Shown piece by piece: positions 1 to 64,000 of a stretch of DNA of 64,000 nt. A model generated the notes under the pieces. That model made no database searches and was not told where the DNA came from. It saw nothing but the letters and a program-made list of their open reading frames with translations. The DNA is taken from the NCBI GenBank assembly GCA_015039465.1, contig MU130363.1:1-64000 (forward strand), in the 5' to 3' direction. How positions within the stretch are numbered: position 1 is the first letter of the stretch; each line of letters starts with the position of its first letter. Source of the DNA: Phlegmacium glaucopus. Taxonomy: Eukaryota > Basidiomycota > Agaricomycetes > Agaricales > Cortinariaceae. Both the position numbers and the translations under genes were made by a program.

Positions 1-357
1 ATCCCAAACACCTTACCACACCTTCGTCATAACAACTATTCCTTTGTCATCACTTTCCCACTATCAGTCAGCACACCAGCCATGGATTATTCACCTAAGA
101 ATGCAGGACCTTTTCCGGGAGCAGAACGCAGCACTTATATTTATATTTTATATTTTGGTTGCAATTCCTTTTATATTTAAAGTACTCGAACTTGTATGTT
201 TTCCCTTAGTTCGAATATCAACTTTGTTTCCTCCTCTTGTTCATCCTCTAAGTCACTGAGGTCTTCCGTCTTATTACTTCTTCTTCCGTTCCGAAATCAG
301 GACACCTTAGGAGCTGGGCGGCACAGCACACACACTGAGGCCAACGTCCTTTCCGGG
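1..357. other. No gene recognised; flank of copia relic
   Basis: The stretch lies immediately 3' of the truncated gag-protease frame on the minus strand. I find no integrase or reverse transcriptase signature on either strand, so the pol part of the element is not present here. Short open frames carry no recognisable motif. Confidence 0.5.
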
Positions 358-1662
358 TTACTGTTCCAGTTCCGTTCCGGAGTAACTCCGACGTGACTTC
401 CTTGTTTTAAACTTAACAGTCTTCCCTTTCAGAGTGAATCGAACAAGGCAGTCGCCACTGGCCATGGTCCGCAATATTCCATGATTTGCTGTGGTCATGT
501 CTCGAGCCTGCGTTACCTCGTAAGTCCAGAAGACTTTCCGGTCTTTAAGCAGGTGAGACAATGTCCCAGAGTCGAGAAGATTTGCTAATGTTTTTCCAGA
601 GAAAAAACCAGCAAAATCGGCTGCGGTGGGGTGATGATCAATTGAGGCGCAAGATAAGTCGCCTATGTAGGTATTGCATGTCGACGACGGATCTTTAACA
701 GGAGCAGAGGTAGTAGAGGAGGACGCAGTGCGATCTGAGGAACTGGAAGAAGTTGAGACAGCAGCTAATTCTGGTGTTTTCGCTTTTCCTTTGGGTTTTG
801 ATGCCTGACCTTTTCCTTCCATTCCTCCACCTTTAGCAAAGCAATGGTCTCTATCATGCGACTTCCCCCCGCAATTCGAACAAAGAATGCCCAGAGGGTT
901 TTTGTCATGTTTTCGGATCGAATTTGGATCTCCTGCATGATTGCAGTACTCTGATCCAGGGCCAGATTTCGAGGGCTTGGAAGATTCAATCCATTGACAT
1001 TCCAAAACTAGCCAACTGATTATACGATTCAGCAGAGTGTCATGAGGAGCAGGGACCACAGCGATGGCTTGACTGTCAACAAAGTCTTGGTTGATTTGTG
1101 TGAGGAGCATCTGGAAATGAAGCCAAGACCCGTTTGAAGGAAGACCTCGAATAATTGAATGAACCATCTCGTATTCGGTGTAAGGTACCCCCATCTCTAT
1201 GAAGCGTATACGCCCAGTCTTGAATTCTCCTAAGTATCTCTCCAGATCACGATGATCCTTGAGTTTTACGTTTGACAGGCGATCGCGAAGATCAAGCTGC
1301 GACATAACATCCTTACGACTGTAGAGTCCTTTTAAGGTTTCCCAAACACTTCGAGCGGTGACTGCTACGCCATGAGGTAGCAGGGCGAGAGTAACAGGAG
1401 TGATTCGACGTTCAACGATGGTACGTGCTCTTGAGTCTGACTTCCACCATTCTCGAAACGCAGCAATATCTTCAGCAGATGACATTGCAGTGGGAACTGC
1501 GGGTTGAGGCTCAATTGGGAAAGGAGAGTAGATGTCGGCATCGCCTTCAACGTGTCCCCAGTACCCTTCACCTTGAAGAACCTGACTGATTCCTCTTTTC
1601 CAGGCCTCATAATTTGATGGTCCAACGAGCAATTCAATATGGTCGAGTTTAATCGTGGACAT
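358..1662 (-). CDS. Ty1/copia-type gag with start of protease, truncated
   Basis: This is the capsid (gag) part of an LTR retrotransposon polyprotein. The N-terminus has the copia gag signature (YEAWKRGISQVLQGEGYW), followed by the helical gag region. A CCHC zinc knuckle, C-x2-C-x4-H-x4-C (CSNCGGKSHDRDHC), lies near residue 260. An aspartic-protease-like LDSGTLSHLL motif lies near residue 362. The frame stops about 70 residues later, before the gag-pre-integrase segment, and no integrase, reverse transcriptase or RNase H follows, so the element is 3'-truncated. I chose the Met at 1662 because the copia gag signature begins right after it; an in-frame Met at 1767 is also possible. The frame has no internal stop, so decay is recent or a gag-only function persists; the latter is only speculation. 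Confidence 0.85.
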   Translation of the reverse strand: MSTIKLDHIELLVGPSNYEAWKRGISQVLQGEGYWGHVEGDADIYSPFPIEPQPAVPTAMSSAEDIAAFREWWKSDSRARTIVERRITPVTLALLPHGVAVTARSVWETLKGLYSRKDVMSQLDLRDRLSNVKLKDHRDLERYLGEFKTGRIRFIEMGVPYTEYEMVHSIIRGLPSNGSWLHFQMLLTQINQDFVDSQAIAVVPAPHDTLLNRIISWLVLECQWIESSKPSKSGPGSEYCNHAGDPNSIRKHDKNPLGILCSNCGGKSHDRDHCFAKGGGMEGKGQASKPKGKAKTPELAAVSTSSSSSDRTASSSTTSAPVKDPSSTCNTYIGDLSCASIDHHPTAADFAGFFSGKTLANLLDSGTLSHLLKDRKVFWTYEVTQARDMTTANHGILRTMASGDCLVRFTLKGKTVKFKTRKSRRSYSGTELEQ

Positions 1663-1925
1663 GATGTATGTGCAAATATATGCGTGAATTTGTTGACAGA
1701 ATATGAAAACAGAACACGAAGTAGGCTTTATGAGCTCTAAAGAATTGTCGATGGAGAGTCTAGGCAATTTGAATATATGCGCGAATGCAGAGAAGTAAGA
1801 TTGCTCTGAAGTGAGCGAGTTGTTCCAAGCGATATCACAAGCGATGTCACCTAGACTTATGGATAATTATGTCGCTTGATTTAGCAAGCGGGGCCCATAA
1901 CCTCTTGAAGTCTAGGTGAAGTAAT

Positions 1926-2093
1926 CTCAGTGTTAAGGTCGATATGACGGTGAACAACTAATCATTATGTACCTAGATGAAGTAATCTAGGTAGTGTAAA
2001 CAAGCGAGTAAGTTATAATGTACAAGGTAGTGGGAGAACACAATGGTCTTACCTCAGTGTTAAGGTCGATATGACGGTGAACAACTGAGGTAA
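1926..2093. repeat. 34-bp direct repeat pair with palindromic arms
   Basis: An identical 34-bp segment occurs at 1926-1959 and 2053-2086, spaced by 127 bp. Its core begins TGTT and ends AACA, like LTR termini. The second copy is framed by perfect 10-bp inverted arms (2049-2058 and 2084-2093). A related inverted pair built on TCACCTAGACT lies at 1847-1857 and 1909-1919. The position just upstream of the gag start suggests remnants of the 5' LTR or leader of the copia element, but I cannot delimit a full LTR. Confidence 0.6.
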
Positions 2094-2362
2094 GAAAGAT
2101 GCGAATGCGAATTTATGTACGAAATCTAAGGCGTCTACACGAACAAATATGAAATGGGGTGGCGCGACGTGACGCGTGAAATCATGTGATGGGACGAATA
2201 CGAACAGGATAAACCTTGGATAAACCGTAGATTGCTTTTTGATCCTTCGATGTCGGAAGGCTGAATCACACGTGCACTTTGCCCCCCCCAGTGGTGGTTC
2301 AATTTGAAGAGATCTCTCTTCCTTTTATACACCTCACCATCCACCCAGTGTTTACTAGCAAA

Positions 2363-4188
2363 ATGGCCTTTGCAGACTCACATGGTACCCGTTCCATCTT
2401 CTACGGAGCCGTCATAAACCCCATCAGCCTTACCTGCTACTCTATTTTACCACAATGTTTGCTTTCTATCGATCCATCTGGAAGAATTGAATGGATGATC
2501 GGTAACATAGAAAGACATGAACTTCAAGAAACTTTAACATCGAAAGGATGCGTCGACATTGATATCGTAATTTTGGGGGATGGACAGTTCCTTATGCCAG
2601 GATTCATCGATACGCATACGGTACTTCTGATTGCAAGAGATTTGTATACCTAACCCTATCTCCTTGCATAGCACGCGCCTCAATTTCCAATCATGGGGAC
2701 GTCAGTCGTTTTATCTTCCTGTCATTATCATTCGTTTCTGAAAAGAAGCCTTCATGCGTCCAGGGGTAATCAGTATGTGCTACTTGAGTGGCTGAAGACA
2801 CTCGTTTTTCCTATGGAGCGTCAGTTCAAGAACGAGCATTTTGCACGAAAGGCGTACGAGTCGGTCGTTAGACGTATCCTCGATTTTGGGGTATAGTTCA
2901 ACATTTGAAATTTTAACCCTACATAACTAACTTTTTTATGTCCAGACTACGACCTGTTGTTACTACAGTACTCTTCATCTTGACGCAACCAAGATTTTAG
3001 CCGACATAACTCACGCGTACGGCCAACGTGCATTTATCGGCGTAAATACATACGCATTTTTTTCTACATCAAAGGCTTATCTGGGCTTATCATCACTTTA
3101 TAGAAATGTAACATGAACCGCAATTCACCAGACGACTACATTGAACCATCCACCGAGGTATCTGTGGAGAATACCCACTCACTTATATCCTATATCCGTG
3201 GCCTTGACCATCACTCTAATCACCCTGGTCAAGAACCTCTAGTCCAACCCGTCCTCACACCGCGTTTCGCCCTTAGCTGCACTGAAGACCTCCTCACTAG
3301 CTTATGTTCTCTCGCCGCTTCAGACCCTACTCTCCGTATTCAAACACACATATCGGAAAACAAGATAGAGATCGTGGATACCCTCAAAGCATTTCCAGAA
3401 GCCAAGAGTTATGCAGCAGTATATGATATGTTCGGCCTGCTACGCAATAATACCATTTTGGCACATGCTGTTCATCTCACCGAGGATGAAGTAGAATTGA
3501 TCAAGGAAAGAGGAGTGGGGATAAGTCATTGCCCGACGAGTAATTTCAATTTGAACAGTGGTATTGCACCCATTGGATATTACTTGGATAGAGGAATTAA
3601 GGTAGGGGCTGTTTCAGCGATGGTTTATGTCTAATGAAACACAATTCATTTTGTATTGTTTCTTAGGTTGGGTTAGGCACAGATGTTTCTGGTGGATACT
3701 CACCTTCCATGATAACTGCTATACAAAACGCCAGCATCGCGTCCAAGGCACTTTCATTCAACAGAGAATGTCCTTGCCCATCTTCCCATCCAGCCAGCGA
3801 GTCCCACGACCACCATCATGACCTTCAATTCACCAACCGTCCTCTCAAAATCTCCGCCCTGTTATATTTAGCCACAGTCGGAGGAGCAGCCGTATGTGGT
3901 ATCGAAAAACAAGTAGGATCATTCGACGTGGGAAAAAGCTTCGATGCCCTTCTAGTTAGCGTCGGAGAGGATAACCTGAATCCTGGATTATGGGCATTGA
4001 ATAGTTCCAGGATTCCTACCCATGGTACTGCCGCTGATGGTGCTGCGCACTCGGAGGGTTGGTTGGAAAAGAAGAAAGAGATCGTGGATGGTTGGTTGGA
4101 ACGTTTCTTGCATTGTGGAGATGACCGAAATATTGAGAGGGTTTATGTTCAAGGACGTTTGGTCGGTGGACGAACGTTTAATGCTTGA
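2363..4188 (+). CDS. gud1: Guanine deaminase
   Basis: Hydrolytic deamination of guanine to xanthine in cytosolic purine salvage. There are six exons: 2363-2620, 2672-2700, 2764-2890, 2946-3041, 3104-3601 and 3667-4188. They encode 509 residues, a usual length for fungal guanine deaminases. Amidohydrolase metal-site motifs are in order: the HxH in PGFIDTHTHAPQFPIMGTG, which is rebuilt across introns 1 and 2; a later His in THISEN; the His in LAHAVHLT; and the metal Asp in VGLGTDVSGGYS. The family-typical EWLKTLVFPMERQF stretch is also present. Exon 2 is only 29 nt. The start is the first Met of the frame giving a normal N-terminus. The gene appears intact and is convergent with the membrane-protein gene downstream. 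Confidence 0.93.
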
Positions 4189-4801
4189 TGTTGGGTGATG
4201 TGTGGTATACTCTCAACCCTCCTGTATTTATAGATCCCTGCCTGTTATCTTCTCATTTACGATTGGCGATGAAATAACGTGTACTGATATGAATACCTTT
4301 TAGATTTTTTTGTTGCCCTTTTTGTACGGTTAGTTACTTTAGTCTCTCTAGGCAGACCTTACAAACGAACGACAGTCGATATGTAAATATACCGTTCCCT
4401 GAATTCATCCCATCAGTAACTTGTGTTACGGATGTCGATAAGACACAGCCGCATGCAAAATAATCATTGAAAGAAAAGAGGAGATAGATAGTCTTAATAG
4501 ATAGTAGTGAGCGGATGTCAGTACTGTCAGTGACAACTGGGAGATTTCTGTTGATGATATAAGGAAGATGAAGGGATTGTCCAAATGTGTAAGACAACAA
4601 ACACTGAACCCCAAAGACAAAGAAAAAGAGAGAGATAATTGTACTTTTTCATATCAAAGAACAATAGTCATCACAGCCGAAGAATGAGTAGAGGAATATA
4701 AACCGTAATAGATAATCTACCATATGAAAAAGAACACAGTAAAAAAAGAACCCCAGAAAAAAAAACCTTTAGAGAAAAATCCAACTTAGAGTATGTGTCG
4801 T
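4189..4801. other. Convergent intergenic stretch
   Basis: The 3' flanks of guanine deaminase and of the minus-strand membrane-protein gene meet here. The right half is A-rich on the plus strand. It presumably holds both 3' UTRs; I see no further gene. Confidence 0.5.
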
Positions 4802-6866
4802 TCACTCTATATATGCAGGGGGTGCATTTGCTGTCCTCGGTCCGCTGCTGGGAGGTTCCTCATATAGACCTCCATCCAGATGAACAAGGGGCGCTTTCTC
4901 TGGAGGCATATTCAAAGGACGACCTTTCCCATCATACGACGGGGCCTGCTGCGAAGGACCAGAACCCATGGAAAGTGAAGATGAGCCTATTTCCGTGTAA
5001 GGCTGATAGTCGTAATCAGTGTTATTGGTCACTTGTAATGAGGGTACGCGACCAAATGGGCGATGTGGATGTTTTTGTTGTTGATTTGAACTGTGTATAG
5101 CTCCCATCGAGGGGAGACTTGGCGCACCACTACTGCTATCACCCCCATTATAAGGCGTGGAAGAATTCCCGATATACGAAGCATGGCTATACACCGAGGG
5201 CGTACTGGCCCTGCTATCATACGGAAGGTTGGTACTAGGGCCGGGTCCATCACCTCTGTTACTATTATTATTAGAGGATGTAGACGGTCCTGCCTGTGCC
5301 TGTCCAAACCCATGACTGGCATTCCAGTTCTGCAGGGCAGGTGGGTAACCTCCGTGAGGTTTAGCTATAGTAACAAGAGGACCGGGTTGAGAAGATGATC
5401 CTGTGGAAGGTCTTGAAGAGGAAGGTCTAGAAGATGTAGCAGCAGTAGCATAAGCGCCTGAAGCAGCCGCTGCAGTTCCTATCCCTACGATGAGAGGTAT
5501 GAAAGAAGGATCGCCTATGTTCGAAGCGATAGGAGGTAGATTGCCAATGACGCCATGACCACCTGATACAGTCTGTCCCAAGCCGCCATCAGTCCCTAGA
5601 GGACCAGAGGCTTGTCCTAAGCCTGCGTCGTTACCAAAAATTCCGTGACCGCCGGTTGTAGACTGTCCTAGACCCATGTCATTCCCAAATGCCCCTTGAC
5701 CGCTGGCTTGACCTAGACCGCCGTCATTGCTAAATATCCCTTGACCTTGAGCACTAGCTTGGCCTACACCCCCATCATTTCCAAATACCCCTTGACCAAG
5801 GGCTTGACCTTGACCTCCGTCATTGCCAATGGCGGCTTGACCTTGACCTTGAACTGCAGATGGACCTTGACCTTGACCTGCAGATGGACCTGAAGCCTGT
5901 CCGGTTCCCCCGCCATTTCCGAGCATATTTTGAAAGGCAGGAGACGTATCTGGGAAGGAGAGCGAAATAGGGTTGGAGCTCGGCTGTCCCACCACACCAT
6001 ATTTGTATGATGGTTTATCGAGCAGGGGATCCTTCTGATGAGGACCAGAATGGTTGTGATCGTGATGGTCGAAGAAATCATCGTATTTTGGTTCTTTCTT
6101 GCTGTAATATAACATTCAGCCAACGGTCCAAAGCGAATATCGAAATTTTTAAAAAAGCTTACACTAAATACCAAGTTAAGAGGCCAAGTAAGAGGAGAGC
6201 GGCTACGCCTCCAACGACACCTCCAACGATGGGTCCAGGACTTATTTTCTTACCTGACGGGCTACCGGTTGACTGGGCGCCGACAGTAATAGCAGGATGC
6301 GTTGAAGTCGATACAAAAAGAGAAGTGAATGTAGACCCATCAGAGGTAATCAGTGAATTTGTGGTGAAGATCGTGGGCGGTGGAGTAGTAACCACAGATG
6401 AAGATGTCGTTGTTGACAATGTGTCCGTTGAAATTGACGAGGTTGACGATGAGGTTGATTCGGTCGATGTAGTTGAAGATGTAGGTGTTGAAGAAGTCGA
6501 TGAATCCGACGTTGGAGTCGAACTCGAGGAACACGAAGATCCAAAGAGGGTAGTCAACACTGTCACTGGAACATCGACTGTCAACGTAGCCGGTACAGTA
6601 ACAGTCGTAGTATTGCCTGCGTAATTCGCGACGTCATTAGGAACACTAAAATGCAAACTTTCAAAAATAGGTGGCGCACCTGGAAAAGTAATAAACGATG
6701 TTGTGATCGTCACTTGACATGGGGAGGGCGAGCAAGTGCGAAACACAGTAGTCAACACAGAACCTGGCCCAGTAGAAACGGATTCTGTGGACGTCGTGAC
6801 CAAGCTCTGAGACGTGCTCACTTCTGCTGTCGTGAGAGTCGGGACAACAATACACGACGCGGCCAT
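4802..6866 (-). CDS. Ser/Thr-rich single-pass membrane protein with GNDGG-repeat tail
   Basis: Two exons (6866-6163 and 6101-4802) joined by a 61-nt intron encode 667 residues. Residues 1-210 are rich in Ser, Thr and Val, as expected for an O-mannosylated exterior domain. A Gly/Leu-rich transmembrane helix (IVGGVVGGVAALLLLGLL) follows at about 213-235. The rest is a long disordered tail rich in Gly, Gln, Ser and Pro, with a His/Asp-rich start (FFDHHDHNHSG). The tail carries about seven imperfect repeats built on GNDGGxGQA. I see no classical signal peptide, so insertion would be N-out by the helix itself. Basidiomycetes have many such wall-sensor-like proteins. No enzymatic domain is visible, and function is unknown. 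Confidence 0.8.
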
Positions 6867-7593
6867 ATTCTAAGGATCTAAGAAGTGGTTACAGTGAAAA
6901 GTCGCGAGTCTTTTGACTCTTAAGGCAGTGGTAGCTGAATGTACAAGTCAAGCGGCCAAGGCAGTGACAAGGCGAGAAGAGAAAAAGAAAAAGCAAAAAG
7001 GAGAAAAAGGGATGTCAAGGAGATGAACCGCAAAGGCAAGAAACAGGAAAGCCCTTGGCATGACCCTGAGGTTCATTCTAAATGTCAAACTTCAGCTCAT
7101 GTTGTCCTCATCAACAAGTCCAGAAATGAGCCAATTGCATTACGTAGCATTATTTTTAGTGTACCCTGCCACCAGCTGCCACCTCTCAAACCCCATCCCC
7201 AGGCCTCAGTGGTTGAAGGTCTGTAGAATGACCAAACTCGGGGCTGCTGGAGTTTGGTTTGCTTGTGATACAATTCAACCGCAAAACTCTCAATTGGGAC
7301 AAGTGACTCACGGTATCATCCGGCAAAGTTACAACACAGCCTAATTATTCTCTTATCATACTCCATAAAGCAGATAAAGCCATACGCTGGCGCATGATAA
7401 CCCTCAGACGCGCCTCCACGTTTCATTGTGCAGTGAACTTGTGCATCGCTTCTCAATTGAAAGATCTGTCGTTCTTCACCGAAAATCTTACCCTTCCCAG
7501 TGGTACTTTCTTCGACTTCGAATTCGAATATTAAACGTTGAGTAATATCACCAAAATTTTCGTGACATCGCGTCATTTATGTAATAATGATTA
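6867..7593. other. Intergenic, no supported gene
   Basis: This is the upstream region of the membrane-protein gene. It contains an A/G-rich stretch around 6960-7050. A minus-strand open frame at 7316-7576 has no recognisable motif. Confidence 0.4.
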
Positions 7594-7872
7594 CGGCTAC
7601 ATGCAAAAACCTAGGAACCCCTCGAAAATCAGTTTGTGCGCCTCTGTTTGTACAAACAACCTACTTTTGGTAGCTTGAACGCGCGTTGTCTCCAAGCATA
7701 ATGACACATGTTGTGGAGTTAGGGCACTAGAACCCTTCAACCGCCCCAAGCTCCCTCCATCACTACCGAAACAGGACTTTTAGCATGTTAGGATACCAAA
7801 AACGGTTGTTTATATAAACATTGGCGCATGAGCTGAAATTTCGAGGGGTTCCTAGGTTTTTGCATGTAGCTG
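7594..7872. mobile_element. MITE, Tc1/mariner-like, TA target duplication
   Basis: A 279-bp non-coding element has terminal inverted repeats beginning CGGCTACATGCAAAAACC on the left and CAGCTACATGCAAAAACC on the right-end complement. The arms match at about 33 of 34 positions and then continue with weaker pairing to a TGCGC core. Both ends abut the dinucleotide TA (7592-7593 and 7873-7874), the target duplication of Tc1/mariner-type elements. There is no transposase frame, so it is a non-autonomous element. Confidence 0.85.
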
Positions 7873-8519
7873 TAATTAGCTTCTCATGATATCGTAGTTA
7901 AAACTTGCAACAGCAGGTCTCAACGTTTTTCCAAATCACACCGTAATAAGCGACATTGATTGAGATAGGTCTCTAAGGAAGAAGCAAGTACATAAACAAA
8001 AAAAAAGAAGGCCTTTCAGAACCCAGATTATAGTTTTAATATGTAAATATCATATATGGTCGATCAATCAATGTGTCGCCTTCCACAGTAATTTATAAAT
8101 CCAGATGGTTGACGCGAAGGAAAAGTCGCAAGTAACGGAAGAGGGGGAAAACAGGGAACACAAGCACAGACGGAGAGTCTAAATTTTAAAGATAGAGGTA
8201 TAGGGTATATTGTGTGCGTGGGACCGTGTTTGTAGATTTCATGATAATAATGTGTAAATTTCGTTTTAGATGATCGTGGTGATAGTGGTGATAAATGACA
8301 GTGATAGTGAGTGTGGCATACTGGATGAGCAGAAACGCATCATCGCAGAATCAGGGGGAGACAGGCGGCAAGTGTAAACTTCTAATCAAACGGTTCATAT
8401 GAAGGACAGTCTGACTCTGTTGACAGTGAGTTTAGGACGAAGAGATCCATTGTAGGTCCCAGACGGGATAAACTTGAATGGGCCGAACGAATGTACCGAA
8501 AAGATTCCTGGGCCCGCTA
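7873..8519. other. Intergenic, AT-rich
   Basis: AT-rich sequence downstream of the minus-strand hypothetical gene, probably including its 3' UTR. A short run of GTGAT-type repeats occurs around 8275-8320. No gene was recognised. Confidence 0.4.
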
Positions 8520-9665
8520 TCACGACCCGCCATCCACCAGCTTGGGTTTTATTGGAGGAATCTTCTTCGTACTAGGAGGTCTCAGAAAACTCGTCATCTT
8601 TCTTGGCGATGGCGGCGGAGAATCGCTCAACACGTCCACCTTGCTCGCCAAGCGGGGATAAATTGCACGTCCCTCGATGATTGTTTCGGTCTGACTGATA
8701 TTGCGTGGAAAACTATCCTCCTCCCATGCCTCACCTTCCACCCCCTCCTCCCTTTCCCCTTCTTCGTATTCCTCTACGTGGTGATCATCTACGATTGATG
8801 TTGTGGTTCCGGGAATGGGTGGAAGAGCCGGAGAGGGTGGTTTAGATGCTTTTGTAGGTGTCGGCGATCCAGTGTTAGAGTGTCCGTCCCCAGTATCCTT
8901 GGAACCCTCCTGCGATTCTGGGGTAGAAATAGCAGTAGCCGCAACCGCGGCCGCAGCTACGTCTTTATGTGATACCCGTTTCCATAACGTCCTACCTGCT
9001 ACTTTGACCATCCGCCCTATGACTAGTAACGGGTCATCAACTTCATCCACATTTTTGCCTTTCTTCCTCCCACGACGACGACGCTGACGATGCCAATCAA
9101 TATCATCATCGTCATCATCATCGTCCCTCTCCTCTTCTCGTGCGGCAGCATAAGCAGCATAAGCAGCAAACCGCGCATGCCGAGCCGCCAATTCCTCTTG
9201 TTGCCTCCGATATTCTTCTGACCCCCCAGCGGTCCACATTGGAGGCGCGTTCCGATCTTTATACCCCGAGCGACGGCGTCTTGCTTGTCCACGAGCAGCC
9301 ATGCCGAGGGGAACAGTCGATCGCCGTTTCCGTGGCAATAATTCGGGTAGAGGTGCGAATTTGACGTTAAGAGTGGGTAGTGAAGAGGAAGATGCGGTTG
9401 CATTGCTAGTTGTAGGTAGAGTTGTTAGCTCTGACTGAGTCGTCTCTACGGTCGTAGTTGGCGTTGGGGTACCAGAGTCATCGGAGGATGGGGGGGTATG
9501 GAGAGGCGACGATGGCAGAGATGTCGCTAAGGAGGGTTCAATTTTCGATGGTATCTCGAGAGTCAAAGCCCGTTTAAGTTCTAGTTGCAGATCTGGTGAC
9601 TCGAGAGACATGGATTTCGTCGAGATAGCTCGTTCGATGGATAGTTGATCGTGAAAAGATGACAT
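8520..9665 (-). CDS. Hypothetical basic/acidic low-complexity protein
   Basis: A single exon of 381 residues. The start at the MSSFHDQL methionine is the first conventional ATG; further in-frame codons upstream lack a convincing Met. The N-terminal third is Ser/Thr/Pro-rich. The centre has a compact segment that looks conserved in kind (KFAPLPELLPRKRRSTVPLG), then an Ala/Arg/Glu-rich helix, a run of eight Asp, and a strongly basic stretch (WHRQRRRRGRKKGK). The stretch DDPLLVIGRMVKVAGRTLWKR may be amphipathic. The C-terminal third is disordered and ends in a Pro/Lys-rich tail. I do not recognise a family. The basic clusters would fit a nuclear protein, which is inference only. Confidence 0.65.
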   Translation of the reverse strand: MSSFHDQLSIERAISTKSMSLESPDLQLELKRALTLEIPSKIEPSLATSLPSSPLHTPPSSDDSGTPTPTTTVETTQSELTTLPTTSNATASSSSLPTLNVKFAPLPELLPRKRRSTVPLGMAARGQARRRRSGYKDRNAPPMWTAGGSEEYRRQQEELAARHARFAAYAAYAAAREEERDDDDDDDDIDWHRQRRRRGRKKGKNVDEVDDPLLVIGRMVKVAGRTLWKRVSHKDVAAAAVAATAISTPESQEGSKDTGDGHSNTGSPTPTKASKPPSPALPPIPGTTTSIVDDHHVEEYEEGEREEGVEGEAWEEDSFPRNISQTETIIEGRAIYPRLASKVDVLSDSPPPSPRKMTSFLRPPSTKKIPPIKPKLVDGGS

Positions 9666-10497
9666 ATGGAATATAAAAAGAGGGTGGTAATAGACGCTGT
9701 CGACTGGCTTTTGATTTGCCGTCCAAATGTACAGTGAATTATATATGTACAAGTCAAAAAATTAAGCAGCGAAAAGAGAGGTGGGAGGAACGGAATGCAC
9801 GCGGAATCTGGAGTCAAGATGTTTGTTGTCAGTTGCCTTGGAAAATAACAAAAGCTATGAGACATCGCGTCAAAGATAACGCCTAATGGTTGTTCCCGAG
9901 GATTTGTTTGATAATCGAAAATAGATCGGTTGATGTTACACCCCTGGGTGGGAAAAAAGGAGATCTGGATTAATGTAACATTGGCTACCTACATACAACC
10001 GTCATGTAGAAAGGTAGGTAATGGTGCAAGACAGAAAAACACGAAAGCAAGTGAGATAGAATATAAATCGTAAAAGAAGTGGACATTAACGAATTCAAAC
10101 TGCGACAATGGATGGGTCAACCGCATGTCAATCGAACATGGGCCAAGCCGAAATTTACCATATCAAAGGCAGGCCAGACCAGAGGCTCATACGAGAGGGC
10201 ATATAGTTATCGGAGGGGTCATTGGTTGAGAAAACAAGAAGACAGGTTTGTGTGCGTGTGCAAGCCAATAAGAAGCGAACTCAATGGGGCATAAATCAAA
10301 TGCGCCAATGTGTGTCTGCAACTACCGCTGGGAAGAAGACCTGCCGCAGTGCGGCCGAGTGCAACCACCTAGCCCAAGGAAGGCTAGGCAACCAATCAAG
10401 AAAACCCCTGCCGATATTTCGAGGGCGGAGCGAGAGTCTAAAAAAATCGACGCGGGTAAAGCGCGTCCGAGCCATTAGGTCAACAACCCTATTGATG
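9666..10497. other. Intergenic upstream of hypothetical, downstream of UPF1
   Basis: About 830 bp between two minus-strand genes. It presumably holds the 3' UTR of UPF1 and the promoter of the hypothetical gene. Short open frames here have no recognisable motif. Confidence 0.4.
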
Positions 10498-13400
10498 CTA
10501 GAACACCGTAACGCCATTTTGAGTTCCCGCATATTGTGATTTCATGTCGTCCAAATCACCAGCATCGTCCTGGCTCTTGTAATCGTACTGAGATAAACTT
10601 CCGAGGTCACTTTGTCCAGTGACTGACGCAGAGCCAAACGAGGTCCTGCGTCGGAGGCGGTCGCTTTGCGAGTAAGTCAGACTGGGACCACTGCCGCCTA
10701 CGACGCTGCCGTTATCAGTCACACTGGGACCGGCATCTTGAGAAACGATCGAGGAGGCATAACTGTACGTGCTGCGTTTAGCTCCATTGGCTCCTCGAGG
10801 AATTCCTGAGCCGAAAGGACCAGGCGTATTGAACATGGGTAAACCCGAAGAGTAGGTCGCTTGAGAGCGGAGCGATTGGACGTCAGATGGAATGTAACCA
10901 ATAGCATCATGTGTGCGATAGTAACTCGGATCGAAGCGGCTGGGGGTACCTGACCTACGGCTTAGCGCTAAGGCATGTCGTTAGTAAACAACTCATAATA
11001 AATTGAAGGGACGTACGATCAGCAGACATAGGTCCTGCAGTGGATGGCAGGTAATCACGAGCATTCGTCTCGTGCCGACGGAATGGTTCCATCGATTTGA
11101 CGAGAGAACGACGAGGCTTGCTAAACTGGATCATGCTAGGTTGCAAATTATTCAAAGGTCCTTCAACAAGGTTGTTTTTTTCCTTGTAATGAGTCAAGAG
11201 GTAATGCCAAAGGGGATGCTAAGAAAGGAAGGAAAATCAGTACTGAAACTACGAGAAGCAGAGTAACCAAAAAAACAGACCTTGCTCAGGACTTTAGGGT
11301 TTCCAAGAATAACAACACCATACTTGGCACGAGTGAGAGCGACATTCAAACGTCTCGGGTCATTCAGGAACCCAATACCCTGGTGTTCATTACTTCGAAC
11401 ACAGCTGAGAATGATATAATCCTTCTCTCGTCCTTGGAAAGCATCGACACTAGCCACCTCGATCTCCTTGTAAAGATCCTTCTTAAGAGAACCATTGAAC
11501 TGCATATAATTAACGATATACGATCGCTGGCCTTCATATGGCGTAACAACACCAATCTGATTAGGCATCACACCAGATTTGAAGAATTTCGTGACGATCT
11601 TTTCCACATTCGATGCCTCGGTCCTGTTTAAGAAGGATGTTCCACTGCTAGAAATCTCCTCCTGGCCCAAATTCTGATAGAAGAACATGGGAGTATCGGG
11701 GACGGGCCAAGGGAAATCAACGTTCTTCCTCAAACGCTCAGGAGCAGTGACACCGTTTTGCAAGGTGCCTTCGTAGAACATGTTGGATGGGAACTCGGAC
11801 AGACAAGGATGCATACGGTATTGGACTTGGAGGCGAATGGGTCTGTTGCCAAGCACGACGAGACGTTCGAAAAGTGATTGTGTGAGACCTGCACGAGCAG
11901 CTTTCTTGTTCATGATGACAGGACCAAGTTGCTAATGACAGAGATGAGTATGGCATCAAGAATGAGGAAAGTGTCCAGGTTACCTGGTGGTCTCCGACTA
12001 AAACAACCTGTTTACACCCAAGAACTAGCGGAATCATACATTCTAGATGGAAATTTTGAGTGAGCACAACTAGATAGAGAGTGGACAGACAGTCATACCT
12101 GGCTCAGCTGCCTGAGTAGCCTCATCGATCAAAACGGTCCTAAACTTCAACTTGCTCAACCTCGGATCACCCGCTCCAACACAAGTACAACAAATCACAT
12201 CTGCCGCCAACAAAATCTCCTTCTCACATTGCCGAATCAAAGTCTTATACTTCCTCTCGTCATTGCTACTCAATTCTCCTTGCTCATTCTTCAACATGAT
12301 CAACTTCTGCAACTCGACATGCGTGGTACTATTCGCAACTTGTTGGTGAAGAGTGAGGAAGGCGACGCTTGAATCGAGAGCTTCTCGAGATTTGGCAGTC
12401 AAGCGGACAACTTTGAGTCCGGTAATATGAATTTTCTCTGTAAGTTGATCGACTGCGACGTTGGACGGAGCGCATACAAGGACTTGTCCCGGATTCATTT
12501 TGGCAAGATGATAGACAATCGACGCCGACGTCACGGTTTTACCCGTTCCTGGAGGTCCTTGAATCAGGCTGATGGGCTTTTGGAGTACGCTTTTGACAGC
12601 AAACATCTGCGAGTGATTGAGTTCAGGAAGACCAGGTGCTGAGAAACGCTTCGGCATTTGAGTACGGAGAGACTGGGGCTCAAGTTCATGTCCAAGAAGT
12701 TTGTGGTACTACGAAGGAAGCAAAAGGATAAGTATATATGCGCTGTATTGAACACGCATTACTCACAATATAACCACTGACACTCTTTTCGTCAACAGCA
12801 AAAGTCTTCATTGCAAGTTGCATCCTATCGAAGCTAGTGGACTTCCAGACAAAGTCTGCAGCGAAGTTATGTGTGCATTCGGATGGCACACCTTCGGTCC
12901 TTCGCAACTCTAGCCCAATTTCATCAGAGACATCTGCAAATGCGTGAATATATATAAAATCAAAGCCAGAGATCAGAAACTCACTGTTGGGAATCTTGAT
13001 AACATGCCCAACGCCCTCCCAGGCCTTATGCAGTTCTCCTTGATACCTCAATCTGAGCTCATCTCCAACGGCCAACCTCACTTCTCCACTTTCCAATTTA
13101 GGAAGACAGAACCAAGCAACTCGCTTTTGATTCAAACCAAGATCCCATCTAACAGTGATGTCCGTCTGGGTCTGGCTTTCCTTCAGCCTTTTATCGTAGT
13201 CCGCTTCGATCTTAACCAGAGGGCCAAAAATGTTTTGGTACTGGGAGGCGTCTTTGTAGCGCAACAAAATAGATTGAGGTTCATCATCGACACCTGGCTT
13301 CTGAAGATCTTCGAGAGTAGCATTCGCATTATCACGCCACAGATCTTCAAGGCGATTGATCTGAGCAAAGGAAATTTGACGAGAACGCAGCTGCTCTGTT

Positions 13401-14172
13401 TCGCTGGGTGAGGCAACCAACCACGTTAAGAAAGAGCGATCATCTATGAGAGGAGCCCAAAGTGATGAATTCCAGGATATATCTTTCGAAATTGCCGCGC
13501 AAGGTTGGCTGACGAAGGATGCATTAGTAAGCGAAGTTAAGATTCGAACGAGAACTACACAAACTCACCGGCAAAGCAAGACGACGACCGTGTCACTTTT
13601 AGCTGGAATGAATCCAAGCATGAAAACATTCTTGCTGCCACAGTTGTAACATTCCGGAGTGGTTTCGCCAAGAGCACTCTCTGCGTGCAAGATGACTTCC
13701 TTATGTTTGGCTCTAACGAGATGATTTACGATATGGGAAGCCGATGTGTTCCCTCGAGAGTTGCAAAACCACTTGGAACATATAAGGCATTTAACAACCG
13801 AAGCTGGTGAATGGATGCCACAGTAACTAAAAAACCACATCAATAAAATTGTCAGATTTAATCTGGAAAAAATGGCGCTACGCACCTGCAAGCATGGGGC
13901 GGCAAATCAAGAACGCCGTCATCTTTTAGATCATCCAAGACTGCATCAAAATCTTCGTCGAGGCCATTACGTGCCTGCTGGTGCTGGTGGTGATTCGTAT
14001 GTTCGTGGGTCACCGAAGAAGCGCCGTTATATTCTGAAAGTGAATGACTGGAAAGATCTACTGAGGTACCATCATGAGTACTGGCGGTGTAAACAGAAGA
14101 GTTGTCGTCTACAACTCCCAAGCCACCGTAAGAAGAAGCGGAATCGTATTGAAAATTGTCAAAGGAATCCAT
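10498..14172 (-). CDS. upf1: RNA helicase UPF1 (NAM7), nonsense-mediated decay
   Basis: ATP-dependent 5'-3' RNA helicase, central to nonsense-mediated mRNA decay in the cytoplasm. There are nine exons: 14172-13886, 13826-13569, 13508-12985, 12933-12767, 12708-12099, 12042-11984, 11931-11281, 11218-11017 and 10967-10498. They encode 1,075 residues, within the normal UPF1 range. The Cys/His-rich UPF2-binding domain starts near residue 93 ([14 protein letters not shown], later [14 protein letters not shown]). The SF1 helicase core follows: Walker A GPPGTGKT at about 463-470, Walker [11 protein letters not shown], then [31 protein letters not shown] and LNVALTRAK. The C-terminal tail is Ser/Gln/Tyr-rich with SQ dipeptides ([16 protein letters not shown]), typical of phosphorylated UPF1 tails. 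The start at [10 protein letters not shown] matches a usual UPF1 N-terminus; a Met 14 codons upstream is less likely. A chimeric paralog lies head to head. Confidence 0.95.
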
Positions 14173-14393
14173 GTTGTTGGGCAAGTTCAAGTTGTATACC
14201 GGTGCAGTTAACAAATTATCGGTACCGTCCTGCTGACTCAGCGAGCATCACAGCGCCGGGCCATGAATATTTTGCTCATTGCTCAAGCACCATTGTGTTG
14301 GATGAAATCATGTATGTATAAGGATAGATCTTCTTAGCCTTTCACTGTATAACGACCTATCTTCGGTTTCTCACGAAGATACAAATCAACACC
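14173..14393. promoter_or_regulatory. Divergent promoter region between UPF1 copies
   Basis: Only 221 bp separate the two start codons, so both genes must share or interleave their promoters. The right half is not pure promoter. It still aligns with UPF1 exon 1 (for example TATAACGAC and TCTTCGGT blocks at 14350-14373), so the second copy is expressed, if at all, from sequence that was once coding. I cannot assign a TATA box with confidence. Confidence 0.5.
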
Positions 14394-17300
14394 ATGGTCG
14401 ACAAGGAATTTGATACCGTCTCGGATGATGAAAGCGTTCTTGATCTGCCGCCCCATGCTTGCAGGTGCGCAGTAACGTTTTATCCAGTTATAACCAACAA
14501 TATATCGATGTGATTTTTTAGTTACTGTGGCATCCATTCACCAGCCTCCGTTGTTAAATGTCTTATATGTTCCAAGTGGTTTTGCAACTCTCGAGGGAAT
14601 ACATCGGCTTCCCATATCGTAAATCATCTCGTTAGAGCCAAACACAAGCAAGTCATCTTGCATGCAGATAGTGCTCTTGGCGAAACCACTCCGGAATGTT
14701 ACAACTGTGGCAGCAAGAATGTTTTCATGCTTGGATTCATTCCAGCTAAGAGTGACACGGTCGTCGTCTTGCTTTGCCGGTGAGTTGGTGTAGTTCTTGT
14801 TCGAATCTTAACTTACCTTACTAATTCGTCTTTCGTTAGCCAACCTTGCGCGGTGATTTCGAAAGACATCTCCTGGAATTCATCACTTTGGGCTCCTCTC
14901 ATAGCTGACCGCTCTTTCTTAACGTGGTTGGTTGCCTCGCCCAGCGAAACAGAGCAGCTGCGTTCTCGTCAAATTTCCTTTGCTCAGATCAATCGCCTTG
15001 AAGATCTGTGGCGTGATAATGCGAATGCTACTCTCGAAGATCTTCAGAAGCCAGGTGTCGATGATGAACCTCAATCTATTTTGTTGCGCTACAAAGACGC
15101 CTACCAGTACCAAAACATTTTTGGCCCTCTCGTTAAGATCGAAGCGGACTACGATAAAAGGCTGAAGGAAAGCCAGACCCAGACGGACATCACTGTTAGA
15201 TGGGATCTTGGTTTGAATCAAAAGCGAGTTGCTTGGTTCTGTCTTCCTAAATTGGAAAGTGGAGAAGTGAGGTTGGCCGTTGGAGATGAGCTCAGGTTGA
15301 GGTATCAAGGAGAATTGCATAAGGCCTGGGAAGGTGTTGGGCATATTATCAAAGTTCCCAACAGTGAGCCTCTGATCTCCGGCTTCGAACGTTTTTTATT
15401 CACACATTTGCTTTGTAGATGTCTCTGATGAAATTGGGTTAGCGTTGCAAAGGACCGAAGGTGTGCCATCCGAATGCACACATAACTTCGCTGCAGACTT
15501 TGTCTGGAAGTCCACTAGCTTCGATAGGATGCAACTTGCAATGAAGACTTTTGCTGTTGACGAAAAGAGTGTCAGTGGTTACATTGTGAGTAATACATGT
15601 TCAATACAGCGCATATATACTTATCCTTTTGCTTCCTTCGTAGTACCACAAACTTCTTGGACATGAACTTGAGCCCCAGTCTCTCCGCACTCAAATGCCG
15701 AAGAGTTTCTCAGCGCCTGGTCTTCCTGAACTCAATCACTCGCAGACATTTGCTGTCAAAATCGTACTCCAAAAGCCCATCAGCCTGATTCAAGGACCTC
15801 CAGGAACGGGTAAAACCGTGACGTCGGCGTCGATTGTCTATCATCTTGCCAAAATGAATCCGGGACAAGTCCTTGTATGCGCTCCGTCCAACGTCGCAGT
15901 CGATCAACTTACAGAGAAAATTCATATTACCGGACTCAAAGTCGTCCGCTTGACTGCCAAATCTCGAGAAGCTCTCGATTCAAGCGTCGCCTTCCTCACT
16001 CTTCACCAACAAGTTGCGAATAGTACCACGCATGTCGAGTTGCAGAAGTTGATCATGTTGAAGAATGAGCAAGGAGAATTGAGTAGCAATGATGAGAGGA
16101 AGTATAAGACTTTGATTCGGCAGTGTGAGAAGGAGATTTTGTTGGCGGCAGATGTGATTTGTTGTACTTGTGTTGGAGCGGGTGATCCGAGGTTGAGCAA
16201 GTTGAAGTTTAGGACTGTTTTAATTGATGAGGCTACTCAGGCAACTGAGCCAGGTGTGACTTTATCCTATTTCCAGTTTCCGTCCGGTTGTGTTGACTTT
16301 GATTTTGTTAGAATGTATGATTCCACTTGTTCTCGGGTGTAAACAGGCTGTTTTAGTTGGAGATCACCAGGTAACCCGGGCACTATTCCCATTCTTGACA
16401 TCATACCCATTTCTCTCATTAGCAACTTGGTCCTGTCATCATGAACAAGAAAGCTGCTCGTGCAGGTCTCACACAATCACTTTTCGAACGCCTCGTCGTG
16501 CTCGGCAACAGACCCATTCGCCTCCAAGTCCAATACCGTATGCATCCTTGTCTGTCCGAGTTCCCATCCAACATGTTCTACGAAGGCACCTTGCAAAACG
16601 GTGTCATTGCTCCTGAGCGTTTGAGGAAGAACGTTGATTTCCCTTGGCCTGTCCCCGATACTCCCATGTTCTTCTATCAGAATTTGGGCCAGGAGGAGAT
16701 TTCTAGCAGTGGAACATCCTTCTTAAACAGGACCGAGGCATCGAATGTGGAAAAGATCGTCACGAAATTCTTCAAATCTGGTGTGATGCCTAATCAGATT
16801 GGTGTTGTTACGCCATATGAAGGCCAGCGATCGTATATCGTTAATTATATGCAGTTCAATGGTTCTCTTAAGAAGGATCTTTACAAGGAGATCGAGGTGG
16901 CTAGTGTCGATGCTTTCCAAGGACGAGAGAAGGATTATATCATTCTCAGCTGTGTTCGAAGTAATGAACACCAGGGTATTGGGTTCCTGAATGACCCGAG
17001 ACGTTTGAATGTCGCTCTCACTCGTGCCAAGTACGGTGTTGTTATTCTTGGAAATCCTAAAGTCCTGAGCAAGGTGTGTTTTTTTGGTTACTCTGCTCGT
17101 AGCTTCAGTACTGATCTTCCTTCCTTCCCTCCTTAGCATCCTCTTTGGCACTACCTCTTGACTCATTACAGGGAGAAAAACAATCTTGTTGAAGGACCTT
17201 TGAATAATTTGCAACCTAGCATGATCCAGTTTAGCAAGCCTTATCGTTCTCTCGACAAATTGATTAAACCATTCCGTCGAGATGCTCGTGAATACCTGCC

Positions 17301-18656
17301 GTTCACTCCAGAACCCGTATCTGCTGATCGTATGTCCCTTTTTTTTACTTTACTACGAGTTTTTACTAACGGCCTGCCTTAGCTTTAAGCCGTGGGTCAG
17401 GTACTCCCAGCGGCTTCGATCCGAGTTACTATCGCACACATGATGCTATTGGCTCCTCGATTGTTTCTCAAGATGCCGGTCCCAGTGTGACTGATAACGG
17501 CAGTGTCGTAGGCGGCAGTGGTCCCAGTCTGACTTACTCGCAAAGCGACCGTCTCCGACGCAGGACCTCGTTTGGCTCTGCGTCAGTCACTAGACAAAGT
17601 GACCTCGGAAGTTTATCTCAGTACGATTACAAGAGCCAGGACGATGCTGGTGATTTGGACGACATGAAATCACAATATGCGGACCGTCTCCGACGCAGGA
17701 CCTCGTTTGGCTCTGCGTCGGTCACTGGACAAAGTGACCTTGGAAGTTTATCTCAGTACGATTACAAGAGCCAGGACGATGCTGGTGATTTCCCTTCTGC
17801 CCCAGCAAATACGGAAGTTATCGGCGCGATGGGTGCCCTTAACGAGGAGATCTACCAGACGTGTGTACAGCTTGTTGGAACTCTGGAGCGTACGAGTACA
17901 CACTCGAACAAACACAAGTTGCAATCCCAGAAGGTATTAGGTGACCACCTCACTGCGATGATGGAAGATCAGGCGACCAGGACGACGCCTGGTTATAATC
18001 GCCGTCTCCTGCAGGCTGTCCTTGAGGTGTTCATGGTCCATTGGTGTTCGTCAATCATCGAGGCCTTCTATCCCAGTCAGGAATCTTTTGCCGATTTATT
18101 GGATCGGCTCTCGGCCAAGACTGCAAGGACTTCAGGGGCAGCCATTCGTGGGAAGCTGATTGAAGTCGTTGAATCCGGTACACCTTACACTGATAATATC
18201 AATTTTCACGCATGGGTGCTTGATATTACCCAAGAACTTGAATGGTTTTTGATGATTGCGGGACTGAGAATAAAGGCTTGGCGTACTCATCTCCTCTTCA
18301 CGAAGACTCTGGCCCTCGTCAAGGTAGCTTACGATCTAAGAACTGCCATGGCGGAACAGGATTTCCAGGGAGGTCTAGAAGTTGTTATCGTATCGCCAGA
18401 CACGCCTTTCCATGCAAAATGGATGACGGACGCTGATGCCGATTCCAGGAAAGGTGATACGGATTGGCATTCACGTCTGGAATTTGTCGCTGGTACGACT
18501 GGGATAGGTTTGCACCGCAAACTGTCGGAAAGAGTGGATGGACATTTACAGAATAGGATTGACGTGGAGCTGAAGCCAAAGGTTATCCTGACTCGGACTT
18601 TCGGCGTAAAGGTTAAACCGTCTTTCACTAGATCCATCGCAAGCGGATACCGTTGA
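14394..18656 (+). CDS. Chimeric UPF1-like helicase fused to neighbour's C-terminal domain
   Basis: Nine exons: 14394-14464, 14522-14779, 14840-15363, 15419-15585, 15644-16253, 16312-16370, 16423-17073, 17137-17329 and 17383-18656. They encode an open frame of 1,268 residues. Residues 1-980 are UPF1. The Cys/His domain, Walker A (GPPGTGKT, about 391-398), [25 protein letters not shown] and LNVALTRAK are all retained. Differences from UPF1: the N-terminus is cut to about 20 residues before the Cys/His domain, 47 residues are missing between DAIG and SSIVSQ, and a 45-residue tail unit is tandemly repeated (900-944, then 945-980). From residue 981 ([12 protein letters not shown]) to the end the protein is homologous to the C-terminal domain of the gene at 19233-22075, about three quarters identical by eye in its first half. 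ATPase activity is plausible; any role in decay is unknown. Confidence 0.85.
17547..17789 (+). repeat. 135-bp tandem duplication at fusion joint
   Basis: Unit 1 spans 17547-17681; unit 2 starts at 17682 and runs 108 bp until the UPF1 homology ends. The units encode the [15 protein letters not shown]...DAGD tail segment and differ at very few positions (for example Arg versus Gly after SASVT). UPF1 itself has this segment once. The second unit stops exactly where homology to the neighbouring gene begins. Confidence 0.92.
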
Positions 18657-19232
18657 ACATGGAATATGTTCAAAGCGTTGGGCGCTGGCCTTCGAGTTCA
18701 AGATTATTGGGCATTTAATATCATAATAGTAGCAAAGAATACTAATAGCTAACTGTCTATTAATCAATTATACCTAACCGTTGTAACGGCACTTTGCCAC
18801 CGTCTTTGTATGCTTAAATTTAATCTATTTATTGCTTTGATCCTGGTTAGCTATCGATGGATGAAGCTCATTGTAGGACGTATATACAAATGTTGTTACA
18901 TAAATAAAATGCTGTGCGTACAACTAACCGTAAGGTGTCAACGTTTCAACATTTACACAGCATTCGCCAAAATAGGGGTCTCCGAAAGATTTGCGGGGGG
19001 AGTCCAATGTATGGATTGATATATAGTAGTACTACAAGTCCTTGAAATCGAACAAATTAACCATATACAAAATCAGTGCGGGTTCATATACATAAGGGGA
19101 AAGGAAAAATTAGTCTGTCTACCCAGTCAGTGGCAAAATGCAATCAAACCTAGTAGCAACCTGGAGGTATATCTCGATATTCCCTCTGGTGTGACAATAT
19201 ATATATATGCGATCTAATGAAAAAAAAAACGG
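18657..19232. other. Tail-to-tail intergenic region
   Basis: The 3' ends of the chimeric gene and of the coiled-coil gene meet here. It contains an (AT)n stretch near 19197-19208 and a poly-A run next to the stop of the minus-strand gene. No gene was recognised. Confidence 0.45.
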
Positions 19233-22075
19233 TTAATCTTTCAAATCCCGAGTCAGGATGACTTTGGGCTTCAACTCCATGTCTATCTTAGGCTGAACGT
19301 GTCCATCGACGTTTTCCGATGTTTTCCGTTGTAGACCTATCCCACTCGTACCAGCGACAAAATCAACATGTAATTGATCTATATCACCTTTCCTATTACC
19401 ATGGGCATCCACCATCCATTTCTCTTGGAAAGGTGTGTATGCTGCTACGACGACAACTTCTAGATCTCCAGAGATGTCCTTTTCCGCCATGGCTGTCCTT
19501 AGATTGTAGGCTCCTTTGACAAGAGCTAGAGTTTTCGTGGAGAAAAGTGGAGAACGCTGAGGTTTCATTCTCAGTCCTGCAATCATCAAAAGCCATCCAA
19601 GTTCTTTGATAATGTCAATCACCCATTCGTTAAATTTGAGAGAATCGGTGTAAGGTGTACTGGGTTCAACGATCTGAATCTGCTTCCCACAAATGACTGT
19701 CGATCCTATGAATCAAAATGAGATGACAATCCGCACCGAAAATGTAGAAAGTCTTACCTGTGGTCGTCCTTGACTGTGCCGAGAGCTGAACCAACAAATC
19801 GGCAAAAGATTCCTGATTGGGATAGAAGGCCTCAATGATTGACGAACACCAATGGACCATGAACACTTCAAGGACAGCCTGCATGAGCAGCATATTATAA
19901 CCCAACTTCTTGGTCGCTTGATCTTCCAACATTGTAGTGAGGTATTCACCTAATACCTTTTGGGCTCGCGGCTTGTGTTTGTTCGAATGTGTAGTCGTAC
20001 GCTCCAAACCTTCAACAAGCTGCACACACGCTTGGTAAATCTCTTCGTTAAGGGCACTCATCGCTCCAATAACGTCCGCACTTGCTGGGGCAGAAGTGAC
20101 CCCGAGCACTCCTCTTCGTTTCGGTTGGCCATAGGCAGCTTCCTGACGCGACTCAAGTTTATGACGTGTCAGGTGGTCTAAACATCGAATATGTCTTTCC
20201 GCTACGCTGAGTTTATGTCGCATCGAATCCAACTTGTCCTGCCATCCCTTCTTCTCCTTAGTCAAGTTAGCCAACGATGTAGTAGCAACCTTCAGTTGAG
20301 TTTTGATTTGAGTCGATGAAGTATCCTGTGCATGCTTGATTTCGTCCAGTGAAATCTTGAGTTGTGATATTGAACGCTCTTGGGACTGATTCTCATTGGT
20401 CAGACGTTTGTTTTCCGCTTTTACGTCCCGCAATTCAGCAAGAGCTTTATCAAGCTGAGTTTGAAGATCTTGTTGCCGTTCTATATATGCCTGCCTCAGC
20501 AACACTGTCACGTCTGACGACTGTTCTTCTTGAAGCGTGAGTAGTTGGGGTTTGGGAGCAGTACTCGTTCGAATCGGTTGAGGCAGCCGTTGTGACGATA
20601 ATTCAGGGCTTACATTGGATTGAGTTATTTGAGTGCGTGATTGCATCCTCCTCATCTTTCCCAATTCTTCCATTTTCCGAACCAAGACGTCGTCAGGAGA
20701 GAGGGTAGAAGGACCATTGGTTGGCAATGAGTCGCTCGATTCGCCGATAGACTGCAACGCTCGCGAAGGCCTCCATGGGGTTTTTGTTTCTTCGACTCTT
20801 TCAGCAGCTCGAGGCGTTGCCAAGGCCAGAAGGAATGGACTCATGCTATTCGAACTCGGCTTTCGTCTCGTTTCTGGCCTTTTTTTATCAGCCTTGGGAA
20901 AAGTGGGATCGCTGTCAGGAAAAGTTTCCTTTGCCAATTCTACGGGCGGGCTCTGGATGCTTGAAGAGGTAGGTGACTCATCCGAAGGGAATTCCCCGGG
21001 GATGCTAGTTTCCCTTTTGATAATTGTCTCTGTAAATCTCTTGGACGAGTTAATCGAAGTCTCAGGGAGAGGTTGTGTAGTTGGAGTAGGGTCTGAACGT
21101 TCCTTCGTTTCCGAAGTGTGCTGATCGTTGGGGTCGTTGTCGTTAATGACTGTTGGCGAGGTTGTCTCAATGACTGAATCGTGGTAAGGCGGCAATTCAC
21201 GAGATTGTTGAGACACTTGTGTTACAGGGGGTTGTGTTAATTCTATCGGCCTGTCACAGGCTTCAGAATTTGATGGGGATTCGGACATTTCTTCCACTAA
21301 AGGCGTACTCGGGAAAGCATTATCGTTCGTTGTGCTGGAAGAAGGGGCATACAAAGAGGTCAACAAGTCGACGGTTGGGTCGGGCTTATCCAGCGGTCCA
21401 AAATCGTTCACGTTATTGTTGGCGCCAAAGTTAGATTTCAATAGTGCAGACACACTCATAAACCCTTTGTGATTTGGATGAGGTGGAAGAGTTTTAAGAT
21501 TCTGTTGAGAAGGTTCAGGGATGATTCGTTCTGAATGAGTAGCGGGAGGAAGGATCTGGGTGGATGGAATACTTGAATCGTTGGGAGAGCTAGAGGTTCT
21601 GTTCTTTGACCTGTTCAATAGGGCGGAAACCTGTAAAAACTCTTTGGTCAAGGGATTTACAGGGATAGGACCTCTCGAGATGGGACTTGATTTGGGAGAT
21701 TCAGGTTGCTGGCCATTCTCTATCGTAGGCAAAGGTTCGTTTGAAGAGACGATAGCGTTTTGTTGAATGCTCTGAAATAGGCTTCCCCTCTGTAGTGGGG
21801 TGACGGCTTCGTTGTCATTGGGATCGACAAGGGGGATAGCAGGTAGATCGTCTCTGGTTTGTACGGATGCGGCCAAAGATGTTCTGTGTCTTGATGATAG
21901 ATCGTCCGAAGTGGTTCGAGATGATGACGTGTTCGACCGCAGACTACCTGATGCTACGACTATTATTTCTGTGTAAGAATGAATGTTATTTGTATGAAAA
22001 GGGAGACATTGAGAACTTACCATCTGGTTCATCGAAATCAGCCTTGAATTTACTGATGGCTTTTCGGATGAACAT
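19233..22075 (-). CDS. Disordered/coiled-coil protein with unknown C-terminal domain
   Basis: Three exons (22075-22021, 21968-19758 and 19696-19233) encode 909 residues. The first 18 codons (MFIRKAISKFKADFDEPD) sit on their own exon. Residues to about 500 are disordered, rich in Ser, Pro and Thr, with two similar short motifs (KEFLQVSALLNRSK and KGFMSVSALLKSNF). A coiled coil follows at about 510-635 (LDKALAELRDVKAENKRLTN). The last 270 residues form a compact domain ([52 protein letters not shown], ending [12 protein letters not shown]). I do not recognise this domain. Its copy ends the chimeric UPF1 gene, which lacks the 61-nt intron at 19697-19757. Coiled coil plus tail suggests a scaffold, which is inference only. 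Confidence 0.82.
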
Positions 22076-22462
22076 TGTGCTGGATAGTGTGAACGACTGT
22101 GCCCTTCAAGCTTGAGGTTTTGTCATCCCTGACTCATGTCTGAAAAACGTGCGCAAGTGTGATTTCTAACTTAGCGCTCGTTCCCTATTTAGCTAATTCC
22201 GACCCGCAGTGACCTAGAGTGACGATTAATGACAATACTCTATACCATTTGATAGGCGAACAATATATCCCCGGAATTTATATACTCAGATAAAGCGAAC
22301 ACAGGTACCAGGCCCGGAGGAACAGCCTTACTACAACACCCGTGGTGTTCATGTGACGCAGCGGCTCTATGTTCACATGATCCTCAGTGTATAGCATATC
22401 CATGTACACCGCTCCTTGGTTATCATACAGAAATATAAGTCGGGAAATGCCATAAACCAATA
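22076..22462. other. Intergenic, no supported gene
   Basis: The stretch holds the promoter of the coiled-coil gene and the 3' flank of the GH17 gene. No motif was recognised. Confidence 0.4.
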
Positions 22463-23723
22463 TTAACAGGAAGCAAGAATGTCCCCATTAAATGTCATTT
22501 TCCCAAACATGCCAAAGCTCCGCTCATTGTCGTTCGTCTTCCAGAGTTGATCGTCGTATTCAAAGGCAAAGACAGAGACACTGGTGTCACCACGACTAGC
22601 ACAGTTGAGGCTGACCAAAGCAGCATGCTCGTTGGGTATAGAAGCCACTGCAACTCCGTTGGCTGATCCACGCGATGGCCATCCAGATCTGGAGACACAA
22701 TGATCAAACCAGATGGCGGATGAAGTTGAGAGTATCCACATTCAAACGTACTCCGTAATCATGATCTTTTTCCCTGGACATGCGGCTTTCAAGGCGGGTA
22801 CCACAATATTGAACACGAAACTTCCTGCATTGCCAGCTGTCACCCCTCCGTCGTAGAATGCGCTAGAAAAAGTCAAATTAAAATATTGAGAAAATAGATG
22901 AAGCGTACTGAGCGTTGGCCCCAATAAAATCACCCTGACAAAAGATCGAATTATCCCGGATATCGACCCAGGTATGAACGGTCGAGATAGGGAGGGATAT
23001 TCCAGCTGCTCGAAGATCCGCTAGAGAGACGATCGATGATGGGGACGCAACGCCAAGTCAAATGGCCACTACGCACCGCGAACTTCATCGACTACTGCCA
23101 TGATATTGCTGGGGGTATCATTTACCTAGACGTAACAACGACTGAGTAAGGCATGCAAAACCTTTACAAGAAAATTACTTCATTTCCGACAGCGAGGCCA
23201 AGATAGAGGCTGTGACCATATTTTTCATACGCAATCTTGAAGGTTTCAACGTCAGCACTGTTGCAAATCGATCAGCGATTATTTGCACGAGACTGCGGAT
23301 TGCTGCAATTTACAGGATAGACGACTGGCTAGAGGCAGCGGTCCCCTATCAAAAGCGTCAGCCACCCAAAGTAAATATGCTGGAGAAGAGGGATTACTGT
23401 ATAAAATATACCAGGAAGGAGGGTCAATCCTTCCGTTGCAGCTGCAGAAGACGCCATGTCCAATGCGTCACAATCAAATCCAGTTATTCTGATTGATTCA
23501 AAGCCTGAAGACTTTGCATCCTTGGCTATTGCATTCCACTAGGTGCCTGAGGGTCAGTAAAGTCTACTAAATCGAAAGCTTCACTTACTTGGGCCTGAGT
23601 TCGACAGATATAAGATGTAGTCCCCCCGATACTGTTTGAAATGGCAAAGCCTGCAAAGTTGTTAGCGCCTTTGACTGATAGGATCGCAAGAGTGAGGGAT
23701 GCAAGCAGGCAAAGCGTCTTCAT
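22463..23723 (-). CDS. Secreted GH17 beta-1,3-glucanase
   Basis: Retaining endo-beta-1,3-glucanase of glycoside hydrolase family 17, acting on cell-wall glucan outside the cell. Eight exons: 23723-23589, 23538-23398, 23345-23314, 23257-23179, 23125-23077, 23020-22909, 22862-22752 and 22688-22463. They encode 294 residues. An N-terminal signal peptide (MKTLCLLASLTLAILSVKG) precedes the barrel. The acid/base Glu lies in GLAVGNEVND, and the nucleophile Glu in MITESGWPSRG is rebuilt across intron 7. FIGANAHAFYDGG and TWVDIRDN are family hallmarks. Exon 3 is only 32 nt and encodes GTAASSQSSI; without it the frame appears interrupted. The gene looks intact. Confidence 0.9.
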
Positions 23724-24079
23724 TGTAGTTACGAGGCGTCAAATGAACGTGGAGTAGAAGTTATTGGCTTTAACACTGGTCAGCCGCCGACTGACCCTGG
23801 CTTGATGCTCTGAAACACTGGAACGCCGAGGATTCTTATTGATCAATTCAAGTCTTCCTATAAGGTCAGGCAATAAAATTTAATTCTGAGCACTGCGTCA
23901 TCGACATGATCCTTGATCCTTTGTGATCCCATTAACACGATGCCAGTGATTTCCGATTCTCAAAAATTCCATCTCTTCATTCAGCTACCGATAGCAGACG
24001 ATCATGATGAATCCGTCCTACTTCTATATATAAATACCAAGGTCTCAAAAGAGTGCAAGTGTAAATATATTGGCGAAAC
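23724..24079. other. Intergenic, no supported gene
   Basis: Promoter of the GH17 gene and 3' flank of the deacylase gene. Nothing else was recognised. Confidence 0.4.
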
Positions 24080-25015
24080 TCACATTGTTCCACTAGGTGT
24101 TGCGTCTTCTGACTGGACACTATTGTTCAAAGTTCTCGAGATTTTGCTATTCTCCGGGACTTCAACGTACTCAAATTTGCGAGAGTCCAGGGTGAATGTA
24201 ATAGGCCCCTAGGGAAGCAAAAGGTACTCAGTCAGATAAGGCTAAGAAATTTCCCCAGTGTAGTCGTCCATAATACCTCATTTGTCAAGTTGACACTCAT
24301 CATGGCTCCAAATCTACCATCTGTAGACGTGAGATAAAGTTGAGCGAGAGACAAGGAAGCTCACCTTGTATCTTATCTGGTTTGTGAGATGCCTTAAGGG
24401 CATCCAAGAATGTGGCATAGAGACGCCGTGACGGCTCCGTGGACTTTATATCGTTTGTGAGACTGCAAAGACCCTCAACTAGAGCATGAGGTGCTTTACC
24501 ATTGCTCGATGGAAATCTGGTTTGTTCCCTTTGGTCGTATTCGCCAATAACGTGAATTGGGATACGCATAGTATATCTCCATCAATGTCTTTCACACTAG
24601 CCTTCCACATCTTGTCTGGATTAAACGGGTCCGAGAAAACACGGAGCGAGAGGCTAGAGTAGGATCGTATGAGTGAAGTATCAATATAAGCAAGTTCCCG
24701 GCGCGATCTCGGAAGAAATTGTTGAGCTACGAACATCTTTTTTGACAATGTTGACACATCGGTATTATTGTCATCTATTCTAGAAAAAAATCAAAGGTCA
24801 AAAATCTATGCAGGACCACAAAGAGAGAGCATAGAACCTGCGCCAATCCCAACAAGTACCATCAACCCTTTTGATATTTGAGAGATAACTTCATTGTCAA
24901 CTGCGAGAACCAAGCAACTGTGAGGTACTTGTAATTTTGTAAAAAAAATTAGATGGAAAGATTTCTCCTCACCTGTGACCGATGCAGATGAAACGCATTG
25001 GATGATCGCTCTCAT
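24080..25015 (-). CDS. dtd1: D-aminoacyl-tRNA deacylase (DTD)
   Basis: Homodimeric editing enzyme that hydrolyses D-amino acids from mischarged tRNA. Seven exons: 25015-24973, 24900-24838, 24774-24735, 24653-24500, 24443-24365, 24320-24277 and 24208-24080. They encode 183 residues, slightly above the usual 150-180. The N-terminus is canonical ([19 protein letters not shown]). The [21 protein letters not shown] block carries the SQFTL motif. The second catalytic motif appears as [10 protein letters not shown], corresponding to the NxGPVT loop, and is joined across the last intron. The C-terminal 30 residues past FEYVEVPE are a fungal extension. The gene is divergent from the cyclophilin gene, with starts 413 bp apart. 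Confidence 0.92.
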
Positions 25016-25427
25016 CTCCAACTTGGAAGAAAAATATCTCTAGCGATCTATGCCTTCTACAATTAAGGATGAATATTCAAAGAAATCTGACTTGGACTTG
25101 GGGGCGAGGGTGAAGAAAATTGGAATGAGCCAAATTTTAGTCACAGACTGCACGATCAGGTGATTTCATTATCCATGCAAACATGCTTTTGTCTTTGTTC
25201 TACATCCCAGCGGGACAAATTTTATCATACCTCTAATAAAGACTACCAGACGAGATTCAGAGAGGATGCTACGCAATTCGTCGGGGCAAAATAGTCATCA
25301 TTTCCAAGCCCTATTACAAGCCCGAGCCACGTTCCTGCAGCGCTCACGTGATTTTTACCCCTTTAAAAGGTACGTTCATCCTCATTTCAATATCAATAAC
25401 CATTCAGGCTAAGTATGCACAACAGAC
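25016..25427. promoter_or_regulatory. Bidirectional promoter, DTD and cyclophilin
   Basis: A 412-bp interval between divergent start codons with no coding signal. It must carry both promoters; no specific element is assigned. Confidence 0.5.
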
Positions 25428-26220
25428 ATGGGCTCAGTCATACTTGAGACGAGTTTGGGCGATGTACAACTGGAGTTGTATTGGGACCATGCACCCCGTG
25501 TATGCTTCTTTTATTGAACCGAGTTCATGTATGACTAAACGTCTGCTTTAGACATGCAAAAACTTTGCAGAACTTGCGAAACGGGGGTATTACAACGGAA
25601 TCGTATTCCATCGCATCATTGCTGTATGTGATATGTCGCTACACGTTGCACAAGACTTCTTTACTCACTCATGACGGTTCAAATAGGATTTTATGATTCA
25701 GAGTGGAGATCCGACGGGAACCGGCAGAGGAGGAACGAGTATCTATGGACAGAAATTGTGCGTAAAGGACTGTATCACATTCTCCTCTCTTACTAGCGCT
25801 GATCTCTACCATGTGTTTTTTTTCTTGATAGTGAAGATGAGATACATCCGGAGTTGAGATTCACAGGTGCAGGGATCCTGGCGATGGCGAATGGGGGTCC
25901 GAATACAAATGGTGAAGATCATACCTCTCATACATATTCGGTAACCGATTGACACTCTTCTTTTCTACAGGATCCCAATTTTTCATTACTCTAGGTCCAA
26001 CACCTTATTTGGACACCAAACACACAATATTTGGGCGCGTCAGCTTTGGTATGCGGGTCGTACAACGTCTCGGATCTGTCGCCGTTGATGCACAGAGCCG
26101 GTGGGTTTACTTGATCTCTCATAACTTTGGTCAGAAAATCTAATAACCCTCTTCTCTTTCCTGCATAGACCCAAAGAAGACGTCAAAATACATAAGGCCC
26201 GAGCTATCGACCGAGTATGA
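25428..26220 (+). CDS. Cyclophilin, PPIL1/Cyp1 type
   Basis: Peptidyl-prolyl cis-trans isomerase made of a single cyclophilin domain. Six exons: 25428-25499, 25552-25623, 25687-25757, 25832-25911, 25971-26100 and 26169-26220. They encode 158 residues, close to fungal and animal PPIL1. The N-terminus ([20 protein letters not shown]) fits the PPIL1 branch, which works in the spliceosome. Active-site blocks include [20 protein letters not shown] (catalytic Arg, Phe, Gln), [20 protein letters not shown] and [11 protein letters not shown], with a His where many cyclophilins have Trp-rich sequence. There is no targeting signal, so it is nuclear or cytosolic. The assignment to PPIL1 rests on length and N-terminus. 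Confidence 0.93.
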
Positions 26221-26920
26221 AGGTCAAGTTTGCCTGTGTCCATGCGGACAACCTTTTCCGATTGCATCAGCACTTGACTAGCTTATCCTGGCTCTCTTAA
26301 ATTGTGTTGTTTTTCATTATCAAGATTGAATGGATGAGACTTTCTAGTGACATAACTAATTCATTCTCACATACCGCAATAGAAGTTCTCCAGGTCGCCT
26401 CCGAATCCGAGATTTGTCGTCTGTGATTTGAGCGGATGCAGACGGCGAAGCAATCTCTCGTCGGATTATTCCGATAACAATGCTATCAGACAGTCATTTC
26501 CATGTGCCAACTACATACGAGTCTAGGGGCTTCGTGGTGCCATGAATAACTTGAACTTTGACATGGTCGCATGACATTTTGCCTTTATCTTTGCCTGATA
26601 AGCTGTCTAAGATTTGCATAGCACATGGCGTAACTTCGTAGCAGACCTAATACAGCAGCCGAGCCTAGCCCTGACTCTGCAAGAGGTCAAACAACTTGCT
26701 TCTTGAACTCATGTACAAAGAGTACAATACAGTATATAGTTTAGTCATCTATTTATGAGAAATCCAGGTATCGAAAGTGCATGGTGAGAACCCCTTTTGT
26801 TTTTCAGATGAAAGTATTAATGGGAAATGCGTATGAAAACAGTGCGTGAGAGAGTGGCGCAGGGGATGAATAAATATTATCGTCATAAGCACGGAGAGCT
26901 TTGAAACGCGGAGGAATATC
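26221..26920. other. Convergent intergenic region
   Basis: 3' flanks of the cyclophilin and Cdc4-like genes. No further gene was seen. Confidence 0.45.
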
Positions 26921-29852
26921 TCAACGCCTCCGGCTGCCATGATTTCGTATTCGTGGCCGGGTTGGTGTCTCGTCATTGGGAGGTAGTCTCACAGTGCCGG
27001 AAGCGGACGACGAAGAGAGACCTGCCGCCCCGAACTGTATTCCGCGAGAGGGACCTGCCACTGCACTTCCACCAACCTTTCCTGAACAATGTTGAGATGG
27101 CCGAGAAGGAGTGGCTGTGGTGGCAGTCACGGTTGCGGTTGGAGCCCACCTGGATGCATCGACGCCTTCTGACCTAAAACTGTCCGGTAGTTCAGATATC
27201 TCTACGTTAACGCCTCCGTAGGGCTGTTGAATTTCAAGTCCACTTTCGTCAAACTCGATTTCCAGCACAGAGTCAGACTCGGAAGGAACAAGATCCTGAT
27301 CCATCGCATCAATGTCCGCTTGTTCTTGCTCGTCATCTTCATCGTCCCTGCCCGGCATGCTTTTAGTTTTCATATCGTCATCGTCCTGGAACCCATCATC
27401 ACTAAAAATATCTTCATCGTAAAGCCCCCCAGGTGGTTCACCCAGCCAGTCTTCGTCATCCTCGTTGCCAAAGTCCCATACATCTAGGACGGTAGCATCG
27501 TTTCTGTTACTAGCTGCCACGCACCACCTGCCTTCAAAGACAACTTGCCAGACGCCGGTGATACCTGTCAAGAGATCCCTAACAACTGTACCATCGCGAA
27601 TATTCCACATCTTGAGATTTCCGTCCGATCCACTAAGCACTTTAAATTCATCGTGTTGGAAACACGTAATCGCGCCGGTGTGTGCTGCAAGTGTATGCCG
27701 CAATTCTCCAGTGTCGGGATCCCAGATACGGAGTGTCGAGTCTGCAGCGGCGGAAACGAGATGCGACGGTGACAAGCCTAGCAACCCAACAAGAGACGTA
27801 TGTCCAGTGAGGGCATATTGACATTGACCTGTCTGGAGATTCCACACACGCACAGTTCCGTCCATAGATCCTGAACAAGCTTGATTCCGACCTAAATCTA
27901 GGACGACGCTGTACACTGAAGTATGAATAGTTGATATTAAGCTTCGTGGACAGAACTATATAAAAACTGCATCCAACCTTTTTGTGTATGTCCCGCTAAA
28001 ACCCATTTACAAGCTCCGGTGATGATATCCCAGATACGAACGGTACAATCATAGCTTCCAGATACCAAGGTTCTTCCCCTAGCTGCCAGTGCTCGGACCG
28101 CGTGATCATGGCCTTCTAGATGTAGCTTATGGTAGGGATTCTCGTCAGCATCCTAAACGCTTAAGAAATTAGTTCGGAATAGACAATCACGTTGTTCACT
28201 TACGCAAACTTCGGCAAGATCGACCTCTGTCTCATCTGGACCAAAACATCTGAATTCAGCGTCTCCAGGCCGAGGTAAAGTCCAAACCCTCAAAGAATGA
28301 TCACGACTGCCAGTAACTATCAATGGTCGCTTGGGCCATTTCTCTTTCGTAATAACGCCGTCATGTTCGACGTCAATGAGTTCAGGTTTCACGATTGATA
28401 AACATCGTACAGTGCTTGTATGACCGCCGAAGACATGAGTACATTTACCAGTAGAAAGGTCCCAGATGCGAACTGTTCGGTCTGTTGATCCACTAACAAG
28501 GGTGTCTTTACAAGCTGCTAGAGCCCAGACACCTCCTTCATGACCTCCAAGGGAGCGGACAAGCTCGCCCGTCACAGGCGAATAGACGCGAATTGAATGA
28601 TCATCAGAGGCAGATATGATACGGCCGTGAGAGAATATGAGACATGTGACAACTGATGAACCGTGGGCGGGGAAAGATACGTGTTTAGGATCAGGATTGT
28701 TCACCCAACGGGTACGTGTTAGAAGCCTCGATTTGAAAAGCATTTTGTAAGGGTGAGGAAGAGGAAGAGGGTTGGGAACAAATGATGGGGACCTTTGTTC
28801 ATGACGACGTCGAGCATATATAGAGTTGGCAAATGAATTTTCAGAGTCACCACCAAACCATATCTTTGTGCTTTTGAGGAGATCACGCCATAGTACGGGA
28901 TCAGAGTCGATGATAGCCCGCCAAGCTCTGGAAACACGAGAGGCACGAGCAAGCGTCGAGAAGGGAAGGTAGCTCAATACGTGCGACACGAGTTCTGGCG
29001 GAAGTAAGGTAAGGAAGTCGCGAGCAAGAGTCGGCGTTAAAACGGCATGTAATGTGCGGATGACTGGAAGAGGTGAGTGACGAAGTAAGGTCAGAAGGAA
29101 GTGACTCTGCAGAGGCGCAGGAAGTGTCATAAAATGCGAAAGCAACGACGGCAGAGTTAAAAGAGTTGTCAGCGATAAATCTGGCTGCAAAGGTGCTCGA
29201 GGTAATGGTGAAGATGCCCCACTTGGAGGTGCTGAGGGCCAAATACTTTCAGGAGAGGGTGATCCATGGGGTGATGGCAGAGGGGAAGGAGGCGCCGCTG
29301 CATTTACGGTCGAGATCTGAGGAAGGGGCGTGGCTCTGGCTTTCTTTCGCGGAGGATGCAAGGTTACGTTTTGATCAGAACTAACTTCAATTCCTTCCAT
29401 CATGTTATCAGAGTTGTGGGAACGTTTCTTGCCATACCGCTCGACAGCATCTGCAAGGCCTAGGACGTGCGTTTCTTTGGCTGCTTCATCTCGTTTAAGC
29501 ATACGCCAGCCTTTGCCTGAGACCATTTCATGCTCTTCTTGCATATCTTCCTCGCCACCATCACCGTCACGAAAGATGGCGCATGAACCATTCGGAAAGA
29601 CAAGGGGAAAATTACGGAGAGATTTGGGGATGTTGGCATGAAGAAGTGGGTAGATTTTTGGATCCTTTGGTGAAGATGGTGGCGGCAGAGGCGGTAATTG
29701 AATCGGGGCGTAGGTTGTCGTTGTCGTTGTCGTTGTCGTCACCCTTAGATGAAGGGTAAATTAGGAGTAAGATAGGTAATAAATGTGAATACTCACGTTG
29801 TTGTATTAACCGAAGGCTGAAGAACCAGCACCGGGCGTTGATTGGCGCTCAT
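26921..29852 (-). CDS. cdc4: F-box/WD40 protein, Cdc4/Pop1-like SCF receptor
   Basis: Substrate-receptor subunit of an SCF ubiquitin ligase that binds phosphorylated cell-cycle regulators. Four exons (29852-29797, 29743-28204, 28152-27978 and 27915-26921) encode 921 residues. The N-terminus has a run of nine or ten Thr coded by a CGACAA repeat and a Pro/Ser-rich region. The F-box lies at about 255-300 (LPPELVSHVLSYLPFSTLA, WRDLL). At least seven WD40 blades follow, including VSGSTDRTVRIWDLSTGKC, VTGSRDHSLRVW, VSGSYDCTVRIWDIITGAC, SGSMDGTVRVWNLQTGQC and LSGSDGNLKMWNI. The C-terminus is acidic then Ser-rich. Order and spacing of F-box and blades fit Cdc4/Fbw7. It could be the Pop1 or Pop2 type of the same family. 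Confidence 0.9.
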
Positions 29853-32800
29853 TGTGGAGAGAAGGAGAGACAGATGTTGAGATGTGGCTCACCAGGAGGA
29901 GGGAGACGTAACATTGAAGCGGAGATTTAAACGAAGCAAATCTGCCTCACCGACTCAGAGTTTACCTAGTAGACTGTAGGCCCAACCTAGGCCTACCCTT
30001 CCTCGAAGTCAACGCCATTTTATACGACCAACAGTTCAACCAAGTAACTGGAATACAAAGCTTTTTTTAATACAAACTCCTCTTGAAGTTGTCGATGGCT
30101 GGACGGCTAGACGGACCTTGAGCCTGAGGCTGGGTGATAATTGTGCTTGGCGACTTCAAGTTGCTATTCTTATATTGAATGGAACTGGTATCTCTAGGCG
30201 TTTTGTTTCACCTGGTTCCAAGCACTCGGAATCCCAACCAGGAACCAAAATTCCTCGGTACCTCCCAGTTGGTACCAGGTACCAGGTTTTTTTTCCCGTC
30301 GAATACATCCCTCTCTTGCACAACTCTTGCAATTCTTAAACTTAAAACACTCTTGGCTTTGCCAAGAAACCAAATGAGAGGATACGTCGCTTATCGTGGG
30401 CACTGTCTATTCAGTCTGAGAGACACGAGCACTGTAGTTGCTGCGCTTTTACTCTGTTTGATGCTGCGGTTGCTCCCATAGTCGCATCTCGGAACACTTG
30501 ATGCAATCACACCGGTCCTTCTCATCCATGGTCAGTTTAGTATTTAACGCTGCCTGCGCCTTGAAATGTAGCTCATGAACTCCCCAGCCCAACTGCGGGC
30601 GCGCAAACGGAGTTCATTGCCTCGATTGCTAATTGGCGCTCGCGTCAAATGCTACGGCGTCCTCCTGCCTTCTGCTGAAGGCCCTTCGTAATTCACGACA
30701 CATCTCTATACATCTGTATGAGTCGTATCTCTCTGCTCCGTCAGATTCTTATCCCGCAGTTTTAAAGCGATTGGACCAATAGCCCGCCCGGATGCCAATC
30801 ACTATTCTCCCATGCTTCTCATCCCTTAGAGGTTCCTAACGATCGACTGTGTTGTCATTGCTGGGCTGGTTGCTATACGCTGGAAAAATGTGGTCCATCT
30901 AAGCTGGTCAAACACACTTCAGGCGGGGCTTTTCATTCGCAGCACGTAAGGACTCCGGCCTGCTTGCTTTCGCCTTACCAAATAATTGTTTGTCTGATAG
31001 CTTCACAGGCATCTTCGATGGGCGCTAGCTCTATCTGTTTCGTCATTCCTCTGACGTACAATACGCCTTTTTGCAACAACGAACTGAACAGGCTTCTTGA
31101 ACTATGGATTCAATCGAGGGGTTTTCATGCCGTTTGTGGACGAATGAGATCATAGTTGTGGGCCCTATGCATGGTCGACGTCGACATCTCACGCTGATGT
31201 CAGCCGAGGCACTTCTTAACGCTCGAGCTTTGACCATAATAGTTGAAATATTCACCCGACACCACGATGGACTATCTCTCATCTGTGGTAAACTGTTTTG
31301 TCGGGTCCTATTCTTAGTCAATCTCCTGGTATGAGGAAAACTCGGCAACATCCTTAAACTCCCGCCGCTCCAGACAATACATTCATCGCTCTTGCCGAAT
31401 TAGATGGGTTTAATCCAGGATATCGTCATCTTTCTGCGTCATCAAGGTGGTTACTTGCACCAAGAAGCCTTTTAAGGTTTTTTTTTCCTCAAAAATTCTC
31501 CCGATTATTCTCAGTCGATAGGAATCTGTTCACACCTTGCTGTGGAAAGACAAGGTTTGAATCCACAGGCCTAACTCTGGCATTAAAGCACGGTGTGTTT
31601 TGATGGCATACGTAGCTCTCTAAACTGATTCTTTGTAGATTGCGGACCGTGTTAACGACCGAGAAATTTTGACTTGGGGCATTCTCTCCCCGTTTGAATC
31701 TACATCTTTTTCGACTTCGTCGACGATCCAACATAAGCGATGATAGCAGTTTCGCCTCTCCACTTCGTTTCGCCCGAGGATCTTTTCAGCTTCCCGACAA
31801 TTTCGCAGTATCGCGCGAAAATTGAAGCAAAATTGGCTGCAGGAATCATTTGCCGAAGTGAGTTGATTGTTTGCCTGTGGTACAAGCAATGTTAATCCCA
31901 CGTCGCTGATGTCTATACAAGTATTCTCATGCATGCCTCTCACAGGTAATGTGTTGTCAAGCATACTCAAAATAGCTCATTCAGTCCTCTCCACGCACGA
32001 TCTTCGGTGAACTCCCAAACGATCCTTGCCCGGCGCCAGTATGATGCTATGTGGTTTATTGTCTCTTTTGTACATAATTTGCAGCCATGAGAAATCGATG
32101 GCCAGGGATTAGAGCACTGTCTTCCATTCTTGGCCTTTCAACAGCGCATGGCTTACAAATTCAAATTTTTGATTGCATGGACTCTAACGCAAGCAACCTA
32201 TTTGAACATGCCTAGTTCCGAAACAAAACATATTTGGTGTTTGATAACAGTCTGTCGAGGTCCGATACTGGTATGATCTTCCCGACAACATCGTCGCCTG
32301 ACCTTCTGTCGCTGGGAAATTTATTGATTTTTTTCCATGCGGCTCCTCGGTTATTCATCGTGGCCAGGACTCCTTCGACCAACCATATGTCTGATGAGGT
32401 GATATGCACCCTAAAGCTGTTGTCTCTTCTATATCTTTCCCATGTATCATTTACCGTCGACAACGAAGGTCTTCTGTGATGCTTGCCTGTCAATCGAAAC
32501 TGCAATCTACTACCAGGTCCAATTCATATCAGGCTTTGGATATACTGTGCCCCTGGCTCGGATTGTAGAAGGTACACCGAGATTTATGGGCTGAATTGCA
32601 CTCTGGATCCAATGCATCCGTTCTCGTTTGCTACACTCCCGCGAAGGAGGCCCGTTTTGGTCACAATCAAATGGGACCAGGCGACCCTGTTCTGACCTGG
32701 GCAGTCAATCGCTTTTGGGAATTTTATACTACTTCCCTTCACTCAGTTGGCTGGATAGGTCAGATTGACAACGGCCCCCGAGGTCCCTTTTCCCAGAGCG

Positions 32801-35800
32801 GCTGAACGACAGCAACAAAAACCACAAGCTCTATGTTTTCTTTCCCTCGTTATCTTATCACGCCTCTCGAGCCATTTTTGGAAATGGTTTACTTGGTGGT
32901 ATGTTGTATCTTTACTATTGAAGCCTGACACAAGTGATGTGATATTGCGAATAAACGTCACTGTATTGTGTCTTTGTATTGGGGGCTGTTCGGCAAGGAG
33001 CATACCTTACCACAACGAGAAACTGGGATCCTCACTGATTCATTCATGTCTTTCTTTACCCGCTGCCTTACAAAAATAAAAAATAACTTCAACAGGTGTT
33101 TCTATTATCACTGTCTGTACCTGTTTTACCTTTCTCCAGGTCTTTTTTCTCACAAACGTGTGCCTCTGGGGTAGTTCGTCACCCATGTTTCGCGCATGTT
33201 TGGGAGTAGCTCCCAAATTCAAAGTCTTCCTTCATGCGTCGAGATTCCGACGCCACGTTGCTATTTCCGGGAGTCACTCGTATGGAGATCTATGTATAGT
33301 ATCATTTCAGTTATGAAGAGTGTCCATGGAGCAAGATGGTTCCTCGCCGCCGTATTTACCTGATTTCCTGTATTGTGCCAACTTAACGAATAATGTCGAG
33401 CTTTGACTTGCAGCCTCCATTCCAACTACATCCAACAAAAATAGTATCTTTCATGGTTTTGGGTACAAGCTTTGATAGGAACATTGTGTTAAGATTATTT
33501 AGAAACGTGAACACATGTATTAGAGTAGTGCAATGTTTGTTAAGGATTGATTCGGCTTGACATTTCTCGCCCCCCGTCTTTAATTGAAGCTTTAACTCAA
33601 CGCGTGGCAGTATAGCGAAGAGCGATACGTTCCAATCGCACCCTCGCATCACCCTCGAAACCGGCCAGGCTTCCCAAACCGCATGACGTCAAAAAAATGT
33701 TGCGCTCCCAAATTTGTCGTGAGAGTGCCTAACAACTTTAGAAGCGATTTTTACACTATATATGGCAGTTTCAAGTTAAAAAAAAAAGGGGGGGTCGTTT
33801 CGAGAATGAGCTGAAATACACCACGATACTTATAACTTTAAGTTTTGAAGTGAAGAATACAGGATGGAGATAGCGAACTTCACAGTGCCCGTTTTGTCAC
33901 CCGACCGACGTCGCAGTAACCTAGTTTATAACCCGGATAATAGTTGGCGACATGGGCGTCAGGGCCAATGGAACGACTTCAATTGATCAATAATTATAGT
34001 ATGACGTACCATGGGCCGGGTTGAGTCACTATTCAGACAATGTCGGGGCGCGTCAGAGGGTTGGACAGCGCAGTACCCCTCATTCGTAATCCGTCAAAAG
34101 ACAGAAATGTAACGAGGAGAATACCACGATGCCATGGTACGCGATCCTTGCCATAATGGATCTGTGTGAGGAGTATAGCACTAAACGGGCAGGCGAACCA
34201 ACATGAGTGAGTATTAGAGAAAATAGAAACGTCAAGAGCATACATCAAATCTTGCTCAAGTTCTTTTTGGATACCTATGGAACAGGCGCTCCTTGAATAA
34301 AAGATTAGACAGCAAGTTTCTGTGGGACCCCGTCCGAAGTATGCGTATCTCACCGTCATGTCTGGGGATATTTTGTTGAACTCAAATCCAGTCACCAACA
34401 TAGATCGACATTCGAGGTGATATTTTTGAACCATTGATGGCTGTAGCGCCTAGTTGCACATGGCACCAAATTTCAACCACTAGTTCGGCGCTGGTCCAAA
34501 GAAACAATCCAGAAAAGCGGTCGAGGTTGCAACTGCACAGAGATAGCGTAAAAAGCGCTTTACTCGCCATGGGGCAAGAAAGAACCCTGGATGGCTATCA
34601 CGTACGAATGCAGCGAGGAAAAGCTGGACAGAGTGGATGAGAAAAAAAACAATCCGTGGTAAATTGAAATGAAGGACATGTGGCATAAAGTAGCCAAATG
34701 CAGCATGTGTGAATTTGTTTCAGTTCAAATTATTGACCTAGAAGCTCCTGGAAGGTTTGGTATATCAGATTACATCGACGATTTCGAGGGCAACCGAGGG
34801 ATTCCGTTTTGGTAATGAGAGCGGCGAAAATTTTCCAAATTTCAGGTCGACCAAAACGGTCTCATCTCCAACGATTGTGCCGAAGCGGTCGCATTATATT
34901 ATTGACGAGGCTGCCGAATCCTGACTCGGTTTTACCATTGATTATCAAGCATCAAATTCTTGAAATGTTTAGGGAGAACGGGGAATGCAGAGCTCAGGGG
35001 ACGAAATTCCTCGAGATCCACGCGTCGGTTAGGGATTTTGATGTATACTCTTTAGTCGAGTTGACAACGCAGCGGAACGGCTCACCGTTGAAAAAAAATT
35101 CCTGAGTGAATTGAGTCACGGCCTGCACTGTATTTTGTACCTGAGAGGATTGAAATTTCATCAGTACACAGATTGTACAACTTTAGAAGTTATACCAGCA
35201 ATGAGCATGCTGAAATAGGTACACCATAAATGTATGAACTTGAAGGCCTTGGATACGGTTCTATTTTTACCATATGAGCAGAAATGATTGCTGTATCCTA
35301 TAAAGGGGTGTTCCTAAAGCTGTGTGGGAAGGTAGGTGGGAATGTGCGTCCTCACTGGGATATTTGTCATCAAATACTGATGCGACCGTTGGAGTACTTG
35401 CTTTCTCAGTCTTTCTGTGTACAAAAATTTATAAAAATATACATTGTGCATTGTCCCGATTCGGAGCCATCGTCGGTACATATTTTTATTAACCGTGGTA
35501 CGAACCAAAAGTCGAAAATCCTGCTTTGGATTCAGATTAAACATTGCTATGCTACAGAACCAAGTTTGTCAATTTGCAAGCCGTTGGTCCTTAAGCCTGC
35601 AGTGAGAGTTATTGATTATCCCATATGTGGCCAGTCAACCCATAAACAACTGGATTTTCATTGTTTGAGGGTCGTAGATGTCACTTCTTTACCTCTAAAG
35701 GCAGATTAATAACTTGCAGGTCTGATGCCAGGATTTTCCTGAAAGGAGGTTGACGACCATGATCTATTCCGTATAATGATAAGTCGGACGCGTGCCGGTC

Positions 35801-36268
35801 CCAAAAACCTGGTATGTGATTGTGAATTGAAGATGCGTTGATAGAAATAGGATGTTCACTTTTTAAAATTATTTTTTATATACAATTCTTTAAATATAAA
35901 CTTGTGTAGGACCCATTGCCTTGGGTGAGTGGACGAGATGAGAGAGAATGTCACGTCATAACGCTACGACGTGACAGGGTTGAACTAGATCTTGGTCGTG
36001 GGTTCAGATGGACTTGCTTCCCTGACATCGTGTAAGTCATCTGTCCGGACCTGGTTTTGTAATGTGTTTCTCAGCTTCCAAACTCTTTTCTCACTCTTGT
36101 TTCTCTCCATAGCCACGCGCTCAGACAGTTACTTTCGGAAATCCATCAAAAAGAGAGCGAATTTCTTATACGCGTGAGTTATCTTGTTTTAAAGCCATTC
36201 GAAAAAGTCAGTTCCCCCTTTGCTACCTCAAGAGTGGTGGTCTTGTCATTCTGGCTTTCTTCGACACA
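29853..36268. other. Gene-poor 6.4-kb block
   Basis: The longest gene-free stretch in the window. Open frames exist on both strands (for example 31620-31970 minus, 34033-34434 minus and 35284-35709 plus), but none shows a family motif, a credible splice-extended model or a transposase or RT signature. The left end has a GGTACC-rich patch (30255-30290), and 33780-33796 is an A-run followed by a G-run. Degraded transposon sequence is the likeliest content, but I cannot prove it. Confidence 0.5.
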
Positions 36269-39200
36269 ATGCGCAGTGTGATGCCGCCATCGCCTTTTGC
36301 TTATTATTCTCCCCAATCGCAATACTACCCCTCCCTGTCTTATGCAGATGACTTACAGCTTACCCACCGTCAGGAATATTCTATGCACAACGACCAATCA
36401 TTGTCGCAGTCTCTGCCATCACCATCATCCCCTTCAATCCCAATCGATCCAGCACTTGCACTTTATCCACCATATTACTCTAGTTACCAACAACATCCTT
36501 CACAACTTCAACAGCATCTATCTTTACCCCCAAATTATTCGTCACCTTCGTCACAAGGATCGGATACTATCGGTACCCCACCCACTGAAATCTTAATGTA
36601 TCCCTCATCCTCTTCCAACATAAATGGCAAAAGGCCGTCCTCTTCGATATCTAATAGCAATATGGACAGTAGGAAAAAAGCGAGGAAAGACGACGACTCT
36701 GAAACTCATAGTCCTGCAGCAGAAAAAGAGGAAGTTAAGGCTAAGCCCACTCGTGGCTCACGGTTCGTACTTGCATTCCATATTTTCGATGGAATCTTGA
36801 CAGCCTTCTTTTTTCAGTGCTTGCACTGTTTGCAGACGTTTGAAAATGAAGTGCGTGGGAGCGGAACAAGGACCTCCATGTAAACGATGCTCCTCTGGCA
36901 ATCATGAATGTATATTCGAAGAATCGAATCGAGGGAAAAGGTCTTCCAAGTAAGCCTTTTTTCCCCCTTCTCTCTAGGTACATCGGTCCTAAGAGTGAAG
37001 CAGGAAGCATGAAATTCTTACGCGATCTCTCCGGAAAATGGAGCGAACGCTTGACACCGTTTTGCGATCAATTGGAAATCCTGGAATTGCGTCTGGAATG
37101 GTGTCTCGTTCTCCCTCCCCCTCCCCTCAGACAGTCACCACTCAGGCGCTCCTTGCAGAGTCACCATCCCCCCCACCGGCCTCTTCATCCTTCCGCCATC
37201 AAGCGAATCATCACCAACCCCCTGGTTCTCCAAAACTTCATTCGTTACCCGACAATTCTCTCAATCCTTTGGGACTACTTGCCGAGGCGAGCCTTGCAAA
37301 CCGCCGAGCTCAGGCAACCAACCAAAGTGGAATGACTGCAAGGTCCACAGATCCCAATGAAAACCCTAAGCTCGGCGTCGCCAGTGACAATTACTTTAAG
37401 CCTGGTACATGGACTTGTGTCTGCATCAAATATATCTCTAACCTTTCTGATTGATAGGCCCAATGACAATCCTTCCGCTACGGCGACTGTACATTGAGCG
37501 TCAGATTCAACCAGAAATGCTTAGTTTCGTTGGTACTGATGAAGTTGTCATTTTATTCAATATGTGAGGCACTTACTTCAACATTCAACATTTCTCATTT
37601 TGATCTCCCATTTCTCCAGTTATTTTGATCATGTCCATGTAAGCACACGTCACTTCATCGTCTGTCAACATCTAATATCTTCTTTGTACTTAGATGCACT
37701 GTAATCTGTTGGATCGCAACTTTCACACTCCATCTCTTGTCTGCTCCCGGTCGCCTTTCTTGTTGACTACAAGTACGTCTTATCTCCATCTTTCCCACTC
37801 TGATGATACTTATCGGAACTATTAGTTTGTTCGATCGCTAGCAAATTCTACACCGCTAAACCAGATCTCCATCCAAGGCTTACCGAACTAGCCAAAAAAC
37901 TGGCCTTTAGTGTTCCTGCAAAAGGCTACAAATCTGTGGAAATCGTACAAGCCTATCTCATGCTTGCTTTATGGGGTTGTGGCGCTGTTGAACGATATGA
38001 ACAGGACAAGACCTGGCTACTTTTGGGGATGGCCATTCGGTAGGTTTCTTGATATGTGAATTGGCATCAAATTGAAATTCAATCGGATCATTGTGTAGAA
38101 TGGCTACGGACTTGAACTTGCATCGCAAGACAGCCGTGACCAGTCAGGAAACCCAGGAAGGCAAGGCTCGTGACATTGAAGTACGCAACCGCGAACGGAC
38201 ATGGATGCTATGCTTTTGCCTTGATCGAAGCTTCAGCGCTCAAATGGGAAAACCGAGTTCCATTAAGGAGGAGTATGTCATCGATGTCTCTTCTTAACTA
38301 AATATTAACATGCATGCTAGTTATATCATACGACATGCGAACCAGTGGCACAAGTCCGCAGTGGGAAATCCCTCAGATTCAGCTCTTGCAGCTTATGTTG
38401 TTCGTATTTTCATTCCGTTCTTGTCAATTTGCTTCTTATGCTATAATTTTTATTAAGGAGCTCCAACGGATATTGTCCAGGAGTTTGGAGTTCCTGTATA
38501 GTGGAACTGAAACCCCCTCCGGATTGCTTGTCAATTGTGACTATATGCTGGTGATCAAGTCCTTCGAAACGCAAATACTGACCTGGCGGCAACAATGGAT
38601 CGAGCAACGAATTTGGGATGGTAGGGATGCTTTATTTAACTTTTCCTTCAGGTCAACTGACCCAAGCGAAAACAGATCAACCAGCTGCAACAGCTAGCTA
38701 CAAGCGGATGATTTCCCATTTCTACTTCAACTATGCCATGCTGGTGCTAAATTCGTTCGGACTTCAAAACGCAATGGAGCGTGCACCATTGGATATAGGT
38801 CACTTCTTCGCTCGGGTTCATTCTTCTGCGTATGCGTGCGCTACGATTGTTCGCGATCAGCTCGGGCCCACTGGGTTCATGAAGTATTCACCCGACTCTC
38901 ACTTTGTTCAAACTTCTTACGCTATATTGAGTCTGTTGAAGGTTTGCACCCAGGTTCATGTGACTTGTACTTTCGCTGATACTCGGCTTGTGTAGCTTAT
39001 CCGACCTGAATTCCAGGCCTTCCTTGAGAGCGAGCGCAGTATTCTCAGTCTGGTCAAGGAAGTCGCTGATGTTCTCGATAATATCGCCGCCAACCCTCTC
39101 CATACACCTGCTCTGTACAGTGGATTCTTGCGTGCTCTTATTTCTGCCAAATGGGACGTGCCATCGGCAAATGGGACCTCTAACGGAGATGGAGATGAGA

Positions 39201-39745
39201 AGCCCCAACCTCCTCCAGTGGATGGAGAGCAAGGCGATGATATTCAAGGCGACACGCATACGCCTAGCAGTTACGGTCAGCAACAGCAGAGCTACGGCGC
39301 AGATACTTCGTTTCCCCTCAACGAATTTCAGTTTGACAGCGAGATGGGTCCAGTTGCGGACATATCTACGTTCCCGCCGACTATGGCGCCTTACCCAACC
39401 GAAGATAACATGGGCGGCCTCACGATAGATAACATCTTGAGTAGTGGCTTTTGGGATAGCATGCTAGTGCCTGGTAAGTCGGGTGATCAGCTAAGCGTTG
39501 CCTTCTTTATATTAAACTTCTTCCTCTTCTTCCTTCCAGGGTACAACAGCATGGATGGCTTCAGCGGCGGCTTCGTGTTTGGAGCAAATGGCAATGGCTT
39601 GATCACACCCCGCTTTGGTATTTCGCCTTCACCTTCCGGCGCCAATACACCCGGTCGATTTGGCAGTCATACTGCTCTCACTCAGAACAGTATCAATGTT
39701 GCCTTTGATCATCAACACAAAGACGGAATCAGTATCGATGCATGA
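36269..39745 (+). CDS. Zn(II)2Cys6 transcription factor with fungal_trans domain
   Basis: Fungal nuclear DNA-binding regulator. Thirteen exons: 36269-36762, 36818-36949, 37004-37404, 37458-37563, 37620-37638, 37694-37772, 37826-38039, 38099-38272, 38321-38399, 38458-38620, 38652-38941, 38996-39473 and 39540-39745. They encode 944 residues. The N-terminus is Gln/Ser/Pro-rich. The binuclear cluster occupies residues 167-196 (ACTVCRRLKMKC then CKRCSSGNHEC; C-x2-C-x6-C-x8-C-x2-C-x6-C), followed by a basic linker and a short coiled coil (LTRSLRKMERTLDTVL). The fungal_trans domain follows (CSRSPFLLTTICSIASKFYT, LWGCGAVERYEQDKTWLLLG, RERTWMLCFCLDRSF). The C-terminus is acidic and Gly/Ser-rich. Exon 5 is 19 nt and the intron at 38621-38651 only 31 nt. 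The target pathway cannot be read from sequence; the middle domain resembles XlnR-like regulators. Confidence 0.92.
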
Positions 39746-42402
39746 GCCTCACCTGGCCCATATGCATTTCTGTAACTCCCCTCTCCCACTTATTCTTTCT
39801 ATTAATATCCGGGTATCGTGTAATTCCTTGGTGTAGCTTTTTTCTTTTTACATAAATATGCAAGTAAACAAATTATCTCCCTACTACTATCTATTACCCT
39901 GTTCTTTTGATACAGGTCATACACGCTCAAGGTTTTCTCTATATAGGTCTTTTCACTCCATTAGTTTCAAGAAATACAATGTACATCGTACGTGCTTGAA
40001 TTGAAGAACATCCAAAATGACGAGTTCTAAGTGTGCAAGCATTGGTTTGGTCAATCATTAATCATTGGCAGTGTCCACCGCCTTGATCACCAACTGCAAC
40101 ATCTATCTACCTGCGGGACTTGTACTTGACTGTCGAGTTATTCTGAGTCTAGGTACACCGAGGCTCGGACTAAGGTCCGTGTCAAAATTGGACATCATTT
40201 TCAGGCTCTTAAACCTTTATCCTCAACAATTGGCACGCTGGTCCGAATAACCAATAATCCAGTACTAAAGACGTTATTAATCCCCTCATTTATCCGAGTT
40301 GAAGTCATGCCAGTACGGCAGGCTTTTATCAAATAAGTATTTCTCGCCCCGGCCTTCGCATCCTGAGCCTTATTTTATTTTTTTGATACCCAGATATTAA
40401 ACTCAAGATGGTGACCTTGTAAACTTGTGTGTGGTAGGCTTAAAATCCCAACCACTTCTAGTACGCGAGTAACGCGACAACGGCGACGTATAATGCGGTC
40501 AGTTAATTTATTTAATAAACTTTATTAGTATTGTAGACTGCATCTGTGGGCCAGCGCCCTGCCCACAAGCTCATGTACAACCCAACTTGAGTGCATATTA
40601 TTAGCGCGGCGAATATCTGCCTTATGCGACTCATTGAACTATCTCAAATGGAAGGAAGCCATGATCAACCCCGAAATCACACAGAGTTTGGGTCACCGGT
40701 GATATATATTGATAAGCTTAACTTGATAACACGATTGCTCCACGACGACTCGGAGTCTCGGACATGGACAAAGATACACATTGTACCTGCAATTTTGTAA
40801 TATAAATCTGCCTGTACCTGTATGCATATGTGGAATTCCCTCCGAGACTTCTGGCAGTGGTTTCCACGATTCCAAGTCCAACTATCGCTGATTACTGTCG
40901 ATTGGATGGTGGTTTTATCTATTCAGCCTGAGTTTGCAAGGGCATGTGATCTTTTTCGTTCTTGATACTCATGTCATTCTGACTCATTCAACATGATTCT
41001 AGGTTAGATATGAATATCTCTGTCAGTCAGGAGCCCACCTTATAACCAAAAGATGTTTGATTACGATGAAGACATTTTGTGAAGTTCACCTTCAAGACCT
41101 TCAAATGACTCAAAGCTGCTTAGTGGTTTTCAGTGAGTAGTAATTATTTTTAGCATCACATCCGAGTCGGCTCTACCCTGGTCATCTGATTCGCGCAGGT
41201 CAAAATTGTTCGCCTCATTCCTTTCCACTCGTCTTCTATATCAGCTAAACGTTCTCAGAGGAACACTCTTGTCTAATTCTACCGCGGGGTTATGGAATCT
41301 ATTCCGACGGTAAAACCACCACGATGACTTGAAAATTGAAGCTCTGGTCCCTGATGGCCGGCGAATGATCTGCACTTGAGACCTAGGTCTACGCTGTACT
41401 CAGGGAATATTCTGCATATAGAGGGTTGGATCCAACCTGAAGGCTTGATAATCCATTTCAGGGTCCAGTAGATCCTCTGGCGTCATCGGTCTCCTTCTTG
41501 CTAAGAAAAACTTGGCTATTGCGGCCATTCAAAGTTAACGTTGAAATTTCAAAGTCCACCGCTCTTGGGGTTCATATACCGAAGTTGCATGTCATGCAGA
41601 CCATATACAGCACTTGCGGATTTATGGTTACAGTGTTGGAGACTCACGTTCATAAAAGAAATCTCCCCCAATCTCCATCGATCTAATGAGCGGTGGTATT
41701 GCAAAGTGCCTGTGGAAGGCTAAAGTCTCGATAACGACGGTCGCGATTGCACGACTGTGAGTTTACCCTTCACCTTTTCATCATCTTAAATTGGTTGACA
41801 GATAGATTTCATTTTCTCATAAATTTTAAGTTGACGATCGCTGCGACTTGTGCATGAAAAGGAAGATGGATATCATATGATGCTATCTCTTTTCTGCTAG
41901 TCCTGCGGATGGCTGTGCAATTTTGAGGGCTTACTCGACCCATTTGAATTCAACGCTTGTTTAAATGAACGCCACATGCTAGACGGAGATGTCTTTAAAC
42001 AGAGGTGAGTCGTTTCATTGCATACTTTAGAGAACCATAGCAAAAAAAATTCTGTTGCATTGTAGACTAGTCATTGCATTGTGCTATTACGTTACAGCAT
42101 TGGTTACAAGCTTTAGGGAACAATGAATGCTGACCTGATAAGGCTGAAGGGAGACTCGGACCGTCTCACGTCTGTTTGTTGATTGTTAACTCGGACTTCG
42201 ACTTCTGCCTCGAGGTGAACACGTTTCTGATCCAAAATGAACAAATCTTCCTGGTTCCTGTCTGATTGCCTGGAAATATCTCACAAATCACAATCTCCCT
42301 TTTCAACTGTCGCACTCGACCCCGCATTTTACACCGGCACTATAAAGCTCTTTGACTTCCATTCTTCGGTTGCCTTCTTCCCCTGCTTGTTTGACTGCCG
42401 AT
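39746..42402. other. Intergenic 2.7 kb, no supported gene
   Basis: Short unrelated open frames only, with no motif on either strand. The right end presumably holds the promoter of the next gene. Confidence 0.5.
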
Positions 42403-43709
42403 ATGACAGAGTACACAACCTCATCCCATGCCTTTCGCGAGTACATGTCTGCTCGTGAAAGGACGGCGCGTTGGGTTCAAAATCATTCACCCATCGAGGA
42501 TGAGTTCTATTCACCATCCCTCCCTCCTTCTGTCATCGATGGACTAGTACCTTCCTCACCTCCGTCAGAGGCGGACAGTTCTTATTCTACCCCCCCAAAG
42601 ATGGTTCTACGGTACAACGACGGTAGACCAGATGTCCCCATCCCCCATCCCGGTAGCATGGGAAAACCAGGATCAAGAATGTATCAAAACTCCCCCCAGA
42701 CCAGTAGTTCCCAAAGTCGTGCCAGGTCGGGTTCTAGCAGCGACTCACCAGCGTTTAAACCTTCCTATAGTCACCGACACGACCATGAATCTCGTGTACC
42801 AGAGGAAATTCGAATTCTTCCGTCATCTGGCGATGTTCCGACTTCTTCCACATCTTCGCGACACACTCGGTCAAAATCACTCCCTAGAAGCTCGGATCAT
42901 CACCGCCCGCCTGCTCCCGATGTTCCTTTCATACCCCCTCCCCACATGCAGACCCAGTCGCCTTACTATGGCCAACGTCCTCTACCCATGGGCTCACAGG
43001 GAATTTCTCCTCCACCACAACAAGTTAGTTTCGCGCAACCTACCCATCCATGGCCCCCAAGACATGGTCATCCCAAGCATGCACCTCCCGCTATCATTTA
43101 TGCACCTTCTCACCATTCACAACGTCCGCATTACGCACCTCCTGCCATGTTCCATCACCCTCCACAAATGGGACCGAATGGGATGATATACAGTCATTCA
43201 GCACCTCCAGCTTACCCCACTCCGTATGGAGGAGTGACTCCACATCGTCATACCTCTTCCGCTCATGACATCCGAGGGCCCAATGGTCTCGATCCCAGCC
43301 ATACACGGTCACTTGGCCGGTCTACCAGAATTAATCCGACATCGTCGTCAACATCGTTGACTAGTCACAATTCTGGAAGTACGTACTACGTTCTACCAGC
43401 ACATGGTCAAAAAGTCCATGTGATTGTGAGTTGTCAAGGTTATAAATTTTTGTTGCCGATATCTGATGAAAAACCTTTTAGAATCCTAGTCCTGAGCAAT
43501 CAATTGTTACGGCGACATCAACAACTAAATCGCCTACCTCTCCTTTTGCTCAGACCTTTGGCAAGAAGCCATTCTTTCAACGTTTATTTGGCTTTGCGAA
43601 GTTTTCAACTGCCGGGTCTTCAAGAGCATCGTCCAATGGCGGAGGAAAACTCTACAGACGACATTCGTTAGGGACATCACGGAATACTGGCGACGAGCAA
43701 AGTCAATAG
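42403..43709 (+). CDS. Hypothetical Pro/Ser/His-rich disordered protein
   Basis: Two exons (42403-43425 and 43482-43709) encode 416 residues. Most of the protein is low-complexity, rich in Pro, Ser and His, with Tyr-containing patches (HAPPAIIYAPSHHSQRPHYA). Two ordered-looking segments stand out: STYYVLPAHGQKVHVI just before the intron, and a basic aromatic C-terminus (GKKPFFQRLFGFAKF). The start is the first ATG of the frame and no signal peptide is seen. I do not recognise a family. A hydrophobic/basic C-terminal helix after a disordered body could be a membrane-association or protein-binding element, which is inference. Confidence 0.72.
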
Positions 43710-44624
43710 CAATGCCCACAGAAAAACAAGAGCGCCTTGACGCGAAGAAGATAAGGACCCGACGAGGATCGACCCGAACTAGCCAGCATGCATGGCCTTA
43801 CTTATCCTTCTTGATTATAGAACGTTTACTTTTCCCTCCTTCATTTCTTCTCAGTTATCTCATTCATCAGCCTTTCCTGCTCTCTCTCCCGTCTTTCTTA
43901 GTACCCATCCATGAGCCCAATTTGATAGTTCTGAACAGACCAGATTTGGAAATCATTAGTTCAAAATTGGATTATCTGACAAAAGGTCCTTCGGTCGGCA
44001 ACTACTTTGCCTCGTGCTGTGGCCATCCGGACCGTCGTTCGAGCCTCGAGGAGCACGCCGTTCAGTTCAAGTTCTAGCGGAACCTCTCCTGATGACTTGT
44101 TTGGGTTCGGACGTTTTTGAAGACTCTATTCCAACTCTATTTCTCCCCGAACTGTCATTCTATTCTGTCAGGCTCATGTGGTCATAGTCCGGTACCTGAT
44201 ACCTCTGCCAATAGAAAGATGCCTTCCTCGTTGACATCTCTGCCCCATTGACTGCTAAAAGGTTCAAGCGTACAAGCTCCAACATCCTTACTATGCGGCT
44301 TCCCGACAAAGTCGATACTCTTGCTTCAACCTTCTTCCTGTAGGCTGCTGTCAGGATTTGTGGCGAAAAAGTGTGGCTAATTATTGTCCTCGGAGTCGGA
44401 CCCGTAAATCCCTTTGAAAAGATGACGCCGTAGGGGGGAAGGGTATCAGTGTACATACATAGTCGAGATGCTCAAGCCACCTGTAAGTACTTTGGGAGTA
44501 GTAGCCATAACGGCAGAGGCTTTGTAAGCAACTACGCGCAAACGTGACCGCCTTCATGAACCGTTCCTCAGACTGACTCCAATGTCTACACTCTGAAACG
44601 CCTCTCAAGTCAACTACTGACAAA
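43710..44624. other. Intergenic, possible small minus-strand gene
   Basis: Right of 43709 is the 3' flank of the hypothetical gene. A minus-strand frame starting at 44557 with a plausible donor at 44458 could be a small gene, but its downstream splicing is ambiguous and no motif supports it. Confidence 0.35.
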
Positions 44625-47261
44625 ATGGACAAATTATCAGCGTCGGCGCGAAAGGAACGCGCTGGAGTCAAAGTCCAATATGGGAAGAAGACCAAATTAC
44701 GGGCAAGGGCTTCTTCCATTAAGGGATCTACTGCAAAAGTTCCCTATGGGTCACCCACCTCAGATGCGGTATTGTCTACGCCTCTGCCAGTGTCGACATC
44801 CTCACACAGGCCTAGCCCTTATCATAAAAATAAGAAAGGCTTGGTATTACATATAGCCACTGGCCCATCATCTTTGAATCCTGAAAGCGACGAATCGGAT
44901 TTGACTTCCCTATCATCTTCTACGCTTTCGTTAAGTCCGGGTATGGCCAGCCCTATTGACAACGATATACCAAAACCTTCCTTCTGCACTCCACCCAAAG
45001 CCGTACCGTTAACGGCTCGTCTTGGGCTCAATTATGAGCAACTTCCGGAACTTAATGAACCTACATGGTCAGCGAATGACCTGGATTCTTACGTGTGGGT
45101 CCTTCTGGAACCAAAGAGTAACCATGTTTATGACCCAGCCCGGGATGAAAATGATCGTAAAGGGAGACTCTGGTGGCCAGCAAAGGTATGTGTACTTTTA
45201 AGTTTAAAAAATGGACAATGTTTATCCAAATTGCCCATAGATCCTCAGTGCGAGAAACACTGATATCCCTCTCAAAGTCTCCTTATTTGGATCTGGACCT
45301 AAGAAGGTGGAAATAAAAACGCCATCTGTGGAAAATGTTTTGTCCAAGCTGGACATGATAGGGCGACCGCGATTTAATAAGCCCACATTCGTCTCTGCCT
45401 CTTCTGTCGCATCACATACGCCCACAGCTTCTCCTAGGAAGAAATTGAAACGTGATCGTAGCGACGTCGAAAAAAACTGGGAAGCTGCCGTATTAGAAAT
45501 GGTACAAGATGGGGAGGAACAGGCAGGCAGCGACCATTTACCAGATATCGGAGAAGCATTCAATTACCATTTCGATGCGACTTCCTCCACGACGATAACG
45601 GCACCTGTTGGGATCCCCACGAGTATGGGAAAGGGCAAGAATAAATGGAAGGGGAAGAGGAAGAGGACTTGCGAGTCTGATGACGAAGGTTTTTGGGAAT
45701 CTCCTCCTGCAGATAGCAGCTTGGATATACCTGGAGAACTCGTTCTTGGCCGAGATAAAGTATCAAAGCTAACTGCTTACTGGCCGGCCAAGATCAAGAA
45801 TTATGTACCTCCTACGAAGCGTATGGAACAGGGCAAGTATACTGTTGTTTGGCTAGATGGCTCAGAGCAAAATATCTCGAGAGACTGGTTCTATACGACA
45901 GACGAAGATGGGTTCGCACTTTGTACAGTATGAATCCCTTCTTCTGGTTTCTGACAATTCTTAAAAAGTGGCTCCCTAGCTTGGACAGTTCGAAAGTTCA
46001 GTTCCTGAAGTCCTTGCTGATGACGAGGAGGAGGATGAAGATCCCCGACGATCGGCCAGTCCCGTTCCGCTTGACCCACCGCCGAATAATGAAGATTTTA
46101 TAAACCTTTCTATTCGGGAACAATTCGTGTACACCAAGACCATTCTTTATGCGATCCTGAATGATGAATATGAGCCAACCCGGGGCAAGCACTCTCAGTT
46201 TATGAAAGGCGGAAAGCAGCGGGCGAGTCTGACGGATGAAGCAGCCCTGAGGGGAAGGATGGACCCAAAGGACATTGAGCATTTACAGACATATATTCGG
46301 GAGTGGTGCCTCCGGGAAGAAGCACCTGCTAATATTTTTGTTGATGAAATCGAAAATCGTGTAGATAATAACAACCACCGAGGAGCGAGAAAGGATATCC
46401 AGGAGGAAGACGAGGAGCCTTTACTCAATCCGGGTGTTGTAGTCGCCGACCGTCTTCATTCTGGATCACCTGCGCCCATGGAACCTGTCATCCTGTCTTC
46501 ACCTCATAGGCTGCCTCCAAGCAGCTCATGTCCTTCTGTGACACTGGAAGTAAGTTCTATGTGCCCTTTTTGGTCGAGTTTTCTAGCTAAGCAAGAGGAT
46601 TGCTAGCGTGAGGCATCATTAATTTCGGATGATGATTCCTTTATGGTGAGTCGGTTATCTTTTCTATGCCTCGTGTCCAAGTGGATGAATCATTATTCCT
46701 TCTCAGGTGCCTACTGAGCCTCCCTCCACGCTTGAATCGGAGGCTCCGCCACGCTCTCCAGTGACTGATGTGAGTAATAGTGCAAATATTTGACCTTCGA
46801 GACTCAGCTGCTCTGCCAGTTAATACCTGATAAAACAACACCAGGTTCGATAGACATACCCCTCAAACACGTAAAGACGCGGCCAGCTAAACAGCAAGGC
46901 TGTGAGGCGTATGAGTTACTGAGTCAATTTGATAAAATTGAGGTATAACTTTATCCTTTTTCGAGTTTACTCCCTATTGAGCACTGATTTCTTGCAGTAC
47001 TGTCTTAATGTCTTGCTTCCGGAAGCTGTTCGACAGATCCTGCTATGGCGCTCTGGCAAGCGTACATCAATAGAACTTCTCTCTTCGGCTGAAGAGGAAG
47101 AGCTATATCAAGAAGGTCAAACACTGTTGAACGAGACGGATTGGGTGTTTGATATATTGCGCTATCGACAAATGAAGCTGCGAATGCTGCAGTCGAAAGC
47201 AAAGAACGGAAGCGTATCAAGAACGAGACGAGGCTTCAATGCTCCCAGTTATATTGAATAA
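44625..47261 (+). CDS. PWWP/Tudor-like nuclear protein
   Basis: Seven exons: 44625-45185, 45241-45927, 45980-46549, 46607-46645, 46707-46769, 46820-46942 and 46998-47261. They encode 768 residues. Two segments resemble the start of chromatin-reader PWWP barrels. The first is DLDSYVWVLLEP...GRLWWPAKIL around residues 155-190. The second is LTAYWPAKIKNYVPP followed by GKYTVVWLDGSEQNISRDWF around 380-410. Between them lie basic patches (SPRKKLKRDRSD and KGKNKWKGKRKRT), consistent with nuclear location. The C-terminus is helical and charged (LPEAVRQILLWRSGKRTSIE). The two WPAK motifs are what I see; the reading as a chromatin-associated PWWP/Tudor protein is inference by family resemblance. Confidence 0.75.
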
Positions 47262-47423
47262 TGATATCTTATAGTCTTATACATAATATAATATGCGCCC
47301 ACGTGGCAGTCAGTGATTGAAATTTCTTGTTAGGGTCTTAGACGTGGACCCTTTCAAACTTTGCTGGGCGCTTCAAAGTGAACATTTCTTTGTTCAGTTT
47401 CGTCAGTGGAAGTGGTAAGAATC

Positions 47424-49702
47424 ATGGCGCCTCCTACTGTGCTTGACCCATGGCTTTCTGGACGCCATTTCGGAATCGTTATCGACGCAGGTTCGTCGGG
47501 ATCCAGGTTGCAGATATACAGTTGGAAAGACCCTCGCACCTTAAATGTCGCGAAAGGTAGCCCGCTGGCAAATACGTTACCCAAGGTTGAGAAAGGTACT
47601 CGGGATGATAAGATGTGGGTTCACAAGGTTGGGACAGGTGGGTTAACCATTGATAATTTGCTCAGCGCTAATGCTTATCTCAATAAGGCCTGTCATCTCT
47701 GGCAGATAACCCAGCAGATATCGGGGCTTATCTACGACCTCTACTAAGCCATGCACGAGAACAAATACCACCTTCACTGCAGAAAGAAACCCCACTCTTC
47801 CTGCTCGCAACAGCTGGCATGCGTCTCCTACCACAACAGAAGCAGGTTGAAATTCTTCAGGAAACTTGCGATTTTCTTGTAAAGCACTCTTATTTCAAGA
47901 TAGAAGAACGGTCGGATGTTGGACCGTGTGGCTCCAGTGTTCGGATTATTACTGGGGAAGAGGAAGGTCTCTTTGGTTGGATAGCGGTCAATTATCTTAT
48001 GGACGGCTTCTCTGGCTCAAGCTTGGACCGCACGACCTATGGATTCCTTGACATGGGCGGAGCTTCAACTCAAATCGCGTTTGAACCGAGCATAGAAAAT
48101 CAATCCAAAACCAACAATCTCATTGACGTTAGGCTACGCCTCCTTGGTGGAGAAGAGATCCTTCACAAAGTGTTCGTGACAACTTGGCTGGGCTATGGGA
48201 CAAACCAAGCTAGAGAACGATATGTTGGCAAAATTGTAACAGAAAACGATGCTGCATTCCACGGAGATGAGGATGAAGACCACCTAGTTCCTGATCCTTG
48301 TCTTCCAAAGGACCTTGAGCTAAGGGAAGACCCCGTCCATTCTATTACCCCGGCAACAGCGCACCTCAGTAAACCTCATCGGATGATAGGCACCGGTTCT
48401 TTTGAGCAATGCATGAAGAAGACTGAATCATTGCTAAATACGACAGAACCTTGTCCTGATACGCCATGCCTTATGAACGGTGTGCACGTGCCTTTCATCG
48501 ACTTCTCCGTCTCTCACTTTATTGGCGTTGCCGAGTATTGGTACTCCTCTGAACACATTTTCGGTCTAGGAGGTGCCTACGACTACGTCCAGTACGAACG
48601 TGCCGCCTCGAATTTTTGCTCCAGGGATTGGTCGGATATTCTAAATGAACACGATTCACGGGCGCGTCATCGTTTAGGAGGAGATGGAGAGGTGGTAGAG
48701 AATGGGAAAATTGTAGGTGCTGGCCGGTGGGGTTCTCAGGTGGAAATTTCCCGCCTGCAGATGCAATGCTTTAAAGCCGCTTGGGTTTCCAATGTTCTTC
48801 ATGAAGGAATCAAGATGCCAAGAATCGTAGACCCGGGTGGGAATGCATCGACAAATGGCGAAAAAGTTGTGGAAGAAGCAGGGAAGAAAGGTTTGGGAAG
48901 ACCACCTACCTTCCAATCTGTGGATACTGTTGGCGACATTGCTATCAGCTGGACCCTTGGTAAAATGGTACTGGAAGCCAGTAAAGAAGTGACTCCTACT
49001 GTAAAACCAGCAAAACCTTTGGTGGATCCTATCGACGATATTGACGATATTGAACATTTCCCTATCCAACCTATCCGACCATTCTTTCATGCTCTCGAAG
49101 ACAAAATCACACCCCATCTTCCTTCGTCACTCAACAGGGATGCGCTAGGATTCTCTCCAGTACTGTTCCTCTTCTATGCGTTTTCTATATTCATTCTATT
49201 GGCTGTTGTCTATCCCATGCGCCGCCGTTTACGTGCGTGTTGTTTACGCAAGGTAAGAAATGCCACCAAGCGCGACGGGGCTGCTCATGGTGACTTGATG
49301 GAGGAGGGTAAATTAATGAACGGGAATCGACCCCCTTCTCCAATATCCTCCAGTGGTCGATGGATATATCCTATACGCAGATTATTTTTTTTCGATCGGT
49401 CCAAATCAAAGTTCTCCTTCTCGATGCCCACCAGCAGTCCAGTCCTACTACGACAATTCATGCCAAATCTATCACGAACTTCTCCCACACGTTCTTATTC
49501 CACGCCCAACGGATTCACATCTTCAGGCAATTCGTCCCAATATATGTCGCGGTCTCCTTCTCCTAATCAAGACGACAACAGTATAACGAGCTTCATGTCT
49601 TCACGTTCCCGAAATTCCTCGCAACTCAACTTGTCAAGCATGATGCCAAGGCCCAACGCTATCTCACGAACAAACAGTAGTTCTGGAAGGGGACAACCGT
49701 GA
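47424..49702 (+). CDS. ynd1: Golgi apyrase, Ynd1/GDA1-CD39 family
   Basis: Nucleoside tri/diphosphatase that converts NDP to NMP in the Golgi lumen, allowing exchange for incoming nucleotide sugars. Two exons (47424-47637 and 47688-49702) encode 742 residues. All five apyrase conserved regions are visible: DAGSSGSRLQIY, LATAGMRLL, EEEGLFGWIAVNY, FLDMGGASTQIAF and the late DIAISWTLGKMV. Family Cys pairs occur around EPCPDTPCLMNG. One transmembrane helix (VLFLFYAFSIFILLAVVY) is near residue 575, followed by a long Ser-rich cytosolic tail, the arrangement of yeast Ynd1 rather than of secreted GDPase Gda1. The sugar-nucleotide transporter at 55-57 kb acts in the same Golgi exchange cycle, though the genes are not adjacent. 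Confidence 0.93.
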
Positions 49703-50205
49703 ACGCAATGATTCTGAACACCATCCATCATCATTATCATGTCTTTCTATCCCGCTTTCCCTTCACATTTCAATGCTGGCCCTAGCTTCATACTTTACCC
49801 TAACCTGGTAACTCAAACTTATCCTTCGTGTTTATCTCTGTCGGTGCGCCCGGATCGCTGTATGATCTAGTTGCGACATAACCCAATATCCGGATTTCGG
49901 GTGTTGCTACGCTCGACGCGCGATATTTTCAGCCAGGCTATAGGCATTTTTACACGCTTGTATGGACTCTGTCCAAGTGATCAGCGCTTCCTGGCGCAGT
50001 GGGAAATCGGGGAACTTGAGGGGACTGCTGGAGTTATGGTCAGCCTGTCTCTTGGGGGTGACGGTGGGATCCCAAGGGATTCATGCTGTTATATCCTTAT
50101 TGAACGACACTGGCGATTGATATTTATTTTATATTAAAACTTGGACATTTGGAATTAGACGCTATGTATATGGATGTCATGTGATTACTTTTGCTTTATG
50201 CGCTG
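49703..50205. other. Intergenic, promoter of mdm12
   Basis: 3' flank of the apyrase gene and upstream region of mdm12. No gene was seen. Confidence 0.45.
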
Positions 50206-51345
50206 ATGTCGATAGACTTGGAATGGAGCAAACTCGATGCCTCACTAGCCACTTATCTGGTGCAAGTCCTCAATAGACAACTTGGTAACGCTGAACGGCC
50301 CTCCTTTATTGGGCCCGTGGAAGTAACGTCCCTAGATTTTGGATCTACATCCCCAGACGTGGAATTAGTGGATCTCCGTGATATTTATCGTGACTTTCTC
50401 GAAGAAGATGATGATCTGGATAGAGGACCTATTAAAGTCACCGAAGGTGCTTCAGATGAAGAGGCTTTTGAGTGGGTATCTCGAAGGGCAGTAGGGCGAG
50501 AGGAAAGCCTGGCCTACCAACACCTTCCTCCCCACATTCGCTATGGCCGTAGCGGTCCCACAGATTTATTTGAAACTCTACCGTCATTGCATTTGCCTCT
50601 GCCAGTACCTGCTTCGAATTCATGGAAATCTACTACGAACATTTCAGATAATTCTCCCATATATCGCAGTCCCTCACCTTCAACCCCATTCACCACTGCA
50701 GGTCCATTCCGCCGCACATCCAACGACCAGTCATCACAATTCCCACTATCCAGCTCTCATCCCTTAAGCGTCAGCCAACAGCCTTCTCCCAAAAAACCAC
50801 AACAAGAAGAACAGCCTCCTCAAAATCCACATCCAAATCTCCAACTTCACCTTCACATCAATTGGCATTCAAATCTCCGTATCACGTTAACGACATCCCT
50901 TCTTATCAATTATCCTTCGCCCATGTTCATGTCACTTCCAATAAAACTTTCCGTTACAGGTCTTGTATTTAGTGGTGAACTGGCTGTGGCTTATGAAGGA
51001 GAGCGTCGACGGGTTCACCTTTGTATCCTTGACGATCTTGACCCGTATGGACCAGCAGGAGATCGCGCAAAACGCGACTCTGCGAGCCATACGCCGCCCG
51101 AGCTACTTGATGATGAATCACCAACATCAAGTGTTCCTTCTCATCCATCCAAACCACTTCCTATTGGTCAGCGACTACTGCCGTCCATCTTCATCGAAAG
51201 TGAGATAGGTCAGGCGGACAAACATGTACTAAAAAACGTCACGAGAATCGAACGCTTCATACAGGACGTCATCCGGAAGACTGTGGAAGAGGAACTTGTC
51301 TTCCCCAACTTTCATACATTGTTGATGGGTGATCAGGATGACTGA
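50206..51345 (+). CDS. mdm12: ERMES subunit Mdm12
   Basis: Lipid-transfer subunit of the ER-mitochondria encounter structure, with an SMP domain that binds phospholipids. A single exon of 379 residues. The start MSIDLEWSKLD is the canonical Mdm12 N-terminus, so I reject the Met five codons upstream. The SMP domain is split by a Pro/Ser/Gln-rich insert (about residues 120-215), as in other fungal Mdm12 proteins. It resumes with LHINWHSNLRITLTTSLLINYP, LPIKLSVTGLVFSGELAVAY and HLCILDDLDP, and ends with LKNVTRIERFIQDVIRKTVEEELVFPNF. The lack of introns contrasts with most neighbours. Confidence 0.95.
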   Translation: MSIDLEWSKLDASLATYLVQVLNRQLGNAERPSFIGPVEVTSLDFGSTSPDVELVDLRDIYRDFLEEDDDLDRGPIKVTEGASDEEAFEWVSRRAVGREESLAYQHLPPHIRYGRSGPTDLFETLPSLHLPLPVPASNSWKSTTNISDNSPIYRSPSPSTPFTTAGPFRRTSNDQSSQFPLSSSHPLSVSQQPSPKKPQQEEQPPQNPHPNLQLHLHINWHSNLRITLTTSLLINYPSPMFMSLPIKLSVTGLVFSGELAVAYEGERRRVHLCILDDLDPYGPAGDRAKRDSASHTPPELLDDESPTSSVPSHPSKPLPIGQRLLPSIFIESEIGQADKHVLKNVTRIERFIQDVIRKTVEEELVFPNFHTLLMGDQDD

Positions 51346-51502
51346 CCCAAGTTAAATAACCCTGTTCCGTGTGGGGATGGAGGGAAGAAGATTTGAAGAG
51401 GATGTAAACGAGTACCTGGATTTTTTTATAAGAACCAAATATGTATCCTACACTACTAATAAATTTATTACAAACTTACAACATTGAGACTGCCAAATCA
51501 TT

Positions 51503-53853
<2,351 letters not shown>

Positions 53854-54961
53854 GAGTTGTGGTCGGTTTAGTCACTAAGAAAATCTTTCTCCCCAATTAT
53901 CACGTGCACGTGTGCTTTACCTCTATGGGTGAGCCCTCCGTAGTACAATACAACTAGATTACAAGGAGATAGGCAAACAGTTAGAGTATAGAAGTTGATA
54001 GTACTAACCGGATATGTAAGAGAAAGAAAGAAAGATGGAATTGGGAATCAATAAAATTGAATAGAGTAAAACGACATCAATCAGAACTTGCCGGGCGCCA
54101 AATATTTAATATCAAGACCGCGTACAGAAGGAATACATAGGTACTTAGTTATAATTGAAATCAAGGAAAAGTGTGTTGAAATAAACCAGTGTTTTAATGA
54201 ACAGGTGACCCAGTAGATTGTTCATTCATACATGAAGACAATTTTGTTTTAGTATGGCTCGTTGAAAAAAAAAAGAGTAACAAGCAGACGAAGTAAATTG
54301 TCATTCCGAGCAAGAACAGATATAAAAAAAAAGGATAAATGCAAGAGAGAGAAAAAAAATAACGAAAGAAACTGGTAATCAAGAAAGAGAGAGAAGGAGA
54401 GGAGGGGAAAAAAAAAGTTCTACTAGTTGTGAATATAAGTGTATGTATATACTGCAAAGAAAAAAAAATTGGTCGTGCTAAAAAGGAAAATGTAAAAGAA
54501 GAAAATGTCATGCAGAAGTTGAATGCAGGGTAGAGAAGGGAGGGAATGAAGGAAGATAGTGGTATAGTTAAGTAAGTGGTAGTAAGTAGTAGTGGTACGG
54601 GTCAGGGGGGATAATGAAAAGAAATATGCACGTGAAAGCGATAAGAGTAAAAATAATTTTTGTAATTGTAAAACCATAACTACATGCCCGTGAACAGTCG
54701 TAAGGCCCGTGGACGAGCACAAGTGAAAAGGGGGCATTAAATGGGTGGGCGTTAAATCCAGGCAATCCTCCAATTTTAGAATCTCCGGTTCCGTGGACGT
54801 CTAGTTCATACAACGGCCCGAAGAGCCTGCCATTGACTCTTGCCTCGCTTCTTCTTAATCACCCACCATCACCCACTCAGATCGTTGTAGCCGTTATCGT
54901 CATTATCCCATCTATCGCATGGGCATCGTCGTCCACTTGCCATCTCGTCCGGGTAGGGATC
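53854..54961. other. Intergenic 1.1 kb with strand-asymmetric purine tract
   Basis: Between the Elp3 start and the stop of the transporter gene, both on the minus strand. From about 54240 to 54510 the plus strand is strongly purine-rich (A-runs and GA repeats). Minus-strand frames here are Phe/Ser/Leu/Tyr-rich by composition only and I do not call them genes. Confidence 0.5.
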
Positions 54962-56796
54962 TCACAGCCCCACCGCACGATTCTGGCCCGATACAGAAGG
55001 CGTAGGACTTGGTGGCCTTGACGCCATCCTTGATGGAGCCTTCGACGAAAATGGGGATCCGTGGAGAACATCATGATGTCTTGATGCATCTAACGTTTCA
55101 GATCCCAGATGCTGACCAAACCGCAGTTCACCGCTTTCCGCCAAGCCAAGCCCTCCCATGGCTGTTCGTGAGCTGTTAGCATTGGTCAGGCCAATGAGCC
55201 CGCTGAGGCTGGCAGTGCTGCTATTTCTGCTTCCACCAAAACCACCCGATTTTCGGCGAACAAATTGGCCCAGAATGGGGATATCAGTAGCAACGGGTGT
55301 AACGGGATATAGTGGTGTTGATTTCCCAGAAAGACTTGCAGGTGTTGACCCGCCATTGAGGGTAATTGATGGTTCCTTGGAAGTACCAGTCATGATAATG
55401 GAGGAAGATGTAGGGGTATTGGCAGTAGTCGTAGATGCCTCGGCGGCAGGTTGGTTATACATCCAAGTCGCAGTCAACACTGTCGACGCGCCAATAATAA
55501 ATGATGGCGTAATGCTAAAATCAAACAGCGCGACCGAAGCCAAGAAAGAAAGGACGATGGACAGGGAAGTTGCAAACCCCTTTAGGATGTTGTCGGAGTA
55601 CTTGATAACTATCGCAGTGACAAGACCTCCAAATACCTGAATAGCCACTGTCGCCCAAGCCCATGCTCCGAAATGGCGGAACAAGTCTAGGAAAAAACCA
55701 CGAGAGTCGGGCAGAGGTGCTGCGCAGAGGATAGGGAGAAGAGCGGGTATGAGAGAGAAGAGGGATAGTTGGACGTTCCGCACCCAAAGGTCAGCTTTTG
55801 ATCCTTTAAGCACCATTTCGAAATAGACACCTGCAAGACCAGAAGTGAAGCAAGCAGCCGTAACTGCGCCGAATCCTTTGAGTGGGCTCATTACATGTAC
55901 ATGAAATTCATGTGCGCTTCCAACGGCAGTAGCTGAGGACCTGGGCGTTACGTGACCGACTGTCGTTTGAATCTGGACGATGCCTACGCCAATGGCAAGG
56001 AAGAATAACGAGAGCCATTTTGTAGGGGTCAACTTTTTCCGGAGGAGAGCAACGGAAAAGGCGGCTGTCGTGAGTATTTTCATCTGATACGAGACTTGAA
56101 AGGAGGCGACAGGAAGATTGCTGATGGCAACGAATTGGAGAGAGTTTTGAACGACATAGAGGATGGCTGGTATGGAGAGTTTCCAACAATCTGGACTGAA
56201 AATCTCGGCACACAGTTCACAGAAGGCGACTGACCAAAGATAGCAGATATCGAAAAAGGAAGGTTTGCGGTGGCGTGTTGATGACGAGGAAGGATGATGG
56301 TAATGGTAAATGTGCAGGTGGTGTTGAGGGTGGTCTGGGGATAAGACGGGCGAGCGGGTGAGCGCGATTATGAAGGATATGGAGCCTTTGAGGAGTTCGT
56401 TGAGTAGTACAGCCGAAGCTGGTGAATAAGCTAGAGCAGGGGGTATGGATACACGCGAATAATGCATGACGATAGAAAGAGCGGCGTTTTGAACGGCGAG
56501 GGTTACTAGACTGGAATATGGTTGATATTTAAGTAGAATGAAGTAAGAGAGAAGAATACATACGAAACGTATTTGAGAGGCAATCCACATATTGTTGGTT
56601 GGGGTTGATTATCTAAATGCGAAAGGGCACCGCTGACAGCATGAGGGAACTTGTCTTGATAATTAGGGGTCGTAGAGGGTAGAAGAGGAGATAACTTTGG
56701 AGTTGAAGTGCGACTAGATACCGCACTGGACGTGGTGGAGGAGCGAAGGGTTAGAAGGGGTCTCTGATGCATGTCGGGGGGAGAATGGAGAGCCAT
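54962..56796 (-). CDS. Nucleotide-sugar (UDP-galactose type) transporter
   Basis: Golgi antiporter of the SLC35A family that imports nucleotide sugar in exchange for NMP. Two exons (56796-56564 and 56510-54962), with a 53-nt intron, encode 593 residues. The transport domain begins PLKYVSLVTLAVQNAALSIVMHYSR. Family landmarks follow: NLPVASFQVSYQMKILTTAAF, FSVALLRKKLTPTKWLSLFFL, GLAGVYFEMVLKGS, the long GGLVTAIVIKYSDNILKGFA and SIVLSFLASVALFDF. A His-rich cytosolic loop (HHLHIYHYHH) and a disordered tail of about 165 residues make it longer than typical members (320-420). Substrate (UDP-Gal, UDP-GlcNAc or CMP-sialate-like) cannot be fixed from sequence. Confidence 0.92.
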
Positions 56797-57585
56797 TCCT
56801 ATACAAGGTAGATAAAATTGGGAAATAAAAAGGCACTGGGATACTTACAGAATCTGTCGAAGGGGCAACTAGAAAAGCAAGCAGACAGCACTTTCACATC
56901 AAAAACTAGCATTTTATTCCCACACTATGCCAAGAATGACCTAATTTTTTCTGACGTACGTACAACTACAATATAATTCCACACTGTAAAAAATAATAAT
57001 ATTAGTCCACGGTCAAGCAACAGTAAATAAAAAAAGAACGATGAAAGCATGAGTCTCAGCCTCGCCTTTACTTCTCCATCCGCACCCATCCATCAGAGTG
57101 GACAAGATGCCTGCACACATAATTAAGCAGGACCCTTGAAGTAAGAACGGGGTGCGTTCCTTTACTAGTTTTTTCATCATCGATCACATGCAACAACATT
57201 TCTCAGGCTTAAAAATGAATATAAAAAACTCACATTGCAAACGTGTGTGTGAAAACAGAACAATCAAAAAATCATTGAACGAATGTAGAAATGCTCCAGG
57301 TGATCCTGCGTCCTAGCCTCTCAACCATAGGGAGAAGCAATCAGCAAAGATTGTTTTTGAGAATCCCCTCTTAATAAAAGAGTCTATCTCCGACGTTTGT
57401 CTGGACCGTCCATCCTTATGTACTCGTGAAGAGACTGACAATGAAGTGGAGGACAGGACAGTAATTGGACGTCGCTGAAAGCAAACAAAAAAAGAACAGT
57501 CAGCTTTTATACACACGGAACTGGTCACGTTTTCGTTCCCACACAGTGACAAGAAGGAAAAAAAACAATCTCGTGGACGCTTTGC
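56797..57585. promoter_or_regulatory. Divergent intergenic region, transporter and Mrp51
   Basis: About 790 bp between divergent start codons. AT-rich, no coding signal; it carries both promoters. Confidence 0.45.
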
Positions 57586-59160
57586 ATGGCTACTCAAGTA
57601 GCTACAAAATTAGTTTCATCAGTAAATCCAGGTTCTGCATTCCCTGAACTCCTCCGTCGTTCCCGTTTCGCCTCTTTCGACCCGACCATTCGCCAATCTT
57701 ATGGCACACCTCCCTCTCACCTACATCGCGGCAATTGGGGTCTTAAACGTCCTATAGCACAACGTAAACGCAACGCCTTCATATCCCTCAAAAATTTCGA
57801 AGAACATGAACATTACATCGAATGGAGCAACACCGAAAGCCAAGTCCGACTAATTAACAGAGTAGAGGAACTCAACGTCGCGCCTAAACTTGTACACAAT
57901 GTACCCTGGTTTGTCGGGTTAGGTCCCGCTGCTTCTACCTCGTGGTCCATGATGGACTCGGAATTCTGCCCAGGTGAAAGCGGCAAATATATGTCTGACC
58001 CCGATTCTGCCATGCCTCCTCCACCCAAATCCTTACCAGCATTCACGACCGACCTCCCAGGTCTTGGTCTCCGTGGTAAAGGCGAATACGGCGCGAAACA
58101 ATCCACAACGTCTGGGTCTTTGAAAGCAGACGATGGCTACCTACATCCTAACCTCCATGCCATGTCTCCAAGAGTTTTCAATCGCTATCTAAAACAACTT
58201 CGTTCTCTTAGACCCCAATTCAAAAAATTCTTGAAGGAAAACGGAGTCTCTACTTCGATTAGAGAGACTGGGGTACCACCTGGAAACTTGCACATTCGCT
58301 TTTTGGGCCAGCATTTCGATAAACAATTCCATGTCTCCACTCCCAATCACACCCAACCCATCCGTCAACAACCACATAGATTGGGTGGACTGATGTACGC
58401 GTCGCCTACATACTTGGAATCATATTTCTCTAACGGCATACAACCTGGTATCGTGCTTGAATCCGGATCAACGCAGGCCTACAGTAGTTTAGAGGAAGCC
58501 GATTCATTCCTTATATCCACAGCTGGCTTTATTGGCAAGCTAGACAAGAAAAAGGCAGGACCAGAGATCAGTCCCCTTTTCGATGCCAAGCTTGGAGGCA
58601 TTGCTCATCCACCCGCCGCACTTCTAGCCGGTCAAACCCGTGGGAACACCTTCGTCAAGGTACGGGTCGTTGACCTCCACCTAGAACGTCTCCCAGCAGC
58701 CGTCACTGCTTTCCCCTCCGAGAACAGCTCGAAAGAAGTCAACATCCGAGTGGAACTGGCCATTCACCCATCTCCAAACGACCACTTGAGGTCAAACACC
58801 CATACACCCGGAAGTATGCACTACAACGCCCCAGAAGATTCTCATCATAAGCAGTCGCTGTCCACCTTTAGACGTGCTGGTTACTTGGGTCTTCCATATA
58901 ATAATACTGTGAAAATGTACACTAAGAAGCCAGGAAACAAACTCGATGGACAGGACGACTCAACAACAGCTGCCACTGGGAAATTTGTACAAGATGGTAC
59001 ACTCTCAAGGTTGACTAAGATGACTAACAACTCCAAACGACCAGAACAACCTTTCGGAGTAACGGGGATGAGCTGGAGTCGACCACCAAGGAAGCGTAAT
59101 TGGCAGGATGATCAATGGATTGAAGGATCGAATCCGGACAAGGACGATGGCAGTACGTGA
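57586..59160 (+). CDS. mrp51: Mitochondrial small-subunit ribosomal protein Mrp51
   Basis: Fungal mitoribosomal 37S protein linked to initiation of mitochondrial translation. A single exon of 524 residues. The N-terminal block LLRRSRFASFDPTIRQSYG followed by PPSHLHRGNWGLKRPI is the family signature, and FEEHEHYIEWSNTESQVR follows. A basic, weakly acidic-free N-terminus (MATQVATKLVSS) fits mitochondrial import. The middle part (LHAMSPRVFNRYLKQLRSLRPQFKKFL) and the strand YASPTYLESYFSNGIQPGIVL are typical. The C-terminal 100 residues are low-complexity. The recognition is by family pattern from memory; there is no structural domain to check by eye. Confidence 0.88.
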   Translation: MATQVATKLVSSVNPGSAFPELLRRSRFASFDPTIRQSYGTPPSHLHRGNWGLKRPIAQRKRNAFISLKNFEEHEHYIEWSNTESQVRLINRVEELNVAPKLVHNVPWFVGLGPAASTSWSMMDSEFCPGESGKYMSDPDSAMPPPPKSLPAFTTDLPGLGLRGKGEYGAKQSTTSGSLKADDGYLHPNLHAMSPRVFNRYLKQLRSLRPQFKKFLKENGVSTSIRETGVPPGNLHIRFLGQHFDKQFHVSTPNHTQPIRQQPHRLGGLMYASPTYLESYFSNGIQPGIVLESGSTQAYSSLEEADSFLISTAGFIGKLDKKKAGPEISPLFDAKLGGIAHPPAALLAGQTRGNTFVKVRVVDLHLERLPAAVTAFPSENSSKEVNIRVELAIHPSPNDHLRSNTHTPGSMHYNAPEDSHHKQSLSTFRRAGYLGLPYNNTVKMYTKKPGNKLDGQDDSTTAATGKFVQDGTLSRLTKMTNNSKRPEQPFGVTGMSWSRPPRKRNWQDDQWIEGSNPDKDDGST

Positions 59161-59418
59161 GGTAGATGTAGTTAGAGGGAGAAGGGCAGGGAAACTAGTA
59201 CTTCTGTCTAGATTGTCACTTCAACTGTAGTGTGGATGAATCCACCCATCGATATATTCATTGCATAATTTTCAAAGTAATACACAAGTCCTGAAAGAAG
59301 GGGCAACAGGAATGGCAGAATAGCAGAACATTCTTGAGAGAAATCTGAAATATAAAACGTGTTCAAAATCGATTCTACATACTTTGAAGAATCACGACAA
59401 CGCCAACCAAAAAAAACC

Positions 59419-59980
59419 CTATGGTGAAGACTCTGACAATTCTGCTGGTACTGGCGCAGGTGATGATGGCGTAGCCACAAGCGCCCTCAAAGCCTTCCCC
59501 AAATCCGCCCCATTCTCAACAAGAACCCTCTCCGCCTGTACGCGTGGAATCTCAAACTCATGAACCTATATAATAAGGGGAGATGGAAGTGGGGGTTCAT
59601 TTTTTTTTTAGTATTGACGAAGAAAAAACGATTTGAAACGTCTGATAACACGCACGATGACATCGATATCTTCCCTCTTCAGAGGAGGCAACGAAGAATC
59701 ACCTTTTCCGCTCACTGAATGAGAAATTATGGCTGCTGCTGCTGCTAGAGGTTTCGCAGCTGGTTTGTCGAGGAATCCACCTGTGCGGAAGGCTTCTTCC
59801 ATTTTGTATTTAGAGTAGGCAAAGCCATCCGAGTACTGTATGGGGAGGTTGTTGTATATAGAAGAGGTATATAACAGTGCAAAGTTTAGTAAAGAAAGTT
59901 AGTTGATTGTTTTTTGGATGCTCGATGAGACGCACGTTTACGATGACTTCTGGCTCTAGGCGTCCGTTTGAGCGAGACAT
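59419..59980 (-). CDS. HYPK-like UBA protein, NatA regulator
   Basis: Small protein related to huntingtin-interacting protein K, which binds the ribosome-associated NatA N-acetyltransferase and modulates it. Three exons (59980-59936, 59835-59656 and 59565-59419) encode 123 residues, the usual size. The C-terminal UBA-like domain, the same fold as in nascent-polypeptide-associated complex alpha, is clear: KREDIDVIVHEFEIPRVQAE then RVLVENGADLGKALRALV, joined across the second intron. An Ala run (LAAAAAIIS) is coded by GCA repeats. Intron 1 is 100 nt, long for this window. The gene ends with a Pro/Ser-rich tail. It lies 61 bp downstream of the macro-domain gene on the same strand. Confidence 0.9.
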
Positions 59981-60041
59981 TATTTCATATGATGTTAGTG
60001 GTGGAGTGTTACGATCAGTCGAGTCCGCTGCATACTAGGGC

Positions 60042-60846
60042 TTATCTTATCAGATAATCACATAAAGTTATAGTTCGCTCGATCTCAGCATTTCGTTCCC
60101 GCACGTCTTCCCAGCGGATATTTGTCGGAAAGTCCTGCTGAAAATGTTTCACTGCCAATACCATCTGCTGTGCACATCTCTTCGCTGAAATCCCACCGTA
60201 CCCAGTCCCTAGTCCTGTCATCAAGACAGTGCGGATAGTACTACTTGCCAACGTCTAATCGATTCCATCTTTTTATCTCCACTAGAAGAGCCCACATGGC
60301 ATTGTAAACAAGATCTTTATGCCAGCTAACATTCTCGGGAGTATGCATCGTCGGAAGGATTGCTAATGATATTGCATGCCATGGATTTTTATTTGGTCCT
60401 CTGACATCTTCAGGAAGGGGGATGATGGCACACGACCCAGGAGGCACGAAACCATGCCAATTATCGTGTATGTAGGTTTGGCAATGATCTGTTAAACTCC
60501 AAATGTTACCATTACTAGGACCTTTGAAAACTCGAGAGAGTTCAAGGTCAAATCTGGAAACAGAAAATGCAAGTTACTTTCGTGAGTAACTACTTTCATT
60601 CTACTGCGCCACTCCTTACCCGCCACCCATAATAGCATAAGAATTTGCCGGCGAAACAATACAGTCGCATTGGAGTTGAATAGGGTCGATGTCTTGAAAC
60701 TTGCCCTCGATCACTACAAATGGTGATGTGGATGGGTTTGGGAAATGTTCCGATATAGCTTCCCGCCACGCTTTGCATAAAGAGGGTTTCGGCGGCATCC
60801 CTTCGTTACTAGGCGGCGAAGCCAACAGAATAATATTTTCCGCCAT
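60042..60846 (-). CDS. Macro-domain protein with apparent frameshift
   Basis: Macro domains bind or hydrolyse ADP-ribose derivatives. Exon 1 is 60846-60620 and exon 2 starts at 60553. The ADP-ribose loop is seen as CDCIVSPANSYAIMGGGFD, joined across the 66-nt intron. Further domain sequence includes PPGSCAIIPLPEDVRGPN and NAMWALLVEIKRWNR, and the second loop VLMTGLGTGYGGISAKRC. Between GK (60244-60249) and STIRTVL the frame shifts by one base and meets a TAG at 60241-60243. As read, translation yields 179 residues without the second loop; the rest of the domain (60042-60240) is open in the other frame. Possible explanations are a real indel, an assembly error or a splice form I missed. A 28-nt intron at 60259-60286 would restore frame but removes conserved residues. 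Confidence 0.72.
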
Positions 60847-62733
60847 TGCTGGGTCAATAAGTTGGGAGTGCCGAGTCAGATGACAAATTTGGAGACCTCG
60901 GATCGTTTTTCTCCTCGAAGCTCTTGCCAAAAATATGCAATCTAGATCCTTATCTTATTCAACATTCCTTTGCAGTGTTGGTATAACTCGAATTAGATCG
61001 CCGTGGCAGAAAGTCCTCCCGCCCAGAATAGCTTGTCACTATCACACTGCAGAGAACCACAAGTTAAATAAACCAGCCCTAAACATAGATGTGCACTACT
61101 GAGTCACTCATGCAAGACACACCGGCCGACGCCTCGCGAAATGCGCGAAACATCTTTAGCCATCGGCTACCTCAAGGACATCCAACTTCGTAGTTCGCTT
61201 TTCGAGGAAAACTGTAGCCAGTGTTTCAGGTGCGCTGGAGGATTTATGCAAGGCCGGTGGTGTTTGGGTGAGTTGCTACTTGACGGACACGAATTTTTAA
61301 TCATCCTTCCAGTCCGATGGGGGATTATATAAATCCTTTTGGGTCCGCTTTGTACATATCTTTTTTTGGTGGATGGCCTAAGTAGTATTATTTTGACTCC
61401 TGTATAGTATGATGAATTCTATAATGAATTCTTCAAGTTTCAAGTGGTTCTCCGATGTCAGGAGGTGCAGATATCGGTGATCGAAACCGGATTATACCAA
61501 TCGAAACTTACATCCACGCGAAGGCGGATCGGCGATCCTTCTCGTGATACCATCACTGTCTGCGTCTGACTTGAAGTCGCAAGAAGTTTACCGCAGCTGC
61601 GCAGCCTCCGTTAAAATTTATAGACTCGGATAATAAGCCCAAATCTCGATCCTATGTGATAGTCACTGATAGTCCGATCGCAACTGCATCCCGAGTACCA
61701 TTAGCCGACTGACGCCTTTCCAACTTGCGGTGCGATCATTATGGGCAAAATGGCAAACTGCCAATATCAAGGCCGTGTTGCTTGCTGTATGATATTCTAG
61801 AACAAGAATGATGATTAATAATTATTGGCACTATTCTCTGGGAAAATGTCATGAATCTAGTGGAATGAAATGGTGGCGAGTGCGCGCGCTAAGCACTTTC
61901 CATTTCAATAGGACCAGTTTTGAGTAAGCGAACATTATCCAGCCTTTATATCATCATCATGAACATGATGGAAACTAAGGATGAAAAAAAAATCATAGCC
62001 GTAACTTGAATAGAAACATCACCGTATTATATATAATGAAAAAGGCAAGGGTCCCCCCAAGGGGGCGAAATTTATGTACACTCCCAGTGAAGGCAAAGTC
62101 CTAAATAAAGTCTGTAAATGTTTCAAATTTTTTAGGTCCCAATTCAATTATGTCGAGGAGGCACGGCCGTACCTAAAAGGGAGCCTTCAATGAAAAGTGG
62201 AAGGAAGATTTTTCCACTCAAAATTCAGCTCCGGCATAACGTGGTGATGTACCGCACAGTGGAAAAAGCACTGATGTCACTCTCGCGAGCAGCTAGTGAA
62301 TGCACCGACCATGAAGAGGAGTCGAAGAGATAAGACAGGGAATCAACCAGAATAATTAAATTGGAAAAGCTCGGGATTCATTTTAAGCCCAATGAAGTCA
62401 AGACTTGAGAAGTACATCACAGGTGATAGCTGAAATAGAGCACAAAGAGAAATCCAAGATCGCCTACAGACGCCAGGTAACGACTTGCAGTCCAGTCCTT
62501 GCTTGAAATACTTGACGGTTTCTAGAGATTCTAGATAGCAGCAGTATATTCACCGCAAAACCGGAAGATTTCAGCATAGAATAGTTCAATAATGGATGAT
62601 ACAATCAAGATAGCGTGTCTAGTTCCAACCATGGCCAGGAAATAGAGTACAACAGGGGTCAATCAGAATACACGGTACAAAACCAGAAAGAGGAGGCCTA
62701 GTAAGGAAGAAAAGCAGGTACAGAAACGTACGC
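60847..62733. other. Intergenic 1.9 kb, no supported gene
   Basis: Promoter side of the macro-domain gene and 3' flank of the MFS gene. Only short open frames without motifs are present. Confidence 0.45.
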
Positions 62734-64000
62734 TCAAGTATTCAAAGTGCTTTCCTGTACTCTCGAAGTAGAGGATTCCTCGTTCGACCCTGGCTCTTCG
62801 AGATCAGCCAGGCTTTGTCGATGATATTTATCGTCTTTGGGTATTCTGACGAGACTCAGAAGGCAGAACGAGATAGAGACGGCGGCGACGGAGACAAAGA
62901 AGACCATGCGAGGATATATGGCGACTGTTTTTATGTATACGACTCCATAAATGAACGGACCTAATATCTGGGAGCTAACGGGAGAACCGTAATGAGTATA
63001 AGCCACGTAAACGACAAAATGTATCACACCTTATGGCCTGGATCAAGCTTATGGCCCCAAAAAGTTTTCCAATCTCTGTACCACCTCTCCTGGCATATAG
63101 CGCCAAAGCGACACTCTGTATAGCGGGATTGAAGCCTACGCCCAATGCGCCCAAGCTGCCAAAGAGGGCGAACAGTATCGGGCTTTGCGATAGTCCCATC
63201 GAAGCATAAGCGGCTACGTCAATTAATAGTGACACTCGTGCAAGATTTAAGTCAAATAAGGGAGAATGAATTTCCTTCTTGATTGTTTGGCGGGTTGTCA
63301 GAGTAGATGAGCTAGAAGAAGGCGAATTTAGGAGTGAGGTAGTTTCGGTGGGGGCAACAGGTAATTCGAGGACGAGGGGTTTTGGTTTCAAAATCTTGAT
63401 CGCAACTAAATGGGAATGGGCGAAGAGATGAGCATTTGAGAAGACTTATGAGTCGCAATTCTTACTTGGCAAAATGAGCGCTAGAAAGATGGCACGGATC
63501 CCGACCACGAGACTCAGCCAGTATCCGAGCTATAGGGTGATGAGAAGGATGGTGGGAAATATGCAAGACAGCCTACAGTTTCGGTACTCCACCTAAAAGT
63601 CGACGCGGCGTATTGAAATATGTAGGAGAATGAACCCTTTAAAGCCCAGCTTAGAATTTGATGAATCTATTTTAATGCAAGCTTACCATCAAGGCGACCG
63701 TAAAACCGTATGCAATAGCCAGGAAAGTCAGGTCCCAATCCTTTCTTGGCGCCTTCAAAGGATTCCCATTGACTTCCTCAATAGGCCCAAAGATCGTTAA
63801 TGGCCTCAGAAAAGCGAACAAGCGCTGCGCTTTGTTTAGGAACCCCGCAACAAGACTACGTCCATGGTCAAGTGGGACCCGGTGTGGCTCATCTGCATAT
63901 CTGGCCTTAGCAAGGCCCATGTGATTCTTTGTCAACGATTCGGGCATGATGAACCAGACCAAGCAGGAGTATAAGAGATGTAGGGTACCCCCCAGATAGA
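62734..64000 (-). CDS. MFS transporter, 3' part (5' end beyond window)
   Basis: Major facilitator superfamily membrane transporter. Exons seen: 64000-63687 (continues beyond the window), 63636-63577, 63529-63466, 63405-63030 and 62974-62734. The first visible helix runs into WFIMPESL, followed by a cytosolic loop (KNHMGLAKARYADEP). Helices include LTFLAIAYGFTVALM, GYWLSLVVGIRAIFLALILP, SQSPILFALFGSLGALGVGFN, GTEIGKLFGAISLIQAI and MVFFVSVAAVSISFCLL. The C-terminus is hydrophilic. The central loop (PTETTSLLNSPSSSSS) is Ser-rich. The organisation resembles the tetracycline-resistance-like/HIAT1-type branch of fungal MFS proteins; substrate unknown. The 5' half and start lie outside. Confidence 0.88.

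Follow-up and report, generated by a model that had tools for sequence, protein, structure and literature searches.

UPF1 is among the most conserved RNA helicases of eukaryotes, and the locus described here in Phlegmacium (Cortinarius) glaucopus (Cortinariaceae) raises the question of how one of two UPF1 copies came to end in a domain related to the C-terminus of the gene next door, and whether the resulting protein is real, derived and functional. The window, i.e. the whole stretch of 64,000 nucleotides that we analysed, carries the UPF1 genes as a head-to-head pair with start codons 221 bp apart. Copy 1 (10498..14172, minus strand) is canonical, with nine exons (14172-13886, 13826-13569, 13508-12985, 12933-12767, 12708-12099, 12042-11984, 11931-11281, 11218-11017 and 10967-10498) whose GT..AG junctions were matched between the copies. 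Copy 2 with its fused C-terminal domain (14394..18656, plus strand) likewise comprises nine exons, encoding 1268 residues according to gene model, translation and Pfam, and its eight introns, all starting with GT and ending with AG, correspond to those of copy 1. The next gene (19233..22075, minus strand; exons 22075-22021, 21968-19758 and 19705-19233) is modelled as a 912-residue coiled-coil protein with the same C-terminal domain. An earlier note on this DNA had placed this gene, as the parent, tail to tail with the fusion at 576 bp; the stop codons are indeed separated by 576 bp and the coordinates were correct. Elsewhere in the window, two 38-bp inverted repeats (7590-7627 and 7839-7876), 97% complementary, face each other across 211 bp. 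The explanation we favour, and consider rather probable, is that copy 2 is a real lineage-specific chimeric gene, a UPF1 duplicate capped by a domain, for which we infer both an origin and a tethering function.

The joint lies within exon 9 of copy 2 (17383-18656), which is an open reading frame along its entire length. UPF1 homology ends at residue 980, residue 981 is the first non-UPF1 residue, and from there extends a 288-residue domain (residues 981-1268; 17791..18656, plus strand; intron-less) that we characterised by homology arms, dN/dS, conservation and AlphaFold2. Its product is 67% identical to the C-terminus of the neighbour (180/269), and the DNA matches in four ungapped arms, namely 17791-17982 with 19908-20099 (84%), 17991-18136 with 19757-19902 (85%), 18139-18438 with 19400-19699 (78%) and 18468-18601 with 19243-19376 (77%), with gaps between the arms that differ in length by 3, 3 and 6 bases once the intron of the neighbour is excluded. 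The open exon and the four arms thus bear out the claim that UPF1 passes into the neighbour's domain at residue 981, in one exon and with no stop. In a search of the whole assembly (259 contigs, 60.5 Mb), the neighbour was the top match of the fused piece besides itself (E 4e-55 and 4e-48), followed by distant places on contig C164 (E 7e-11 or worse).

Just upstream of the domain, the SQ-rich UPF1 tail contains an in-frame tandem repeat (17547..17791, plus strand; 135 bp, 1.8 copies), the second copy of which stops at the joint, with 3 differences in 110 positions (97%). Assemblers tend to fail in settings of this kind, where a 97% tandem repeat ends within a near-palindromic UPF1 pair, and the joint might have been made by the assembler, with copy 2 truly ending otherwise. 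We regard this as highly improbable: differences between the UPF1 copies extend over their whole length, the least similar intron being 66% identical, which marks copy 2 as a sequence in its own right; no near-identical second occurrence of the domain piece turned up in the assembly; and the reading frame is preserved over the joint. Passages of PMC7550596 describe JGI assembly methods in general, not the one used for this genome. A public protein of Phlegmacium glaucopus, BYT27DRAFT_6529929 (P0001), matches residues 546-1268 at 100% identity over its full 723 aa, across the joint as well, in a model that begins only in exon 6 and lacks exons 1-5; the assembly behind it is probably not independent of the present one.

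With the joint taken as real, is the architecture derived? Two protein searches yielded 110 distinct proteins, among which 67 have the domain only (one of them, P0027, being the neighbour of the window), 42 have UPF1 only and a single one, P0001, has both helicase and domain, a count to be read with the understanding that the searches admit lengths of 0.55-1.75x the query (about 697-2219, 235-749 and 77-245 aa in searches 1 to 3), limits that favour N-terminally cut UPF1 models and that, together with uneven gene prediction in eukaryotes, could cause a fusion in another species to be missed. In a search with the tail of copy 2, covering the best 120 of 205 matches (119 of them new), each of the 119 UPF1 tails examined terminates in some version of GVTVF (111 in VF and 8 in close variants). 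The presence of both parts in 1/110 proteins and the ordinary ends of 119/119 examined tails led us to reject the domain as an ancestral part of UPF1 and indicate that its occurrence in UPF1 is derived, in line with the earlier view of a newly assembled helicase-plus-domain architecture; the search for the joint elsewhere, which had been proposed as a check, led back to P0001 alone among the 110 proteins. Within titles and abstract openings, we found in the literature neither a UPF1 fusion nor a duplicated UPF1 in mushrooms, and as far as the protein and literature searches reach, this architecture is new. As to the public models, P0001 and P0064 both begin at MIPLVLG, within the helicase and not at the true start, so that UPF1 appears N-terminally cut in these annotations.

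The proteins that share the C-terminal domain with the fusion are of the neighbour type, exemplified in Agaricales by B0H34DRAFT_857099 (P0024, Crassisporium funariophilum), with the nearer relatives being 47-76% identical over the 288 residues. In these proteins the domain is preceded by a coiled-coil region and not by a helicase, and the intron missing from the fusion is retained in the majority of those seen; in the fusion, UPF1 rather than a coiled coil precedes the domain.

What precedes the domain in copy 2 is an altered UPF1. Like UPF1 proper, a superfamily 1 RNA helicase, it has the UPF2-interacting zinc-binding domain (PF09416, E 6e-16) and the 1B domain (PF18141, E 1.7e-25), both in the region of exon 3, as well as the two helicase domains (PF13086, E 1e-38; PF13087, E 9e-62) and the exon layout of copy 1; all eight helicase and zinc-binding motif strings checked are intact in both copies. 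In contrast to UPF1, copy 2 has a short new N-terminus, a tail with 47 residues deleted and a doubled SQ-rich segment, and it has exchanged the conserved C-terminus for the 288-residue domain. At the N-terminal end, alignment detects the out-of-frame, decayed remains of copy 2 exon 1 in the 221-bp spacer (14173..14393, unstranded): the original frame is lost, with the frame of copy 1 running into a stop in the spacer, and the ATG at 14394 is the sole possible start, there being an in-frame stop at 14325 and no ATG between. This spacer between divergent genes is probably also their shared promoter region, overlapping the decayed exon. At the other end, copy 1 has the ordinary C-terminus and copy 2 ends without a version of GVTVF; in the absence of that conserved end, we class copy 2 with derived paralogues of UPF1 and do not count it as UPF1 proper.

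The two copies are sisters (SH-aLRT 99) in a tree with 21 relatives, built on the last part of the helicase and the tail, with end branches of 0 for copy 1 and 0.13 for copy 2. Of the 301 columns with at least 95% conservation, 12 are altered in copy 2 and 3 in copy 1. Copy 2 bears nearly all of the UPF1 change seen, and copy 1 is ordinary. For the pair as a whole, dS is 0.10 and dN/dS is 0.235, with the last UPF1 blocks of copy 2 at 0.45 and 0.77.

Where, then, did the domain come from? The neighbour has a 52-bp intron (19706..19757, minus strand; read 19757-19706) that is missing from the fused piece and whose position is kept in relatives and in paralogues on contig C164. At least five distant paralogues of the domain, 27-36% identical, lie on that contig (about 107.9-158.8 kb, L004-L008), and the four that were read (L004-L007) all have SGK followed directly by intron sequence. 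Among 66 domain relatives, 10 match along the full length and 56 break off within residues 100-145; 37 of the latter end in GK, which is what the 5' splice site reads as. Over the first exon of the domain, P0020 does not differ from P0004, yet it continues across that exon on a 1,305-base contig, which we infer is probably a transcript. An intron position common to the C164 paralogues and the relatives makes the intron ancestral to the family, and the fused piece, being 5'-truncated and intron-less, would be either an RNA-derived copy or one that lost its intron later, two histories that would look alike. We found no poly(A) run in 18601-18760, and the piece is too old for such marks to be expected. 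Had the piece been inserted into the UPF1 exon, the UPF1 3' end would be expected to remain after the domain; it was not found, the best match of copy 1 3' sequence beyond the fused piece having an E of 0.42, so that neither feature marks an RNA-mediated insertion. Similarity beyond the stop codon of the neighbour was rejected, as it did not exceed that of shuffled sequences (p = 0.23).

A recent inverted copy of the neighbour, as first proposed, fits these data only in part. The closest relative of the domain in the assembly does lie next door, as the E values given above attest; on the other hand, the intron is missing, and the domain is at a dS of 0.42 vs. 0.10 for the UPF1 pair, which does not agree with a fresh copy simply donated by the neighbour. 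Phylogeny of the domain, which had been suggested as a further check, gave two answers: trees of the whole domain unite fusion and neighbour (93/91 in a 12-row tree, 89/90 in a 9-row tree), and a tree of the first exon (65 rows) pairs it with P0025, a protein from another source (94/74). We therefore weighed a variant of the origin part of our explanation, in which an intron-less or full paralogue of the neighbour already stood tail to tail with it and a younger inverted UPF1 duplication overwrote the 5' part of this paralogue, landing in frame by chance, so that the neighbour was never the direct donor. This variant, to which we give a somewhat less than even chance, draws on the first-exon tree, on the low divergence of the tail repeat (3/110) and on four-fold sites, which differ at 20/87 positions in the domain vs. 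25/410 in UPF1 (p = 8e-6). The UPF1 introns speak against it, with 73/437 differences that exceed those at the UPF1 four-fold sites (p = 1e-6) and are indistinguishable from those of the domain (p = 0.17); with the introns about as diverged as the domain, a single event may account for both. The pairing of fusion and neighbour in the whole-domain trees also counts against the variant, and no second copy of the upstream part of the neighbour, and hence of the paralogue, was found in the assembly. In addition, divergence of the UPF1 pair is patchy, with introns 66 to 97% identical (heterogeneity p = 5e-4) and exons 0.9 to 12.7% different (p = 4e-12), a pattern that fits gene conversion between the inverted arms, which would mask the age of the pair, or uneven constraint; the four-fold sites, taken by themselves, show no such heterogeneity (p = 0.40 and 0.50) and lend no support to conversion, which qualifies this last objection. 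Direct copying from the neighbour and capture of an older paralogue are thus both alive.

On our favoured explanation, the domain would be a diverged, 5'-truncated and intron-less paralogue of the C-terminus of the neighbour, made by way of spliced RNA or deprived of its intron at a later stage, and the UPF1 tail, with its 135-bp repeat of template-switch-like appearance, would have been joined to it during or after the inverse duplication of UPF1. The jingwei gene of Drosophila is reportedly a chimera of this general type, made by duplication and RNA-mediated capture. The two cases are alike in that a duplicate was joined in frame to part of a gene, the captured part lacks an intron and genes of the parental type persist. 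They differ in that here a core helicase of RNA surveillance was the recipient, a C-terminal piece was captured, the nearest genomic relative lies 576 bp off in inverted orientation and the RNA intermediate is putative.

Whether the fused protein is of use to its host can be approached from constraint on the domain. Comparison with the neighbour (Nei-Gojobori, 500 bootstraps) gave a dS of 0.417, a dN of 0.195 and a dN/dS of 0.467 (95% 0.314-0.682), a pairwise value that spans pre-fusion time as well as the branch of the neighbour and hence falls short of proving that the fused protein is under selection. In a first-exon conservation profile from 63 relatives, the fusion deviates from the majority at 1/25 columns conserved at 98% or more, 3/22 at 90-98%, 10/48 at 70-90% and 15/17 below 70%, the corresponding counts for the neighbour being 0, 0, 15 and 11. 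Of 83 columns that do not vary among seven relatives of full length, 12 have a different letter in the fusion and 4 in the neighbour; together with the dN/dS of 0.45 and 0.77 in the last UPF1 blocks of copy 2, these counts make relaxed constraint visible. By these comparisons, the fused piece has changed as coding sequence, under constraint weaker than that on the neighbour and with pre-fusion time included. This weaker constraint, the faster change of copy 2 (branch 0.13 vs. 0) and the loss of its N-terminus and conserved C-terminus would all be expected if the joint were real while copy 2, in its fused part or as a whole, was a decaying or dispensable passenger with no function of its own. 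We think this unlikely, in view of 1268 codons without a stop, nine exons all with GT..AG introns, the dN/dS of 0.235 for the UPF1 pair and the upper bound of 0.682 for the domain; moreover, in a neutral simulation that allowed substitutions only, just 0.7% of 20,000 copies remained open at 0.2 substitutions per site.

As for a function of the chimeric gene, family searches detected both UPF2 and UPF3 in this genome, so that the UPF2-interacting domain of copy 2 has its usual partner. The fused domain has no Pfam family and no clear structural or fold match; its AlphaFold2 model (pLDDT 81.7, pTM 0.78) predicts a bundle of helices and, after it, a small beta part. The domain usually forms the end of proteins that carry a predicted coiled-coil-like region, so the most economical reading would be a protein-protein tether, a step that carries most of the uncertainty. 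We surmise, as the least certain part of our explanation, that the duplicate, standing beside an ordinary UPF1, may act as an RNA helicase still able to meet UPF2, and that this helicase, whose SQ-rich tail is shorter, doubled in part and capped by the domain, may be tethered to whatever the coiled-coil protein of the neighbour binds or assembles into.

The UPF1 tails deserve a comment of their own. All 119 Agaricomycete tails examined (P0111-P0229) have a dense S/TQ cluster, with at least 4 S/TQ in the last 85 residues and a mean of 5.4 vs. 1.6 in shuffled tails; the counterpart in the window is the tail of copy 1 (10498-10967, minus strand). SMG1 is reported absent from Basidiomycota, and loss of the terminal S/TQ cluster is said to go with loss of SMG1 (PMC5709506), which makes a conserved cluster unexpected. 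Our SMG1 family search is uninformative on this point, as it matched none of the 14 control genomes either. The conserved cluster suggests that another kinase or role may be involved.

A bolder proposal is that the second UPF1 has been neofunctionalised as a new effector of RNA surveillance, an active helicase that the captured Agaricales domain tethers to the coiled-coil assembly of the neighbour, and was built locally via spliced RNA. We offer it tentatively and consider it doubtful; if true, one Phlegmacium lineage would have an RNA decay branch that other fungi lack. The chimera is known from one gene in one species, at the level of the genome. The last residues of UPF1 are nearly fixed in Agaricomycetes (119/119 examined), yet this duplicate has both of its ends remodelled and a predicted folded domain added, and a stretch of about 12 kb also contains the ordinary copy and the closest genomic relative of the domain. 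The locus may thus serve as a natural experiment in partner change by a surveillance helicase, and as a legible case of the local birth of a chimeric gene in a fungus.
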